Below are positions 1 to 64,000 of a stretch of 64,000 bases of DNA, piece by piece. The stretch comes from Burkholderia mayonis (GTDB taxonomy: Bacteria > Pseudomonadota > Gammaproteobacteria > Burkholderiales > Burkholderiaceae): the NCBI RefSeq assembly GCF_001523745.2, contig NZ_CP013386.1, positions 1,798,001-1,862,000 of the forward strand. Direction: 5' to 3'. Made by a program: the position numbers and the translations under genes. Position 1 is the stretch's first letter. Each line of letters starts with the position of its first letter. The notes below the pieces were generated by a model that was not told where the DNA came from, did not search any database, and saw only the letters and a program-made list of their open reading frames with translations.

Positions 1-2283
1 AACGCGGCGGCGCTCGAGCACGCGCACACGCCGCTCTACGAGATCCAGCAATGGGCGGGCGCGGGCGGCGCGCTCTTCGACACGCTCGTCGTGTTCGAAA
101 ACTATCCGGTTGACGAAGCGTGGCAGGGGCGCGATCCGCGCGCGCTGCAAAAGCGCGACCTGCGCAACATCGAGGCGACCGATTTCGCGGTGACGCTCGT
201 GATCGAAGCGGGCGAGACGCTGTCGATCGACTACGGCTACGATCCCGCGCGGATCGGACAGGCGCGCGTCGAAGCGCTGCACCGCGCGTTCGCCGCGTGC
301 ATCGACGGTCTGAGCGCGAATCCGGATGCGCCGCTCGGCGCGATCTCGTGCGCCGGTACAGACGATCTCGCGTTGATCGCACGCTGCAACGCGACCGGTG
401 CGAGCTGGCCCGACGCGCAGCGCGCGCCGCTTTTCGCGCAATTCGAGGCGGCCGCGCGCGCGCGGCCCGACGCGATCGCGCTCGAATTCGCCGACCCAAG
501 CGGCAACGGCGCGATCGAGCGGATGCGCTACGCCGAGCTCGACGACAAGGCCGGCCGCGTCGCGGCGGCGCTCGCCGCGTCCGGCGTGCGGCCCGACTCG
601 GTCGTCGCGCTGTGCGTCGAGCGCTCGTTCGACATGGTCGTCGCGCTCGTCGGCGCGATGAAGGCGGGCGCTGCGTATCTGCCCGTCGATCCGGACTATC
701 CGGCCGAGCGGATCGCGTATCTGCTCGGCGACGCGAAGCCGCCCGTCGTGATCACGCAAGCGCATCTGCGTGCGCACGTCGACGCGGCGCTCGCGGGCGC
801 CGACGCGGTCGTCGTCACTGTCGACGAGTTGATCGAGCGCGCGCCGGCGGCGCTCCCCGCCGCGACGGCCGACACCGCTGCCGCCGCTGCCGTGGCACCC
901 GACCAGCTCGCGTACCTGATCTACACGTCGGGCTCGACCGGCAAGCCGAAGGGCGCGGGCAACACGCACGGCGCGCTCGCGAACCGGATCGCGTGGATGC
1001 AGCACGCGTATCGCCTGACGCCCGACGATGTCGTGCTGCACAAGACGCCGTTCGGCTTCGACGTGTCCGTGTGGGAGTTCGTGTGGCCGCTTTCCGTCGG
1101 CGCGAAGCTCGCGATCGCGGCGCCCGGCGACCATCGCGATCCGGCGCGGCTCGTCGCCGCGATCGAAGCGCATCGCGTGACGACGCTGCATTTCGTGCCG
1201 TCGATGCTTGCCGCGTTCGTCGCGCATCTGGACGATTTCGGCGCCGCCGCGCGCTGCGCGAGCGTGAAAACGATCGTCGCGAGCGGCGAGGCGCTCGCGC
1301 CCGAGCTCGTTGCGCGCGTCGCCGCGCTGCTGCCGCACGCGACGCTCCACAACCTGTACGGGCCGACCGAAGCGGCGATCGACGTGTCGCACTGGACCTG
1401 CACGGCCGGCGACGCGGCCGGCGCCGCCGTGCCGATCGGCCATCCGATCGCGAACGTGCAACTGCACGTGCTCGACGCGGCGCTGCATCCGGTGCCGGCC
1501 GGCGCGACGGGCGAGCTGTACCTGGGCGGCGCGGGGCTCGCGCGCGGCTACGTCGGCCGCGCGGCGCTGACGGCCGAGCGCTTCGTGCCCGACCCGTTCG
1601 CGGCGGGCGCGCGGCTCTACCGGACGGGCGACCTCGCGCGACGGCGCGCGGACGGTGCGCTCGACTATCTCGGCCGGATCGACACGCAGGTGAAGCTGCG
1701 CGGCCAGCGGATCGAGCTGGGCGAGATCGAGGCGCTGCTGCGCGCGGCCGAAGGCGTCCATGACGCCGTCGTGATCGTGCGCGACGAGCGGCTCGTCGGC
1801 TACGTCGCCTGCACGGCGGCCGCCGAGTTCGACGGCGCCGCGCAGATCGAACGGCTGCGCGCGCAACTGCCCGCATACATGGTGCCCGCGCAGCTCGTCG
1901 CGCTCGACGCGCTGCCCGTCACGCCGAACGGCAAGTGCGATCGCCGCGCACTGCCCGCGCCCGTGTTCGACGAGCGGGTCATCGACACGCCGCGCACCGA
2001 CACCGAGCGCGCGCTCGCGGCGATCTGGCAGCGCGTGCTGAAGCTGCAGGAAATCGGCCGCGACGACGATTTCTTCATGCTCGGCGGCCATTCGCTGCTC
2101 GCCGCGCAAGCGAACGCGCAGGCGAACCTGCAGTGGGCGCTGACGCTGCCGCTGCGCACGATTTTCGACGAGCGCACGCTCGCGCGCTGCGCGGCGGCGA
2201 TCGACCGCGCACACGACGCCGGCCGCGACCACGACGCCGCGAGCGCGATCGACGCGCTGCTCGGCGAGCTCGAAGCCCAGTAA
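1..2283 (+). CDS. orbI: Siderophore NRPS, C-terminal module (partial, 5' end outside window)
   Basis: The frame is open from base 1, so this is the last 760 residues of a larger peptide synthetase. In order it shows the end of a condensation domain (LFDTLVVFENYP, about residue 25), a complete adenylation domain (core YTSGSTGKPKG near residue 310) and a carrier domain whose LGGHS serine is about residue 698, followed by a short tail with no thioesterase. Reading the Stachelhaus pocket by eye gives D-V-W-H-V-S-L-I-D plus the invariant K, which fits serine. In ornibactin/malleobactin assembly the third residue is serine and is loaded by the last module of this enzyme, so code and position agree. 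The next NRPS begins 9 bp downstream behind a good ribosome site (AAGGAG), implying one transcript. The class is certain; the symbol is by homology and gene order (mba names are used in the pseudomallei group). Confidence 0.93.
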   Translation, partial: NAAALEHAHTPLYEIQQWAGAGGALFDTLVVFENYPVDEAWQGRDPRALQKRDLRNIEATDFAVTLVIEAGETLSIDYGYDPARIGQARVEALHRAFAACIDGLSANPDAPLGAISCAGTDDLALIARCNATGASWPDAQRAPLFAQFEAAARARPDAIALEFADPSGNGAIERMRYAELDDKAGRVAAALAASGVRPDSVVALCVERSFDMVVALVGAMKAGAAYLPVDPDYPAERIAYLLGDAKPPVVITQAHLRAHVDAALAGADAVVVTVDELIERAPAALPAATADTAAAAAVAPDQLAYLIYTSGSTGKPKGAGNTHGALANRIAWMQHAYRLTPDDVVLHKTPFGFDVSVWEFVWPLSVGAKLAIAAPGDHRDPARLVAAIEAHRVTTLHFVPSMLAAFVAHLDDFGAAARCASVKTIVASGEALAPELVARVAALLPHATLHNLYGPTEAAIDVSHWTCTAGDAAGAAVPIGHPIANVQLHVLDAALHPVPAGATGELYLGGAGLARGYVGRAALTAERFVPDPFAAGARLYRTGDLARRRADGALDYLGRIDTQVKLRGQRIELGEIEALLRAAEGVHDAVVIVRDERLVGYVACTAAAEFDGAAQIERLRAQLPAYMVPAQLVALDALPVTPNGKCDRRALPAPVFDERVIDTPRTDTERALAAIWQRVLKLQEIGRDDDFFMLGGHSLLAAQANAQANLQWALTLPLRTIFDERTLARCAAAIDRAHDAGRDHDAASAIDALLGELEAQ

Positions 2284-2292
2284 GGAGCCCGC

Positions 2293-5200
2293 ATGACCGC
2301 CACTCCCGATCTGCTGTCGCTCGCCGCGCGTTTCGCGCGGCTGCCCGACACGCAGCGCAAGCAGTTCCTCGCCAAGCTCGGCGACGCGGGGATCGATTTC
2401 CGGATGCTGCCGATCCCCCCGCGCGAGAACCGCGCGGCGAGCGTGCCGGCGTCGTTCGCGCAGACGCGTCTCTGGCTGCACGCGCGCTTGCTCGGCGAAT
2501 CGGCCGCCTACCACATCACCGAGCGGCTGCGCCTCGACGGCGCGCTCGACGCAAACGCGCTGCGGCTGGCGTGCGACGCGCTGATTGCGCGCCACGAAGC
2601 GCTGCGCACGACGTTCGCCGAAGGCGCCGACGGCGTGCTGCAGACGGTGCACGCGCCGACGCGCTGCCCGTGGCGCTTCACGGATTTCGCCGGCGTGCCC
2701 GCCGAGGCGCGCGACGCGCGCGCGGCGGACGTCGCCGCACGCGACGAGGCCGAGCCGTTCGATCTCGCGCACGGCCCGCTGCTGCGCGCGCATCTGATCC
2801 GGCTCGACGCGTCGGTTCACTGGCTCGTGCTCACGACGCATCACATCGTGTCGGACGGCTGGTCGGCCGACGTGATGCTCGCGGAGCTGTCGTCGTTCTA
2901 TCGGTCGTTCGCGACGGGCGACGCGGTGTCGCTCGCGCCGCTGCCGATCCAGTACGCCGACTACGCGCTCTGGCAGCGCCGCTGGCTCGACGCGGGCGAG
3001 TGCGAGCGTCAGCTCGCTTACTGGCGCGCGACGCTCGACGCGAGCCGCGACGTGCTGCTGCTGCCCGGCGCGGCGACGCGGCCCGCGCAGCGCAGCCCGG
3101 GCGGCGCGCGCCACACGTTCGACGTGCCGGCCGCGCTCGCGCGGCGCACGCGCGCGCTCGCGCAGACGCGCCGCGCGACGCCTTTCGCGGTGCTGCTCGC
3201 CGCGCTCGCGACGCTGCTCGCGCGCGCGTCGGGCGAGCCGGAGATCCGGATCGGCGTGCCGTCGGCGAATCGCGAGCGCGGAGAGACCGTCGGGCTGATC
3301 GGCTTTTTCGTGAACACGCTGACGCTCGCGGCGCAAACGGGCGCGACGCGCGCGTTCGAAACGCTCGTCGACGCGACACAGCACAGCCTCGTCGACGCGC
3401 AATCGCATCAGGACGTGCCGTTCGACCAGGTGATCGACGCGCTCGGCGTCACGCGCAGCGCGAGCCACCATCCGCTCTTTCAGGTGATGGCCGCGTATGG
3501 CGCGCACCGCGCGCTGCCGTCGTTCGCCGATGTGCGCGCGACCGAGCTGCCGTCGGGCATGCCGTACGCGAAATTCGACCTGGCGCTGAGCTTCGACGAG
3601 CGCGACGACGGCGGGCTCGACGCGCGCTTCGTCTATGCGACCGACATCTTCGACGCCGATGCGATCGAGCGGCTTGCCGCACGCTTTGTCGAGCTGCTCG
3701 CGCACGCGGTCGATGCGCCCGGCACGGCGATAGGCGACCTGCAATGGCTGCCCGATTCGGAGCGTCGCGAGCTCGCCGCGTGGAACGGCGAGACGCACGA
3801 CTTCGCGGATCGCGAGCGCGGCGAGGCGTTCTCGGGGCGATCGCCTGTCGGCGAACTTTCCGGCGAGTCTTCGGGCAAATCTTCCGGCAAGCCATTCGAC
3901 GAGCCGTTCGTCTCGGTCCACGACCGGATCACCTGGCACGCGCGCCGCCGTCCCGATGCGCGCGGCGTCGCCGACGTCGAGCGGGCGCTCACACGCGGCG
4001 AGGTCGAGCAGCGCGCGACGCGGCTCGCGAAACGGCTCGTCGCGGCGGGCGTGCGCGCGGAAATGCGCGTCGGCGTCGCGCTGTCGCGGTCCGTCGACCT
4101 GCTCGTCGGCCTGATCGCCGCGCTCAAGTCGGGCGGCGCGTTCGTGCCGCTCGATCCGGGCCATCCGCGCGAGCGCCTCGCGCAGATGCTCGACGACGCG
4201 CAGATCGCACACGTGATCACCGAGCGAGGCAGCGTCGACGCGCTGCCGCTGACGGGCGCCGCGCACGCGTGGCTCGTCGACGACGAGATCCCCGACGCCG
4301 AGATCGACGGCGTCGCGCTGCCGGACGTATCGCCGCATCAGGCCGCGTACGTGATCTACACGTCGGGCTCGACCGGCAAGCCGAAGGGCGTCGTCGTCGA
4401 TCACGGCGCGTTCGCGCGCCATTGCGACGCGATTGCCGCGCGCTACGGCGCGACCGAGCGCGACGTGTTCATGCTGTTCCAGTCGGTCAATTTCGACGGC
4501 GCGCACGAAGGCTGGTTCTCGCAATACCTGTCGGGCGCGGCGGTCGCGGTGACGGCCGACACGCTGTGGCCGCCCGCGCGGACCTGCGCGCTGATCGCGC
4601 GCGAAGGCGTGACGATGACCTACGTGCCGCCCGGCTGCGCGACGCAGCTCGCCGAATGGGCGCTCGAGCACGGCGCGCCGCCGACGCTGCGCTCGATCAC
4701 GGTCGGCGGCGAGGCGACGTCGCGCGAAGCGTTCGCGCTGATGCGCCGCGCGTTTCCGAACGCACGCGTCGTCAACGGCTACGGGCCGACCGAGACCGTG
4801 ATCACGCCGATGCTGTGGATGTTCGAGCCGGGCGACGATCCGGCGAGGCTCGCGGATGCCGCGTATCTGCCGATCGGCACGCTCGTCGGCGCGCGCACCG
4901 CGCACGTGCTCGACGCGCGCCTCAACCCGCTGCCCGTCGGCGTGATCGGCGAGCTGTACCTGGGCGGCGAGGGGATCGGCGTCGCGCGCGGCTATCTGGG
5001 CCGCGCGGCGCTCACGGCCGAGCGCTTCGTGCCTGATCCGTACGGCGCGCCGGGCGCGCGGCTCTATCGCACGGGCGATCTCGTGCGCCGCCGCGCGGAC
5101 GGCGTGTTCGACTTCATCGGCCGCATCGACCATCAGGTGAAGCTGCGCGGGCTGCGGATCGAGCTGGGCGAGATCGAGGCGCAGCTCGCCGCGCACGACG

Positions 5201-7446
5201 ACGTGCGCGAGGCGGTCGCGGTCGTGTTCGGCAAGGGCGGCGAGGCGCGGCTCGTCGCGTACGTCGAGCTGACGGGCGACGCGCGCGAGCGCGCACGGCG
5301 CGCCGACGCGGCCGGGCTCGACGCACACCTGCGCCGCACGCTGCCCGACTACATGGTGCCCGCGCACATCGTCGTGCTCGACGCGCTGCCGCGCAACGCG
5401 AACAGCAAGGTCGACCGCGCGGCGCTCCCCGAGCCCGCGCACGTCGCGCGTGCGTACGAAGCGCCCGTGGACGACGTCGAAACGGTGCTCGCGGACATCT
5501 GGCGCGACGTGCTCGGCGTCGAGCGAGTCGGCCGCGCCGATCATTTCTTCGAGCTGGGCGGCCATTCGCTCGCCGCGGTGCGCGTCGCGACTCGCGTCGC
5601 CGAGCGGCTCGCGCGCGACGTGCCGGTGCGCGCGCTGTTCGAAGCGCCGATTCTCGCGCCTTACGCGCAGCGCGTCGCCGCCGCCGCGCGCGCGGAAGCG
5701 GCGCACGGCGCGGGCGACGCGCCTGCGACATCGTACGCACCGGACGCCGACGGCGTGCTGCCGCTGTCCGCCGCGCAGCGCGGCCTGTGGTTCCTGTGGC
5801 GCGCCCAGCCGGACAGCGCCGCGTACAACATTCCGGTCGCGCTGCGGCTTCGGGGCGCGCTCGACGTCGACGCGCTCGCCGCCGCGTTCGCGCACGCGGC
5901 GGCCCGTCATCCGGCGCTGCGCACGCGGATCATCGCGCGGGCGGACGGCGCGCCGGGCCAGCGGATCGCGCCGGCGCGGGACGCCGGATTGCCGATCGTT
6001 GATCTCGGCGCGAAGCCGGAGCTGGCCGACGAGCCCGCGCGGCTCGCCGCCGCCGCGGCCCTGGCCGACGCCGACGCGCTCTCGCCGTTCGATCTCGCCG
6101 CCGACGCGCCGCTGTGGCGCGTGCGCGTGATCCGGCTCGGCGCGACCGATCACGTGCTGTCGCTCGTCGTTCATCACATCGTGTCGGACGGCCAGTCGAT
6201 CGATCTGTGGCTCGACGCGGTCCACGAGGCCTACGTCGCGCGGCTGGCGGGCGGCCACGTGGCCGAGCCGTTAGAAGCAACCGAAGCACCCCAAGCGCCG
6301 GCGGCCGACGCGCTCGTGCTGCCGGCCGCCGCGCCGCACGCGCGTCTGTCGTTCTGGCGCGAAGCGCTCGCGGGCGCGCCGTCGCACGCGCTGCCGCCGC
6401 CGCGCGCGGGCCGCGCCGTCGCGCCGCGCTGGGACGCGGGCCGTCTCGCGTTCGAGCTCGACGATGCGCTCGTGCGCCGAGCGCGCGCGATGGCGCTCGA
6501 CGCGCACGCGACGCTGCCGATGCTGCTGCACGCGGCGCTCAACGCGGCGTTCTACCGCGCGACGGGCGCGACCGACCAGCCGGTCGGCGTGCTCGCGTCG
6601 ACGCGCGAGCTGACGGGCAACGCCGCCGACCGCTCGCTCGGGCTCTTCATCAACGCGGTCGTCGTGCGCACGCGGTTGACGAGCGCCGATACGCCGGCGA
6701 CGCTCGTCGCCGCCGTGCGCGACGCGGCGCTCGCCGCCTACGCGCACGCGGACGCGCCGTTTTCCGACGTCGTCGCCGCGCTGCGCGCGCCGCGCGTGGT
6801 CAACGGCAATCCGCTGTTCCAGGTGATGTTCAACTACCTGCGGCCGGCGGGCGCCGCCGCGCGCGACTGGGCGGGGCTCGCCGTCGACGAATTCAACGAC
6901 GTCCGGCATCGCGTCGTGTTCGAACTGGAGCTCGATATCGTCGAGCATCCGGACGGCCGCGTGACGGGCGCGTTCTCGTATGCGACGGAACGCGTCGACG
7001 GCGCGTTCGTCGCCGCGCTCGCGGCCGACTATCTCGACGTCGTGCGCGGCTTCGTCGATGCGCCGGCGCGCGCGCTCGGCGCGTCCGCCGCGCGCTTTCC
7101 GCTCGATGCCCACGATGCCCACGATGCGCTCGCCACGATGTCGCCGCCGCCTTCGCGCACCGCAAACGCGCACGCAAACGCGGCCGGCCGCTGCGCGCAC
7201 GCGCTCGCCGGCGTGTGGCGTGCGTGCTTCGATCGCGCCGCGCCCGCGTCGGACGACGACCTGTTCGAAGCAGGCGCGACGTCGTTCGACGTCGTGCGCT
7301 TCGTCGACGCGGCGCGGGCGGCCGGCTTCGCGCTCGCGCTCGCCGACGTGTTCGCCGCGCCGAGCTTCGCGGCGCTCGGCGCGCTCGTCGTGCGCCCGGC
7401 GCACGCGGCCGGCCAGCCGGCCACGGAGGCGCGCGATGCCGATTGA
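2293..7446 (+). CDS. orbJ: Siderophore NRPS, C-A-PCP-C-PCP, terminal synthetase
   Basis: A 1717-residue peptide synthetase. Domains: condensation (HHIVSDG at residue 183), adenylation (TSGSTGKPKG; pocket read by eye as D-G-E-Y-T-G-G-I-T-K), carrier (LGGHS serine at residue 1092), second condensation (HHIVSDG at residue 1294), then a carrier-like end with AGATSFD, serine at residue 1664. There is no thioesterase. The pocket resembles those of modules that load N5-modified hydroxyornithine, which fits the fourth residue of ornibactin/malleobactin; the last condensation domain would release the chain onto putrescine (inference from the known product). A linker near residues 510-540 carries SG-S-rich repeats. 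Downstream pvdA and pvdF supply the modified ornithine. The start follows AAGGAGCCCGC directly. Confidence 0.95.
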   Translation: MTATPDLLSLAARFARLPDTQRKQFLAKLGDAGIDFRMLPIPPRENRAASVPASFAQTRLWLHARLLGESAAYHITERLRLDGALDANALRLACDALIARHEALRTTFAEGADGVLQTVHAPTRCPWRFTDFAGVPAEARDARAADVAARDEAEPFDLAHGPLLRAHLIRLDASVHWLVLTTHHIVSDGWSADVMLAELSSFYRSFATGDAVSLAPLPIQYADYALWQRRWLDAGECERQLAYWRATLDASRDVLLLPGAATRPAQRSPGGARHTFDVPAALARRTRALAQTRRATPFAVLLAALATLLARASGEPEIRIGVPSANRERGETVGLIGFFVNTLTLAAQTGATRAFETLVDATQHSLVDAQSHQDVPFDQVIDALGVTRSASHHPLFQVMAAYGAHRALPSFADVRATELPSGMPYAKFDLALSFDERDDGGLDARFVYATDIFDADAIERLAARFVELLAHAVDAPGTAIGDLQWLPDSERRELAAWNGETHDFADRERGEAFSGRSPVGELSGESSGKSSGKPFDEPFVSVHDRITWHARRRPDARGVADVERALTRGEVEQRATRLAKRLVAAGVRAEMRVGVALSRSVDLLVGLIAALKSGGAFVPLDPGHPRERLAQMLDDAQIAHVITERGSVDALPLTGAAHAWLVDDEIPDAEIDGVALPDVSPHQAAYVIYTSGSTGKPKGVVVDHGAFARHCDAIAARYGATERDVFMLFQSVNFDGAHEGWFSQYLSGAAVAVTADTLWPPARTCALIAREGVTMTYVPPGCATQLAEWALEHGAPPTLRSITVGGEATSREAFALMRRAFPNARVVNGYGPTETVITPMLWMFEPGDDPARLADAAYLPIGTLVGARTAHVLDARLNPLPVGVIGELYLGGEGIGVARGYLGRAALTAERFVPDPYGAPGARLYRTGDLVRRRADGVFDFIGRIDHQVKLRGLRIELGEIEAQLAAHDDVREAVAVVFGKGGEARLVAYVELTGDARERARRADAAGLDAHLRRTLPDYMVPAHIVVLDALPRNANSKVDRAALPEPAHVARAYEAPVDDVETVLADIWRDVLGVERVGRADHFFELGGHSLAAVRVATRVAERLARDVPVRALFEAPILAPYAQRVAAAARAEAAHGAGDAPATSYAPDADGVLPLSAAQRGLWFLWRAQPDSAAYNIPVALRLRGALDVDALAAAFAHAAARHPALRTRIIARADGAPGQRIAPARDAGLPIVDLGAKPELADEPARLAAAAALADADALSPFDLAADAPLWRVRVIRLGATDHVLSLVVHHIVSDGQSIDLWLDAVHEAYVARLAGGHVAEPLEATEAPQAPAADALVLPAAAPHARLSFWREALAGAPSHALPPPRAGRAVAPRWDAGRLAFELDDALVRRARAMALDAHATLPMLLHAALNAAFYRATGATDQPVGVLASTRELTGNAADRSLGLFINAVVVRTRLTSADTPATLVAAVRDAALAAYAHADAPFSDVVAALRAPRVVNGNPLFQVMFNYLRPAGAAARDWAGLAVDEFNDVRHRVVFELELDIVEHPDGRVTGAFSYATERVDGAFVAALAADYLDVVRGFVDAPARALGASAARFPLDAHDAHDALATMSPPPSRTANAHANAAGRCAHALAGVWRACFDRAAPASDDDLFEAGATSFDVVRFVDAARAAGFALALADVFAAPSFAALGALVVRPAHAAGQPATEARDAD

Positions 7447-7574
7447 GCGCGGCCTTGCGCGTCGGCCCCACAAGGACCGGATCGGCCGCGTCGACGATGC
7501 ACGCGATCCGCGTCACGTTTTTCTCCGGCCGGCGCCTTCAGCGCGCCGGTCACACCGTTAAGGGAATCAGGGAC
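7447..7574 (+). other. Gap between orbJ and pvdA with a 7-bp stem-loop
   Basis: This 128-bp gap holds no credible gene. It contains CCGGCGC at 7529-7535 and its exact complement at 7543-7549, separated by 7 bases. No T-run follows, so a classical terminator is unlikely. It could shape mRNA processing or an internal promoter; that part is a guess. Confidence 0.4.
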
Positions 7575-8993
7575 ATGCAGAGAGATACCGTATTCGACCT
7601 AATCGGCATCGGTTTCGGACCGTCGAACCTCGCGCTCGCCGTGCGTCTCGCGGAAGCGGGAGACGCGGCCGCGTTCGCGCATTGCTACGTCGAGCGCCAG
7701 CCGGCATTCGGCTGGCACCGCGGAATGCTGCTCGACGACTGCCGGATGCAGATCTCCTTCCTGAAGGATCTCGTCACGCTGCGCGATCCGAAGAGCCGCT
7801 TCACGTTCGTCAATTACCTGTACGAGCACGGGCGCTTGAGCGAATTCGTCAACCTGAAGAACTTCTATCCGACGCGCGTCGAGTTCCATGATTACCTGAG
7901 CTGGGTCGCGGACGCGTTCGACGAGCGCGTCCACTACGGCGAGACGGTAACGGCGATCGAGCCCGTCGCGGCGACGGGCGGAAGCGGCGAGATCGACGCG
8001 TTGCGCGTGTTGTCGAAAGACGGCGAAGGCCGCGAGCGGCAGCGCGTCGCCCGCGCGCTGTCGGTCGGCGTCGGCGGCGCGCCGAGCGTGCCCGATGCGT
8101 TCGCCTCGCTCGGGCCGGACCTCGTCGTCCACTCGTCGAACTATCTGACGTCGATCGACCGGATCGTCGGCACGCCTGCATCCGGCGCGCCCGACGCCGG
8201 TGCGAAAAAACGCGTCGCGGTAATCGGCGCGGGGCAGAGCGCGGCCGAGGTGTTCGTCGATCTCGCGCGCCGCTTCCCGCACGTCGACGCGAGTCTCGTG
8301 ATCCGCTCGGGCGCGCTGAAGCCCGCGGACGACAGCCCGTTCGTCAACGAGATCTTCAATCCGGCGTTCACCGACGTCGTCTACGCGCAGCCGGCGAGCG
8401 GCCGGCGCACGCTGATCGAGCGCTTTCGCGACACGAACTACGCGGTCGTCGACCGCCCGCTCATCGAGCAGATCTACGAAATGCTCTATCTGCAGCGCGT
8501 ATCGGGCGCAACAGGCGGCACGCCCGGCCATCGGCTGCTTGCGAACACCGCGATCGAGTCGGCCGTGCGCACGGCGAACGGACAGGTCGAGCTCGCGCTG
8601 CGCGACCGCTTGACGGGCGATGCGCACACCGAGCGCTTCGACGCGCTCGTGCTCGCGACGGGCTACCGCCGCGACACGCATCTCGCACTGCTCGACGGGC
8701 TCGCGCCGCATCTCGGCGACGCGCTCGCGGCGGGCGACGTCGCGCGTGACTACCGGCTCGCGACGCCCGCGCACTTCAAGCCGCGGATCTATCTGCAAGG
8801 TTGCTGCGAGGACAGCCACGGGCTGTCCGACACGTTGCTGTCGGTGCTCGCGCGACGCGCCGACGAAATCGCCGCATCGCTCGGGAAGCGCGGGCATGCG
8901 GCGGAACACGAAGAAGCCGTCCGGCCCGAAGGCCGCGCACGGCCACGACACGACAACGGGGTGAGCGGCGGCCGGCTGGCCTTCGCTCTTTGA
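7575..8993 (+). CDS. pvdA: L-ornithine N5-monooxygenase
   Basis: This FAD- and NADPH-dependent enzyme hydroxylates the side-chain nitrogen of ornithine, the first step toward the hydroxamate iron ligands. The 472-residue product opens with the FAD motif GIGFGPSNLA near residue 11, has the NADPH-binding GAGQSAAEVF near residue 218 and an ATGY motif toward the C-terminus, the order expected for the PvdA/SidA family. The frame is open much farther upstream, but residues before MQRDTV look like antisense-type composition. The chosen ATG follows AGGGA and places the first FAD glycines at the usual distance. It lies between the NRPS genes and the siderophore receptor, as in ornibactin and malleobactin loci. 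Confidence 0.95.
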   Translation: MQRDTVFDLIGIGFGPSNLALAVRLAEAGDAAAFAHCYVERQPAFGWHRGMLLDDCRMQISFLKDLVTLRDPKSRFTFVNYLYEHGRLSEFVNLKNFYPTRVEFHDYLSWVADAFDERVHYGETVTAIEPVAATGGSGEIDALRVLSKDGEGRERQRVARALSVGVGGAPSVPDAFASLGPDLVVHSSNYLTSIDRIVGTPASGAPDAGAKKRVAVIGAGQSAAEVFVDLARRFPHVDASLVIRSGALKPADDSPFVNEIFNPAFTDVVYAQPASGRRTLIERFRDTNYAVVDRPLIEQIYEMLYLQRVSGATGGTPGHRLLANTAIESAVRTANGQVELALRDRLTGDAHTERFDALVLATGYRRDTHLALLDGLAPHLGDALAAGDVARDYRLATPAHFKPRIYLQGCCEDSHGLSDTLLSVLARRADEIAASLGKRGHAAEHEEAVRPEGRARPRHDNGVSGGRLAFAL

Positions 8994-8999
8994 TGAGGT

Positions 9000-9015
9000 G
9001 CGGCCTTTCGGCCGC
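9000..9015 (+). other. Short hairpin between pvdA and the receptor gene
   Basis: A 6-bp perfect stem (GCGGCC/GGCCGC) with loop TTTC sits in the 45-bp gap just upstream of the receptor's ribosome site. It is too short and lacks a T-run for a terminator. It could tune receptor translation; this is inferred from position only. Confidence 0.35.
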
Positions 9016-9038
9016 TTGGCAACTTGGAGCAACGGAAG

Positions 9039-11258
9039 ATGGAGTGGGCAACCAGCACGCGCATGCGTGCGATCGCGGCCGCGGCGGGCGTGGCGTTTTA
9101 CGCGGCGGCGGCGAATCATGCGCAGGCACAGGCGGTGCAGCCGGCGGGGGACGGGAAGCTGCCGGGCAGTCAGGTGAAGCAGGACACCGCGTCGGGCGGC
9201 ACGTTGCCCGCGATCTCGGTGTCGGCGGATGCGGAGCGCGACGCGACTGTCGGTCTCGTCGCGCGGCGCAGCACGACCGGCACGAAGACGGATACGCCGA
9301 TCGTCGAGATTCCGCAGACGATCAACGTCGTGACCGCGCAGCAGATCGAGGCGACGGGCGCGACCGACATCAATCAGGCATTCCGCTACATTCCGGGCTT
9401 CTCGAGCTACGGGTCGGACAACCGGTCGGACTGGTACGCGGCGCTGCGCGGCTTCACGCCGACGGTGTTCGTCGACGGGCTGCAGGTGCCGAACACGCTG
9501 AACCTGTCGAGCTGGCGCGTCGATCCGTACATGATCGACAGCATCACCGTGCTGCGCGGGCCGACGTCGGTGCTGTACGGGCAGGGCGATCCGGGCGCGA
9601 TCGTCGACGTGCAGAGCAAGCTCGCGAACGGCGAGCGGATTCGCGAGGTCGGCGTGCAGGTCGGCAACTACGCGCGCAAGCAGCTGATGTTCGATATCGG
9701 CGACAAGATCGACAAGGACGGCACGCTGTCGTACCGGATCGTCGGCGTCGGCCGCGACGGCAACTCGCAGTCGGGGCCGCTCGCCGATCAGCGCGTGTCG
9801 TTCGCGCCGTCGGTCAAGTGGCAGCCGAGCGCGGACACGTCGCTCACGCTGTCCGCGACGTACCTGCAGGACTGGAGCGGCACGTCGACCAACTTCCTGC
9901 CCGCGCAGGGGACGGTGCTGCCGAATCCGAACGGCACGATCTCGAACGACCTGTACACCGCGGACGCGAACTTCGACCACTACCGGAAGAAGCAATGGTC
10001 GCTCGGCTATCAGTTCGAGCACAAGCTGAACCCGGTGTGGACGTTCCGGCAGAACGTGCGCTGGATGCACCTGTCGCTCGACGACGCGTCCGTCTACGGC
10101 GGCGGCCTCGACGACGCCGATCCGTCGATGGCGACGATGACCCGCTACGCGGGCCTGTTCCAGTTCAACTACAGCCGTTTCGACGTCGACAACCAGGCGC
10201 AGGCGAAATTCACGACGGGCCCGCTCGCGCACACGCTGCTGTTCGGCTTCGACTACAACCGCCAGACGACGACGGACAGCGAGTGGCTCGCGAAGGCGCC
10301 CAGCCTGAACCTGTACCGCCCGGTCTACGCGCCGATCACGACTGACATCTTCAGCGGGCCGACCGCGTATCCGCGCACCGACACGAAGACGACGCTGAAC
10401 GCGTTCGGCGTGTACGTGCAGGATCAGATCAAATGGCAGCGTTGGGTGCTGACGCTGGGCGGCCGGCACGACTGGACGAACACGACGCAGGACGACATCG
10501 CGAACGCGGCGAGCTTCAAGCAGAACGATCACGCGTTCAGCGGGCGCGTCGGCCTCACTTATCTCGGCGACTACGGGTTGGCGCCGTACATCAGCTATTC
10601 GACGTCGTTCAATCCGCAGATCGGCCTGAAGCTCACGGGCGGCGGGCTCGCGACGCCGACCAAAGGGCGTCAGATCGAGGCGGGCCTGCGCTGGCAGCCG
10701 CCCGGCAAGAACCTGATGCTGAATGCGGCGGTGTACCAGATCAACCAGACCAACGTCGCGATGAGCGACCCGAACGACCCGACGAGCACCACGTCCGTGC
10801 AGGTGGGCGAGGTGCGCTCGCGCGGGATCGAGCTGAGCGCGGTCGGCAATCTGTCGCGCGAGCTGTCGGTGATCGCCGCTTACGTCTACCAGGACGTGAA
10901 GAACGTGAAGGCGAACGACAACACGCTGAACAGGTGGCCCGTCGACGTGCCGCGTCCGCGCCAGATCGCGTCGCTGTGGGCCGACTGGACGTGGCGCACG
11001 GGGCCGCTGACGGGCTTCGGGGTCGGCACGGGCGTGCGCTACATGAGCGCGGCGGCGGGCGCGGCCGACAACTCTCTGACGGTGCCGAGCTACACGCTGT
11101 TCGATGCGGCGCTGCACTACGAGCTGCGCAACTGGCGCTTCGCGATCAACGCGACGAACCTGTTCAACCGCCGCTACGTGAGCGGCTGCCAGTCGGATGC
11201 GGTGTGCATGTACGGCAACGAGCGCACCGTGATCGCATCGGCGAAATACAACTGGTGA
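9039..11258 (+). CDS. fmtA: TonB-dependent ferric hydroxamate siderophore receptor
   Basis: An outer-membrane beta-barrel receptor that would import the ferric siderophore made by the flanking genes. The 739-residue product has an alanine-rich signal peptide ending about residue 30, a TonB-box-like stretch (LPAISVSAD), a plug domain with PQTINVVT and LRGPTSVLYGQGDPGA, then a long barrel region ending in an aromatic residue (...AKYNW), the usual signature for barrel assembly. An in-frame TTG lies 15 bases upstream, but the ATG at 9039 has GGAG nine bases before it and gives the better signal peptide. The family is that of FpvA/OrbA/FmtA; the symbol follows the ferric malleobactin receptor of the pseudomallei group. 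Confidence 0.93.
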   Translation: MEWATSTRMRAIAAAAGVAFYAAAANHAQAQAVQPAGDGKLPGSQVKQDTASGGTLPAISVSADAERDATVGLVARRSTTGTKTDTPIVEIPQTINVVTAQQIEATGATDINQAFRYIPGFSSYGSDNRSDWYAALRGFTPTVFVDGLQVPNTLNLSSWRVDPYMIDSITVLRGPTSVLYGQGDPGAIVDVQSKLANGERIREVGVQVGNYARKQLMFDIGDKIDKDGTLSYRIVGVGRDGNSQSGPLADQRVSFAPSVKWQPSADTSLTLSATYLQDWSGTSTNFLPAQGTVLPNPNGTISNDLYTADANFDHYRKKQWSLGYQFEHKLNPVWTFRQNVRWMHLSLDDASVYGGGLDDADPSMATMTRYAGLFQFNYSRFDVDNQAQAKFTTGPLAHTLLFGFDYNRQTTTDSEWLAKAPSLNLYRPVYAPITTDIFSGPTAYPRTDTKTTLNAFGVYVQDQIKWQRWVLTLGGRHDWTNTTQDDIANAASFKQNDHAFSGRVGLTYLGDYGLAPYISYSTSFNPQIGLKLTGGGLATPTKGRQIEAGLRWQPPGKNLMLNAAVYQINQTNVAMSDPNDPTSTTSVQVGEVRSRGIELSAVGNLSRELSVIAAYVYQDVKNVKANDNTLNRWPVDVPRPRQIASLWADWTWRTGPLTGFGVGTGVRYMSAAAGAADNSLTVPSYTLFDAALHYELRNWRFAINATNLFNRRYVSGCQSDAVCMYGNERTVIASAKYNW

Positions 11259-11286
11259 GCGCGGCTCATCGCCTGATCACCCCAAA

Positions 11287-11315
11287 GGGCGGCGCGGCGG
11301 CGCGCCGCGCCGCCC
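11287..11315 (+). other. Perfect 13-bp GC hairpin between receptor and pvdF
   Basis: Bases 11287-11299 are the exact complement of 11303-11315 with a 3-base loop. The stem is entirely G and C and no T-run follows. It lies 21 bases before the pvdF start and its ribosome site (AGAGGA). It may stabilise the 3' end of the receptor message or partly terminate transcription; it may equally limit pvdF expression. Confidence 0.55.
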
Positions 11316-11336
11316 GAACGAGAGGACAACACTGCG

Positions 11337-12176
11337 ATGGCAAAGAAGAAACTCGTCTACATCTGGTCGCTGAGAAACGCCGCCGCCGACAAGGCGGGGC
11401 AGCAGGTCGATTATCAGGGCGGCACGCGCTACATGAAGTCGGTGCTCGAATCGCTCGTCGACGCGCTGAACGACACCGGGCTCGGCGACGCGTACTCGCT
11501 CGAGCGCGTGATCTATGACGACGACGCGGGCTCGCCGCTCGACCGCGAGAAGCTCGCCGAATACGGCTTCGCGTACCAGCCCGGCAAGCGCTGGTTCTAC
11601 CCGCCCGAGCTGCGCGTGCAGGGCAGGCTCGTCAACGATCTGCTGCTCGCGATTCCGTCCGAGTACCGGCGCGAGCCGTTCGATTCGCCCGCGCGGACGG
11701 CGGGCAAGCACGTGTTCGAGCACCGCCTGCGCGAAGCGCTCGACGAACTCGAAGCCGATCTCGTCGTGCTCGACGGGCTGCTCGTGATCCTCGACGAGCT
11801 CGTACGGCCGGGCGCGCCGTATTGCCGGCGGATCGTCAACATCCATCCGGGCATCACGCGCGCGGAGTCGCCGTACGAGCGGCGCGGCGCATACGCGACG
11901 CTCGATGCGCTATACGGCGCGCGCGGGCGGAAGGTCGTCGACTGGGCGACGAGGGCGACCGTGCCCGTCGAGCCGGTCCGGATGACGGGCGCGTCGTTCC
12001 ATTACGTCGACAACGGCGTCGATTCCGGCGAGGTGATCCATGACGTGCTGAACACCGAGATCGGGGAGCGCGACACGATCCTCGAGCTGCGCTGGAACAA
12101 TTTCAACCGCAGCCTCTTTCCGGCGCTCCACGAAGGGCTTGCGATCATGGCGGGGCTCGACGCGCGCGTGGAATGA
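11337..12176 (+). CDS. pvdF: N5-hydroxyornithine formyltransferase
   Basis: The enzyme would transfer a formyl group from formyl-tetrahydrofolate to N5-hydroxyornithine, making the second hydroxamate arm. The 279-residue product belongs to the PvdF group of formyltransferases. It keeps the family's asparagine-histidine catalytic stretch (VNIHPGITR, about residue 168) and the downstream aspartate (NGVDSGEVI, about residue 227). The ATG follows AGAGGA. It is the last siderophore gene in the window and converges on cobB; no acyltransferase (orbK/orbL) is present here, in keeping with malleobactin rather than acylated ornibactin. Confidence 0.92.
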   Translation: MAKKKLVYIWSLRNAAADKAGQQVDYQGGTRYMKSVLESLVDALNDTGLGDAYSLERVIYDDDAGSPLDREKLAEYGFAYQPGKRWFYPPELRVQGRLVNDLLLAIPSEYRREPFDSPARTAGKHVFEHRLREALDELEADLVVLDGLLVILDELVRPGAPYCRRIVNIHPGITRAESPYERRGAYATLDALYGARGRKVVDWATRATVPVEPVRMTGASFHYVDNGVDSGEVIHDVLNTEIGERDTILELRWNNFNRSLFPALHEGLAIMAGLDARVE

Positions 12177-12200
12177 GGGGGCAGGGCCGATGGCGGGCGG

Positions 12201-12226
12201 CGTAGCCGCGTCGCACGACGGCTACG
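12201..12226. terminator. Inverted repeat at the pvdF/cobB convergence
   Basis: CGTAGCCG at 12201-12208 is mirrored by CGGCTACG at 12219-12226, between two convergent genes and slightly overlapping the cobB end. No T-run is present on either side. The position makes a bidirectional stop signal plausible. Confidence 0.35.
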
Positions 12227-13742
12227 GCGCGTCGCCCGTGAAAAGCGCGGCCGCCGCGCGCGGATTCGACGGCCAATACGCATGCAAATACGTGGCGACG
12301 ATCGGCCCGTGCCGGTAGACCGCTTCGCCCGCCGCGCCGTCGTCCGGCCGCGTCGCGGCCGCGACGGGCGCAAGCGGCGTCGCGAACCGCGAATAGTGGA
12401 ACGTGTGGCCCGTCATCGCGCCGAAGCGCGTCGCGAGCGTCTGCATCCCGAGCGCGGCGAAGCGGCGCTGCATCGTCGCGTCGCCGGGCACGAGGCCGAG
12501 CATCGGCGTTCTCGCGCCGTCGACGTCGGTCAGCGAATCGCCCAGATACAGCATCCCGCCGCATTCGGCGACCACCGGCTTGTCCGCCGCGACGTGCGCG
12601 GCGATCGCGCGCGCGGTGGTCGCGTTCGCCGCGAGCCGCGCCGCATGCAGTTCCGGATAGCCGCCCGGCAGGTACAGCGCGTCGCAGCCGTCGGGCAGCG
12701 GCGCGTCGGCGAGCGGCGAGAAGAACGCGAGCTCGGCGCCGAGCGCTTCCAGTTGATCGAGATTCGCCGGATAGATGAACGAGAACGCCGCGTCGCGCGC
12801 GATCGCGATCCGCTTGCCGGCGAGGCGCGGCGCAGCCGCCGATGCGACCGATGCGACCGATGCGCGACTGCGGTCGCTGGCGGGAGCCGCGGAGGCAATC
12901 GTTTCGTGGTCGCCATCGACGGCGTTCGTCGCTGCGGTCACGTCGTCGTCTTCGACTACGCTCGTCGTTGTGATCACGCCGTCGTCCTCGGCAATGCTTG
13001 CCGCCGCCGGCGTGTCATGGCGGCCGCCCGTGGGGCCCGGTGTCGCAACCATCCCGTGGCCGTCGGCGTCAACGAGCGCGAACTCGACGACGGGCGGCAG
13101 CTCGGCGAGCGCGGTGCGCGCGATCGCGTCAGCCGCGCGGTCGACGCGCGCATCGAGATCGGCGACGTCGTCCGGCTGATGGAGTCCGAGATGCCGCTCC
13201 GGCAGCGCGATCCGCGCGTCGCGCGGCAGATGGCCGAGCCAGCGGATCGATTCGGGCAGCGCGCCGCGCAGCAACTGCGCGTGACGATCGGAGCCGACGC
13301 GGTTCGCGAGCACGCCGTGAAACGGCACGCCGGGCCGAAAATGCGCGAGCCCGAACGCGAGCGCGGCGAAGGTCTGCGCCATCGACTGCGCGGAGATCAC
13401 CGCGGCGACCGGCACGCGAAACGCCTGCGCGAGATCGGCGCTCGACGGCGTGCCGTCGAAGAGCCCCATCACGCCTTCGATCAGGATCACGTCCGCTTCG
13501 GCCGCGGCGCGCGCGAGGAGCGCGCGGCAGCCGCGTTCGCCGACCATCCCGAGATCGAGCGAATAGACGCTCGCGCCGCTCGCGCGCGCGAGCAGCATCG
13601 GGTCCAGGAAATCCGGGCCGGTCTTGAACACGCGCACGCGCCGGCCGAGCCGCCGGTGATGGCGCGCGAGCGCCGCCGTCACCGACGTCTTGCCCTGGCC
13701 GGACGCGGCGGCGCTCACGAAGAGCGCGGGGCAGGCGGGCAT
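12222..13742 (-). CDS. cobB: Cobyrinic acid a,c-diamide synthase
   Basis: This ATP- and glutamine-dependent enzyme amidates the a and c side chains of the corrin ring. The N-terminal half starts with the dethiobiotin-synthetase-like P-loop (SAAASGQGKTSVTAAL) and KTGPDFLDP. The C-terminal half is the glutamine amidotransferase, with YLPGGYPE and the nucleophile segment VAECGGMLYLG. At 506 residues it is longer than usual because of an Asp/Thr-rich, low-complexity insert at about residues 235-300 between the two domains. It is the last gene of a minus-strand unit after cobE and cobO; the gap to cobO is 4 bp. A B12 riboswitch upstream of cobE should repress the whole unit. Confidence 0.93.
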   Translation of the reverse strand: MPACPALFVSAAASGQGKTSVTAALARHHRRLGRRVRVFKTGPDFLDPMLLARASGASVYSLDLGMVGERGCRALLARAAAEADVILIEGVMGLFDGTPSSADLAQAFRVPVAAVISAQSMAQTFAALAFGLAHFRPGVPFHGVLANRVGSDRHAQLLRGALPESIRWLGHLPRDARIALPERHLGLHQPDDVADLDARVDRAADAIARTALAELPPVVEFALVDADGHGMVATPGPTGGRHDTPAAASIAEDDGVITTTSVVEDDDVTAATNAVDGDHETIASAAPASDRSRASVASVASAAAPRLAGKRIAIARDAAFSFIYPANLDQLEALGAELAFFSPLADAPLPDGCDALYLPGGYPELHAARLAANATTARAIAAHVAADKPVVAECGGMLYLGDSLTDVDGARTPMLGLVPGDATMQRRFAALGMQTLATRFGAMTGHTFHYSRFATPLAPVAAATRPDDGAAGEAVYRHGPIVATYLHAYWPSNPRAAAALFTGDAP

Positions 13743-13746
13743 CGCG

Positions 13747-14349
13747 TCAGAACTCCACGCCGCGCTGCGCCTTCACCCCTTGCTCCTTGTACGGATGCTT
13801 GACGATCCGCATCTCGGTGACGAGGTCGGCCGCGTCGACGAGCGCGTCGGGCGCGTGCCGGCCCGTCACGACGACGTGCAGCATCGGCGCGCGCGCGGCG
13901 ATCGTCGCGAGCACCTCGTCGAGCGGCAGATATTCGTATTTGAGCACCGTGTTCAGCTCGTCGAGGATCACCATCCGGTAGTCGCCGCTCTCGATCATCC
14001 GGCGCGCCTCGTCCCAGCCCTTGCGGGCGGTCGCGACGTCGGCGTCGCGGTTCTGCGTGTTCCACGTGTAGCCGTCGCCCATCGTGACGAAGTCGCATTG
14101 CGCGTTCGCGCCGAGGAAATCGCGCTCGGACGTGTGCAGCGCGCCCTTGATGAACTGCACGACGCCGACCCGCATCCCGTGGCCGAGCATCCGCACGGCC
14201 ATCCCGAACGCGGCCGTGCTCTTGCCCTTGCCGTTGCCGGTGTTGACGATCAGCAAGCCTTTCTCGACGGTCGCGGCCGCCTGTTTCTTCTCGTGGCCCG
14301 CGCGGCGGCGCTCGGCCATGCGTTGATGCGATTCGGAATCGGTTTTCAT
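13747..14349 (-). CDS. cobO: Cob(I)yrinic acid a,c-diamide adenosyltransferase
   Basis: The enzyme attaches the upper adenosyl ligand to the reduced corrinoid. The 200-residue protein has the CobA/CobO/BtuR P-loop GNGKGKSTAAFG near residue 38, the VQFIKG segment and a C-terminal end rich in basic and aromatic residues, at the family's usual length. It lies between cobE and cobB on the minus strand, so its substrate is the product of the gene directly downstream. The start MKTDSES is the first ATG after the cobE stop, across a 58-bp gap. Confidence 0.94.
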   Translation of the reverse strand: MKTDSESHQRMAERRRAGHEKKQAAATVEKGLLIVNTGNGKGKSTAAFGMAVRMLGHGMRVGVVQFIKGALHTSERDFLGANAQCDFVTMGDGYTWNTQNRDADVATARKGWDEARRMIESGDYRMVILDELNTVLKYEYLPLDEVLATIAARAPMLHVVVTGRHAPDALVDAADLVTEMRIVKHPYKEQGVKAQRGVEF

Positions 14350-14407
14350 CGACTGGCGTCCTGTGAGTCGTGTGGTTCGTGGATCGGAAGACGGGGCGCG
14401 GCGCGCG

Positions 14408-14818
14408 TCACAGCGGACCGGCGAGCGCCGCCGTCACGCCGTCGAGCGCGAGCTTGCGCACGACGAGCGCGCCGTTCGGCGCGGCGAGGAGCGCGCACGG
14501 CTCGCAGACGCCGTCGACGCCGAACCGCCCGCGCGCGGCGGCCGAAGGCGGCGTGCCGGCCGCAAACGGCGTTGCGCGCGCTGCGCGCGCGATCTGCGCG
14601 GCGATCTCGTCGCGCGAGAACGCGGCGAGCGGCCAGCCGTGGCGCGCGCAGCATTCGACGAGGCCCGGCTCGTGCGCTTTCGCGTCGAGCGTCGCGACGA
14701 CGCCGACGTCGGCGAGCGACGCATGCGGCAGATGCGCGAGCGCGGCGCGGATCGCGGCCTCGATCGCATCGGCGGGCCGTCCCGCGCGGCAGCCGATGCC
14801 GAGCGCGACGCGCATCAT
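14408..14818 (-). CDS. cobE: CobE / CbiG C-terminal-like cobalamin protein
   Basis: A small (136 aa) protein of the CbiG C-terminal domain family, starting MMRVALGIGCRAGRPAD and carrying SLADVGVVATLDAKAHEPGL, a pattern shared by CobE proteins. CobE is needed in the aerobic cobalamin pathway of some bacteria but its step is not well defined. The frame is open far upstream across the riboswitch, but that part is not coding; the twin ATG at 14818/14815 gives the expected N-terminus. It is the first gene of the cobE-cobO-cobB unit and is downstream of a B12 riboswitch on the same strand. The cobJ product in this window has its own CbiG-type region, so the two may overlap in role. Confidence 0.85.
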   Translation of the reverse strand: MMRVALGIGCRAGRPADAIEAAIRAALAHLPHASLADVGVVATLDAKAHEPGLVECCARHGWPLAAFSRDEIAAQIARAARATPFAAGTPPSAAARGRFGVDGVCEPCALLAAPNGALVVRKLALDGVTAALAGPL

Positions 14819-14987
14819 CGGGCGGCCGCGCGAGAGGGGCGGGCGCGCGGGTTCCGGCGGCGTGAGTCGGATGGAATCATGTGGTCTCGGCAGTCGACGT
14901 CCGGCTTGCCAGCCGGTGCGCCATGCGTTGCGCGCCCGGTTCCGTCCCTCGCGGGACCGGGCGTTCGGCGAGCGCGGCTCGCCCCCT

Positions 14988-15165
14988 GCGTCGGCCGGTA
15001 TCCGGGCTGACCGCTTGCCATCCCGCCGCCTTCCCGTCCGTGGCGAGGACAGTGGCGCAATGGCGGAATGCGCGAACGCGGCGTGCGCGTCGCAGGCGGC
15101 GTACCGTTGCGAGGACAGCACAGGCTGCGCGGGCTGGCCGCTTCCTGTTTCCCGTTTGACTGAGC
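14988..15165 (-). promoter_or_regulatory. Cobalamin (AdoCbl) riboswitch upstream of cobE-cobO-cobB
   Basis: Read on the minus strand, the segment has the conserved order of a B12 riboswitch: a GGGAA-type start, CTGTCCTCGCAACGGTA in the core, GCCACTGT, and the 3' element GTCAGCCCGGATACCGGCC. The elements match those of the plus-strand copy 150 bases away. About 170 bases lie between the aptamer and the cobE start, room for an expression platform. Binding of adenosylcobalamin would lower expression of the three genes. Confidence 0.9.
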
Positions 15166-15200
15166 GCGCGATCGCGCGCTCGGGCACCGAACGCGCGCAT

Positions 15201-15206
15201 ACGATA
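15201..15206 (-). promoter_or_regulatory. Candidate extended -10 for the minus riboswitch transcript
   Basis: On the minus strand TATCGT is preceded by TGC, giving an extended -10 pattern, and lies about 35 bases before the riboswitch begins. No good -35 hexamer is present at 17 bases. It is the best candidate in this short divergent gap. Confidence 0.35.
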
Positions 15207-15274
15207 GCACAGCGCCGACCGCGCGAGGGCGGCATGCGGAGGGCGCGCCGCGCCCGCGCCGCCTTTTGTCCGCC

Positions 15275-15303
15275 TTGACGCGCTGCGCCCGCGCGCCTAC
15301 ACT
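15275..15303 (+). promoter_or_regulatory. Sigma-70-type promoter for the plus riboswitch/cobalt uptake unit
   Basis: TTGACG (15275-15280) and TACACT (15298-15303) are separated by exactly 17 bases. Transcription would begin near 15310, just before the riboswitch on this strand. The spacing and hexamers are close to consensus and the position is right. Confidence 0.7.
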
Positions 15304-15315
15304 CGCTCGCGTTTT

Positions 15316-15552
15316 GGTGCTCGCGTGCGGGTTCTGTCGCACGCAGTTAAACGGGAAGCAGGGAGCGTCGCCGCGTCGCGGTCCGCCAACCTGCGCTGCC
15401 CCCGCAACGGTAAGCGAATGCATCGCGCGAGCGATGCGGCGCCGGCTTCTCCGCATGCCCGCCGGCATGCGCGGCCAACCACTGGACGCATTGTGTCCGG
15501 GAAGGTGAAGCGGCGTTTTCGTCAGCCCGGATACCGGCCGAGACGCAGGGTC
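15316..15552 (+). promoter_or_regulatory. Cobalamin (AdoCbl) riboswitch upstream of the Co/Ni permease-cobW-cobN unit
   Basis: This segment has all the hallmark blocks in order: TTAAACGGGAAGCAGGGAGC, CGCTGCCCCCGCAACGGTAA, CCACTGGACGC, GGGAAGGTGAAGCGG, and the 3' block GTCAGCCCGGATACCGGCCG. It follows a good promoter and precedes the cobalt permease by about 290 bases. It should shut down cobalt uptake and insertion genes when adenosylcobalamin is plentiful. Confidence 0.95.
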
Positions 15553-15843
15553 TGTTCGCCGATCGAGCGCATGCGCCGCGCGACAGCGAGCGGTCCCGGG
15601 GTTCAGCGCCGCGGGGATGCGGCGTGTCGTCCACGGCTTCATCGCGTCGCTTGCCGCCGCTGTGTGGCTCGTCCCCGTCCGATGCCGCGTGCTTCGGCCC
15701 GCGTCGCGCGCATGTCGCGAGCGCGCGCCGGCGCGCCGCACGCATGGGCGAACGACGGGCCGGGCGGGCAGCATGCGCATCGCGCGCGATGTCGCGCGTG
15801 TTGGCATTCTTCTTGTTTGTCGACCGTTCGCAAAGGGAGCGCC
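15553..15843 (+). other. Long untranslated leader between riboswitch and permease
   Basis: These 291 bases follow the riboswitch and contain no credible gene; the reading frame of the permease is open through them but the composition is not protein-like. The leader should contain the expression platform. I did not identify a clear terminator hairpin. Confidence 0.5.
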
Positions 15844-16905
15844 ATGCTCAAATCGTTTCTCCGCCTCTTCAACGACAGTCCCGCCGAGCTGCGCGGGAAG
15901 ATCGTCGGCATCTACGCGCTGCTGATCGCATTCAACGTCGGCGCATGGATCTGGGCGTTCGCCGCGTTCCACGGCCAGCCGGTGCTGCTCGGCACCGCGC
16001 TGCTCGCGTACACGTTCGGGCTGCGCCACGCGGTCGACGCCGACCACATCGCCGCGATCGACAACGTCACGCGCAAGCTGATGCACGAGCGCAAGAATCC
16101 GCTCGGCGCGGGGCTCTTCTTCTCGCTCGGCCATTCGACGGTCGTGATCCTGATGACGGTCGCGGTCGCGCTGACGGCGGCGACGCTCGCCGCGCGCTTC
16201 GAAGGGATGAAGGCGTGGGGCGGCGTGATCGGCACGAGCGTGTCGGCGTTCTTCCTGCTCGTGCTCGCGTTCGCGAACCTGCTGATCCTGATCTCCGTAT
16301 ACCGGACGTTCCGCGCGGTGCGGCGCGGCGAGCCGCTCGTCGAGCAGGATCTCGACATCCTGCTCAACCAGCGCGGTTTCTTCGCGCGGATCTTCCGGCC
16401 GCTGTTCGCGATCGTGTCGCGCAGCTGGCATCTGTATCCGATCGGCTTTCTGTTCGGCCTGGGCTTCGACACCGCGACCGAGATCGCGCTGTTCGGCATC
16501 TCGGCCACGCAGGCGCACGGCGGCCTGTCGTTCTGGTCCGTGATGGCGCTGCCGATCCTCTTCACCGCGGGGATGACGCTCGTCGACACGACGGACGGCA
16601 TCATGATGATGGGCGCGTACCGCTGGGCGTTCGTGCGGCCGATCCGCAAGATCTACTACAACATGACGATCACGTTCGTGTCGGTGCTCGTCGCCGTCGT
16701 GATCGGCGGAATCGAGGCGCTCGCGCTGATCGGCGACAAGCTCGCGCTCAAGGGCGGCCTGTGGGACTTCGCCGCGATGGCGGCCGAGCATTTCGGCATC
16801 CTCGGCTATTTCGTGATCGGCCTGTTCGTCGCGAGCTGGGCCGTGTCGGCGCTCATCTACCGGATCAAGCGCTACGACGACATCGACGTGACGATCTCCG
16901 CGTGA
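15844..16905 (+). CDS. Nickel/cobalt permease (NiCoT family)
   Basis: A 353-residue inner-membrane permease with about eight hydrophobic segments. The diagnostic metal-binding signature of the second membrane segment is present (RHAVDADHIAAIDN, about residue 60), as is LGHSTVV shortly after, both typical of HoxN/NixA/NhlF proteins. The family moves Ni2+ or Co2+; the upstream B12 riboswitch and downstream cobW and cobN argue for cobalt supply to corrin synthesis. The ATG at 15844 follows AAAGGGAGCGCC, while the long upstream frame lacks protein character. cobW follows after 57 bp. Confidence 0.93.
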   Translation: MLKSFLRLFNDSPAELRGKIVGIYALLIAFNVGAWIWAFAAFHGQPVLLGTALLAYTFGLRHAVDADHIAAIDNVTRKLMHERKNPLGAGLFFSLGHSTVVILMTVAVALTAATLAARFEGMKAWGGVIGTSVSAFFLLVLAFANLLILISVYRTFRAVRRGEPLVEQDLDILLNQRGFFARIFRPLFAIVSRSWHLYPIGFLFGLGFDTATEIALFGISATQAHGGLSFWSVMALPILFTAGMTLVDTTDGIMMMGAYRWAFVRPIRKIYYNMTITFVSVLVAVVIGGIEALALIGDKLALKGGLWDFAAMAAEHFGILGYFVIGLFVASWAVSALIYRIKRYDDIDVTISA

Positions 16906-16962
16906 GCCGCGCGCATCCGTGACCGCTTCCCCATTGACCCGACACCGACCAACGGAATACCC

Positions 16963-18036
16963 ATGCAAATGCGCAAAATCCCCGTGACGATCGTCACGGG
17001 CTTCCTCGGCAGCGGCAAGACGACGCTCTTGCGCCACATCATCCAGAACGCGGGCGGCCGCCGGATCGTCGTGATCGTCAACGAGTTCGGCGAGCTCGGC
17101 ATCGACGGCGAGATCCTCAAGGGCTGCGGGATCGGCTGCGACGACGCGGGCCGCGAAGCCGACGGCCAGCTCTACGAGCTGGCGAACGGGTGCCTGTGCT
17201 GCACCGTGCAGGAAGCGTTCTATCCGGTGATGGAAAAGCTCGTCGAGCGCCGCGCGGACATCGACCACGTGCTGATCGAGACGTCCGGCCTCGCGCTGCC
17301 GAAGCCGCTCGTGCAGGCGTTCAACTGGCCGTCGATCAAGAACAGCTTCACGGTCGATGCGGTGCTGACCGTCGTCGACGGGCCGGCCACGGCGCTCGGC
17401 CAGTTCGCCGAGAATCCGGTCGCCGTCGACGCGCAGCGCCGCGCCGACCCGAACCTCGATCACGAATCGCCGCTGCACGAGCTGTTCGCCGATCAGCTTG
17501 CGTCCGCCGACCTCGTGATCGTCAACAAGACCGATCTGCTCGACGACGGCGCGCTCGCGCGCGTCGAGACGGCGATCCGCGAAGAGATTCCGCAGCAGGT
17601 GAAGATCGTGCGCGCGCGGCGCGGCGAGCTCGATCTCGCGGCGCTGCTCGGCCTGAACGCCGCATCCGAGGAGACGATCCACCTGCGCCACGATCATCAC
17701 GGCTCGACCGACGATCCCGATCATCACCACGACGAGTTCGATTCGGTCGTCGTCGAGGCGCGCGTGGGCTCGCGCGAGGCCGCGCTCGACGCGCTCGCGG
17801 CGCTCGTCGAGGCGCACGCGATCTATCGCGTGAAGGGCTTCGCCGCACTGCCGGACGCGCCGATGCGGCTCGTCGTCCAAGGCGTCGGGCGGCGCTTCGA
17901 CAGCTATTTCGACCGCCGCTGGCGCGACGGCGAGGCGGACGTGAGCCGCTTCGTGCTGATCGGCGAGGCCCTCGACGCGGCCGTGCTGCAGCGCGCGTTC
18001 GACGCGGCGCTCGCGGCCCGCGCGCAGGCCGCGTGA
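16963..18036 (+). CDS. cobW: CobW-type GTPase metallochaperone
   Basis: A 357-residue G3E GTPase expected to deliver cobalt to the cobaltochelatase. It shows the P-loop TGFLGSGKTTLL near residue 14, the metal-binding CxCC (GCLCC, about residue 76), the guanine-specificity motif NKTD (about residue 188), and a His/Asp-rich stretch around residues 242-258 that probably binds metal. Its place between a cobalt permease and cobN under a B12 riboswitch supports CobW rather than a zinc paralogue. cobN starts 24 bp downstream. Confidence 0.94.
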   Translation: MQMRKIPVTIVTGFLGSGKTTLLRHIIQNAGGRRIVVIVNEFGELGIDGEILKGCGIGCDDAGREADGQLYELANGCLCCTVQEAFYPVMEKLVERRADIDHVLIETSGLALPKPLVQAFNWPSIKNSFTVDAVLTVVDGPATALGQFAENPVAVDAQRRADPNLDHESPLHELFADQLASADLVIVNKTDLLDDGALARVETAIREEIPQQVKIVRARRGELDLAALLGLNAASEETIHLRHDHHGSTDDPDHHHDEFDSVVVEARVGSREAALDALAALVEAHAIYRVKGFAALPDAPMRLVVQGVGRRFDSYFDRRWRDGEADVSRFVLIGEALDAAVLQRAFDAALAARAQAA

Positions 18037-18060
18037 CGTTGCGAAAGGCGGCATAGAGCG

Positions 18061-21000
18061 ATGCATCTGTTGCGCACGACGCCGGGCGGCTTCGTCGACG
18101 ATACGGCGGGCGTCGTCCGCATCGACCAGCGTCCGGCCGACATCGTCATCCTGAGCTCGGCCGACACGACGCTGTCGCTGCTCGCGAGCGTCGTGCCGAC
18201 GTTGGGCGACGGCTTTCCGAGCGTGCGGCTCGCGAACGTGACGTTCCTGCGGCAGCCGGCGTCGGTCGATTTCTACGTCGACGACGTGCTGCGCCACGCG
18301 CGCGTCGTCGTGATCGACCATCTCGGCGGCGAGGCGTACTGGCCGTACGGGATCGAGCAGGCGATCGCGCTCGCGGATCGCGCGGGCCAAAGGCTCGCGA
18401 TGTTCTCGGGCGACTTGCAGGAAGATCCGAACCTGATCGCGAAGAGCACCGTCGCGCCCGGGCTGTGCCGGCTTTGGTGGCGCTATCTGCGCGAGGGCGG
18501 GCCCGCGAACGCCGAAGGGCTGCTGCGCAGCATCGCGCATCACGCGCTCGGCGTCGGCGACGAGCCCGAGCCGCCGCGTCCGCTGCCCGCCGCCGCGCTC
18601 TATCATCCGGCGCACGCGAGCCCGAGTCTCGACGACTGGCGCGCGCGCTGGCGCGAGAACGCGAGCGTCGTCGCGATCCTGTTCTACAAGGCGCACTGGC
18701 AGGCCGCGAACACCGCGGTGTTCGACGCGCTCGCCGACGCGCTCGCGCGCGTCGGGCTCAATGCGCTGCCGATCGCGGTGACGTCGCTCAAGGACGCGAT
18801 GAGCCGCGCGGTCGTCGACACGCTGTGCGCCGATGCGAATGTCGCCCTCGTGCTGAACACGACCGCGTTCGCCGCGGGCGCGCCGGGCGCTTGCGAGCCG
18901 GAGGTGCTCGCGGGCGACGCGCCGGTGCTGCAGGTGATTCTGTCGGGCGGCAACCGCGACGCCTGGCTCGCCGATCCGCACGGCCTCAACGCGCGCGACA
19001 TCGCGATGCACGTCGCGCTGCCGGAAGTCGACGGCCGGATCGTCACGCGCGCGGTGAGCTTCAAGGGGCTCGCGTACCGCTGCCCGCACACCGAGGTCGA
19101 CGTCGTCCGCTACCAGCCGGACGACGAGCGGATCGCGTTCGTCGCCGAGCTGAGCCGCCGCTGGTGCCGGCTGCGCACGCTCGACAATGCCGAGAAGCGC
19201 GTCGCGCTCGTGCTCGCGAACTATCCGGCGAGCGAAGGGCGGATCGGCAACGGCGTCGGGCTCGATACGCCGGCGTCGGCGCTCGCGGTGCTCGCGATGC
19301 TGCGCGACGCGGGCTATCGCGTGGCCGAGCTGCCCGAAGACGGCGACGCGCTGCTCGCGAGGATCAGCGAAGGCGTGACGAACGATCCGTCGACGCGCGC
19401 GCTGCGTCCGGCGTTCCAGAGCTATCCGCTCGACGATTATCTGCGCCGCTTCGCGCGATTGCCGGACGCGGTGCGCAGCGCGCTGAACGAGCGCTGGGGG
19501 CCGCCCGAAGCGGACCCGACGCTGCGGCAGCGGCGCTTTACGATCGCCGGCTGGCGTGCGGGCCAGGTGTTCGTCGGCGTGCAGCCGTCGCGCTCGCGCG
19601 GCGGCGACGACTACGCGAACTATCACGACGCCGATCTCGTGCCGCCGCACGCGTATCTCGCGTTCTACTTCTGGCTGCGCGACGCATTCGGCATCGACGC
19701 GATCGTCCACGTCGGCAAGCACGGCAATCTCGAATGGCTGCCGGGCAAGAGCGTCGCGCTGTCGGACGCGTGCTGGCCGGACCTGATCCTCGGGCCGATG
19801 CCGCACCTGTACCCGTTCATCGTCAACGATCCGGGCGAGGGCAGCCAGGCGAAGCGGCGCGCACAGGCGGTGATCGTCGACCACCTGATGCCGCCCCTCA
19901 CGCGCGCCGAAAACTACGGGCCGCTGCAGGACCTCGAGCGGCAGGTCGACGAATACTACGACGCGCTGATGGTCGACGCGCGGCGCGCGAAGGTGCTGCG
20001 CGAGACGATCCTCGCGACGATCGTCGAGCACCGGCTGCACGAGGAGCTGAGCATCGCGCGGCCCGACGGCCGCGACGCCGAGGATGCGCTGCTCACGCGC
20101 GTCGACGCGTGGCTCTGCGAGCTGAAGGAGGCGCAGATCCGCGACGGGCTGCACACGTTCGGCAGCTCGCCGCGCGGCCGGCAGCGGCGCGACACGCTCG
20201 TCGCGCTCGCGCGCTTTCCGGCGGGCGACGGACGCGGCGGGCACGCGGGGCTGATCGGCGCGCTCGCGCGCGATCTCGCGCTCGGCGACGATTTCGATCC
20301 GCTCGCGTCCGACTGGGCCGCGCCGTGGACGGGGCCGCGGCCCGACGCGCTCTGCGCGGTCAGCGACGCGCCGTGGCGGCATGCGGGCGACACGCGCGAG
20401 CGGCTCGAGCTGCTCGCGGGCCGATTGATCGAGCAGGTGTGCGGGGAAGGCGGCGACGGCGCATTGCCCGATCACGCGGCGGAGCGCCCGACGGCGGCAG
20501 ACGGCGAAGCGCCGACAAGCGTCGAATCGCGCGCCGAGCCGTGGCCGTCCGCACACGCGGCACATGACGGTTTCACCGGAAGCCTCGCGTGTGCCGCGTG
20601 TGTCCCACGCGACACGGCACGCGAAGCGGAGACGCCAAAGGATGCGTCGCGGCCGAACGCATCGGACTGCGTCGATCCTGCATCCGTCGCCGCGCACTGG
20701 CCGCACGCACACGCGGTGCTCGAGCGCATCGCGCGCGACGTGCTGCCGCGCCTCGACGCGTGCGGCGACGAAGAGCTGCGCCAATTGCGGCGCGGCCTCG
20801 AAGGCCGCTTCGTGCCGCCGGGGCCGAGCGGCTCGCCGTCGCGCGGCCGGCCGGATGTGCTGCCGACGGGCCGCAACTTCTATTCGGTCGACACGCGCGC
20901 GGTGCCGACGCAGGCCGCGTGGACGATCGGCCTCAAATCGGCGCAGCAGTTGATCGAGCGCCATCTGCAGGAGCACGGCGACTACCCGCGCGCGGTCGGC

Positions 21001-22077
21001 CTGTCGGTCTGGGGGACGGCGACGATGCGCACGGGCGGCGACGACGTCGCGCAAGCGCTCGCGCTCCTCGGCGTGCGGCCGAAATGGGCGCCCGGCAGCC
21101 ACCGCGTGACCGATTTCGAGATCCTGCCGATCGAGATCTTCGACCGGCCGCGGATCGACGTGACGCTGCGCGTGTCGGGCTTCTTCCGCGACGCGTTCGC
21201 GAACGTGATGCATCTGTTCGACGCGGCAGTGCAGGCGGTCGCCGAGCTCGACGAGCCCGAGCACCTGAATCCCGTCCGCGCGCGCGTGCGGCGCGAGACG
21301 GACGCACTCGTCGCGCGCGGCGTGCCCGCCGGCGAAGCGCGCCGGCGCGCGGGCTGGCGCGTGTTCGGCGCACGGCCGGGCGGCTACGGCGCGGGGCTGC
21401 AGGCGCTGATCGACGGCCGCCACTGGCAGACCGACGCCGATCTCGCGGATGCGTACCGGACCTGGGGCGGCTACGCGTACGCGCAGAACAGCGCGGGCGA
21501 AGCCGCGCACGACGCGTTCGGCGCGCGCCTCGCGACGATCAACGCCGTCGTGCAGAACCAGGACAACCGCGAGCACGACATCCTCGATTCGAACGACTAC
21601 TACCAGTTCCACGGCGGCATGGCGGCCGCGGTCCGCCATGCGTCGGGCCGGCAGCCGAGTCTTTATCACGGCGACCACAGCAACCCGGCCGCGCCACGGA
21701 TGAACACGCTGCGCGAGGAGATCGCGCGCGTGATCCGCTCGCGGGTCGTCAATCCGAAATGGATCGACGGCGTGAAGCGGCACGGCTACAAGGGGGCGGC
21801 GGAGATCGCGGCGACCGTCGACTATCTGTACGGCTACGACGCGACCGCGCGCGTGATCGCCGATCACCAATATGCGCTCGTCGCCGACGCGTACCTGCAC
21901 GACTCCGACACCCGCGCGTTCCTCGAGCGGCACAATCCGCACGCGCTGCACGGGATCTGCGAGCGGCTCGTCGAGGCGATGCAGCGCGGCTTGTGGCAGG
22001 AGCCGGGCGCGCACCGCGACGCGATCGAAGGCTATCTGCTCGCGAGCGAACAGCGTCTCGAAGGGGCGCGGCGATGA
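18061..22077 (+). CDS. cobN: Cobaltochelatase large subunit
   Basis: The 1338-residue subunit binds hydrogenobyrinic acid a,c-diamide and inserts cobalt with the help of an AAA+/VWA motor. Family landmarks include HVGKHGNLEWLPGK, DDYANYHDADLVPPH and GGMAAAVRHASG in the expected order. An insert of about 85 residues of low complexity (about residues 793-880, rich in Ala, Asp, Thr and Pro) separates two conserved blocks. The next genes encode ChlI/ChlD-like partners rather than CobS/CobT. The ribosome site is weak, and translation may depend on readthrough from cobW. Confidence 0.95.
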   Translation: MHLLRTTPGGFVDDTAGVVRIDQRPADIVILSSADTTLSLLASVVPTLGDGFPSVRLANVTFLRQPASVDFYVDDVLRHARVVVIDHLGGEAYWPYGIEQAIALADRAGQRLAMFSGDLQEDPNLIAKSTVAPGLCRLWWRYLREGGPANAEGLLRSIAHHALGVGDEPEPPRPLPAAALYHPAHASPSLDDWRARWRENASVVAILFYKAHWQAANTAVFDALADALARVGLNALPIAVTSLKDAMSRAVVDTLCADANVALVLNTTAFAAGAPGACEPEVLAGDAPVLQVILSGGNRDAWLADPHGLNARDIAMHVALPEVDGRIVTRAVSFKGLAYRCPHTEVDVVRYQPDDERIAFVAELSRRWCRLRTLDNAEKRVALVLANYPASEGRIGNGVGLDTPASALAVLAMLRDAGYRVAELPEDGDALLARISEGVTNDPSTRALRPAFQSYPLDDYLRRFARLPDAVRSALNERWGPPEADPTLRQRRFTIAGWRAGQVFVGVQPSRSRGGDDYANYHDADLVPPHAYLAFYFWLRDAFGIDAIVHVGKHGNLEWLPGKSVALSDACWPDLILGPMPHLYPFIVNDPGEGSQAKRRAQAVIVDHLMPPLTRAENYGPLQDLERQVDEYYDALMVDARRAKVLRETILATIVEHRLHEELSIARPDGRDAEDALLTRVDAWLCELKEAQIRDGLHTFGSSPRGRQRRDTLVALARFPAGDGRGGHAGLIGALARDLALGDDFDPLASDWAAPWTGPRPDALCAVSDAPWRHAGDTRERLELLAGRLIEQVCGEGGDGALPDHAAERPTAADGEAPTSVESRAEPWPSAHAAHDGFTGSLACAACVPRDTAREAETPKDASRPNASDCVDPASVAAHWPHAHAVLERIARDVLPRLDACGDEELRQLRRGLEGRFVPPGPSGSPSRGRPDVLPTGRNFYSVDTRAVPTQAAWTIGLKSAQQLIERHLQEHGDYPRAVGLSVWGTATMRTGGDDVAQALALLGVRPKWAPGSHRVTDFEILPIEIFDRPRIDVTLRVSGFFRDAFANVMHLFDAAVQAVAELDEPEHLNPVRARVRRETDALVARGVPAGEARRRAGWRVFGARPGGYGAGLQALIDGRHWQTDADLADAYRTWGGYAYAQNSAGEAAHDAFGARLATINAVVQNQDNREHDILDSNDYYQFHGGMAAAVRHASGRQPSLYHGDHSNPAAPRMNTLREEIARVIRSRVVNPKWIDGVKRHGYKGAAEIAATVDYLYGYDATARVIADHQYALVADAYLHDSDTRAFLERHNPHALHGICERLVEAMQRGLWQEPGAHRDAIEGYLLASEQRLEGARR

Positions 22078-22146
22078 GCGACCGGGCGATAACCGAACGC
22101 CGCGCATGACGCAAGCGATGCCACTTTCATCTCCATCGGAAGCCAC

Positions 22147-23373
22147 GTGAACAAAACGAACGAAGCGCACACGCCGAGCGGCGCCGCATCCGACGCCCGC
22201 GCGCTGCCGGCCGCGTATCCATTTGCCGCGCTGATCGGCCAGGACGCACTGCAACGCGCGCTGCTGCTCGTTGCCGTCGATCCGGGCCTGGGCGGCGTGC
22301 TCGTCAGCGGCCCGCGCGGCACCGCGAAGTCGACTGCCGCGCGCGCGCTCGCCGAACTGCTGCCCGAAGGGCGCTTCGTCACGCTGCCGCTGTCGGCGAC
22401 CGACGAGCAGGTGACGGGCTCGCTCGATCTCGCGAGCGCGCTCGCCGACAACGCCGTGCGCTTCTCGCCCGGCCTCATCGCGCGCGCGCATCTCGGCGTG
22501 CTGTACGTCGACGAGATCAACCTGCTGCCGGACGCGCTCGTCGACGCGCTGCTCGACGCGGCCGCAAGCGGCGTCAACACCGTCGAGCGCGACGGCATCT
22601 CGCACAGCCACGCGGCGCGCTTCGCGCTCGTCGGCACGATGAATCCGGAGGAGGGCGAGCTGCGGCCGCAACTGCTCGACCGCTTCGGATTGATGGTCGA
22701 GCTCGCGAACTGCTACGACGCGGCGACGCGGCAACGGATCGTCAAGGCGCGGCTCGCGTTCGATCTCGACCCGCATGCGTTCCGCGCGCAGTATCGCGAC
22801 GCGCAGGCGGCGCTCGTCGCGCAAATTCGCACGGCGCGCGCCGCGCTGCCGGCGCTCGCGTTCGACGACGCCGCACACGCGCGCGTCTCCGCGCTTTGCA
22901 TCGGCGCGCAAGTCGACGGCTTGCGCGGCGACCTCGTGATGCTGCGCGCGGCGCGGGCGCTGGCGGCGCTCGAAGGGGCGACGATCGTCGATGCGGCGCA
23001 CGTCGAGCGCGTCGCCGCCGACGCGCTGCGCCATCGGCGCACGCGGCCCGATGCCGAGGCGGGCGCGCAGGCCGGGCGGCGCGAGTCCGCGCACGCCGGC
23101 GAAAACGACGGCGCGATCGATTCGGCGCGGCTCGACGCCGCGGCTGACGCTCACGCCGACGACATGCGGCGCGCAAGCGGGGCCGGTTCGCCGCGCGAGC
23201 GATCGCCCGCGGCATCCGGCACGGCGCGGCACGCAGCCGGCAATCGCGACGCGGCGCACGAAAGCGGCCGCCCCCCGCAGACTGACGACAGCGACTGGGG
23301 CTATCTGCCGCCCGAGCCTGCTGGCATGACGCCCGTCAAACGCGTGATTCCGCTGCCGCTAAAAAAACGCTGA
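22147..23373 (+). CDS. chlI: Chelatase AAA+ ATPase, small subunit (ChlI/BchI-like)
   Basis: A 408-residue AAA+ ATPase that would power cobalt insertion by CobN. Walker A is GPRGTAKSTAAR (about residue 55), Walker B is VLYVDEINLL (about residue 118), and a sensor region GTMNPEEGELRPQLLDRFG follows, all as in BchI/ChlI. After about residue 300 the sequence becomes a charged, proline-containing linker and ends LPLKKR. The start is GTG preceded by GGAAG; ATGs upstream are in another frame. The last codons CTA AAA AAA CGC TGA form a slippery site, so part of the translation probably continues into the following VWA domain. Confidence 0.93.
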   Translation: MNKTNEAHTPSGAASDARALPAAYPFAALIGQDALQRALLLVAVDPGLGGVLVSGPRGTAKSTAARALAELLPEGRFVTLPLSATDEQVTGSLDLASALADNAVRFSPGLIARAHLGVLYVDEINLLPDALVDALLDAAASGVNTVERDGISHSHAARFALVGTMNPEEGELRPQLLDRFGLMVELANCYDAATRQRIVKARLAFDLDPHAFRAQYRDAQAALVAQIRTARAALPALAFDDAAHARVSALCIGAQVDGLRGDLVMLRAARALAALEGATIVDAAHVERVAADALRHRRTRPDAEAGAQAGRRESAHAGENDGAIDSARLDAAADAHADDMRRASGAGSPRERSPAASGTARHAAGNRDAAHESGRPPQTDDSDWGYLPPEPAGMTPVKRVIPLPLKKR

Positions 23374-23436
23374 GCCATCGGACGGATGCCGCCGCTGCCG
23401 CCGCGAACGCGCCGGACAGCGGACTTCGATGGCTCG
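23361..23436 (+). promoter_or_regulatory. Candidate -1 programmed frameshift signal (slippery A7 plus stem-loop)
   Basis: Seven A residues (23361-23367) are phased as A-AAA-AAA in the chlI frame. Four bases later begins a perfect 9-bp inverted repeat, GAGCCATCG (23372-23380) with CGATGGCTC (23427-23435), extendable at both ends by G-U and A-U pairs to about 12 bp. An inner 6-bp stem (CCGCTG 23392-23397 with CAGCGG 23417-23422) sits in its loop. The chlI stop codon is at 23371-23373, at the base of the stem. A -1 slip continues as ACG-CTG-AGC with no stop into the VWA domain. This is the standard layout of a bacterial -1 frameshift cassette. Confidence 0.8.
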
Positions 23437-24068
23437 AACGAGGCATGCGCGCGGACGACGCGAGCGACGCTCGGGGCCGACCCGGTACGCGCGTCGCTTG
23501 GCGAGCGACGCTCGCGGCGAAGCGCGGCGGCGCACTGCGCGCCGATCATCTGCGCTACCGGCCGCAGACCGGTGCGCCCGGCGCGCTGCATTGCTTCGTG
23601 CTCGACTGCTCGGCGTCGATGCTGACGGCCGGGCGGCTCGCACGCGCGAAGGGGCTTGTCGTCGCGCGCTTCGATCGCATCGCGCGCGAGCGCGCCGATG
23701 CGGCGCTCGTCTGCTTCGGCGGCGGCTCGGCCGACGTGCGCTTCGGTCCGGCCGTGCCGCGCTGGTGGAACGAGCGCTGGCTCGCGCCCGTCGGCGGAGG
23801 CGGCGGCACGCCGCTCGCGCATGGAATCGACGCCGCGGCGCGGCTGCTCGCGCGCGCGGCGCGCCGGCGCCCGCAGCAGCAGCGCTGGGTATGGCTGCTG
23901 TCGGACGGGCGCACGGCCGAAGCGCCCGCGCGGCCGGCGCTCGCCGACCGGATCGTCGTCGTCGACTTCGACGACGCGGCCGTGAGGCTCGGTCGCTGCG
24001 AGCGGCTCGCGCACGCGTGGGGCGCGACGCTCGTCACGCCCGACGAGCTCGCGTGCGGGGTCGCGTGA
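23367..24068 (+). CDS. chlD: VWA domain of chelatase medium subunit (ChlD/CobT-like), probably made by frameshifting
   Basis: This reading frame encodes a von Willebrand A domain with the metal-ion-dependent adhesion motif DCSASM and the later threonine loop GGGGGTPLA, as in the C-terminus of BchD/ChlD. The first ATG is 23445, but homologous-looking sequence (SGLRWLERGM) lies upstream of it and the frame is open back to the slip site at 23367. That ATG also lacks a ribosome site, and the 9-bp stem overlaps the region before it. The likely product is a fusion of 407 chlI residues plus 233 residues here, 640 in all, a normal ChlD length. Independent translation from 23445 (207 aa) is the alternative. 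Confidence 0.8.
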   Translation, partial: TLSHRTDAAAAAANAPDSGLRWLERGMRADDASDARGRPGTRVAWRATLAAKRGGALRADHLRYRPQTGAPGALHCFVLDCSASMLTAGRLARAKGLVVARFDRIARERADAALVCFGGGSADVRFGPAVPRWWNERWLAPVGGGGGTPLAHGIDAAARLLARAARRRPQQQRWVWLLSDGRTAEAPARPALADRIVVVDFDDAAVRLGRCERLAHAWGATLVTPDELACGVA

Positions 24069-24183
24069 CGCTCGGGCGATCGCGGCGCCGGCCGTCCATA
24101 CCGCGCACGGCAGTCGATTGCCGCAGCGATATGCGATCATCGACGCGCTTTTTCCCATCCATTTCATCTCGCGGAGCCTCAGC

Positions 24184-24870
24184 ATGCTCGACGACCAGCC
24201 GACGATCGAAATCGAAACCGGCCCCAACCCCGCGTTCGCGGTGATCCTGATGCACGGCCTCGGCGCCGACGCGAACGACTTCGTGCCGCTCGTCCCCGAG
24301 CTGCGGATCGCGAACGACCCGGCCGTGCGCTTCGTGTTCCCGAACGCGCCCGAGATCGCGGTCACCGCGAACAACGGCTGCGTGATGCGCGCATGGTACG
24401 ACATCCTGTCGTTCGAGGGTGTGAACCGGCAGGTCGACGAAGCGGGGATCGCCGCATCGTGCGCGACCGTGCGCCGCCTGATCGACGAACAGAACCGGCG
24501 CGGCATTCCGACGTCACGAATCTTCGTCGCGGGCTTCTCGCAGGGCGGCGCGATGACCTACACGGCGGGGCTCACGCATCGGGACGCGCTCGCGGGCCTG
24601 ATCGTGCTGTCCGGCTACGTTCCGTCGCCGCGCTTCATCGACGAGCGGCTCGCCGATGCAAATCGCGCGACGCCGATCTTCGCCGCGCACGGCACCGACG
24701 ACGACATCCTGCCGATTGCGCTCGGCGAGGCCGCGCGCGACTTTGCGCGCGAGAAGGGCGCGAGCGTCGACTGGCACGCGTATCCGATGCCGCATTCGGT
24801 GTGCATCGAAGAGATCGACGCGTTGCGCCAATGGCTGCACGCGCGGATCGCGGCGTTGCACGCGGCGTAA
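24184..24870 (+). CDS. Carboxylesterase/phospholipase family alpha/beta hydrolase
   Basis: A 228-residue cytoplasmic hydrolase. It has the oxyanion segment LMHGLGADANDF near the N-terminus, the nucleophile elbow GFSQGG (about residue 118), the catalytic aspartate in HGTDDDILP and the histidine in PMPHSV, the full triad of the acyl-protein-thioesterase/carboxylesterase group. Natural substrates are probably short acyl esters; none is indicated by context. The ATG at 24184 follows GGAG; an earlier in-frame ATG gives an extension with no family match. The 115-bp gap to chlD suggests it is separate from the cobalamin unit. Confidence 0.9.
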   Translation: MLDDQPTIEIETGPNPAFAVILMHGLGADANDFVPLVPELRIANDPAVRFVFPNAPEIAVTANNGCVMRAWYDILSFEGVNRQVDEAGIAASCATVRRLIDEQNRRGIPTSRIFVAGFSQGGAMTYTAGLTHRDALAGLIVLSGYVPSPRFIDERLADANRATPIFAAHGTDDDILPIALGEAARDFAREKGASVDWHAYPMPHSVCIEEIDALRQWLHARIAALHAA

Positions 24871-25384
24871 ACGCTCCTTTTCCGCTGCGAAGCATGTGCG
24901 GCAGCAAGCGGCATGACACGGCCGTCGACGTCATGCAACTGTCGCCGACGTTTGGCGCGGCGACGCGTGTCGCCGCGCGACGCATCGCGTCGGCGGCCGG
25001 CGTTTGCGAGGTCGGGCTCGGGCGAATCGCCAAACGTCCGGCGCAACAGCAAGATCGCGAGCAAGCCGCCGGAGCTCGCACAGCCGAGCGCGTCGATGAC
25101 ATTCGACGCGCCGCGCTCCTGCGCGAGACGTTCGAGCTCGAGCGCGCGTCAGGCCGCGATGGCGACCCTCGGCGGCATGTGTCAAGCGAAGGGGTACCGC
25201 GTCGAGTGCCATCTGCGCGAATGCGTGATTCCGCGGGGCGCGCCCGTCAGTCCGCAGATGATCCTGCGCTTCATCGCGGAGAAAGTGCTCGGCGGCCTGC
25301 CGAAGCCGTATTGACATCGAATGCCGCCGCCGCGCGCCGATGCGGTGCGCCGACGCGCGCGGCCGACCATTTTTTCTGCCTGAT
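24871..25384 (+). other. Degenerate intergenic region before the IclR relic
   Basis: About 510 bases with no intact gene I can recognise. A plus-strand fragment at about 25159-25314 could encode 51 residues ending VLGGLPKPY, which looks protein-like but lacks a start signal and a family I can name. It may be the tail of another lost gene beside the IclR relic. Confidence 0.4.
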
Positions 25385-25620
25385 ATGGACGTCAAGCTCG
25401 TTTCCCGCACGCTCGATCTGTTCGAGGTGTTCGCCGCCGCGAGGCGCCCGCTGTCGCTGACCAAACTCGCGCAGCGGCTCGACGCGCCGCGATGTCGAGC
25501 TGCCTCGCGCTAGCGCGCACGCTCGTCAATCGCGGCCATCTGTGCGAAGTGCGCGGCGGCGGCTATTATTCGGCGCCGCGTCCCGCGCAGATCGCGGCCG
25601 CGCTCGGCGGCGGCCGCCGG
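25385..25620 (+). pseudogene. IclR-family regulator, N-terminal relic with frameshift
   Basis: The sequence from ATG 25385 reads VKLVSRTLDLFEVFAA and LSLTKLAQRLDAP, the start of an IclR winged-helix domain. It then hits a stop at 25511. From 25492, two frames away, it resumes as MSSCLALARTLVNRG and continues toward GGGYYS. Removing two extra bases (CG at 25490-25491) would join the parts as DAP-MSS. The match fades near 25610, so the ligand-binding domain is missing. The relic overlaps the 3' tail of the opposing glyoxalase-like gene. Confidence 0.75.
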
Positions 25621-26027
25621 CATGCGGCATTTCCGTTGGCCCGACGATCAGGCGGATTTGGACTCGGCGAATGCCACAGGACGCCGGACGGATCGTATAC
25701 GTACGCGACCCGAAGCCCCCAGGGCTGCACCTTCGGCGCGATCGGCGCTTTTACCGCGTAGGTATCGTCGAGTTTCAGCGACACGATGTGTTGCCACCAG
25801 ATGTCGAGATCGGTGACGACGATCTGCAGCATGGTATTTTCCGCCCAGTTGACTTCGTAATAGTTCTGCAACAGGATGCTGTGCGATCCGAAGGTCAGGA
25901 CGGCGGCATCCTGACTGTCGTTCGACAACGTGAACCCGAGGTCGAGATAAAAGCGTTTGCTCAGTTCGAAGTCCCGGGCGGCAATGAACGGGCGCATCGC
26001 GGCAATCGTGGCGGAAAGCTCGGACAA
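25566..26027 (-). CDS. Glyoxalase/bleomycin-resistance superfamily protein, C-terminus probably frameshifted
   Basis: A single-domain vicinal-oxygen-chelate protein. The body reads MRPFIAARDFELSKRFY, then LGFTL and ILLQNYY, ending DPSGVLWH, typical of the fold; its substrate is unknown. The best start is TTG 26027 with GGAG seven bases upstream; ATG 25997 is the alternative. After LWH the frame continues about 30 residues of arginine/proline-rich sequence into the IclR relic. Adding one base at about 25670 would instead give HFAESKSA and a stop at 25648, the ending expected for the family. This looks like a one-base deletion; the core domain should still fold. Confidence 0.75.
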   Translation of the reverse strand: MSELSATIAAMRPFIAARDFELSKRFYLDLGFTLSNDSQDAAVLTFGSHSILLQNYYEVNWAENTMLQIVVTDLDIWWQHIVSLKLDDTYAVKAPIAPKVQPWGLRVAYVYDPSGVLWHSPSPNPPDRRANGNAACRRPPPSAAAICAGRGAE

Positions 26028-26454
26028 GATAGACTCCAGTGGGTTGAGTAAAGCCGGTGCCGCGGCAGGAATGGGGTTGGGATGATCCGTGTTTTTCGGC
26101 GAGCATCTCCTCCGCGACGGCGGACAACCGTGCGATTTCCGCGCTGAGCCGCATGCGCGCGTTTTTTCATGCGCTGTCATGTTGGCGATCGTGTGCGAAA
26201 GCCTTGGCATGAGAGGGCATCGCTCAGCCGACAAGGAACGGGGCTTGGGGGATGCCGGTGAATTCTCGCCATGCGATGCGGTCCGCGCGCGCATCGAACG
26301 TCTTACGCGTCACATCGCACATCGGTCACGCGAATCCGCGTCGAAATCCTGCCCGGCGACGCGCATCGCCAGGCAGGCGGGACTGGCCCGCACGAGCGCC
26401 GATCCCGCGCGACGGCCGGCTACCGCGCGTCGCTGCGCGGCCCGGCCGCCGCCG
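26028..26454. other. Intergenic region between glyoxalase-like gene and chitinase
   Basis: About 430 bases. A minus-strand stretch around 26090-26154 could encode a short helix-like peptide (RLSAEIARLSAVAEEML), but it lacks a start signal and a known family. No repeat, hairpin with T-run or promoter stood out. It holds the 3' side of the chitinase gene. Confidence 0.35.
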
Positions 26455-27816
26455 TCAGGCCTTCGCCCACGGTCCGCCCGCGCTCGGCGTGTCGCCCTGC
26501 GTCCACCATTTCGCACAGTACTTCGCGCCCTGGTACATCACGCACGCGCCGGCCGGATACGCGGTCGTCGACGACCACGCCGGCGCATTGCCGCCGACTG
26601 GCTTCCACACCGACGACTGGCCCGGAATGTCGCCTTGCGTCCACCATTGCGCCTGATAGGTCGTGCCCTGGTACGTGACCGTCGCGCCCGCCGTGTAGAC
26701 CTGCGTCGCCGACCACGGCGCGCCCGGCTGCGGCTTGCCGCCGCCGTCCGAGCCGCCGCCGTAGTTCGGGTCCTGCGTCACGCCCGAGCCCCACTGGCCG
26801 CCCAGCTGCTTGAAGATCGACGAGAACGCGTACGGCTGCTGCGCGACGCCCGAGCAGATCGGAGATGCGTACTGCGAGCCGCCGTCGCACGCCTTGTCGC
26901 GCGTGATCGACCAGATGCCGACGAAGCCGTAGTTGTTGTTCGCAGCCGTTGTCTGCACGCTCTGCGCGTTCGCGAGCGTGAACGTTTCGCCTTGCACGTC
27001 GTTCACGCCGATCATCGGCGTGACGCCGACGAGCTGCTTGAGCTGCGCGTCGGTCTGCGGCTTGCCGACCGACTTGTACGCGGTGTCGAGCTGCGAATAG
27101 AGTCCCTGCGCGGCGCTGATCGCGGCCGCGCCCATGTCGATGCCGGCGGGGCCGTAATCCATCGTCATGATGTTCACCGCGTCGAGCGTCACGTTGTTCG
27201 CGAGCGCCGCGTTCAGCACGTTCAGGCCGTCCTGAACCAGACCCGTCGGCATGGCCGGCAGTGTCAGCGTCACGTGCAGCGGCTTGCCCTTCGCCGCGTA
27301 GTCGGCCTGCAGTTGCGCGACCGCCTGGAAGTTGCGCGTGACGGCCGCCGAATCCTGTTGCGACGCGCCTTCGATGTCGAAGTCGACATGCGTGAGGCTG
27401 TACGTGTCGATCACGGTTTGATACGCGCCCTTCAGCGCGGCCACGCTCGAGCACGCCTGCATCAGCGGCAGCCCGGCCGCGCCGCCGAACGACACCGCGA
27501 CGTCGCCGCCTTTCGCGCGATAGTTCGTCACCGACGTCTCGATCGTGTTGAGCAGATCGCCCGTCGCGCCGTTGCCGATCGGCTGCACGCCGCCCCACGA
27601 CGGCGCGCACTGGTTGCCGCCCGACACGACGAACGCGAGCATGAATTGCTGAATGCCTTGCTGCACGCCGATCTGATCGACGAGCGGCGTCGGATAGAGC
27701 GTCACGTCGACGTACGGCGCGTAGGCGCCAGCCGCCTGCGACGCGCCTGCCGCCGCCAACAGACAGCCCGCCGCGATCGCGCGCGGGACGAAGCGGGACA
27801 ACATGCTGAAGTTCAT
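26455..27816 (-). CDS. Secreted GH18 chitinase with two C-terminal chitin-binding modules
   Basis: The 453-residue product has a signal peptide (hydrophobic run ending ASQAAG, about residue 30) and a family 18 catalytic domain with the DxDxE motif (HVDFDIEG, catalytic Glu about residue 150). Near the C-terminus come two CBM5/12-like modules, each with WWTQGD (about residues 390 and 440), joined to the catalytic domain by a Gly/Asp-rich linker. It should be exported and cleave or bind chitin. The ATG at 27816 follows GGAGAG at the right distance; an earlier in-frame start is less likely because it spoils the signal peptide. Confidence 0.93.
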   Translation of the reverse strand: MNFSMLSRFVPRAIAAGCLLAAAGASQAAGAYAPYVDVTLYPTPLVDQIGVQQGIQQFMLAFVVSGGNQCAPSWGGVQPIGNGATGDLLNTIETSVTNYRAKGGDVAVSFGGAAGLPLMQACSSVAALKGAYQTVIDTYSLTHVDFDIEGASQQDSAAVTRNFQAVAQLQADYAAKGKPLHVTLTLPAMPTGLVQDGLNVLNAALANNVTLDAVNIMTMDYGPAGIDMGAAAISAAQGLYSQLDTAYKSVGKPQTDAQLKQLVGVTPMIGVNDVQGETFTLANAQSVQTTAANNNYGFVGIWSITRDKACDGGSQYASPICSGVAQQPYAFSSIFKQLGGQWGSGVTQDPNYGGGSDGGGKPQPGAPWSATQVYTAGATVTYQGTTYQAQWWTQGDIPGQSSVWKPVGGNAPAWSSTTAYPAGACVMYQGAKYCAKWWTQGDTPSAGGPWAKA

Positions 27817-28114
27817 TGTTCTCTCCATGTTGATGGGTGGATATGCTGGCCTGCATATCACCGTTGCGTCGCCGCGCTCGATGGGCGGTCGACGTTTCGG
27901 CGTTCACATCATGGAGGAATCGCTCGCATTATGGAATCGTGAGTCGTTCTTTTTATTATTCGGATTCAAGGTTCGATGCGTGATTCGATTTGCGATCCGA
28001 AACGATCGCGCGCATTGATCGCAAGGATGCGCTCGCAGCGCGAGACGCGTGCGGCTCACGCACGGTCCGGCGTGCGAAGCGAAACGCGAGGCGCGGCGCA
28101 TTGCACGTCGCGCA
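27817..28114. other. Upstream region of the chitinase, AT-richer
   Basis: Roughly 300 bases with lower GC content around 27930-27975, likely holding the minus-strand chitinase promoter. No hexamer pair is convincing enough to name. No gene is visible. Confidence 0.4.
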
Positions 28115-28157
28115 TCGCTTCGTTTCGCTTCGTTTCGCTTCGTTTCGCTTCGCTTCG
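28115..28157 (+). repeat. Short tandem repeat, CGTTTCGCTT x3 plus partial copies
   Basis: Three perfect 10-bp copies occupy 28121-28150, with partial copies on both sides (28115-28120 and 28151-28157). The array ends 3 bp before the cobJ stop codon. Such arrays change length by slippage, so it may vary between strains. Confidence 0.85.
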
Positions 28158-28160
28158 AGA

Positions 28161-29975
28161 TCAGCGATACCAGCGCGGTGTGTATACCCATTCGCGCGCG
28201 CCGTCGCGAACGACGCGGCGTGTCGTCGACGAGCCGACGATCACCATCGTGCGCATGTCGACCTGCTGCGCGAACAGCGCGCCGAGCGTCGTCGTGACGA
28301 GCGCAGCGCCGGGGCGGCCGATGTCGCGGCCGAGCACGACGATCGTGTCCGGCGTGCGGTGCCGGCGCACGACGTCGAGCGCGCGATCGAACTGCACGGG
28401 CCGCGCGCGCGACACCGGGTTGTAGAACGCGAGCGCGAGATCGGCGGCGGCTGCGTGATCGATGCGCTTTTCGATGATCGCCCACGGCTTCAGGTTGTCG
28501 GACAGCGAGATCATGCAGAAGTCGTGGCCGAGCGGCGCGCCCGCTTCGGCGGCCGTCGCGAGCGCGGCCGACACGCCGGGCACGACGTCGAGCTCGACGG
28601 CCGCCCAGCGCGCGTCGTCGGCGCCGTCGAGCGCTTCGAGCACGGCCGCCGCCATCGCGAACACGCCGGGATCGCCCGACGACACGACCGCGACGCGCCG
28701 GCCTTGCGCCGCGAGCTCGAACGCGTGACGCGCGCGCTGCAATTCTTCGCGATTGTCGGAGACGTGCAGCGCTTGGTCCGCGCGGAACGGGCCCGCCATG
28801 TTCACGTAGGTCGCGTAGCCGACAATGTCGGTCGCGCCGGCGAGCGCCGCGCGCGCGGCAGGCGTCATCAGGTCGGCGCGGCCGGGACCGAGGCCGAGCA
28901 CCGTCAGGCGGCCGCGCGTCGCGCCGAGCGTGACGGGATCGACGGGCGAATCGGAAACGGCGATCGCGAGATCGTGCGGCGTCGCCTCCGCGTGCTTCGT
29001 GCCGACGCGCCGCGCGAGCGTGGCGGGGATCGCGGCGTCGAGCACGCCGGACGCGTCATGTGCGTCGGTATCGACGAAACGCAGCGGCACGCGCAGCGCG
29101 CGCGCCGCTTCGGTCAGCGCGTGATCGGCGATGCGACGCGCCGGCGCGACGACGGCCGCGAGCGCGAGCGGCGCGAGATCGTGCGCGGCGAGCCGGGCGG
29201 CGATGCGTGCGGCGAGCGGCGGCAGGTTCGGTGTGGCGCCGCTTCCGCTTGCGTTCGCGGCGTCATTCGAGTTCCGGCTCGCGATTGCATCGTGATCCGA
29301 AGCATTCCGCGCGCGATCGTCGACGCGATCTTCATCGCCGAACGCAATGACGACGCTTCGCGGATGAATCAGTAATGCGTGCGCATCGCCGCGCGACGCG
29401 TAAGGCGTGACGCGGATCGCGCGCGCCGCGTGCGCGTCGCGCGGCAGCGCGACGTCGTCGAGCCACCGTGCATTGCCTTCGATCCGCGTGCTTTCGCCCG
29501 CAAGCAGATCGGACACGAAGCGCTTGCCCGCGTCGAGATCGGCGAGCGCGTAGCCCTCGGGCGGATTCAGCACGCATGCGCCGAAGCGCAGCTCGCCGCT
29601 CGTCGTGATCGCGGCCGTGACGCCGAGCGCATCGGCGATTTCGCGCGCGAGCACGTTCGCGCCCGCGAGCCCGCCCAACAGCGGCACGACCGCGCTGCCG
29701 TCCTCGGCGACCGCGAGCACCGGCGGCTCCGCGCCCTTGTCGGCGAGGCACGGCGCGACGCAACGGATCACGATGCCGGCCGCGAAGAGCGCGACGATCG
29801 GCGCGCCGCGCGCGTACAGCTCGCGCAGATGCGGGCCGAGTTCGGTGAACGAAACATCCGCATCGGCGCGACCCGCGAGCGCATGCACGTGCGCGCCGTC
29901 GTAGCGCGCCTGGATCCGGCGCGCGGTTGCGAGCGCGCCGGGCCCGAGTATCACGATCGAGGGCGCGGTCGTCAT
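28161..29975 (-). CDS. cobJ: CbiG-CobJ fusion: cobalamin ring-contraction protein/precorrin-3B C17-methyltransferase
   Basis: A 604-residue fusion. The N-terminal part is CbiG-like ([30 protein letters not shown]), followed by a CbiG C-terminal-like region, and the C-terminal third is the SAM-dependent CobJ ([35 protein letters not shown]). CobJ methylates C17 and drives ring contraction. The ATG at 29975 overlaps the cobI stop in an ATGA; a second ATG nine bases upstream is also possible. It is the last gene of the cobG-cobH-cobI-cobJ unit. A linker near residues 230-260 ([12 protein letters not shown]) is of low complexity. Confidence 0.93.
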
Positions 29976-30706
29976 CCTTGCCATTTTTCCCCCGGCACGA
30001 CGAGCAACGAAAAATACGGCGACGCCATCGGATCGACTTCCGCGAGCGGCACGATTCGCTGCGCCTGCATCGTCGCGCGCTCGATGTAGTGCGCGCGGTG
30101 CGCGAGCCCGAGCTCGTCGAGCACGCGGCGCACCTTGTCGAAGTTGCGGCCGAGCTTCATCACGACGGCCGCATCGGCCTTCGCGAGACGCGCGCGCAGC
30201 TCGTCCTCGGGCAGCACGCCGGACAGCACCGAGAGGCTCTGATTCCGGTAGACGAGCGGCACGCCGAGCACCGCCGCGCCGCCCAGCATCGAGCACACGC
30301 CCGGCACGACTTGCGCGTCGTAGCGCGGCGCGAGCCGGTCGTGCAGGTACATGTACGAGCCGTAGAAGAACGGATCGCCTTCGCAGATCACCGCGACGTC
30401 GCGGCCCGCGTCGAGATGTGCGGCGACGTGTTCGGCGGCCGTGTCGTAGAAGTCCGCGATCACGGCTTCGTAGCAGAGCGGCGGCGGCAGCGCTTCGGTC
30501 GTCACCGGGTAGACGAGCGGCATGTGCGTCTGCGCGTCGCTCAGATGCGCTTCGACGATGCTGAACGCGTTGCCTTTCTTGCCCTTCGCGACGAAATACG
30601 CGACGACGGGCGCCGCCTGCAGCACGCGCAGCGCCTTCAGCGTCAGGAGCTCGGGGTCGCCCGGCCCGACGCCGAGCCCGTAGAGGCGGCCGGTCTTGCG
30701 CGTCAT
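29972..30706 (-). CDS. cobI: Precorrin-2 C20-methyltransferase
   Basis: A 244-residue SAM-dependent methyltransferase that adds the C20 methyl group. The tetrapyrrole methylase glycine loop is at the start ([18 protein letters not shown]), with [16 protein letters not shown] and VPGVCSM further on, characteristic of CobI/CbiL. The start at 30706 overlaps the cobH stop as ATGA; the upstream open frame is out-of-frame cobH sequence. Overlaps with both neighbours point to translational coupling. Confidence 0.95.
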
Positions 30707-31329
30707 TCGGCCTCCGAAGCGAGCGCGTTGACGGCGGCGGCGGCCATCGCGCTGCCGCCGCGGCGGCCGGCGATCGCGACGAACGGCACGCCGCGGCTGT
30801 CGGCCGCGAGGAGCGCCTTCGATTCGGCCGCGCCGACGAAGCCGACCGGAAAGCCGAGGATCAGCGCGGGGCGGGGCGCGCCCGCGTCGATCATGTCGAG
30901 CAGATGGAAGAGCGCGGTCGGCGCGTTGCCGATCGCGACGACGCTGCCCGCGAGGTGCGGACGCCACAGCTCGAGCGCCGCCGCCGAGCGCGTATTGCCG
31001 ATCTCGCGCGCGAGCTGCGGCACGTCGGGCTCGCCGAGCGTGCAGAGCACGGGGTTCGCGGCGGGCAGCCGCGCGCGCGTGACGCCTTCGGCGACCATCC
31101 GTGCGTCACAGAGGATCGGCGCGCCGGCTTTCAGCGCCGCGCGGCCCGCCGCGCCCGCGCCCTCGGAAAACCGCAGGTCGCGAACGATGTCGACCATCCC
31201 GCACGCATGGATCACGCGCACAGCGAGTTTTTCGAGGTCGGGCGGCACGTTCGTCAGATCGGCTTCCGCACGGATCGTCGCGAACGATTCGCGGTAGATC
31301 GCGTCGCCGTCGCGAAGGTAGTCAAGCAT
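30703..31329 (-). CDS. cobH: Precorrin-8X methylmutase
   Basis: A 208-residue enzyme that moves the C11 methyl group to C12, giving hydrogenobyrinic acid. It keeps the catalytic histidine segment RVIHACGM (about residue 40) and the family blocks [11 protein letters not shown] and [13 protein letters not shown]. The start at 31329 has AGGA eight bases upstream; an ATG at 31338 has the same frame but no spacing for a ribosome site. It overlaps the end of cobG by 8 bases. Confidence 0.95.
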
Positions 31330-32737
31330 CAATGTCATCCTGAATGGGCCGCGTGTCGCGCGAGAGCGCGGCGGCGGCCTGGTCGATCGTCAGTTGGCGC
31401 GCGACGGCGTGGCCGAAGCCCGTCGCGCCGTCGCGCCGATAGAGGTCGTAGCGGCCCGCCGCGGTCGCGACGAGCGTGTGCGCGGCCGCGTGCGGCAATG
31501 CGCACGAGCGCGCGCAGCCGCTCAAGTGCACGTCGATGGGCGCGGCAAGCTGCGCGGCGAGCGCGCGCGCGTCGGCTTTCGTGTCGGCGGGCGAACGTGC
31601 GCAGCCCGTCGAGCCCGCGCATGCGACGACGTGCGCGAGCGGCGCCGACGCATCGCACACGAAGCCGAGCGCAGCGACGCGCGCGAGGACATCGCGCGCG
31701 GCATCGCGCGCGACGCCCGGCAGCATCACGCCTTGCCAAGGCGTGATCCGCAGCGTGCCGTCGCCGTGCGTATCGGCGAGCGCGGCGAGCGCTTCGAGCG
31801 TCGCGGCGTCGAGCCGGCCGAGCGGCGGCTGCGCGCCGACGACGCAGCGCGCCGGGTCCCGCTCGGGCCGGATGCCGAAACGCAGCGCCGTATCGCCGCG
31901 CGCGCGCCGCCAGCCGGCGAGATCCGCGCCGCGCCGCAGTGCGAACGGCAGCCGTGCTTCGGCATGCGAAAGGAATGCATCGGGCGTGCATGTCGCGAGC
32001 AGATCGCGCATGCGCGTCGCGCCGGCCGGCGCGCGCTCGACGAAACTCGTCACGAGCGCGCGCACGCATTCGACCGCCTGCGCCGGCGCGACGGCCGCGA
32101 GCGCGCCGGCATGCGGCGCGGCCGGCTCGCCCTCGACGGGCGGGCAGCCGGCCAGGCCGATCGCGAGCCACGTGTCGCCTCGCGCGTCGCGCAGCGCGGA
32201 CAGCCAGATGTCGTGCGGATGATCGAGCGCGGCGAGCCGCTCGCCGCCGTCGAGCAGCACGGAGAATTTCGGCGACAGCGCGGCGCAGCATGGCTCCGTC
32301 TGCAGCATGTCGAGGAGGCGGGCCGCGAGCGCGGCGCCGTCGACGAGCGCGTGCGGATCGCGGCCGGCCGTCGGGCTCAGCATCAGGTTGCGCACGTCGT
32401 CGCGCGCGGCGACGCATGCGTCGAGCGACGCCGCCGGCAAGCCTTCCGTCAGCGGTCCGAGCCCCGCATCGATCAGGGCGCGGCTGACGTGCGCCTCGCT
32501 GCCGGCCGTCACGCCGCGCAATTGCAGGTTCGCGCGATTGGTCGCTTCGATCACGCCCGAGCCGAACGCACGCGCGACGGCCGCGACCGCGCGCGCCTGC
32601 GCGGCGGCGAGCGCGCCGCCCGGCAGCTTGATCCGGCACAGGCCGCCGTCGCGCGCGGCGACGATGCGCACGAGCCCCGGGCACGCGCTCGCGGCGCGGG
32701 CGGCGTCGGATGAAAAAACGGCGGCGGAAGGATTCAA
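31322..32737 (-). CDS. cobG: Precorrin-3B synthase (oxygen-dependent)
   Basis: CobG hydroxylates C20 and forms a lactone using O2, the defining step of the aerobic pathway. The 471-residue protein belongs to the nitrite/sulfite reductase fold, with two half-domains and a four-cysteine cluster site near the C-terminus ([10 protein letters not shown] and HLSGCARSC). The start is TTG at 32737, with GGAG five bases before it. It is the first gene of a four-gene minus unit and is preceded by a B12 riboswitch. Confidence 0.92.
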
Positions 32738-32854
32738 CGGCGCTCCGGATCAGGCGTCGCGCGACGGCCCGAGCCGGCCGTTCCGCGCGAATGCGCGCGA
32801 GCGGCGAGCTACGGCATCGGTACACCCCGCCCGATGTTGGCTGGCACGAACGAA

Positions 32855-33040
32855 ACGTCCCGGCAGGTCTCCTGGCTGGCAGGTCGTCATCCGCAGCGGG
32901 CCTTCCCGGCGGCCGCGAGTGGGCGGCGTGGCCAGTGGCGTGGATCGGATGCGGACTCGCTACTCACAGTTGCGGGGGCAGCCGCAGCGGCGCGGCGCGC
33001 CCTGCGTTCCCTCTTGGGCCCCGTGGGGCGCCGGTCGACG
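32855..33040 (-). promoter_or_regulatory. Cobalamin (AdoCbl) riboswitch upstream of cobG-cobH-cobI-cobJ
   Basis: On the minus strand the conserved blocks appear in order: AGAGGGAACGCAGG, GCTGCCCCCGCAACTGTGAG, CCACTGGCCACGCC, GGGAAGGC, and the B12 box AGCCAGGAGACCTGCC. It ends about 120 bases before the cobG start. The B12-box version here is the classical one, unlike the CCCGGATACCGGCC type in the other two copies. Confidence 0.95.
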
Positions 33041-33048
33041 GACGCTGT

Positions 33049-33054
33049 ATTATG
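33049..33054 (-). promoter_or_regulatory. Candidate -10 element for the cobG riboswitch transcript
   Basis: CATAAT on the minus strand lies about 10 bases before the predicted start of the riboswitch RNA, in an otherwise GC-rich gap. No strong -35 is visible. Confidence 0.4.
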
Positions 33055-33139
33055 CCTTTTTTCGCCACGCCAGAGCGCAGGATGCGCGGCGCGCAGGCGA
33101 CGCTTTCAGGATCGACGGGAACACGATGGAGTACGACGG

Positions 33140-34393
33140 ATGACCGCGTGGTTGACGGTGGTGGGCATCGGCGACGACGGATACGCGGGCCTCGGCAAGC
33201 GCGCGCGGCGCGCGCTCGCCGAGGCGGCGGTGGTGATGGGCGGCGAGCGTCACCTCGCGATGCTGCCGGCGCGGCACGGGGCCGAGCGCGCACCGTGGCC
33301 GAAGCCGTTCGATCTCGCGCCGCTTCTCGCGCGCCGTCCCGCGCGCGCGTGCGTGCTCGCGAGCGGCGACCCGATGCTGTTCGGCATCGGCGCGACGCTC
33401 GCACGCACGCTCGCGCCGCACGAATGGCGCGTGCTGCCCGCGCCGTCGTCGCTGTCGCTCGCGGCCGCGCGCATCGGCTGGGCGCTGCAGGACGTCGACG
33501 CGGTGTCGCTCGTCGGCCGGCCGCTCGCGTCGCTCCACCGGCATCTGTATCCGGGCCGGCGTCTGCTCGTGCTGAGCGCCGACGGCGCGACGCCTGCCGC
33601 GATCGCGGGCGCGCTGGTCGCACGCGGCTTCGGGCCGAGCGCGCTCAGCGTGTTCGAGCATCTCGGCGGCCGGCTCGAGCGGCGCATCGACGCGCGCGCG
33701 CACGCGTGGGGCGACGCGCGCACGGCGGCGCTCAATCTCGTCGCGATCGAATGCCGCGCGTGCGTCGATGCGCCGCGTCTCGCGCTCACGCCCGGCTTGC
33801 CCGACGACGCGTACCGCCACGACGGGCAGTTGACGAAACGCGATCTGCGCGCGCTCGCGCTCGCGCGGCTCGCGCCCGCGCCGGGCGAATTGCTGTGGGA
33901 CGTCGGCGCGGGCTCCGGGTCGATCGGCATCGAATGGATGCGCGCGCATCCGAGCTGCAAGACGATCGCGATCGAAGCGCATCCGGACCGGCAGCGCTTC
34001 ATCGAGCACAACCGCGACGCGCTCGGCGTGCCCGCGCTCGAGCTCGTCGCGGGCCGCGCGCCCGACGCGCTCGCGGGCCTGCCCGCGCCCGACGCGGTGT
34101 TCGTCGGCGGCGGCGTGAGCCGCGACGGCATGCTCGACGCATGCTGGGCGGGCCTGAAGCCGGGCGGCCGCTTCGTCGCGCACGCGGTCACGCTGCAAGG
34201 CGAAGCCGCGCTCGTTGCGTGGCGCGAGCGGCATGGCGGCACGCTCACGCGCGTGTCGGTCGCGCACGCGCAGCCGCTCGGCGGTTTCGACGCGTGGCGG
34301 CAGGCGCTGCCCGTCACGCTGTACGACGCGCGCAAGCCGCGCGAGCCGGACGAGCCGGACGAGCCGGACGATAGGCAGCCGGAGTGCGGATGA
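33140..34393 (+). CDS. cobL: Precorrin-6Y C5,15-methyltransferase (decarboxylating)
   Basis: A 417-residue CbiE-CbiT fusion that methylates C5 and C15 and removes the C12 acetate carboxyl. The N-terminal methylase begins [14 protein letters not shown], while the C-terminal domain has the SAM motif [14 protein letters not shown] (about residue 255). The C-terminus ends in an EPD repeat encoded by 9-bp tandem copies. The ATG at 33140 follows GGAG; the frame upstream is the antisense of the riboswitch. The stop overlaps the cbiD start as ATGA. No riboswitch lies on this strand upstream. Confidence 0.94.
34343..34369 (+). repeat. 9-bp tandem repeat in the cobL 3' end
   Basis: Three perfect copies of GAGCCGGAC encode repeated Glu-Pro-Asp at the C-terminus of CobL. 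Copy number changes would keep the frame and only alter the tail length. Confidence 0.85.
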
Positions 34394-35484
34394 TGCGCGA
34401 CGAAACGCCTGAGCAGCCGGCGCCGCTGCGCTTCGGCTACACGACGGGCAGCTGCGCGACCGCGACGTCGCTCGCGGCCGCGCGCCTGCTGCTGAGCGGG
34501 CAGGCGAGCGACATGGTCGAGATCGTGCTGCCGAAGGGACAGCACGTCGCGATGCGGCTCGAGTTCTGCCGCGCGACCGACGGCGATGGCGCCGAGGCGG
34601 GCACGATCAAGGACGCGGGCGACGATCCCGACGTCACGCACGGCGCGCTCGTGTTCGCGCGCGTGCGGCTCGTTCATGAACCGGGCGTGCGTTTTTGCGC
34701 GGGGCCGGGCGTCGGCACGGTCACGCGGGCTGGGCTCACGATCCCGGTCGGCGAGCCGGCGATCAACCCGGTGCCGCGCCGGATGATGACTGAGCACCTC
34801 GTCGCGCTCGCGGCCGAGCATGGCTACGCGGGCGGCTTCGACGTAGAGATCGGCGTCGAGGGCGGCGAAGCGCTCGCACTGAAGACGATGAATCCGCGTC
34901 TCGGGATCGTCGGCGGATTGTCGATCCTCGGCACGACGGGCATCGTGCGGCCGTTCTCGTGCTCCGCGTACATCGCGTCGATTCATCAGGGGATCGACGT
35001 CGCGCGCGCGAACGGTGTGCAGCACATCGCCGCGTGCACCGGCAACGCGAGCGAGGACGCGGTGCGCGCGCGCTATGGCCTTCCCGACATCGCGCTGATC
35101 GAAATGGGCGACTTCGCGGGCGCGGTGCTCAAGTACCTGCGCCGCGCGCCCGTCGCGCGGCTCACGCTGTGCGGCGGCTTCGGCAAGCTGAGCAAGCTCG
35201 CGGCGGGCCATCTCGATCTGCACAGCCGCCATTCGAACATCGACTTGCCGCTGCTCGCCGAGTGGGCGGGCGAAGCCGGCGCGAGCGCCGTGCTGCAGTA
35301 CGAGATCCGCGCGGCGAACACGAGCCAGCAAGCGCTGGCGCTGGCGCTCGCGCACCGCGTGCCGCTCGGCGACGTTGTCTGCGCGCACGTGCGTCGCGTG
35401 GCGCGCGACATCGTGCCGAACGAGGTCGAGGTCGAGGCGCTCGCGATCGACCGCGGGGGCCGCATCGTCGGCGTCGCGCCATGA
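34390..35484 (+). CDS. cbiD: Cobalt-precorrin-5B C1-methyltransferase (CbiD)
   Basis: A 364-residue protein of the CbiD family, with the N-terminal [10 protein letters not shown], then INPVPRRMM and [14 protein letters not shown]. CbiD methylates C1 in the oxygen-independent pathway; no cobF, its aerobic counterpart, is seen here. It therefore probably serves the C1 step alongside CobG. The ATG at 34390 overlaps the cobL stop, with GGAG upstream; GTG 34384 is the alternative. The 3' end overlaps cobK by ATGA. Confidence 0.95.
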
Positions 35485-36215
35485 ACGCGCGCCGCGTGCT
35501 GCTGCTTGGCGGCACGGGCGACGCGCTGCGCGTCGCGCACACGCTCGCGCCGAGCGACGTATACAGCCTTGCAGGACTCGGCAAGGTGCCGGACGATCTC
35601 GCATGCGGCGTGCGCGTCGGCGGCTTCGGCGGCGCCGACGGGCTCGCACGCTATCTGCGCGAGCACGCGATCGCGCTCGTCGTCGACGCGACGCATCCGT
35701 TCGCCGCGCGGATCAGCGCGAACGCGGCCGCCGCGTGCCGCGCGGCCGGCGTGCGCTACTGGGCGCTGCGCCGCACGCCATGGCGGCCGCAGCCGGGCGA
35801 CGACTGGCGCGGCGTCGCCGATTGGAACGGCGTCGCCGCCGCGATCGCGCCGTTCGCGCGGCCGCTTTTCACGCTCGGGCGCGAGCCGCTCGCGCATCTC
35901 GACGACATCCCGCCGCATCAGCACTGGATCGTGCGGTGCCTCGACGCGCATCCGGGCAACGCACGCGCGCACGTGCTCGCCGCACGCGGGCCGTTTACGG
36001 CCGACGGCGAGCGCGCGCTTTTCGCGACAGCCGGAATCGACGTCGTCGTCAGCAAGAACAGCGGCGGCGCGGCGACGGAAGCGAAGCTCGACGTCGCGCG
36101 CGAGCGTCGCATTCCGGTCGTGATGGTCGAGCGGCCGGCGCTGCCCGATGCGGATCGTGCCTTCGGCGACACGGCCGCGCTCGCCGACGCGCTGTGCGCG
36201 TTTCGCGCGTCGTGA
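35481..36215 (+). CDS. cobK: Precorrin-6A reductase
   Basis: A 244-residue NADPH-dependent reductase of the macrocycle. It has the N-terminal nucleotide-binding [13 protein letters not shown], the [13 protein letters not shown] block and the C-terminal [16 protein letters not shown], all typical of CobK/CbiJ. The start overlaps the cbiD stop (ATGA), so cobL-cbiD-cobK are translationally coupled. The next gene cobM is 329 bp away. Confidence 0.95.
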
Positions 36216-36405
36216 TGAATCGCGTGTGCGACGCGCGTGCGCCGGCGCCGCATGCCGGATCGGCAACCGGGCGCGAGCGACCACGCGCCGCGCGCTTCAC
36301 GCGCCGCGACGAATCGCGTGTTCGGCGCGGCCGTATCGGCGCGCGACGCCGGGACGACGACCGGACGCGAACGGCCTCGCGCCGCGGGCCGATCCGTAGC
36401 ACGCG
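36214..36405 (+). repeat. Imperfect tandem duplication between cobK and cobM
   Basis: Two diverged copies, about 36214-36307 and 36308-36405, both start with GA(T/C)GAATCGCGTG. They share blocks such as ACCGGGCGCGAGC versus ACCGGACGCGAAC and end near ACGCGCCGCGA. The 329-bp gap has no intact gene and no riboswitch. The repeat fills most of it. Confidence 0.6.
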
Positions 36406-36544
36406 CCGCGATGCGCACCGATGCCGCCGCGTCCGGCGAATGCGCATGGCGTTGCGCGCGAAATCCGATGCGCTCGCCGCCGCGCACGACGCACGACGCG
36501 CCCATCGCATCCTCGAAACGAATCATCGAATGACGGAGCATTGA

Positions 36545-37270
36545 ATGACGGTGTACTTCATCGGCGCGGGTCCGGGCGACCCCGAGCTGATCACGGTGAA
36601 GGGCCAGCGCCTCGTGCGCAGCTGCCCGGTGATCCTGTACGCGGGCTCGCTCGTGCCGGCCGCGGTGCTCGACGGCCATCGCGCCGAACAGGTCGTGAAC
36701 ACGGCGGAGCTCGATCTCGACGCGATCGTCGCGCTGCTCGCGCACGCGCACGCGAAAGGGCAGGACGTCGCGCGCGTGCATTCCGGCGACCCGTCGCTGT
36801 ACGGCGCGATCGGCGAGCAGATCCGCCGGCTCGTCGCACTCGGGATTCCTTACGAGATCGTGCCCGGCGTGACCGCGGCGGCCGCGTGCGCGGCGGCGCT
36901 CGGCGTCGAGCTGACGCTGCCGGGCGTCGCGCAGACCGTGATCCTCACGCGCTACGCGGGCAAGACGACGATGCCCGAAGGCGAGACGCTGACGAGCCTC
37001 GCCGCGCACCGCGCGACGCTCGCGATCCATCTCGGCGTGCGGCATCTCGCGCGGATCGTCGACGATGTGCTGCCGCATTACGGCGCCGATTGCCCGATCG
37101 CGGTGATCTACCGCGCGAGCTGGCCCGACGAGGCGCGCGTGACGGGCACGCTCGCCGATATCGTCGACAAGGTCGCCGGCACGTCGATCGAGCGCACCGC
37201 GCTGATCCTGATCGGGCGCGTGCTCGACGCGGAGGGCTTCGACGAGTCGACGCTCTACGCGAAAGGGTGA
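36545..37270 (+). CDS. cobM: Precorrin-4 C11-methyltransferase
   Basis: A 241-residue SAM-dependent methylase that adds the C11 methyl group. It shows the tetrapyrrole methylase signature at the start (VYFIGAGPGDPELITVKG), VHSGDPSLYGAIGEQ, VPGVTAAAACAAALG and the C-terminal LILIGRVL. ATG 36545 gives the usual family N-terminus. Separation from cobK by a repeat-rich gap leaves open whether it is cotranscribed or has its own promoter. Confidence 0.95.
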   Translation: MTVYFIGAGPGDPELITVKGQRLVRSCPVILYAGSLVPAAVLDGHRAEQVVNTAELDLDAIVALLAHAHAKGQDVARVHSGDPSLYGAIGEQIRRLVALGIPYEIVPGVTAAAACAAALGVELTLPGVAQTVILTRYAGKTTMPEGETLTSLAAHRATLAIHLGVRHLARIVDDVLPHYGADCPIAVIYRASWPDEARVTGTLADIVDKVAGTSIERTALILIGRVLDAEGFDESTLYAKG

Positions 37271-37571
37271 AGGTCGCTTCGGTCGATGCGTGCCGGCGTA
37301 TGCGTCGATGCGGGTGCGTCGCGGACGCGTGCGAACGGCGAAGGGATTGGAGGTTTCTCCAGCGGCGTGCATGCGCGGGCGGGCGCGTCGATGTCGGTGT
37401 CCGACATTCGAGGAGCGTTGGACGGAGCGTCGGCGGAGCGGGGCGATGCGCGGCGCCTTCCGTCGATCCATGCCGCCGCCCGCCTCCGCACTTCACGTCC
37501 GACGCGGATGCTCCGCGCCGCTCGCGCCCGCCTGAGCGGCGCTTCGTCGTCGATGCGTCCGAACGGTCGCG
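37271..37571. other. Convergent gap between cobM and the GHL10 gene
   Basis: About 300 bases, GC-rich, with no recognisable gene. The two flanking genes converge, so transcription should end here, but no hairpin with a T-run stood out by eye. Confidence 0.4.
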
Positions 37572-39137
37572 TCAGTGCGTCGCCGCAGCCGGCGTGACGA
37601 TGTCGATCGGCTCGCTTTCGTTCGACAGACGATCGAGCGCGGTGACCGCATAACGGTATTCGCGATCGGCGCGCGCGGTGATGTCGACATAATCGGTTCC
37701 CCGAACCGTCGCGAGCAAATGGCGCGCGTCGTGGTCGGCGCACATGTCGTGCCGTCCCGGCTCGTGGCGATAGATCGCGTAGGACGTCGAGCCGTTCGAG
37801 CGCGGCTTCCAACGGAGCCGCACGCCGTCGGGCGTCCGCTCCGCGCGGAGATCCTTCGCGGGCGGCGACGAAGACGCGCCGATCGCGCGCATCGCCGGCA
37901 CGAGCGCGGGACGCGAATACCACGTGCGATTGACGAGCGTCGTCGCGCCGAGACGGTCCGCGCGCACGTCCTTCGCGGAAAAGTAGATGTCGCCCTTCAC
38001 CTCGGGGACGGTGCGATTGAACGCCAGGTGGTTGCTCAATTCGGCGGGATCCGACCAGCCCGGCGATTGATTCGACGTGCCGACCTTGTACGCCGCCTGC
38101 CCGATGTACAGGTGCACGTCGCTGCCGCGCGCCTCGTTCGCCCACCACGACACGACCTTGTCGTAATCGGCGGGCGCGAAGCCTTGCGCCCAGTACACTT
38201 GCGGGACGACGTAATCGATCCAGCGCTCGCGCAGCCATCGGCGTGTGTCCGCATACAGGTCGTCGTAGGTCTGCACGGCTGCCGAGGTCTGCGAGCCCTG
38301 CGGATCGGTCGCCGCATTGCGCCAGACCGCGAACGGCGAGATGCCGAATTTCACCCACGGCTTCGCGGCCTTGATGCGCCGCGCGAGCGCTTCGACGAGG
38401 CGGTCGACGTTGTCGCGCCGCCAGTCGGCGAGCGTCGCGAAGCCCGCGCCGTATTGCGCGTAGGCCGACGCATCGTCGAACGCCGCGCCTTTGACCGGAT
38501 ACGGATAGAAGTAGTCGTCGAGATGAACGCCGTCGACATCGTAGCGGCCGACCGCGTCCATGATCGCGTCGACGACGAACGCGCGCACGGCCGGGACGCC
38601 CGGGTTGTAGTACAGCTTGCCGCCGTAGCGGACGACCCAGTCCGGATGCTGGCGGGCCGGGTGCGTGGGAACGAGCGCGTCGATGCGGTCGTCCATCGCG
38701 ATGCGATACGGATTGAACCACGCATGCAGCTCGAGATTGCGCCGATGCGCTTCGGCCACGGCGAACGCGAGCGGATCGTAGCCGGGGTCGCCGCCTTGCG
38801 TGCCCGTCAGATACTTCGACCACGGCTCGAACGGCGACGGCCAGAATGCGTCCGCGGTCGGACGGATCTGCAGGATCACCGCGTTGCGGTTCATACGGAC
38901 CGCGTCGTCGAGCCACGCGCGCAGCTCGGCCTGCTGATCGGCGACGGCGAGGCCCGGGCGGGACGGCCAGTCGATGTTGATCACCGACGCGATCCACGTG
39001 CCGCGGAACTGCCGCTTCGGCATCGTCTCGTCCGGCCGGCACGCGACGTCGGACGCCGCGCCGGCCGGGGCCGCGAATGCGCCGGCGGACAGCACGAGCG
39101 CAGCCGCGACGAGATGACGGAGTCGAGTCGACATCAT
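37572..39137 (-). CDS. Secreted glycosyl-hydrolase-like protein (GHL10/DUF187 family)
   Basis: A 521-residue exported protein. The signal peptide is a hydrophobic run ending APAGAAS (about residue 28), followed by a TIM-barrel-like domain with FRGTWIASVINIDWPS, VHLDDYFYPYP and FGISPFAVWR, as in the COG1649 family. Acidic residues in HLDDYF would be the likely catalytic ones. The C-terminal 100 residues look like a fibronectin-type III fold (TSYAIYRHE, YRYAVTALDR). Its substrate is not evident. Three nearby ATGs (39143, 39137, 39134) are possible; 39137 has AAGGAA at the best spacing. Confidence 0.88.
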   Translation of the reverse strand: MMSTRLRHLVAAALVLSAGAFAAPAGAASDVACRPDETMPKRQFRGTWIASVINIDWPSRPGLAVADQQAELRAWLDDAVRMNRNAVILQIRPTADAFWPSPFEPWSKYLTGTQGGDPGYDPLAFAVAEAHRRNLELHAWFNPYRIAMDDRIDALVPTHPARQHPDWVVRYGGKLYYNPGVPAVRAFVVDAIMDAVGRYDVDGVHLDDYFYPYPVKGAAFDDASAYAQYGAGFATLADWRRDNVDRLVEALARRIKAAKPWVKFGISPFAVWRNAATDPQGSQTSAAVQTYDDLYADTRRWLRERWIDYVVPQVYWAQGFAPADYDKVVSWWANEARGSDVHLYIGQAAYKVGTSNQSPGWSDPAELSNHLAFNRTVPEVKGDIYFSAKDVRADRLGATTLVNRTWYSRPALVPAMRAIGASSSPPAKDLRAERTPDGVRLRWKPRSNGSTSYAIYRHEPGRHDMCADHDARHLLATVRGTDYVDITARADREYRYAVTALDRLSNESEPIDIVTPAAATH

Positions 39138-39452
39138 GGGCATTTCCTTGGCCGGTTCGGTTCGAGAGGGGCATGAAGTTCGATAGGGACCGTCACGCAC
39201 CGGACGAGTTCCGGATCGGACCAGGGGGCGGTGCGCATGGGCGATACGCCGATGTGCGAAGGTTTGCTCGCGAAATGCGGCGCGTGGAGGAAAACGCGCT
39301 TCGCAGTGGATTCCGGGATCGCGCCTCGCAAGCGTCAGCTGGCTCGCGATCCGACGACGCGAGAACGTGCCGTCTGACGCGACAAGTTCGCATCGACGCA
39401 TGTCGCCAGAGTAGTTCACGGAAGTGAGGGACGGATGCAATACGAGACGCGG
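39138..39452. other. Intergenic region between two minus-strand genes
   Basis: About 315 bases upstream of the GHL10 gene, where its promoter should lie. No convincing hexamer pair, hairpin or short gene was found. Confidence 0.35.
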
Positions 39453-40157
39453 CTACGACCGCGCGGGAATGTTCAACCCGCGCGCGACCGCGGGCCGCGC
39501 GAGAAACGCGTCGAGCGCGCGCGCGACGTTCGGATAGCGGTCGAACTCGACGAGCTCGCGCGCCTCATAGAAACCGATCAGGTTGCGCACCCACGGGAAG
39601 GTCGCGATGTCGGCGATCGTATAGGCGTCGCCCATGATCCACTGACGGTCCGCGAGGCGGCCGTCGAGCACCGCGAGCAGGCGCTTCGCCTCGCCGACGT
39701 AGCGGTCGCGCGGACGCTTGTCCTCGTACTCGCGGCCCGCGAACTTGTGGAAGAAGCCGAGCTGGCCGAACATCGGCCCGATGCCGCCCATCTGGAACAT
39801 CAGCCACTGGATCGTCTCGTAGCGGCGCGCGGGATCGGCCGGAATGAACTGACCGGTCTTGTCGGCGAGATAGAGCAGGATCGCGCCCGATTCGAACAGC
39901 GCGAGCGGCCGGCCGCCCGGGCCGTGCGGATCGATGATCGCCGGAATCTTGTTGTTCGGGTTCAGCGACAGGAACTCGGGCGACATCTGGTCGTTCGTGT
40001 CGAAGCGCACGACGTGCGGCTCGTACGGCAGCCCTGTTTCCTCCAGCAGGATCGACACCTTGACGCCGTTCGGCGTCGGCAGCGAATAGAGCTGGATGCG
40101 GTCCGGATGCTGCGCGGGCCATTTCTTCGTGATCGGGAACTCGGAGAGATCGGACAT
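39453..40157 (-). CDS. Glutathione S-transferase (YghU/YfcG-like)
   Basis: A 234-residue cytoplasmic protein with a thioredoxin-like N-terminal domain (LYSLPTPNGVKVSILLEE, NPNNKIPAI) and an all-helical C-terminal domain (YTIADIATFPW). The TPNGxKV motif in place of a catalytic Ser/Cys is typical of the Nu-class enzymes YghU and YfcG, which act as glutathione-dependent disulfide reductases. The ATG at 40157 gives the family N-terminus MSDLSEFPI; the upstream frame has an arginine-rich extension unlike the family. Its own ribosome site is weak. Confidence 0.9.
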   Translation of the reverse strand: MSDLSEFPITKKWPAQHPDRIQLYSLPTPNGVKVSILLEETGLPYEPHVVRFDTNDQMSPEFLSLNPNNKIPAIIDPHGPGGRPLALFESGAILLYLADKTGQFIPADPARRYETIQWLMFQMGGIGPMFGQLGFFHKFAGREYEDKRPRDRYVGEAKRLLAVLDGRLADRQWIMGDAYTIADIATFPWVRNLIGFYEARELVEFDRYPNVARALDAFLARPAVARGLNIPARS

Positions 40158-40328
40158 GGATAGGCTCGGTCGTTGAAGCGAGAAGAAAGCGCGACGCGCT
40201 CGCCCGCAGGCGCGGGCGGGCGGCGCGGTCCGCACAATGTAGCCGATCCCGCGCATTGTTGCCGGCGGCGGCGCGAAATCGCGCGATTTCGTTCGAGACG
40301 TCGCCGGCGGCCGCCGCGCGCGGCGGCG

Positions 40329-41249
40329 TCAGCGCCGTCCTTCAGCCGCCGCGTGCTCGCGCAGCACCGAGATGAATGCGCGCAGCTTCGGCGGCACGTG
40401 CTTGCGGTTCGCGTAGTAGAGCCACATCGGCGGCAGCGTCCGGCACGCGCCCGGCAGCACTTCGCGCAGCGTGCCGCGGCGCAGGTCGTCCTCGATCCGT
40501 TCGCGCATGAACACAAACGCGATGCCCGCGCCCGCGCGCGCGGCGTCGATCACCGCGCCCGTGTCGGTGCTGACGAAGCGGCCCGCGACGTCGAGATCGA
40601 CGTCGCGGCGGCCGTCGCGCAGCGGCCACTTGTGCAGACGGCCGCTCTTCGGGAAGCGGAAACGGACGCACATGTGCCGCGCGAGGTCGGCGACCTTCGC
40701 CGGCGTGCCGTGCTGCGCGAGATAGCCGGGCGTCGCGACGAGCGCGCACGCGAGCGCGGGCGCGATCTTCACGCCGACCATCCCGGGCTGCAGCCGGTCG
40801 GCGAGGCGTATCCCGGCGTCGAGCCGCTCCTTGACGATGTCGACGAGATGATCCTCGTAGCGAATCTCGACGCCCACTTTCGGGTAGCGGCGGAAGAATT
40901 CGGCGAGCACGTCGGCCGTGACGACCGATTTCGCGAGATGCAGCGCGCTGATTCGCAGCAGGCCTTCAGGCTCGTCGTGCGCGTCGTTCAGCGCGTCGCG
41001 CGCGTCGACGACCTGCCGGTACGGCAGCGCCGTCGCGTCGTGATAGCGCTGGCCGGCTTCCGTCAGGCTTACGCCGCGCGTGCTGCGGCTGAACAGTTTG
41101 ACTTTCAGCTCGCTTTCGAGCTGCCCGATCGCGAGGCTCACGGCGGCGGGCGTCAAGCCGAGCGCCGCCGCCGCGCGCGTGAAGTTGCCGTGCGTGACGA
41201 CGCTGATGAACACATGCAGGCCGCCGAGTGGATCGTGTCGCAGAGTCAT
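40329..41249 (-). CDS. LysR-family transcriptional regulator
   Basis: A 306-residue regulator. The N-terminal winged helix-turn-helix reads FTRAAAALGLTPAAVS and LFSRSTRGVSLTEAG, and the C-terminal part has the periplasmic-binding-protein-like effector fold. It is divergent from the glcG-like gene with a 95-bp shared gap, the usual arrangement for a LysR regulator and its target. Its effector is not indicated. The start MTLRHD at 41249 lacks an obvious ribosome site. Confidence 0.92.
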   Translation of the reverse strand: MTLRHDPLGGLHVFISVVTHGNFTRAAAALGLTPAAVSLAIGQLESELKVKLFSRSTRGVSLTEAGQRYHDATALPYRQVVDARDALNDAHDEPEGLLRISALHLAKSVVTADVLAEFFRRYPKVGVEIRYEDHLVDIVKERLDAGIRLADRLQPGMVGVKIAPALACALVATPGYLAQHGTPAKVADLARHMCVRFRFPKSGRLHKWPLRDGRRDVDLDVAGRFVSTDTGAVIDAARAGAGIAFVFMRERIEDDLRRGTLREVLPGACRTLPPMWLYYANRKHVPPKLRAFISVLREHAAAEGRR

Positions 41250-41344
41250 TAGAAAAACTTGAAACGTTTGTGAGCGGAATACCGATTCTCTCAGATACCG
41301 TCAATCTCTACACTGGCTCGCAGTCGAACCGAAAGGAGCCGCCG
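41250..41344. promoter_or_regulatory. Divergent LysR / glcG-like control region
   Basis: The 95 bases are AT-richer than the flanks. For the plus strand, TACACT at about 41309 is a fair -10. AAACTTGAAACGTTTG just upstream is partly palindromic and could belong to a LysR binding site. This is a reading by eye only. Confidence 0.4.
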
Positions 41345-41794
41345 ATGTCCATCGAACTCACGCTTGAACGCGCGCAGCGCATCGTCGACGCAGGCGTCGC
41401 GAACGCCACGCGTCTGCACGCCGCGGGCGTCGCGGTCGCGATCGCCGTCGTCGACGCGGGCGCGCATCTCGTCGCGTTCGCGCGGATGGACGACGCGTTC
41501 ATCGGCGCGATCGACCTCGCGACGCGCAAGGCGGGCACGTCCGCGCGCTTCCGGGCGCCGAGCGCGTCGCTCGGCGCGCTGTCGGCGGGCGACGGGCCGA
41601 TCCGGACGATCGAGCACAGCAACGGCGGGCTCGTCACGTTCGGCGGCGGCCTGCCGCTCGTCGACGCGCACGGACGCTGCGTGGGCGCGGTCGGCGTGTC
41701 GGGCGGCACGGTCGACGACGACGAAGCCATCGCCCGGGCGTGCATCGACGCTTTCGCAACCCTTCTGAACGTAGGACAAGGAGCAAGGACATGA
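41345..41794 (+). CDS. GlcG/HbpS-like protein (DUF336)
   Basis: A 149-residue single-domain protein of the GlcG/HbpS family, with ITL-type start (SIELTLERAQRIVDAG), AIAVVDAGAHLVAFARMD, and a glycine-rich GGLVTFGGGLPL followed by VGAVGVSGG. Members bind haem or small ligands or have no known function. The ATG follows AAAGGAGCC. The stop overlaps the SDR start (ATGA), so the two are coupled and probably controlled by the divergent LysR protein. Confidence 0.88.
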   Translation: MSIELTLERAQRIVDAGVANATRLHAAGVAVAIAVVDAGAHLVAFARMDDAFIGAIDLATRKAGTSARFRAPSASLGALSAGDGPIRTIEHSNGGLVTFGGGLPLVDAHGRCVGAVGVSGGTVDDDEAIARACIDAFATLLNVGQGART

Positions 41795-42585
41795 CACAGA
41801 AACGCATTCTGGTGACGGGCGCAGGCTCGGGATTCGGCCGCGAAGTCGCGCTGCGGCTTGCCGCGAAGGGCCATCACGTGATCGCGGGCGTGCAGATCGT
41901 CCCGCAGATCACCGAGCTGAACGCCGAGGCCGCGCGGCGCGGCGTCGAGCTCGACGCCGCGAAGCTCGACGTCACGTCGGCGCGCGACCGCGCCCAGGCC
42001 GCGCATTGGGACGTCGACGTGCTGCTGAACAACGCCGGCGTGGGCGAGGCGGGCGCACTCGTCGATCTGCCCGTCGACATCGTCCGCGAGTTGTTCGAGA
42101 CCAACGTGTTCGGGCCGCTCGAGCTGACGCAGCAGGTCGCGCGCGGGATGATCGCGCGCGGGCGCGGCAAGATCGTGTTCGTGTCGTCGATCGCCGGGCT
42201 CATCACGGGCGCTTACACGGGCGCGTATTGCGCGTCGAAGCACGCAGTCGAAGCGGTCGCCGAGGCGATGCACGCGGAGCTCGCAGCGCACGGAATCCGG
42301 ATCGCGGTCGTCAATCCCGGGCCGTACAGCACGGGCTTCAACGATCGGATGATGGAGACGCCGCGCCGCTGGCTCGATCCGTCGCACGACTTGGCGACGC
42401 CCGCGAAGCTCACGTTCCCGTTCGAGCAGTTCGATCCGGAGGAGATGATCGAGAAGATGGTCGAAGTAACCGAAAGCGACGACGGGCTGTTCCGGAACCT
42501 GCTGCCCGCCGCGTTCGAGCAGTTCGTGCGCGACGAGCAGACGCACGCGTGGACGCGCCGCCAGAACGACGACGGTCAGGCGTGA
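41791..42585 (+). CDS. Short-chain dehydrogenase/reductase
   Basis: A 264-residue NAD(P)-dependent oxidoreductase of the classical SDR family. It has the cofactor motif TGAGSGFG, NNAG (about residue 84), VSSIAG and the catalytic YxxxK (YCASK, about residue 147). The substrate is unknown. It is translationally coupled to the GlcG-like gene (ATGA) and has AAGGAGCAAGGAC just upstream. It converges on arcC across a hairpin-rich gap. Confidence 0.92.
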   Translation: MTQKRILVTGAGSGFGREVALRLAAKGHHVIAGVQIVPQITELNAEAARRGVELDAAKLDVTSARDRAQAAHWDVDVLLNNAGVGEAGALVDLPVDIVRELFETNVFGPLELTQQVARGMIARGRGKIVFVSSIAGLITGAYTGAYCASKHAVEAVAEAMHAELAAHGIRIAVVNPGPYSTGFNDRMMETPRRWLDPSHDLATPAKLTFPFEQFDPEEMIEKMVEVTESDDGLFRNLLPAAFEQFVRDEQTHAWTRRQNDDGQA

Positions 42586-42591
42586 GCGCCC

Positions 42592-42633
42592 GGCGGGCGG
42601 GGCCGGCGCCGGGCGGCGCGGGCCCCGCCCGCC
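42592..42633. terminator. 13-bp GC stem-loop after the SDR gene
   Basis: Bases 42592-42604 (GGCGGGCGGGGCC) are perfectly complementary to 42621-42633, with a 16-base loop, seven bases after the SDR stop. No T-run follows. It lies between convergent genes and could serve both directions. Confidence 0.6.
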
Positions 42634-42678
42634 GCCGATGGTGCGCGGCTTTCTGCACGCCATGAAGGCAATCGCTTC

Positions 42679-42716
42679 GGCGGGCGAGCGGCTCGCCCGC
42701 CGGCGCTCGCGCCGGC
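42679..42716. terminator. Two consecutive stem-loops just downstream of arcC
   Basis: A 10-bp stem (42679-42688 with 42692-42701, loop CGG) is followed by an 8-bp stem (GCCGGCGC 42699-42706 with 42709-42716). They overlap slightly and so compete. Both are near the arcC stop on the minus strand. They are likely the 3' end signals of the arc operon. Confidence 0.55.
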
Positions 42717-42721
42717 TTCCG

Positions 42722-43660
42722 TTACTGCGGCTTCCGGTAGCGGATGCCGTCCACCTTCGTGCTGACGCGCGTGCCGGCCCGGCCTTCGGCGATCGCGACG
42801 ATGTCCGCCAGCGAGCCGATCACCGCGTCGCGCCCCGTCTGTCTCGCGAATTCCATCGCCGCCTGCACCTTCGGCCCCATCGAGCCGGCGGCGAAGCCGA
42901 GCCGTTCGAGCGCGTCCGGATGCGCGGCCGCGATCGCCGACTGCGTCGGCTTGCCCCAGTCGACGTACGCGCCGTCGACGTCGGTCGCGATCACGAGCAG
43001 GTCCGCATGCAGCTCGCGCGCAAGCAACGACGCGCACAGATCCTTGTCGATCACCGCTTCGACGCCCGCGAGCTTGCCGCTCGCTTCGTAGCGCGTCGGG
43101 ATGCCGCCGCCGCCCGCGCAGATCACGATCGTGCCTTTCTCGAGCAGCCACTTGATCGGACGGATCTCGAAGATGCGCCGCGGCCGCGGGCTCGGCACGA
43201 CGCGGCGGAACCTGTCGCCGTCGGGCGCGATGCGCCAGCCTTTTTCCCGCGCGAGCCGCTCGGCTTCGTCGCGCGAATAGATGGGGCCGATCGGCTTCGT
43301 CGGATGCTCGAACGCCGGATCGGCCGGATCGACCTCGACTTGCGTCAGGAGCGTCGCGAACGGCGCGTCGGGCGGCAGCAGATTGCCCATCTCCTGCTCG
43401 ATCAGATAGCCGATCATCCCTTCCGTCTGCGCGCCGAGCACGTCGAGCGGATAGGGCGCGACTTCGGGGTAGGCCGCGCCCTGCAGCGCGAGGAGCCCGA
43501 CCTGCGGCCCGTTGCCGTGCGCGATCACGAGCTCGTTGCCGGGCGCGATCTGCGCGATCTGCGCGACCGCGATCTTCACGTTTTGCCGCTGCTGGGCCTC
43601 GGTCATCGGCTGATTGCGCTGCAAGAGCGCGTTGCCGCCCAATGCGATGACGATACGCAT
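42722..43660 (-). CDS. arcC: Carbamate kinase
   Basis: A 312-residue kinase that makes ATP from carbamoyl phosphate, the last step of the arginine deiminase pathway. It begins with the amino-acid-kinase motif [12 protein letters not shown] and has [12 protein letters not shown] and [10 protein letters not shown], as expected. The ATG is preceded by AAGGAG. It is the promoter-distal gene of arcD-arcA-arcB-arcC; a 9-bp hairpin lies between it and arcB. Confidence 0.96.
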
Positions 43661-43681
43661 CGTGTTTCTCCTTGAAAGTGC

Positions 43682-43707
43682 GGACGGCGCGGCCTCGGGC
43701 GCCGTCC
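43682..43707 (-). other. Intercistronic hairpin between arcB and arcC
   Basis: GGACGGCGC at 43682-43690 pairs with GCGCCGTCC at 43699-43707 around an 8-base loop. It lies in the 64-bp gap in the middle of the operon, where it could lower arcC expression or protect the upstream message. Confidence 0.55.
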
Positions 43708-43724
43708 TGTTGCGCGCCGAATCG

Positions 43725-44735
43725 TCAGATGCCGCCGAGCGTCGACACGAGGACCGCCTTGATCGTATGCATGCGGTTTTCCGCCTGCTCGAACGCGATG
43801 CAGCGGGGCGATTCGAACACTTCGTCGGTGACTTCGATGCCGTCCTTCAAATTCGGATAGCGTTCGGCGATCGCTTGGCCGACCTTCGTCTCGCAGTTAT
43901 GGAACGCCGGCAGGCAGTGCATGAAGCGCGTGCGCGGGTTGCCCGTCGATTCGATCAGCTTGCGGTTCACCTGGTACGGCAGCAGCGCCTTGATCCGCTC
44001 GTCCCACGCGTCGACGGGCTCGCCCATCGACACCCATACATCGGTATGGATGAAGTCGACGCCCTTGACCGCCTCGCACGGATCTTCGGTCAGCATGATC
44101 CGCGCGCCGCTTTCGGCCGCGAACGCTTCGCACTGCGCGATGAAGTCCGCGGCGGGCCAGAGCGACTTCGGCGCGCCGATCCGCACGTCCATCCCGAGCT
44201 TCGCGCCGATCAGCAGCAGCGAATTGCCCATGTTGTTGCGCGCGTCGCCGAGATACGCGTAGCGGATGTCGTGCAGCGGCTTGTCGCTGTGCTCGCGCAT
44301 CGTCATCACGTCGGCGAGCATCTGCGTCGGGTGGTACTCGTCGGTGAGCCCGTTGAAGACGGGCACGCCCGCATGGTGCGCGAGCGCCTCGACGATCTCC
44401 TGGCTGAAGCCGCGGTACTCGATCGCGTCGTACATCCGGCCGAGCACGCGCGCCGTGTCCTTCATGCTTTCCTTGTGGCCGATCTGCGACGACGTCGGAT
44501 CGATGTACGTGACGTTCGCGCCCTGGTCGTACGCAGCGACTTCGAACGCGCAGCGCGTGCGGGTCGACGTCTTTTCGAAGATGAGCGCGATGTTCTTGCG
44601 CAGCAGGCGCGGCTGCTCGGTGCCGCTGTACTTCGCGCGCTTCAGGTCGCGCGCGAGGTCGAGCAGATAGCGCAGCTCGCGCGCGTTGTGGTGCATCAGG
44701 CTCAGCAGATTGCGGTTGTGCAGGTTGAAGCTCAT
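43725..44735 (-). CDS. arcB: Ornithine carbamoyltransferase, catabolic
   Basis: A 336-residue enzyme that splits citrulline with phosphate into ornithine and carbamoyl phosphate. It has the carbamoyl-phosphate motif STRTRCAFE (about residue 56), [12 protein letters not shown], and FMHCLPAFH, all OTC signatures. The length and its place between arcA and arcC argue for the catabolic form rather than ArgF. The ATG follows GGAGAAACCAG. Confidence 0.96.
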
Positions 44736-44785
44736 CTGGTTTCTCCGTAGGTTGTCGGGGTGGCGGCGCCGCGCCGATCGGGGCC

Positions 44786-46042
44786 TCAGTAGTCGACGGG
44801 ATCGCGCAGGACCGGGCAGGTCATGCAGTGGCCGCCGCCGCGGCCGCGCCCGAGCTCGCTCGAGCCGATCGTGATCACCTCGACACCCGCCTTGCGCAGC
44901 AGCGTGTTCGTGTACGTGTTGCGGTCGTAGCCGACCACGACGCCCGGCTCGATGCAGACCATGTTGTTGCCGTCGTCCCATTGCTCGCGCTCGGCCGCGA
45001 AATCGTTGCCGCCCGTCTCGACGACGCGCAGCGACTTGAGCCCGAGCGCCTGCGCGACGACGTCGACGAACGGCTTGTCTTCGCGTTCGATGTCGATGCC
45101 GTAGCGCGCGTCGCCGCCCGGGCGCAGCGAGAACGGGACGATCCGGTTCACGACTTCGGGGAAGATCGTCACGAGATCGCGGTCGCAGAAGCTGAACACG
45201 GTGTCGAGGTGCATCGACGCGCGCGCGTTCGGCAGGCCGGCGACGATCACGCGCTCGGCCGCGCCCTTCGCGAACAGCGACTGCGCGAGCTGGCCGATCG
45301 CCTGGCGCGACGTGCGCTCGCCCATCCCGACGAGCACGACGCCGCGGCCGATCGGCATCACGTCGCCGCCTTCGAGCGTCGCCATCCCGTGATCCCGGTC
45401 GGGATCGCCGTACCAGATGTCGAATTTCGCGTCGGCGAACTGCGGATGGAACTTGTAGATCGCCGTGACGAGGAGCGTCTCCTGCCGGCGCGCGGGCCAA
45501 TGCATCGGATTCAGCGTGACGCCGCCGTAAATCCAGCACGACGTGTCGCGGGTGAACATCATGTTCGGCAGCGGCGGCAGCACGAACGACGACTGACCGA
45601 GATAGTCGCGAAAAAGCGTGAGCACTTTCGAGCGCTCGCCGCCCGCGATCTCGCTCGCGGCGACGCCGCCGATCAGGAATTCGGCGAGCGTGCGCGGCTC
45701 GAGGCTTTCGAGCCACGCGCGCACTTCGTCGACGAGGCCGACGCCGACGTTGTCGGGCGTGACCTTCCGGTCGAGGATCCACTTGAGCGCGACGGGATTC
45801 TTGACGGTCTCGGTCAGCAGGTTGTGCATCTCGAACACTTCGACGCCGCGCTCGCGCATCTTCGACACGAAGTCGAAGTGGTCGCGCTTCGCCTGGTTCA
45901 CCCACATCACGTCGTCGAACAGCAGCGCGTCGCAATTGCTCGGCGTGAGACGCTGATGCGCGAGCCCCGGCGAGCAGACGAGCACCTTTCGCAGCTTGCC
46001 GACTTCGGAGTGGACTCCGACTTGAGGGATGGCGTTGGTCAT
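44786..46042 (-). CDS. arcA: Arginine deiminase
   Basis: A 418-residue enzyme that converts arginine to citrulline and ammonia. It has the guanidino-group modifying fold with the catalytic aspartate segment [28 protein letters not shown] and the C-terminal nucleophile cysteine in GGGHCMTCP. The ATG at 46042 follows GAGGTAACCAAC; a start seven codons upstream lacks this spacing. Confidence 0.97.
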
Positions 46043-46059
46043 GTTGGTTACCTCTTCGA

Positions 46060-47514
46060 TCAAAGGGTGATGAGCCCGCTATGGAGCGCGTAGGCCGCGA
46101 CGACCGCGGCGGCGGCGGCCGCCGCGAAGATCAGCTTTTCGGCGGCCGTGAAAACCGGCTTGCCGAGCTCGCGCTTCGCCTTCGCGAAGAAGAGCGCGCC
46201 CGGCGCATAGAGCAATGCGGACAGCAGCAGATACTTGATGCCGCCCGCGTACAGCAGCCACACCGCGTAGAGCACGGCGATCGCGGCGACGAAGCCGTCC
46301 TTGCGGCGGGCGCGCGCGTCGTTCTCGTAGGTCTCGCCGCGCACGGCGATGAGGAGCGCATAGGCGGCCGACCAGAAGTACGGGATCAGGATCATCGACG
46401 TCGCGAGATAGATCAGCGACAGATAGGTGCTTTGCGAGAACAGCGTGATGAGCAGGAACACCTGGACGAGCGCATTCGTGAGCCAGAGCGCGTTCGCGGG
46501 CACGTGATTCGCGTTCTCCTTGCGCAGGAACGCGGGCATCGTATGGTCCTTCGCGGCCGAGAACATGATCTCCGCGCAAAGCAGCACCCACGACAGCAGC
46601 GCGCCGGCGAGCGACACGACGAGGCCGACGCTGATGAGGACGGCGCCCCAGTGGCCGACGACGTGCTCGAGCACGGCCGCCATCGACGGGTTCTGCAGCT
46701 TCGCGAGCTGCGGCTGCGTCATGATGCCGAGCGACAGCACGTTGACGAGCACGAGCACGAGCAGCACGCCGACGAAGCCGATCACGGTCGCGCGGCCGAC
46801 GTCGCTGCGCTTTTCCGCGCGCGCCGAGAAGATGCTCGCGCCTTCGATGCCGATGAAGACCCAGACCGTCACGAGCATCATGTTGCGGACCTGGTTCATC
46901 ACCGAGCCGAGCGACGGATTCGCGCGGCCCCAGATGTCGGCACTGAACACGTCGAGCTTGAACGCGAAGAAGCAGATCAGGATGAACACCGCGAGCGGGA
47001 CGATCTTCGCGACGGTCGTGACGAGATTGATGAACGCCGCTTGCCGGATGCCGCGCAGCACGAGGAAGTGCACCGCCCACAGCAGCACCGATGCGCCCGC
47101 GATCGCGGCGGGCGTGTTGCCTTCTCCGAATATCGGGAAGAAGTAGCCGAGCGTCGAGAAGAGCAGCACGAAGTAGCCGACGTTGCCGATCCACGCGCTG
47201 ATCCAGTAGCCCCACGCGGACGAGAAGCCCATGTAGTCGCCGAAGCCCGCCTGCGCATAGGCGTAGACGCCGCCGTCGAGCTGCGGCTTGCGGTTCGCGA
47301 GCGTCTGGAACACGAACGCGAGCGTCAGCATGCCGACCGCGGTGATCGCCCAGCCGATCAGGATCGCGCCGGCTTCGGCGGTGGCGGCCATGTTCTGCGG
47401 CAGCGAGAAGATGCCGCCGCCGATCATCGACCCGACGACGAGCGCGGTCAGCGCGCCGAGTCGCAGCTTGTTCGTGGCGGTTTTCGCCGCGACTTCTTGA
47501 GTCACTTCAGCCAT
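46060..47514 (-). CDS. arcD: Arginine/ornithine antiporter
   Basis: A 484-residue inner-membrane antiporter of the APC superfamily with about 12-13 hydrophobic segments. The first has [17 protein letters not shown], which is the substrate-backbone motif of amino-acid antiporters. It would import arginine in exchange for the ornithine made by ArcB. It is the first arc gene, with GAGGAAAC before the ATG; arcA follows after 17 bp. A small RRM protein gene lies 157 bp upstream on the same strand. Confidence 0.95.
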
Positions 47515-47671
47515 GATGTTTCCTCACAGTCGCATTCGTGCAAAATCGCGGCGTGCACGCAGCCATCGCGCGTCCGCCGGGGCGGATGAGCGCGGCGGTC
47601 TGCCGCTTGCACGCGCGGTCAGGCGGAACGCGCGTCGTTTGAAATCCGAAGGTGGTTGCCCGATTCGGGCG

Positions 47672-48004
47672 TTATCGGCGGAATGTCGTCATGGGTCCGC
47701 CTCGTGGTGGTTGCGTCCGGGCTTCGCGTTGACGCCGCGCCTCGGCTGCGTCGCTGCGCTCCCAGAACGAAAAGATCCAGATACCGATCCGGCGTCGCTT
47801 CCAGTACATGCCGTGCAGGCGGCGGCGGATTTCCGCGAGTGCGCCCCAGTTGGCGCCTTCGATGTCGATCAGCGCGCTCGGTCTCGGGCCCGATTGCCCG
47901 ATGAATTGAATCGCGGTGAATTTCTTTCCGGTGTATTTGAATAGAAAAGCCTGAAGCTCTTCTCGTGTGACCCCCGGTTGAATGTTTTCGATACAGATTC
48001 TCAT
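47672..48004 (-). CDS. Small RNA-recognition-motif (RRM) protein
   Basis: A 110-residue basic protein. From residue 1 it reads as a single RRM: RNP2-like RICIENI, then REELQAFLFKYTG, and an RNP1-like region around PSALIDIEG, with an Arg-rich C-terminal tail (about residues 70-110). The fold is unusual in bacteria outside small cold-shock-like and Burkholderia-type proteins. The ATG at 48004 starts exactly at the first strand; the open frame upstream is not protein-like. Being 157 bp upstream of arcD on the same strand, it could act on the arc message; this is inference. Confidence 0.75.
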   Translation of the reverse strand: MRICIENIQPGVTREELQAFLFKYTGKKFTAIQFIGQSGPRPSALIDIEGANWGALAEIRRRLHGMYWKRRRIGIWIFSFWERSDAAEARRQREARTQPPRGGPMTTFRR

Positions 48005-48130
48005 CACGCTTCCTGCCAATTTCGTTCGAATCCGCTCTCGATCGCTTTTGGCGGTCGAATTTCCGCAGGCAGTGGAATCGAGCGATAAATCCCGGTTCTG
48101 GCGTGCGAAACGAGCTGATCGAACCCATCC

Positions 48131-48160
48131 CAAATTCGTCAAATCTGGGATTTGAATTTG
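48131..48160 (-). other. AT-rich hairpin upstream of the RRM gene
   Basis: CAAATT..CAAATC at 48131-48145 pairs with GATTTGAATTTG at 48149-48160, with a 3-base bulge and a 3-base loop. It stands out from the GC-rich surroundings. It could be a terminator remnant or an RNA element in the RRM leader. Confidence 0.45.
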
Positions 48161-48221
48161 CTTTCGTCGATTCAATTCTTCCCGATGGCTCATCAATTGA
48201 AAACAATTTAAACGACTCTTT

Positions 48222-48235
48222 ATGTCATGGATCAA
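48222..48235 (-). promoter_or_regulatory. FNR/ANR-like half-conserved box
   Basis: On the minus strand TTGATCCATGACAT has eight of ten conserved positions of the TTGAT-N4-(A/G)TCAA consensus. It lies about 220 bases before the RRM gene, upstream of arcDABC, an operon type often activated by ANR under low oxygen. The second half-site is imperfect. Confidence 0.35.
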
Positions 48236-48879
48236 AAAACGCGGGAAGGCGGCCGGACGGTGTGCGGACAGCGCTGAGGGTGGCATGCACGTTGCTGTCG
48301 TTCGTGCTTGCGGCTGAGCCGTTTTTATCGGCGGCGCGAATCGACGTTCATCGGACATGCACTTATCACGATTACCGTTGTTCGACGCAATTCCATCTTG
48401 CTGAAACCGTGATTTATCGTGATTCGGAAGCACGGGCGACAGACGCGTCGGCGTCGTGCTCGGATCGTGTGCCGTGTGCCGTGTGCGAAACATGCGTGGC
48501 AACGGGATGGAAGTGAATTCGCGACGACGCCTGCGCGTATGTACGCGTGCCGTCATGCGACGAGCGCGCCGGTCGATGCCGCTGTCGGTTGCTGGTGTGT
48601 CGCGCATCGCGCGCGAGCGAGCGCCGGTGCGCCGATTCGCGAAGCGGCACGGCCTGTCCCGGTGCGAGCATGACGCGACGCCGCGCGATCGGAATGTGCA
48701 ATGGCAATCGATGCAGGTGAAGGGCGCGCGCTCACACGCGTATCGGCGCGCTGAGCGATGCGAATGCGCGCATCCGCGATCGCTCGCGCTTCGCCGGGCG
48801 GTGCGGCGAATCAGTCGGCGGGCAAGCCGCCTCGCTCACCGCGACGGGAGCCCGCGCTGTCGCGCGTCGCGCCCGCTAG

Positions 48880-49695
48880 CTACTCGCCGCCTTCGCGCCG
48901 CATCGCCCCCGCCCCCGCGGGCGCGATCCATCGCCCGATCACGCCGAGCGCGTCGTAGACCAGCACCGCGAGCAGCGCGACGATGAGACCGCCTTGCAGC
49001 ACGAACGCGGTGTTCGACGTCTGCAATCCGGCGATGATCACGTCGCCGAGCCCCTTCGCCGCGACGGTCGAACCGATTGTCGCGGTGCCGAGATTGATGA
49101 CGACCGCGAGCCGGATGCCGTTCAGGATCACCGGAAACGCGAGCGGCAACTCGATCCATACGAGCCGCTGCGGCGCGCTCATTCCCATCCCGCGCGCGGC
49201 GTCGACGGCATCGGCGGGCACGTCCTGCAGCCCCGCGATCGTGCTCTCGAAGATGGGCAGCAGCCCGTACAGGATCAGCGCGATCAGCACGGGCTTCACG
49301 CCGAAGCCGACCGCCGGCACCGCGAGCGCGAGCACTGCGACGGGCGGGAAAGTCTGCCCGATGTGCACGACGCTGCGCGCGACGGGCAGGAATTCCGCGC
49401 CCGCGCGCCGCGTGACGAAGATCCCGGCGGCGAGCGCAAACGCCGCGCCCGCCGCACTCGCCGTCGCGACGATCGCGAGATGCGCGAGCGTCAGATCGAA
49501 GAGGCTCGCGCGCGGGTAGATCGCGGGCGCGCCGTTGTCGGCGAATGGCGCGAAGAGGGGCTCGAGCCAGCCGGGCCGCGCGACCAGCACGGCGAGCGCC
49601 GCCAGCGCGGCGGCGCGGGCAAGCGCGACACCCGCCCGACGGCTCGCGGCGCCGATCGTCGCCTTCGTGCTCGCAGCGTTCATCGCGCGCGTCAT
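48880..49695 (-). CDS. yehW: Osmoprotectant ABC transporter permease (short)
   Basis: A 271-residue inner-membrane permease with five or six hydrophobic segments and the ABC coupling region GMGMSAPQRLVWIELPLAFPVI. The order of this operon (binding protein, long permease, ATPase, short permease) equals that of E. coli yehZYXW, and this is the last gene. The start at 49695 overlaps the ATPase stop (ATGA). The ligand is probably glycine betaine or a similar solute. Confidence 0.88.
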   Translation of the reverse strand: MTRAMNAASTKATIGAASRRAGVALARAAALAALAVLVARPGWLEPLFAPFADNGAPAIYPRASLFDLTLAHLAIVATASAAGAAFALAAGIFVTRRAGAEFLPVARSVVHIGQTFPPVAVLALAVPAVGFGVKPVLIALILYGLLPIFESTIAGLQDVPADAVDAARGMGMSAPQRLVWIELPLAFPVILNGIRLAVVINLGTATIGSTVAAKGLGDVIIAGLQTSNTAFVLQGGLIVALLAVLVYDALGVIGRWIAPAGAGAMRREGGE

Positions 49696-50654
49696 GCCGG
49701 CTGCTTCGCTTGCGCGACGATCGCGGCGAGCGTGATGCGGGTCGTCACGGCGCCGTCGGCGCTCGACACGGGCAGCGCGGGGACGCCGCGCCACAGCAGC
49801 TCGGAGATCGCGTCGCGCAGCGTGAGCGCGCCCGAGATCGGCTCGCCCGGCGCGACGCCCGGCTCGGCGAGCGCGTCGACGCGCATGAGCGACAGCAGCC
49901 GCAGCGGCCTGTCGAGGCCCGCGACGAGCCGCTCGACGACGCCCGGCTGCGGCCGTCCGAGAATCTCGGCGGGCGAGCCCGCCTGCAGGATGCGCCCCGC
50001 GTCCATCACCGCGATCTGATCGCCGAGCCGCAGCGCCTCGTCGATATCGTGCGTGACGATCACGATCGTGATCCTGAGCCGACGCTGCAGCGCGACGAGA
50101 TCGTCCTGCGCCTTGCCGCGGATGATCGGATCGAGCGCGCCGAACGGCTCGTCCATCAGCAGGATCGCCGGCTCGGCCGCGAGTGCGCGCGCGACGCCGA
50201 CGCGCTGCTGCTGGCCGCCCGACAGTTGATGCGGCAGCTTGCGCGCGTACGTCGCGTAATCGAGCTCGAACAGCTCGAGCAACTCGCGCACCCGCGCGTC
50301 GATGCGCGCCGCGCGCCAGCCGAGGAGGCGCGGCACCGTCGCGATGTTGCGCGCGACCGTCCAGTGCGGAAAGAGGCCGTGCCCCTGGATCACGTAGCCG
50401 ATCCCGCGCCGCAGCGTCTCGGCGGGCACGCTCGCGGTGTCGACGCCGTCGACGCGAATCGTCCCGCTCGTCGGCGCGATCAGCCGGTTGATCATCCGCA
50501 ACAGCGTCGACTTGCCGCTGCCCGATGCGCCGACGAGCGCCGTCACCGTGCCGCGCTCGACCGTGAGCGACACGTCGTCGACCGCGACGACGGGAGGAAG
50601 TCCCGGTGGGACGAGATCGCCGAAATGCCGGCTCACGCGTTCGATCTCGATCAT
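49692..50654 (-). CDS. yehX: Osmoprotectant ABC transporter ATP-binding protein
   Basis: A 320-residue ATPase that powers the importer. Walker A is GASGSGKST (about residue 46), the signature LSGGQQQRV is at about residue 147, and Walker B LLMDEPFGALD follows. After about residue 250 comes a regulatory tail resembling CBS-type domains (RPLRLLSLMRVDAL, LTLRDAISELL), as in OpuCA/ProV relatives. Both ends overlap neighbours by ATGA. Confidence 0.93.
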   Translation of the reverse strand: MIEIERVSRHFGDLVPPGLPPVVAVDDVSLTVERGTVTALVGASGSGKSTLLRMINRLIAPTSGTIRVDGVDTASVPAETLRRGIGYVIQGHGLFPHWTVARNIATVPRLLGWRAARIDARVRELLELFELDYATYARKLPHQLSGGQQQRVGVARALAAEPAILLMDEPFGALDPIIRGKAQDDLVALQRRLRITIVIVTHDIDEALRLGDQIAVMDAGRILQAGSPAEILGRPQPGVVERLVAGLDRPLRLLSLMRVDALAEPGVAPGEPISGALTLRDAISELLWRGVPALPVSSADGAVTTRITLAAIVAQAKQPA

Positions 50655-51871
50655 CGGCGCGCTCCTTTCGCGATCTCGGTCGCGGCCTCGAACAGCACAG
50701 CGGTGACGAGCGCGAACGCGATCGTCGGCAGCGCGCCGAGCAGCACCAGGTCGGTCGCCGACTGCCCGATTCCCTGGAAGATGAACGTGCCGAAACCGCC
50801 GCCGCCGATCAGCGCGGCGACCGCGGCGAGGCCGATGTTCTGCACGAGCACGATGCGCACGCCGGACAGCACGACAGGCAGCGCGAGCGGCAACTCGACC
50901 GCGACGAGCCGCTCGCGGCCCGTCATCCCCATCGCCTGCGCGGCCTCGATGACGGCGGCCGGCACCTGCGCGAAGCCGACGACGACGCTCGACACGATCG
51001 GCAGCAGCGCATACAGGAAGAGGGCAATCAGCGCGGGCGCGACGCCGATCCCGCTCACGCCGATCGCGGCGGCGAGCGGCACGCGCGCGGCGAGGATCGC
51101 GAGGGGCGCCATCAGCAGGCCGTACAGCGCGATGCTCGGGATCGTCTGCACGACGTTCAGGAGCGGCATCACCGCGCCGCGCAGCGCGGCCGAGCGCGTG
51201 CAGCCGATGCCGAGCGGCACGCCGGCCGCGGCCGCCGCGGCGACCGAGGCGGTGACGAGCGCAAGATGGCGGATCGCCTCGTTGCGGAACGTGTCGGCGC
51301 GCACCGCATATTCCTGCATCACCGACAAGCCGTCCCAGAAGCCGCCGTGAACGAATGCCGCGAGCGCCGCGACCGCGGCGGCGAGCGCGGCGAGACGAGC
51401 GCCAGGCGCGAGCGCGACGCGGGCGAGCGCATCGGCGATCAGCACCGCGAACGCGAACAGCAGCAGCCACGCGCCGGACGCGGGCGACACGCGCGCGAGC
51501 GGCGTGTCGGGCGTGACGAGGTGCGCGGGCGCGGCGCCGACGGCGATGCACAGCGCGACGACGAGCGCGGCGCCGACCGCAGCGCGCAAAGCGGCGCGGC
51601 TGCGGACGAGCGCGAACAGCGCGCCAGCCGCCCACAGCGCGGCGAGCGCATGCGCGTGCAGCGCGGGAAACACCGCGTCGAGCGCAAGCCCCGATCCGCC
51701 CGCGATCCGGTTCGCGCGCAGCGTGACGAATGGCTCGAAAAATGCCGCGTACGCGACGAGCGCGGCGATCAGCACGCCGACCTTGTCGACGCGCGCGATC
51801 CACGCCGGCGCTGCGTCCGGGCGCGGCGCGGGGACGGGCGCGCGAGCCCCGCCCGCCGTGCGCGCCGTCAT
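50651..51871 (-). CDS. yehY: Osmoprotectant ABC transporter permease (long)
   Basis: A 406-residue permease. The C-terminal 230 residues carry the transport domain with GMTGRERLVAVELPLALPVV, while the N-terminal 170 residues add four or more further membrane segments. YehY proteins have the same N-terminal extension, absent in YehW. It overlaps the binding-protein stop and the ATPase start (ATGA), so all four genes are coupled. Confidence 0.9.
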   Translation of the reverse strand: MTARTAGGARAPVPAPRPDAAPAWIARVDKVGVLIAALVAYAAFFEPFVTLRANRIAGGSGLALDAVFPALHAHALAALWAAGALFALVRSRAALRAAVGAALVVALCIAVGAAPAHLVTPDTPLARVSPASGAWLLLFAFAVLIADALARVALAPGARLAALAAAVAALAAFVHGGFWDGLSVMQEYAVRADTFRNEAIRHLALVTASVAAAAAAGVPLGIGCTRSAALRGAVMPLLNVVQTIPSIALYGLLMAPLAILAARVPLAAAIGVSGIGVAPALIALFLYALLPIVSSVVVGFAQVPAAVIEAAQAMGMTGRERLVAVELPLALPVVLSGVRIVLVQNIGLAAVAALIGGGGFGTFIFQGIGQSATDLVLLGALPTIAFALVTAVLFEAATEIAKGARR

Positions 51872-52806
51872 TTGACGAAGCCCTTCGCTTTCAGATAGCT
51901 CGCCGCGACGCTCGCGGCCGGCTCGCCGTTGATCTGGATTCGCGCGTTGAGCGTCTGCAGCGTCTTCAGATCGAGGCTCGCGAACACGGGTTTCAGGTAA
52001 TCGGCGATCTGCGGATGCGCTTTCAGCACCGCCTCGCGGACGATCGGCGTCGGCGCGTAGACGGGCTGCACGTGCTTGTCGTCGTCGAGGACCGTAAGCC
52101 CCGTCGCCGCGATGCCGCCGTCGGTGCCGTAGACCATCGCGGCGTTCACGCCGTCCGTCTGCTGCGCGGCGGCCTTGATCGTCGCGGCGGTGTCGCCGCC
52201 CGACAGCACGAGCATCTGCTCCGGCTTCAGCTTGAAGCCGTACGCCTTCTCGAACGACGGCAGTGCGGACGCGCTGTTGACGAACTCGGCCGATGCGGCG
52301 AGCTTCACCTTGCCGCCCGCGCCGACCCACTTGCCGAAGTCGCTGAACGTCTTCAGGTGCTGCGATTGCGCGACCGAGCTCAGCACCGCGACGCCCCACG
52401 TATTGTTCGCGGGCGCGGGCGCGAGCCAGATGATCCGGTTCGCCGAGTAGTCGAGCTGCTTCGCGAGCGCGTAGCCTTGCGCGGCGTTCTTCCACGCGGG
52501 ATCGTCGGCCTTGTTGAAGAAGAATGCGGCGTTGCCGGTATATTCCGGATAGATGTCGATTTCGCCCGTCGTCAGCGCCCGTCGGACGATCGGCGTCGCG
52601 CCGAGCCCGATCTTGTCGACGACGGCGATGCCGTGCGCCTTCAGCACCTGCGCGATCACGTTGCCGAGCAGGTTGCCTTCGGTGTCGATCTTCGACGCGA
52701 CGGTCACCGCGTCGGCGGCGTGCGCGCCGGGCGCGGCGGAAACAAGCGAGACGGCCACCGCGGCGGCGGCCGCGCGCAGGGTGCGGCTGAAACGGGGAAT
52801 CTTCAT
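51868..52806 (-). CDS. yehZ: Osmoprotectant ABC transporter periplasmic binding protein
   Basis: A 312-residue exported binding protein of the OpuAC/QuaC fold, with an alanine-rich signal peptide ending APGAHAAD. It continues VASKIDTEGNLLGN and GEIDIYPEYTGNAAF, motifs of glycine-betaine/choline binding proteins that use an aromatic cage. The ATG at 52806 has GGAG 13 bases upstream; the in-frame GTG at 52818 sits too close to it. It is the first gene of the operon, which is transcribed away from the methyltransferase gene. Confidence 0.93.
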   Translation of the reverse strand: MKIPRFSRTLRAAAAAVAVSLVSAAPGAHAADAVTVASKIDTEGNLLGNVIAQVLKAHGIAVVDKIGLGATPIVRRALTTGEIDIYPEYTGNAAFFFNKADDPAWKNAAQGYALAKQLDYSANRIIWLAPAPANNTWGVAVLSSVAQSQHLKTFSDFGKWVGAGGKVKLAASAEFVNSASALPSFEKAYGFKLKPEQMLVLSGGDTAATIKAAAQQTDGVNAAMVYGTDGGIAATGLTVLDDDKHVQPVYAPTPIVREAVLKAHPQIADYLKPVFASLDLKTLQTLNARIQINGEPAASVAASYLKAKGFVK

Positions 52807-53136
52807 CGAGGCTGGCACTCCTGTCGGACAGCGGAGGAACGGATGCGATGGCGTCCGTGCGCCCGGCCGACGGGATTCGGCCGGGGGCGAAGCGGGGGCC
52901 GATCACAAGCGGCAGGGGTTCAAGGTACTTGAGCAGGCGCGCTTTGGCAAACGAGCGCGCATTCAGCGAGCATTCAGGCGCAGCGTAAACGATCGTTTTG
53001 GACTGCGCATTTCCGTACCGCGGCGATACAATGCAACGGACGAGGCAGCATTCCGAACGGATATTGCACTGCACCGTCATTCGTCGCTTTGAGCCGCTTT
53101 TCCGCCGATTGCCGTCTACGTCAAGGAGCGTCCATC
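52807..53136. other. Divergent promoter region between yehZ and the methyltransferase
   Basis: About 330 bases with a drop in GC around 52970-53050. Two opposite promoters are expected. TTTTGGACTGCGC and ATACAATGC near 53000-53035 could be part of the plus-strand promoter. No gene or clear repeat was seen. Confidence 0.4.
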
Positions 53137-53907
53137 GTGAGCAGCGATCCCAACACGGCGCCACCGTCCGCGTCGCAGAACGTCTACGACGACGCATCGT
53201 TCTTCGAAGGCTACCGTACGCTTCGGCAAGGCGACACCGGCCTGAACGGCGCACTCGAATTCCCCGCACTCAAGCGCCTCTTGCCCGATCTCGCGGGCCT
53301 GCACGTGCTCGACCTCGGCTGCGGCTTCGGCGATTTCGCCCGCTACGCGCGTGCGCACGGCGCCGTGTCGGTGACGGCCGTCGACGTGTCGTCGCGGATG
53401 CTCGACGAGGCGCGCGCCCGCACCGAAGACGGCGCGATCACCTATCTGCAGCGGTCGATCGAGACCTATCACGCGGCGACGCGCGCGTTCGATCTCGTCG
53501 TGTCGTCGCTCGCGCTGCACTACGTCGAGGATTACGCGGGCGTGGTCGCGCGAATCTACGACTCGCTGCGCTCGAACGGCCGCTTCGTGTTCTCGGTCGA
53601 GCATCCGATCTGCACCGCGTATCCGGCGGGCTGGGTGCGCGACGAAGACGGCCACAAGCAGCACTGGCCCGTCGATCGCTACCGGCAGGAGGGGCGGCGC
53701 GATACGCGCTGGTTCGTCGACGGCGTCGCCAAGTACCACCGGACGGTCGAGACCTATGTGAACACGCTGCTGAAGGCGGGCTTCACGCTCACGCACCTCG
53801 GCGAGCCCGCGCCGATTCCCGACGCGCTCGCGGTGCGGCCGGATCTCGAAGCGGACTGCCGGCGGCCGCCGGTGCTGTTCCTCGCTGCGACGCGCGCGGC
53901 GAGTTGA
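53137..53907 (+). CDS. Class I SAM-dependent methyltransferase
   Basis: A 256-residue methyltransferase with the SAM-binding motif VLDLGCGFGDFARYA (about residue 52), the acidic loop VTAVDVSSRML and the later LVVSSLALHYV. The fold is that of the UbiE/SmtA-type small-molecule methylases. Its substrate is unknown. The start is GTG 53137 with AAGGAG nine bases upstream. It stands alone between the divergent osmoprotectant operon and a gene-poor stretch. Confidence 0.88.
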   Translation: MSSDPNTAPPSASQNVYDDASFFEGYRTLRQGDTGLNGALEFPALKRLLPDLAGLHVLDLGCGFGDFARYARAHGAVSVTAVDVSSRMLDEARARTEDGAITYLQRSIETYHAATRAFDLVVSSLALHYVEDYAGVVARIYDSLRSNGRFVFSVEHPICTAYPAGWVRDEDGHKQHWPVDRYRQEGRRDTRWFVDGVAKYHRTVETYVNTLLKAGFTLTHLGEPAPIPDALAVRPDLEADCRRPPVLFLAATRAAS

Positions 53908-54353
53908 GCGGCGGCTGTGGCCGCGCGCATGGAACGGTGGTCGCACGCACCGGTCGGGCAAGCATCACGAGAGCTACCTGACCGACATCCGGCGGGCCGA
54001 TTTGCCAAAATGGCGGACGATCGTCGATCGTTCGGCATCCGATTCAATGACCGCACGGACACCGCCATTCGACGAAGTCGTGCGGCCCGCTCGTCGGCCC
54101 ATCGCCGCTCGGGCCGCTCGGATTCGAGCCGATGTCAGTGCGCCCGCCGATTAACGGCCGCCGATCGACCATCGTCCATACCCATCGCATCAGACAGCGC
54201 CGTCCAGACAGCGCCGTCATCCGATCCGCAGGGAACGCCGGACAAAGCGCCGCCGCGCACGCATGCGCCAGCGATTCGCCGATTCGTCGATTCGCCGGTG
54301 CCCGACGCCGCGGCTTGCCGCGTTCGCGCCGTGGTTCGTGCGACCCGCCGCCG
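53908..54353. other. Gene-poor stretch before the MFS relic
   Basis: About 446 bases without a recognisable gene on either strand. Short frames are present but arginine-rich and shadow-like. It may include sequence left after the deletion that produced the neighbouring MFS relic. Confidence 0.4.
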
Positions 54354-54539
54354 TCACTCCCGCGATCGCCGCGCCCGCCCCGCGAGCCCTTCGCCGGCAT
54401 CGGCCGGCAGCGCCGCGAACATCGGCGCCGATGCGAGCACGACGAGCGCGGTCGCGACGACCGTGCTGTCGAGGTTCTGCATGAAGAGCGCGCTCGCGAC
54501 GACGGCCGCCGTCACGCGGAAATTATCGGAACGCTTCAA
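54354..54539 (-). pseudogene. MFS (EmrB/QacA-type) transporter relic, internally deleted
   Basis: A 61-residue frame whose first half reads SDNFRVTAAVVASALFMQNL followed by DSTVVATAL, the classic start of a 14-helix drug exporter with the DSTVV motif in the first membrane helix. The second half, VVLASAPMFAALPADAGE, looks like the tail of such a protein. Twelve or more helices are missing, so it appears to be two ends of one gene joined in frame. It cannot transport. It lies just downstream of an acyl-CoA synthetase gene on the same strand, perhaps once its operon partner. Confidence 0.65.
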
Positions 54540-54602
54540 GATTCGGCCGGCATGACGGATTGACGGATGGGCGATGGGACGGGCGGCGGAAAAGGGCGGC
54601 GG

Positions 54603-56579
54603 TCACGACGTGCGCCCGCGCTCGCCGGCCGCGTCGAAGGCGGCTGCGGCGAGCACGTCGCCGCCGGCCCGCTCGCCGACCCAATCGACTGGAAACGCAT
54701 AGCGGGCGAGTTGCTCGGCGAGCGCATCGCGCGGTCCGCGCACGGCGACCTTCGCGACGAGCCCGCGCCGCGCGTCCTGCACGACGTCGATCCGCTCGAG
54801 CGCGGCCTGCGCGTCGCGCGCGCATGCGGCGACGACGTCCGCGATCTCGAGCCGCTGCAATTCCGGCTTGAAGATCTTGCCGACGGCCGTCGTCGGCACG
54901 GCATCGAGGATCCGCACGTGCTTCGGCACCGCCGCGCGCTCGAAGATCGCGCCCGCGGCGAACGCGAGCAGCGCGTCGGCGTCGGCGCTCGCGCCCGTCT
55001 TCAGTTGCACATACGCGACGGGCAGTTCGCCCGCGTGCGCGTCCGGCCGGCCGATCGCCGCCGCGAGCGCGACGGCCGGGTGCGCGGCGAGCGCGTCCTC
55101 GATGACGCGCGGATCGATGTTGTGCCCGCCGCGAATGATCAGTTCCTTCTTGCGGCCGACGAGCCAGAAATAGCCGTCCGCGTCGCGGCGGCCGAGGTCG
55201 CCCGTGTTCAGCCAGCGTTCGCCCGCGACGTCGATCCACAGTCCGCGCTCGTGGGCCGGATCGAGATAGCCGCGAAACACGTTCGGCCCGGACAGCGCGA
55301 TCAGTCCGACCTCGTCGGCGAGCGCATCGCGCACGTAGCGGCCCGTGTCGTCGACGATCACCGCGCGCATCCGCTGATACGGCAGGCGCAGGCCGATCGA
55401 GCCGATGCGCCGCTCGCCGTCGAGCGGATTCAGCGACGCGACGCACGCGCTCTCTGTGAGCCCGTAGCCTTCGACGATCTTCACGCCGGTCATCCGCTCG
55501 AAGCTGCGCGCGAGCTCGACGGGCATCGGCGCCGCGCCGCACGCCGCGTATTCGAGCGAGCCGATGTCGTGCCGGCCGACCGGCTGCTGCAAGAGCGCCG
55601 CGTACAGCGTCGGCACGCCGGAGAACGCGTTGATTCGATACGCCTCGACGATCTCCCAGAACCGCGCGATCACGTTCTTGCCGCGATAGCCTTGCGGCGT
55701 GCCGAGCACGACGTGATGGCCGCGCAGCCACGCCATCAGGCCCGTCACGAGCTGGCCGTTCACGTGAAAGAGCGGCAGCCCGCAGAAGACCGTTCGCGCG
55801 TCGTCGCCGTCGCGCACCTGCGTCTCGCTTGCCGACCACACGTCGAACACCTCGCAGCCGTGCGTGCGCACCGCGATCTTCGGGCGCCCCGTCGTGCCGC
55901 CCGTGCAGAAGTACGACGACGGCTCGTCGGGCGCGATCGTGCGCGGCTTGATCAGCCGGTCGCCCGGCTGCCGGCGCATTTCGGCATGCAGATTGACGAT
56001 CCGGATCCGCGTGCCGGGGCGCGCCTTCTCGCGGCGCTCGATCCACGCGAGCGCCGCGCGCTTCGTCAGCGATACGTAAGGCCGCAGGTCGACCCATACG
56101 ACGGCTTCGACGGTCGGCATCGCGTCCAGATGCGGCGCGAGCTTCGGCCAGATGTCGACGCCGGGCGTCGGCGCGACGCAGAGCAGCACCTTCGCGCGCG
56201 CCGCGTCGACGAGCTCAGCGATCTGCGCGCCGTCGAGGAGCGGATTGATCGCCATCGCGATGCCGGCCGCTTCGCCGCCCCAGATCGCGAAATGCGTCTC
56301 GGGCAGGTTCGGCAGCACGAACGCGGCGACGTCGCCCGCGCCGACGCCGAGACTCGCGAGTACGTTCGCGGTCCTGACGATGTCGGCGCGCAGCTCGGCG
56401 AAGGTCCACGTGTGCGACCGATCGTGCCGGTCGGCATCGAGAAAGAAGGTGAGGGCGGGCGCGTCGGGCGTCTTGGCCGCGCGCTCGTCGAAGATCTGCA
56501 GCGTGTTGGCGGGCAGCGCGTGCGCGCGAAGCGGCACGCGCTCGATCTGCTCGATGTCGTGGATGTCGCGAACCGCCAT
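54603..56579 (-). CDS. AMP-dependent acyl-CoA synthetase/ligase
   Basis: A 658-residue adenylating enzyme that activates a carboxylic acid. It has the P-loop-like YFCTGGTTGRPKIA (about residue 215), VEGYGLTESACV, and the C-terminal TGDLGRRDADGYFWLVGRKKELI with the catalytic lysine near TAVGKIFKPEL. It is longer than many relatives by an alanine/arginine-rich end of about 70 residues. The acid is not indicated. The ATG at 56579 follows AGGAG. A possible exporter partner downstream survives only as a relic. Confidence 0.9.
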   Translation of the reverse strand: MAVRDIHDIEQIERVPLRAHALPANTLQIFDERAAKTPDAPALTFFLDADRHDRSHTWTFAELRADIVRTANVLASLGVGAGDVAAFVLPNLPETHFAIWGGEAAGIAMAINPLLDGAQIAELVDAARAKVLLCVAPTPGVDIWPKLAPHLDAMPTVEAVVWVDLRPYVSLTKRAALAWIERREKARPGTRIRIVNLHAEMRRQPGDRLIKPRTIAPDEPSSYFCTGGTTGRPKIAVRTHGCEVFDVWSASETQVRDGDDARTVFCGLPLFHVNGQLVTGLMAWLRGHHVVLGTPQGYRGKNVIARFWEIVEAYRINAFSGVPTLYAALLQQPVGRHDIGSLEYAACGAAPMPVELARSFERMTGVKIVEGYGLTESACVASLNPLDGERRIGSIGLRLPYQRMRAVIVDDTGRYVRDALADEVGLIALSGPNVFRGYLDPAHERGLWIDVAGERWLNTGDLGRRDADGYFWLVGRKKELIIRGGHNIDPRVIEDALAAHPAVALAAAIGRPDAHAGELPVAYVQLKTGASADADALLAFAAGAIFERAAVPKHVRILDAVPTTAVGKIFKPELQRLEIADVVAACARDAQAALERIDVVQDARRGLVAKVAVRGPRDALAEQLARYAFPVDWVGERAGGDVLAAAAFDAAGERGRTS

Positions 56580-56942
56580 GGATGAACTCCTGTCGGACTG
56601 CGAAAGTCGAGTAAGGGAGGCGAACCGCACGCGGGCGATGTTGCGCGTGGCCGCGGTTCATTCGAGCGACGTCCGGACGCAACGTCGCGAATGCGATGAG
56701 AGTGTAACGTGCCGCGCCCCGAACCGCCGACAACCGGCATCCGACCCTCCATGGCATCGCAGCGCCGGTTCGGCGACGCGCCAATCCGCTCGGTTCGTAT
56801 CCGGATTTGTCCGAATAGAGATGGGATCGCGTGAACAAAGCGCTCATAGAGGGATTCAATTTGCGTCGGCGCTTTGGGTGTCATTCAATAGGTGTCCGCG
56901 TGCAAGCCGTTTTGTCCGTTTCCCACCCGGTGGAGAGCAAGC
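56580..56942. other. Divergent gap between acyl-CoA synthetase and DUF3562 genes
   Basis: About 363 bases with no gene I can support. It should hold promoters for both directions. No repeats or strong hexamer pairs were noticed. Confidence 0.35.
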
Positions 56943-57131
56943 ATGGTCCAGAACCGCGTCGACGAGATCGTCCAGGCGATCGCGTCCGAAACCCACATGC
57001 CCGCCGAAGCGGTATCCCGGCTATACGAAGAAACGCTCGCCGAATACAGCGAAGGCGCGCGGATACGTGACTATCTGGCTGTTCTCGTTGCGAAGCGGGT
57101 GAGGGAGACGCTGCGCAATCCGACGCATTGA
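56943..57131 (+). CDS. DUF3562 family small protein
   Basis: A 62-residue mostly helical protein: QNRVDEIVQAIASETHMPAE, then RLYEETLAEYSEGARI and YLAVLVAKRVRETL. It matches the small DUF3562 group common in Burkholderia; function unknown. The sequence shape (three amphipathic helices) hints at a DNA- or protein-binding role. ATG 56943 is preceded by GGAGAGC. Confidence 0.8.
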   Translation: MVQNRVDEIVQAIASETHMPAEAVSRLYEETLAEYSEGARIRDYLAVLVAKRVRETLRNPTH

Positions 57132-57683
57132 GCGTCGGCGGCGCGCCGGATGCGGGCGCGGCGGTTGCCGATCGGTGGAGAAATTCCGTCGTACAGCGAA
57201 CGTGTCGGCACGAGCGTGCGGCGGGACGCAGCGACGGCCACAACGACAGCAGACAGCAAGGCAGGGCGATGCGCCGCGAGAGTAGTGCTCCCGTGCCTGA
57301 CACGGTACCGTCATCGAAACGCGTGAAGCTGGCGATTGGTCGGAGCCGCCGGTACCTGCCGGTACATTTGAAACGAAAATCCGGCTTCGACAACCCGGCA
57401 TATCACCCGAGCGTGGTGCGCTTTCAACGATGGATCGCACCCGGCTGGCCGCCGGATTGCATTTCCCGTCCGGGTAGACCGGCCCGCACCGCTCTTCCGC
57501 CGACACCCGCGGCGTCATCCGCGGCGGCGCATCGATCGAGCACTTTGGCCTCGAACGATGCCGTCACGACGCGTTCGCCGACTCCCCGGCGACCCGGCTC
57601 CTGTGCAATCGCCCTCTTCGCCTCGGTCGGTTGTGCGAATCGATCGATCTCCGTTTGATCGTCGCCCGCGATCCGTTATGTGA
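57132..57683. other. 550-bp stretch without a recognisable gene
   Basis: Between the DUF3562 gene and the 11-bp repeat array I find no supportable coding sequence; the plus-strand frame at 57128-57658 is low in hydrophobic residues and has no start signal. GC content falls toward 57660-57780, marking the promoter region of the following unit. Confidence 0.45.
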
Positions 57684-57727
57684 CAGATTTTCACCGATTG
57701 GTTAACGATTTGTTAACGATTGGCTGA
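57684..57727 (+). promoter_or_regulatory. Array of 11-bp direct repeats upstream of the chemoreceptor relic and cheW
   Basis: Three direct repeats with an 11-bp period are clear: CGATTGGTTAA (57695-57705), CGATTTGTTAA (57706-57716) and CGATTGGCTGA (57717-57727). The sequence before them, TGACAGATTTTCA, fits the same pattern less well. Eleven bases is about one helical turn, so successive units face the same side, as in operators bound by OmpR/PhoB-type response regulators. The array lies about 165 bases upstream of the chemoreceptor relic start. Confidence 0.6.
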
Positions 57728-57889
57728 CGCTTCGGTCGTCGAAGCGATTTTTCCGAGCCGTAAACCCTGATGCAAACGATTTTCGTCCCGAACGGCATCT
57801 CAAGCATTCCTCATCGCGGCCGTTAGAAGACGACAATGCGTCGCGCGGCGCGACGCGAGTTCCGATGTCGGATCAATCGAGGTGAAACA

Positions 57890-58121
57890 ATGAATTTTCA
57901 GACAATGACTGTGCGGGCTGGCGCTGCTCGTGTCAGTCCTCGCGCTGCATGCGCTCGGCGACGCGAACGACCGCTTCACGAGCGAAGTCCGCAGCCTCGC
58001 GCCGCGCTCGTCGAGCGCGGCGAAGGAAATCAAGGATCTGATGCACGCCGCGCCGACGTTCGGCAAGCCGGCGCCGGCCATGGCGGTCGCGGCCGCGACC
58101 GAAGACTGGCAAACATTCTGA
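57890..58121 (+). pseudogene. Methyl-accepting chemotaxis protein relic
   Basis: The ATG at 57890 follows GAGGTGAAACA and reads MNFQTMTVRAG, the start of a receptor's first membrane helix, then loses frame. From about 57930 another frame reads VSVLALHALGDAN, EVRSLAPRSSSAAKEIKDL (the conserved cytoplasmic signalling region) and ends EDWQTF, the C-terminal pentapeptide type that tethers CheR/CheB. The ligand-binding domain, HAMP and most of the signalling hairpin are missing. It appears to be an internally deleted, frameshifted receptor gene. It sits 37 bp before cheW. Confidence 0.75.
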
Positions 58122-58158
58122 TGGCGACACGCGCCTCGCGCGCTTGGAGGAGAAGGCA

Positions 58159-58671
58159 ATGAATGCAACGATGGAAGCGCCGCACGCGGCGCGCATGGGC
58201 GGACACGACGCGGCGCGCGATGCGCAGGAATTCGTCACGTTCCGGCTCGGCGCCGAAGAATACGGAATCGACATCCTGCGCGTGCAGGAGATCCGTTCGT
58301 ACGAAGAGCCGACGCGCATCGCGAACGCGCCGGCGTTCATCAAGGGCGTGATCAACCTGCGCGGCGTGATCGTGCCGATCGTCGACCTGCGGCTGAAGTT
58401 CGCGCTCGATTCGGCCGAGTACAACACGTCGACGGTGGTCATCGTGCTGAACGTCGCGGCGCGCACGGTGGGCGTCGTCGTCGATGCAGTGAGCGACGTG
58501 CTCCAGCTCGCGGCGGCCGACCGGCGGCCGGCGCCCGAGTTCGGCGCGTCGATCGACACCGGGTTCATCACCGACCTCGGTTCGATCGCGGGCGAAGACG
58601 GCGACCGGATGCTGATTCTGCTCGACATCGAGCGGTTGATCGCGGCAGCCGACATCGGACTCGTCAGTTGA
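58159..58671 (+). CDS. cheW: CheW-family chemotaxis coupling protein
   Basis: A 170-residue CheW protein, which links chemoreceptors to CheA. The core reads [40 protein letters not shown] and [11 protein letters not shown], the usual two beta-barrel subdomains. The ATG at 58159 follows the strong ribosome site GGAGGAGAAGG. The gene just upstream is a decayed receptor, so its receptor partners must lie elsewhere. The 11-bp repeat array upstream may control it. Confidence 0.93.
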
Positions 58672-58757
58672 GCGGTTGTCGCCGTCTCGGCGCGCTCGAA
58701 TGGTCGCGCGGCGCGACCATCGCCGACGTGCGCGCCCGGCCGCGCCGCGAGTCGCCC

Positions 58758-59387
58758 CTATCGCGGCCCGGTCGGCGTGCACGGCGGCCCGAGCGGCGTG
58801 CCGTACAGCGGATGATCGCTCATCAGATCGAGCTTTTCGATCGCCCAGCCCGACGACTGCCGGCGAAGCGTCAGGTAATAGCGGCCCGTCGCGAGCAGTT
58901 CGACGCGCCCCTCGGAAAGCGTCGCGTCGCGCGTCTGCATCCAATTGACGGCTGCCTCCGCGCGATCCCCCGATACGTCGATGAGCGGCGTCACGAGATT
59001 GTGTCGAGTCGTCGCGGCGGGCCGGTTCGTCACGTTGCCGAACAGAACCTGTGCGAATCGCGCGAGCTGGGCCTGGCCGCGCACGAAGCAGCCCGGACCG
59101 TCGTCCGCAGGCTTGCCCGCGTTCCACACGTGCTGGGTCCATACGCCGTCCGACGTAAACAGGCGCGTAAATCGATCCACGCGGCTTTGCGCCGGTTCTC
59201 CGGCGGTATCGGCGTCGAGCGTTGCCGCGTACTGCGCGATGAGGTACTGGATCTCGATCGCGTCGGCCGCTTTCAATGGGTTCGTCCTCGCCAGACCGTT
59301 CGAGGTCTGGGCGACGCTGGCACAGGAGAGCGCGGCGAGCGCAAGCGCGCCGATCAGTCGGCCGGCGCGAAGTGAGGTTCGATTCAC
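58758..59387 (-). CDS. Exported SnoaL-like protein
   Basis: A 209-residue protein with a signal peptide (hydrophobic run ending ASVAQT, about residue 24) and a SnoaL/NTF2-like domain: AIEIQYLIAQYAATLD, RFTRLFTSDGVW and HNLVTPLIDVSGDRAEAAV. Such folds often serve as small-molecule isomerases or binding proteins; the substrate is unknown. The best start is GTG 59387, preceded by GGAACAGG, because no ATG in frame gives a signal peptide. It is convergent with cheW. Confidence 0.78.
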   Translation of the reverse strand: MNRTSLRAGRLIGALALAALSCASVAQTSNGLARTNPLKAADAIEIQYLIAQYAATLDADTAGEPAQSRVDRFTRLFTSDGVWTQHVWNAGKPADDGPGCFVRGQAQLARFAQVLFGNVTNRPAATTRHNLVTPLIDVSGDRAEAAVNWMQTRDATLSEGRVELLATGRYYLTLRRQSSGWAIEKLDLMSDHPLYGTPLGPPCTPTGPR

Positions 59388-59633
59388 GATGAAGTACCTG
59401 TTCCGGTTGTGATGCGGTGGACAAAGAAACGAGCGACCATGGCATGCCGCACACGACCGCCCGCGATCGACGGACGCGAAAGCCGGCGGGACGCGACGCA
59501 CCCGCGCGATTGCGTCGCGTCCGGGCGCCGGCCGGCGCGATCTCGGCGTGATTACGGCCATATTGCGGCGAGATTACGGCGCAACGGCGAGCAACAGCGG
59601 CGCAGCTCGGTGCGAATCGCGCCGCCGTTGCGG

Positions 59634-60815
59634 TCATCGATTGCCGAGTCGCAGCAGGAGCGCCAGGCCGCCGACGATCGCGCCGACGGCGCAGATGCCG
59701 GGCCAGCCCGCATAGATCAGCGCGACATTGCCGGCTTCCGCGCCGACGGCGACGCCGAACATCGCGCCCGTGATGAGGATGCCGTTCAGGCGGCTGCGCG
59801 CGATGGGATCGATCGTGTTGACGATCGTCTGATGCGACACGAGCGCGGCCATCACGCCGAGATCGAACAGAACGGCGCCGATCGCGAGCGCAATCAGCGA
59901 GCCCGAGAAAATCCACATGCCGACAAACGATCCGATGACGAGCAGGCAGCCGAGGCGGATCGCTGGCAGCGGCCCCGCGCGGTCGGCGAACCGTCCGAAC
60001 AGCGGCGCGGCGAGCGCGCCCGCGGCGCCCGCGACGCCGTACGCGCCGGCGACGCCCGAGCCCTGATGGTAGGGCGACGCGGCAAGCACGAGCGCGAGCG
60101 TCGACCAGAATGCGCCGAGCGACATCGCGAGGAGTCCTTGCGTATACACCGCCCGTCGCAGCGCCGCATGCTGCCGCCAGAGCTTGACGAGGCTCGCCAT
60201 CAGTTGCGAATACCGGCCGCCCGCGCTCACGGGCAGCGGCGGCAGGAAGCGCCAGACCGCCAGCACGACGAGGCTTTCGAGCGCCGCCGCGACCGCGTAG
60301 ATCGCGCGCCAGCCGAATTGCTGCGCGACGAGGCCGCCGAGCGTTCGGGACAGCAATACGCCCGTCAGCAGGCCCGTCGTCACGGTGCCGACGATGCGGC
60401 CGCGATGCGCATCGGGCGCGAGCTGCGCCGCCACCGGAATGAAATCCTGGCCGACGCTGCTGAAGAGTCCGATCGCCGCGCTCGTCAGGATGAGCGCCGC
60501 ATAGTTCGGCGACAGCGCCGCGGCAACGAGCGCGAGAACGAGCAGCAGCCCCTTGCAGACGATCAGCGAGCGGCGGCTCAGCATGTCGCCGAGCGGGGCG
60601 AGCAGCAGAATGCCGAGCGCGTAGCCGATTTGCGTGAGCGTCGGCGCCCAGCCGATGAGCTGCGGCGGAACGTCGAAGTCGCGCTGGACGAGGCTGAGTA
60701 TCGGCTGGATGTAGTACACGTTCGCGACGCCGATCCCGGTCCCGATTGCCAGCAGCAGGACAAGACGTCGCGATAGCGCTTCATGACCCATCGATAACGC
60801 GGCAGGTGTCGTCAA
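59634..60815 (-). CDS. MFS transporter
   Basis: A 393-residue inner-membrane transporter with 12 hydrophobic segments. The first contains GIGVANVYYIQPILSLV, and the loop after the second has the MFS motif GDMLSRRSLIV. The family resembles sugar-efflux/arabinose-type exporters; the substrate is unknown. The TTG start at 60815 has AAGGAG six bases upstream, whereas ATG 60791 lacks a ribosome site. It is divergent from the FAD hydroxylase gene, so it could move that enzyme's substrate or product. Confidence 0.88.
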   Translation of the reverse strand: MTTPAALSMGHEALSRRLVLLLAIGTGIGVANVYYIQPILSLVQRDFDVPPQLIGWAPTLTQIGYALGILLLAPLGDMLSRRSLIVCKGLLLVLALVAAALSPNYAALILTSAAIGLFSSVGQDFIPVAAQLAPDAHRGRIVGTVTTGLLTGVLLSRTLGGLVAQQFGWRAIYAVAAALESLVVLAVWRFLPPLPVSAGGRYSQLMASLVKLWRQHAALRRAVYTQGLLAMSLGAFWSTLALVLAASPYHQGSGVAGAYGVAGAAGALAAPLFGRFADRAGPLPAIRLGCLLVIGSFVGMWIFSGSLIALAIGAVLFDLGVMAALVSHQTIVNTIDPIARSRLNGILITGAMFGVAVGAEAGNVALIYAGWPGICAVGAIVGGLALLLRLGNR

Positions 60816-61253
60816 GATGTGCTCCTTGCATCGAAGAATGAATGGACAACGCCCATGGGCGAACGGCGCGCGGATGTCGCCGCGCACCGACGCCTGCCGG
60901 CGAATGTCGCAGCGCTGATTCCGGCTCGGCCAGCCGAATTGCGATACGGCCCTTTCGCCAATTAGGCGGCCGAATATGATCTCATGCAAATAAATCATAT
61001 GCGATATTTTTTGTGCTGTCGCATTCAATCGACAAGAACATATCGATAAAGCGAATCGACTCGAATTTGTCTTATTGCGGGATTTGGCGTCCAAATTGCG
61101 GGAAATTGGGCGAAAAAATCGCCGGCATTCGGCAAATTAATTGATGTTGCGAATTGACCGTATGCGATCTAATATTGCGCAGCATCGCGTTGAAATCGAA
61201 ACAACTCATCCAGTCGTTTCTTTGCTAAAACGGCATTTCGGGAGTGCCTGCGG
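60816..61253. other. AT-rich divergent control region between MFS and hydroxylase genes
   Basis: About 440 bases with a strong AT-rich core (60970-61150), where both promoters should lie. An inverted repeat ATGCGA (60999-61004) and TCGCAT (61019-61024) flanks a T-run and could be an operator. No regulator gene is adjacent. Confidence 0.5.
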
Positions 61254-62942
61254 ATGCATACCCCATCTCGTTTTTCCTATACCCGGCCCGCCGAACTCGA
61301 CCTCGACGCGCCCGCGCGCGTTCCGGTCGTGATCGCGGGCGCCGGACTCATCGGCCTCGCGCTCGCTTGCGATCTCGCCCAGCGCGGCGTGGCGAGCGTG
61401 GTGCTCGAGGCGCGCGACGCGCCGATCGACGGCTCGCGCGCGATCGTCTTCGCACAACGCAGTCTCGAAATCCTCGCGCGGATGAAGCTCGGCCCCCGGC
61501 TGCGCCAACAAGGCGTCAACTGGAAGGTCGGCCGCCTGTATCACCAATCCCGGGAAGTGTTCAGCTTCGACTTCCAGCCGGAGCCGGGATTCGAGTGGCC
61601 CCCGTTCATCAACGTCCAGCAGTCCTATATCGAAGCATGGCTCGCGCAAGCATGCGCCGAGAGCGGCCTCGTGGATCTGCGCAGCCGCAGCCGCGTCACC
61701 GACGTGATCGGTCGCGACGACGGCGCGACGGTCTCGGTCGAAACGCCGGACGGCGAGTACCGGCTCGATTGCGACTGGCTGATCGCGTGCGACGGCGCGC
61801 GCTCGACCGTGCGAAAGGTACTCGATCTGCCGTTCGTCGGGGAGATGTTTCCCGATCGCTTCCTGATCGTCGACATCGAGATGAAGGGCGCGGCGCTTCG
61901 CGCCGAGCGCCGCTTCTGGTTCGATCCGCCGTTCCATCCGAAACGGTCGGTGCTGCTGCACAAGCAGCCCGACAACTTGTGGCGCGTCGACTTCCAACTG
62001 GGCGCCGACGCCGACCCGGCGCTCGAACGGGAGCCCGAACGCGTCGAGCGACGGTTGCGCGCGATGTTCGGCGACGAAGTGGCGTTCCGGATCGACTGGG
62101 TGAGCGTCTATACGTTTCGCTGCCGGCGCCTCGCGCGCTTCGTCCATTCGCGCATCGTGTTCGCGGGCGACAGCGCGCACGAAGTCAGTCCGTTCGGCGG
62201 ACGGGGCGGCAACGGCGGCTTGCAGGACGTCGACAATCTCGGCTGGCGGCTCGCCGCGATCGTTCGCCACGGCGCGCCGGCATCGCTGATCGATTCGTAT
62301 GGCGATGAGCGCGCATTCGCCGCCGACGAGAATATCCTCAACTCGACGCGCAGCGCGCGCTTCATCTCGCCGGAGAGCCCGGCCGCCGACGTGTTGCGGC
62401 GCGCGGCGCTCGCGCTCGCGCGCACGACGCCGTTTGGCCGCGCGCTCGTCAATTCCGGGCGGCTGTCGCGTCCGGCCGTGCTGACGGGCGTCGGGCAATT
62501 CGCCGGCGCCGTCGCGCACCCCGGCGTGCTGAAGCCCGGCTCGCCCGCCGTCGACGCGCCCGTCAAGCGCGCCGGCGAGCCCGACTGGCTGCTCGCGCAC
62601 CTGGGCGGCCCGGGGTACACGCTGCTCGTCTACGGCGATCCCGACGACGCGGCGATCTCCGCGCTCGCCGCCGCGCCGCGCGCCGCGCTGCTCGCCATCG
62701 TCGTTGCGTCGCCGGCACGGCCCGCGCACGAGCACGATGCGCCGGGATGCTCGACGCTGTGGGATCACGAAGGCTTCGTCGCGCGGCGCTACGGCCTCGC
62801 GCCGGGCAACGCGGTGCTGCTGCGGCCGGATCAGCACGTGCTCGGCTCGTTCGAGCGCGTCGATTCGAGAGCGCTGTGGACGATCCTCGATCGCGCCGTC
62901 GGCACGCCGATTCCCCTTTCGTTCGAGGAGACGCAATCATGA
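61254..62942 (+). CDS. FAD-dependent aromatic hydroxylase (PheA/TfdB/MhpA family)
   Basis: A 562-residue flavoprotein monooxygenase. The FAD motifs are the N-terminal VVIAGAGLIGLALACDLA, the middle CDGARSTVRKVL, and GDSAHEVSPFGGRGGNGGLQD (about residue 308), as in phenol or 3-hydroxyphenylpropionate hydroxylases. The C-terminal third is thioredoxin-like. The aromatic substrate is unknown. ATG 61254 gives the right N-terminus. The stop overlaps the DUF2783 start (ATGA), and a ferredoxin oxidoreductase gene follows, so the three probably form one aromatic catabolism unit. Confidence 0.9.
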   Translation: MHTPSRFSYTRPAELDLDAPARVPVVIAGAGLIGLALACDLAQRGVASVVLEARDAPIDGSRAIVFAQRSLEILARMKLGPRLRQQGVNWKVGRLYHQSREVFSFDFQPEPGFEWPPFINVQQSYIEAWLAQACAESGLVDLRSRSRVTDVIGRDDGATVSVETPDGEYRLDCDWLIACDGARSTVRKVLDLPFVGEMFPDRFLIVDIEMKGAALRAERRFWFDPPFHPKRSVLLHKQPDNLWRVDFQLGADADPALEREPERVERRLRAMFGDEVAFRIDWVSVYTFRCRRLARFVHSRIVFAGDSAHEVSPFGGRGGNGGLQDVDNLGWRLAAIVRHGAPASLIDSYGDERAFAADENILNSTRSARFISPESPAADVLRRAALALARTTPFGRALVNSGRLSRPAVLTGVGQFAGAVAHPGVLKPGSPAVDAPVKRAGEPDWLLAHLGGPGYTLLVYGDPDDAAISALAAAPRAALLAIVVASPARPAHEHDAPGCSTLWDHEGFVARRYGLAPGNAVLLRPDQHVLGSFERVDSRALWTILDRAVGTPIPLSFEETQS

Positions 62943-63169
62943 GCGGCAACGTGAGCGACAGCTTTGCAACGCCCGTGACGGGGGCGCGCGTTCCGGAGCT
63001 CGCCGATCCGGATGCCTATTTTGCGATGCTGGCCGATGCGTGCCGCGATCTCGACGACGCTCAGGGCCATCTGTTCCATGCTCAGCTCGTGCTCGTGCTG
63101 ATGCATCACATCGCGGACTCCGACGTGTTGCGCGACGCCATCGCGATCGCGCGCGCCGGCATCGACTGA
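62939..63169 (+). CDS. DUF2783 family small protein
   Basis: A 76-residue protein: ELADPDAYFAMLADACRDLD, then QGHLFHAQLVLVLMHHIAD. It matches the DUF2783 group, which is typically found next to flavin hydroxylases of aromatic compounds; the function is unknown. It has a pair of histidines (LMHHIAD) and a third in GHLFHAQ that could bind metal, a guess. The ATGA overlap with the hydroxylase suggests they are made in step. Confidence 0.85.
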   Translation: MSGNVSDSFATPVTGARVPELADPDAYFAMLADACRDLDDAQGHLFHAQLVLVLMHHIADSDVLRDAIAIARAGID

Positions 63170-63283
63170 TCCGGCGCCCGGCCTCGACCGCTGCTTCACG
63201 AGGCCGAATTTCCGGGCGAGCGCGCGAGACGACGCTGCCGCCCATCTTCAATGTGGGCTTTCCGCGATCGAGGGCACGAAACC

Positions 63284-64000
63284 ATGTTCAAGACTACTGA
63301 ATACCGGCGCGACTCCATTTATCGCCAAGGACTCGAGGATCCGCCCGGACGCATTTTCGTGAGCGGCCAGCAGACGCTGGTGCGTCTGCTGCTCGCGCAG
63401 GCCGCCGCCGACCGCGCGGCGGGTCTGAACACTGCGGGCTTCGTGAGCGGATACCGCGGGTCGCCGCTCGGCGGCGTCGACCACGAGCTCTGGCGCGCGA
63501 AAGCGCGACTCGAGGACGCGCATATTCGGTTCCAGCCGGCGATCAACGAAGATCTGGCCGCGACGGCGCTGATCGGCACGCAGCGCGTCGAAACCGATGC
63601 GACGAGGCGCTACGACGGCGTATTCGGCATGTGGTACGGCAAGGGGCCGGGCGTCGATCGCTCGGGCGACGCGATCAAGCACGGCAATGCGTACGGTTCG
63701 TCACCGCACGGCGGCGTGCTCGTCGTGACGGGCGACGACCACGGCTGCGTGTCGTCGTCGATGTCGCACCAGTCGGATCGCACGCTGATCGCGTGGGGCC
63801 TGCCCGTGATCCACCCGTCGGGACTCGCCGACTACGAGCGCTGCGGACTGTGGGGCTGGGCGCTGTCGCGCGCATCGGGCCTGTGGGTCGGCTTCAAGGC
63901 GATCACCGAGACGGTCGAGGCGTCGGCGTCGGTGCCGACGTTCGAGCCGCCGCATTTCACGCAGCCGCCCGTCGATCCCGGCCCGGACGGACTGCATTGG
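63284..64000 (+). CDS. Indolepyruvate ferredoxin oxidoreductase, N-terminal part (runs off window)
   Basis: The frame is open from ATG 63284 (preceded by GAGGGCACG) to the last base, giving 239 residues. It reads GFVSGYRGSPLGGVDHELW, QPAINEDLAATALIGTQR, MWYGKGPGVDRSGDAIKHGN and VVTGDDHGCVSSSMSHQSD, the thiamine-pyrophosphate-enzyme start of the fused IorA-IorB-type proteins of proteobacteria, which oxidise aryl pyruvates to acyl-CoA. The fusion type is normally over 1100 residues. Context with an aromatic hydroxylase suggests degradation of an aromatic amino acid or related acid. Confidence 0.9.
   Translation, partial: MFKTTEYRRDSIYRQGLEDPPGRIFVSGQQTLVRLLLAQAAADRAAGLNTAGFVSGYRGSPLGGVDHELWRAKARLEDAHIRFQPAINEDLAATALIGTQRVETDATRRYDGVFGMWYGKGPGVDRSGDAIKHGNAYGSSPHGGVLVVTGDDHGCVSSSMSHQSDRTLIAWGLPVIHPSGLADYERCGLWGWALSRASGLWVGFKAITETVEASASVPTFEPPHFTQPPVDPGPDGLHW

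What the first reader, a model, noticed from the sequence alone, without database searches (positions are those of the whole stretch)
22147..24068. Probable -1 programmed frameshift makes a ChlI and a ChlI-ChlD fusion from one gene for cobalt chelation
The chlI frame ends CTA-AAA-AAA-CGC-TGA. The seven A residues at 23361-23367 allow a -1 slip, and the -1 frame is open from ACG (23367) into the VWA domain. A 9-bp perfect inverted repeat (23372-23380 with 23427-23435, extendable to about 12 bp by G-U and A-U pairs) starts four bases after the slip site and contains a second 6-bp stem. The VWA frame's first ATG lacks a ribosome site, and protein-like sequence lies upstream of it. The fused product is 640 residues, a normal ChlD size. 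To my knowledge frameshifting within chlD genes has been described for cobalamin producers that have cobN but no cobS/cobT. I have not seen this particular cassette described.
Basis: partly seen in the sequence, partly recalled or inferred. Interest (0 to 1): 0.85.

Follow-up and report, generated by a model that had tools for sequence, protein, structure and literature searches.

The report
Frameshifted cobaltochelatase gene in Burkholderia
One vitamin B12 gene in this bacterium carries a slippery run of seven A's and a conserved downstream RNA fold, which are predicted to let ribosomes make both a short and a long subunit of the enzyme that likely inserts cobalt; this kind of gene was already reported, for Burkholderia too, in 2013.

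Summary
The chlI frame ends A AAA AAA CGC TGA; the VWA half lies in the -1 frame; an inverted repeat follows. The -1 relation and an in-frame A AAA AAR heptamer are kept in 62 of 62 Burkholderia genomes whose junction I examined, in 137 of 138 loci overall, and in 83 of 84 fetched later. Over 206 distinct junctions the -1 frame is open to the VWA motif in 206; 13 of them have no ATG, GTG or TTG in between. Outer stem and inner hairpin show compensatory changes; a 4-5 bp pseudoknot is likely in Burkholderia, weaker elsewhere. CobN and the VWA half are missing from the same 2 of 65 genus genomes. Antonov et al. 2013 (PMC3711429) reported this -1 cluster, naming Burkholderia, with E. coli reporter tests (10% for a seven-A site). 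That both subunits are made here, and for cobalt, is inferred. New, as far as my searches show, is the covarying two-stem, possibly pseudoknotted element; the 2020 paper on this gene is not held, so it may be there.

The parts
22147..23373 (+). zero-frame ORF, ChlI-like AAA+ subunit, 408 aa (GTG start assumed)
   Evidence: Pfam Mg_chelatase and AAA_lid_2; TIGR02442 positions 88-374 and TIGR02030
23361..23367 (+). slippery heptamer A AAA AAA in the zero frame
   Evidence: in-frame A AAA AAR in 137 of 138 loci and 83 of 84 further loci
23371..23373 (+). zero-frame stop TGA, one codon after the heptamer
   Evidence: same spacing in 205 of 206 distinct junctions
23371..23382 (+). outer stem, 5' arm (12 positions with G-U in the window; core kept in relatives 23374-23382)
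   Evidence: compensatory changes; pairs with 23425-23436
23425..23436 (+). outer stem, 3' arm (core 23425-23433)
23392..23397 (+). inner hairpin, 5' arm (CCGCTG)
   Evidence: alignment columns 32-37, with 63-68; later-fetched set
23417..23422 (+). inner hairpin, 3' arm (CAGCGG)
23386..23390 (+). likely pseudoknot strand 1 (ATGCC), internal loop between the two stems
   Evidence: columns 26-30 with 88-92: 93.0% of cells paired, column pair 27-91 never unpaired in 69; weaker in the later-fetched set
23442..23446 (+). likely pseudoknot strand 2 (GGCAT), overlaps the VWA frame's first ATG (23445)
23367..24068 (+). -1 frame: linker and VWA domain (first codon ACG 23367, stop 24066-24068)
   Evidence: VWA_2, TIGR02442 positions 431-639; open to the VWA motif in 206 of 206 distinct junctions
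18061..22077 (+). cobN, large cobaltochelatase subunit
   Evidence: TIGR02257 1577 bits, cut-off 822.05; match in 63 of 65 genus genomes, 62 over the cut-off
16963..18036 (+). cobW
   Evidence: TIGR02475 478.6 bits, cut-off 332.1
15298..15556 (+). cobalamin riboswitch upstream of the cluster
   Evidence: RF00174, 63.4 bits

Best explanation
[quoted passage not shown] Shown by sequence comparison: the -1 relation, the slip site, the adjacent stop, the open -1 frame and two covarying stems are conserved. Inferred: most ribosomes would decode CGC TGA and release the short form; some, held by the outer stem that starts a few bases downstream (likely locked by a pseudoknot in Burkholderia), would re-pair both lysine tRNAs one base back and read through the VWA domain. 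The ratio of the two subunits would be set by the slip efficiency. Cobalt as the metal is inferred from cobN, cobW and the cobalamin riboswitch.
For: Slip site in frame and VWA half at -1 in 137 of 138 loci with both halves (95 A7, 42 A6G) and in 83 of 84 further family loci. Stop 10 nt from the heptamer start in 205 of 206 distinct junctions, -1 frame open to the VWA motif in 206 of 206, no in-frame ATG/GTG/TTG before that motif in 13 of 206, Shine-Dalgarno-preceded start at least 25 codons before it in 6 of 206. Covariation over the two stems and the pseudoknot together: 10 of 22 pairs with two-sided changes, 97.1% of cells paired, 0 of 500 shuffles as high on all five measures, slid versions 31-49%. 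Outer stem in 57 of 58, 99 of 109 and 36 of 39 junctions of three groups against 1.5, 4.0 and 2.9 by shuffling. Single such gene in the genome: no CobT, no CobS over its cut-off, no second strong ChlI. CobN and the VWA half each match in 63 of 65 genus genomes and are missing from the same two. Published E. coli reporters of this gene cluster: 63%, 40% and 10% for 11, 9 and 7 A's (PMC3711429).
Against: No product was observed. L060 (Acidovorax) has a natural in-frame fusion without slip site, and no second strong ChlI in its genome, whose completeness is not told, so the short form may not be needed everywhere. L059 (Cupriavidus) keeps slip site and stem but its -1 frame stops after 65 codons. 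L227 keeps A6G and stem but its chlI frame meets a stop before them. 165 of 206 junctions do have some start codon at least 25 codons before the VWA motif, though nearly always without a Shine-Dalgarno. Each half alone scores under the TIGR02442 cut-off (373.5 and 70.6 against 779.45 bits). The junctions are related by descent, so covariation counts are not independent events (1-13 pair changes on a tree at the variable stem pairs).
Confidence: 0.93

Rival explanations
1. RNA polymerase slips on the A run, so the fusion comes from altered mRNA and not from the ribosome.
For: Seven A's in a row at 23361-23367; other bacterial genes use such slippage (established knowledge).
Against: 42 of 137 loci have only six A's then G, which suits tandem tRNA slippage better; the conserved downstream stems have no evident role in it.
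Confidence: 0.04
2. Two separate proteins: ChlI ends at TGA and the VWA protein starts on its own by coupling or internal initiation, for example at ATG 23445.
For: ATG 23445 opens a 207-aa ORF; 165 of 206 junctions have some in-frame start at least 25 codons before the VWA motif; Antonov 2013 saw downstream initiation beside frameshifting in some experiments.
Against: That ATG is absent from L008 and L009; 13 of 206 junctions have no ATG, GTG or TTG before the VWA motif and 6 of 206 have one with a Shine-Dalgarno; the distance from slip site to VWA motif varies from 43 to 91 codons while the -1 frame stays open.
Confidence: 0.03
3. Broken gene or sequencing error at a homopolymer.
For: Homopolymers are error-prone (general knowledge); L227 may be such a case.
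Against: Same frame relation in 62 of 62 Burkholderia junctions examined, and beyond.
Confidence: 0.005
4. Frameshifting as above, but stimulated by the two stems alone, with no pseudoknot; the column 26-30 / 88-92 match would be a by-product of GCC and GGC codons.
For: GGC and GCC there are in-frame codons. In later-fetched junctions at least 4 of 5 pairs form at the predicted gap in 21 of 67 (21 of 35 of the CGCTGA type, 0 of 32 of the others), but also in 18 of 67 at gap 11; in the genus, 54 of 59 at gap 5 but 27 of 59 at gaps 11 and 13. On A2 the pseudoknot cells pair 72-82%. Alone, the number of pseudoknot pairs with two-sided change is no better than shuffled (359 of 500 as high). RNAalifold pairs columns 88-90 with 9-11 instead.
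Against: Column pair 27-91 is CG 55, UA 9, UG 3, GC 2 and never unpaired in 69, with 6 pair changes on a tree; 16 cells with two-sided change and a covariation score that 0 of 500 shuffles reach; slid controls 27-54% against 93.0%.
Confidence: 0.45

Closest known systems
fs-chlD / magnesium-chelatase -1 frameshift cluster (Antonov et al. 2013, PMC3711429; passages read)
   Same: Same gene pair, -1 shift, A_AAA_AAA site, Burkholderia named as one of six genera, 23 fs-genes; reporter efficiency 10% for seven A's
   Different: The passages read name no Burkholderia species and describe no conserved stem for this gene; the word pseudoknot occurs only in its reference list
fs-chlD with cobN, stage 8 of Kuznetsov et al. 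2022 (PMC9227772; parts 1 to 3 of 4 read, and a term search)
   Same: [quoted passage not shown] Pseudomonas aeruginosa given as an example
   Different: The word Burkholderia does not occur in its main text
Magnesium chelatase section of Atkins et al. 2016 (PMC5009743; passages read)
   Same: A_AAA_AAR under purifying selection, strong stem potential, Pseudomonas protegens stem
   Different: States that the stem sequence is not strongly conserved; here two stems covary across Burkholderia and near genera
dnaX frameshift (recalled; its A_AAA_AAG site is named)
   Same: A_AAA_AAR site plus downstream stem
   Different: No Shine-Dalgarno-like stimulator seen by eye just upstream here; the shift here gives the longer form, in dnaX the shorter (recalled)

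Membership tests
fs-chlD (-1 frameshifted cobaltochelatase gene) | ChlI-like AAA+ half followed by a VWA half in the -1 frame | tested here: met
fs-chlD (-1 frameshifted cobaltochelatase gene) | in-frame A_AAA_AAR slip site at the end of the first ORF, conserved | tested here: met
fs-chlD (-1 frameshifted cobaltochelatase gene) | downstream stimulatory RNA structure | tested here: met
   structure conserved and covarying; that it stimulates is untested
fs-chlD (-1 frameshifted cobaltochelatase gene) | cobN present; no separate small-subunit gene, no cobS/cobT | tested here: met
   (own genome, at these tools' sensitivity)
fs-chlD (-1 frameshifted cobaltochelatase gene) | both products made from one mRNA by the ribosome | not testable with these tools
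   needs protein data; cassettes of the same cluster worked in E. coli
TIGR02442 putative cobaltochelatase | score over the curated cut-off of 779.45 bits | tested here: inconclusive
   halves searched apart score 373.5 and 70.6; the cut-off is for whole proteins and the frames were not joined
CobNST with CobS/CobT | CobS and CobT proteins | tested here: not met
   no PF06213 in the own genome, no TIGR01650 over cut-off
H-type pseudoknot stimulator | loop strand paired with a strand beyond the stem, with compensatory changes | tested here: inconclusive
   good in Burkholderia, partial in other genera, with periodic background matches at gap 11

The most novel reading that the evidence does not exclude
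Burkholderia and its near genera carry a dedicated frameshift element in this gene: slip site, outer stem at a fixed distance, an inserted inner hairpin, and a pseudoknot between the internal loop and a strand 5 to 8 nt past the outer stem. It is a cellular, B12-gene pseudoknot that sets the ratio of two chelatase subunits; the form differs by lineage (a compact hairpin in Pseudomonas, longer outer stems without this pseudoknot in Caballeronia).
Probability: 0.45. Interest if true: 0.45.

Novelty: already known. Interest (0 to 1): 0.3.

Why it matters
It supports, with larger sampling, that two subunits of a B12 enzyme are likely encoded by one gene through frameshifting in at least 62 of the 65 Burkholderia genomes searched (one per species). 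Published annotation of such genes gives two adjacent genes (PMC3711429). The covarying element gives a precise RNA structure to test, and the natural fusion in Acidovorax makes it testable whether the short subunit is needed at all.

Tried and rejected
A 3-bp hairpin in the internal loop, seen in the window's lowest-energy fold, is not conserved (66.2% of cells, no two-sided change) and was dropped. The pairing 9-11 with 88-90 proposed by RNAalifold shows no two-sided change and was not adopted. Long open frames of 683-699 aa around the VWA half in some genomes looked like natural fusions; they are not: the frame relation is -1 there too. A CobT-like gene in 19 of 65 genus genomes was considered as an alternative subunit; it is absent from the own genome and present in G016, which has no CobN hit.

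Rows left out of counts: of 146 loci (L001-L146), 138 were counted. L002-L004 (weak AAA hits of the own genome), L059, L063, L091 and L098 (no VWA hit in the stretch held) and L070 (VWA outside my distance rule; it has slip site and stem) were not. Of 155 family genomes with a VWA hit, 84 loci outside the genus were analysed; 73 of the 83 with a slip site were new junctions. G050 of the genus was not examined (partial hit at a contig end). One search aligned 69 of the 91 distinct junctions; the rest (Caballeronia and more distant genera, and one with undetermined bases) were left out because their inner part differs or is unreadable. In one search I split off the CGCTGA-type rows (36 of 72, 35 with the outer stem) after seeing the sequences. 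One search aligned 36 of these plus L005 and L011.

Papers: Antonov 2020 (Mol Biol Evol, cited) is not held; I saw only its citation, and what I know of it is recalled. Searches for print on this element.

Full report
What is there. The window is part of a 6.59 Mb, two-contig genome. No call names its species; the genus is Burkholderia, because genomes listed as of the same genus share their junctions with named Burkholderia records (L115 = L038, L119 = L040, L139 = L044; names). At 22147-23373 lies a ChlI-like AAA+ ORF that ends A AAA AAA CGC TGA; at 23367-24068 the -1 frame encodes a linker and a VWA domain. NCBIfam's putative cobaltochelatase model TIGR02442 matches the first half at positions 88-374 and the second at 431-639 of 641, each below the cut-off for a whole protein. 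Upstream are cobN and cobW, an ORF with a stretch I recall from nickel/cobalt transporters and a cobalamin riboswitch.

Conservation of the frame and slip site. In 137 of 138 loci that hold both halves, the VWA half is in the -1 frame and an in-frame A AAA AAR heptamer lies at the end of the first ORF: 95 with seven A's, 42 with six A's and G. This includes 62 of 62 Burkholderia genomes whose junction was examined (60 with seven A's, 2 with A6G). A further 84 loci of the family, gave 83 of 84. Over 206 distinct junctions the zero-frame stop lies 10 nt from the start of the heptamer in 205, and the -1 frame is open to the VWA motif in 206. Exceptions: L060 (Acidovorax), fused in frame with no slip site; L227, whose chlI frame meets a stop before the A run; L059 (Cupriavidus), with slip site and stem but a -1 frame that stops after 65 codons (not in the 138).

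Not two independent proteins. The ATG at 23445 is not kept: the close relatives L008 and L009 have ATA there. In 13 of 206 junctions no ATG, GTG or TTG lies in frame between the slip site and the VWA motif. 165 of 206 have some start at least 25 codons before that motif, but in only 6 of 206 is it preceded by a Shine-Dalgarno-like core at normal spacing. Transcriptional slippage is less likely because 42 of 137 loci have only six A's.

The RNA element. An alignment of 69 distinct junctions from Burkholderia and near genera supports an outer stem whose 9-bp core starts 6 nt after the heptamer (99.5% of cells paired, 4 of 9 pairs with two-sided changes), and an inner hairpin of 6-8 bp (96.9%, 4 of 8). 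For the whole structure, pseudoknot included, no shuffle of 500 reached the observed values, and slid versions paired 31-49% against 97.1%. A second alignment of 38 rows, 36 of them new, gave 97.7% and 89.5% for the two stems; there 28 of 500 shuffles reached the number of pairs with two-sided change and none the other four measures. Searching each junction for the outer stem found it in 57 of 58 Burkholderia, 99 of 109 other (mostly Burkholderiales) and 36 of 39 mostly Pseudomonas junctions, against 1.5, 4.0 and 2.9 expected from shuffles.

Possible pseudoknot. The internal loop strand (ATGCC, 23386-23390) can pair with GGCAT (23442-23446). In the 69 rows 93.0% of cells pair; column pair 27-91 is CG in 55, UA in 9, UG in 3 and GC in 2, never unpaired, with 6 pair changes on a FastTree tree. 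Column pair 26-92 fails in 21 of 69. Taken alone, its number of pairs with two-sided change (2) is no better than shuffled (359 of 500 as high), while cells with two-sided change and the covariation score beat all 500. I proposed it from these rows (note), then tested rows fetched later: at least 4 of 5 pairs at the predicted gap in 21 of 67, all of them among the 35 of the CGCTGA type; in those 35, 0-2 at gaps 0-4 and 6, 6 at gap 7, 17 at gap 11. In the genus it is 54 of 59 at gap 5, with 16 at gap 8 (the window's own clade pairs fully there) and 27 at gaps 11 and 13. On the second alignment 72-82% of its cells pair. I hold it as likely in Burkholderia, unproven elsewhere.

Genome context of function. 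CobN (TIGR02257; 62 over the cut-off) and the VWA half each match in 63 of 65 genus genomes and are missing from the same two, G016 and G057 (G057 is 82% complete, G016 99%). The own genome has no CobT family match, no CobS over cut-off and one chelatase I/D locus. This fits one gene supplying both subunits; that is inference.

Against. L060's genome shows the fused gene and no second strong ChlI (completeness not told), so at least one lineage may do without the short form, or has lost the function. No protein data exist here.

Prior knowledge. Antonov et al. 2013 (PMC3711429, passages read) found a cluster of 23 magnesium-chelatase fs-genes with a -1 shift in Pseudomonas, Burkholderia, Delftia, Herpetosiphon, Methanocaldococcus and Methanococcus; three cassettes in E. 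coli gave 63, 40 and 10% for 11, 9 and 7 A's. Kuznetsov et al. 2022 (PMC9227772, parts 1-3 of 4 read) describe fs-chlD as source of both subunits of the aerobic cobalt chelatase. Atkins et al. 2016 (PMC5009743, passages read) note purifying selection on A_AAA_AAR and say the stem sequence is not strongly conserved. My searches turned up no paper that, in the passages I saw, describes a covarying two-stem or pseudoknot element for this gene; Antonov 2020 is not held, so it may.

Verdict. Observation confirmed; interpretation supported; already known as a kind and for this genus. The added value is the scale of conservation, the start-codon argument, and the RNA structure.

Noticed in passing
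window 14976-15207 (-), 15298-15556 (+), 32845-33052 (-): Three cobalamin riboswitches in the window, two of them back to back upstream of this cluster.
   Followed up: partly
window 15325-16905 (+): ORF with an RHAVDADHIAAIDN stretch, a motif I recall from NiCoT nickel/cobalt transporters, between the riboswitch and cobW.
   Followed up: no
window 28161-30296 and 29972-30964 (-): An ORF matching CobJ (over its cut-off) and CbiG models (below theirs), and CobI next to it, on the other strand.
   Followed up: no
G016:C1:358913-359545 (L149) and 18 other genus genomes: CobT-like protein in 19 of 65 genus genomes, not in the own genome; G016 has it without any CobN hit, so its role is probably not B12 synthesis.
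   Followed up: partly
G025, G063, G024 cobN loci: CobN matches in two pieces with separate open frames in these genomes; broken genes or assembly errors.
   Followed up: no
L060:5497-7050: Natural in-frame ChlI-VWA fusion in Acidovorax sp. SUPP3334 lacking the slip site, with no second strong ChlI.
   Followed up: partly
L059 after 7020: Cupriavidus basilensis OR16 keeps slip site and stem but the -1 frame stops after 65 codons, with another ORF following.
   Followed up: partly
L067-L114 junctions: Pseudomonas loci have A AAA AAG and a compact hairpin of about 8-18 bp in place of the branched Burkholderia form.
   Followed up: partly
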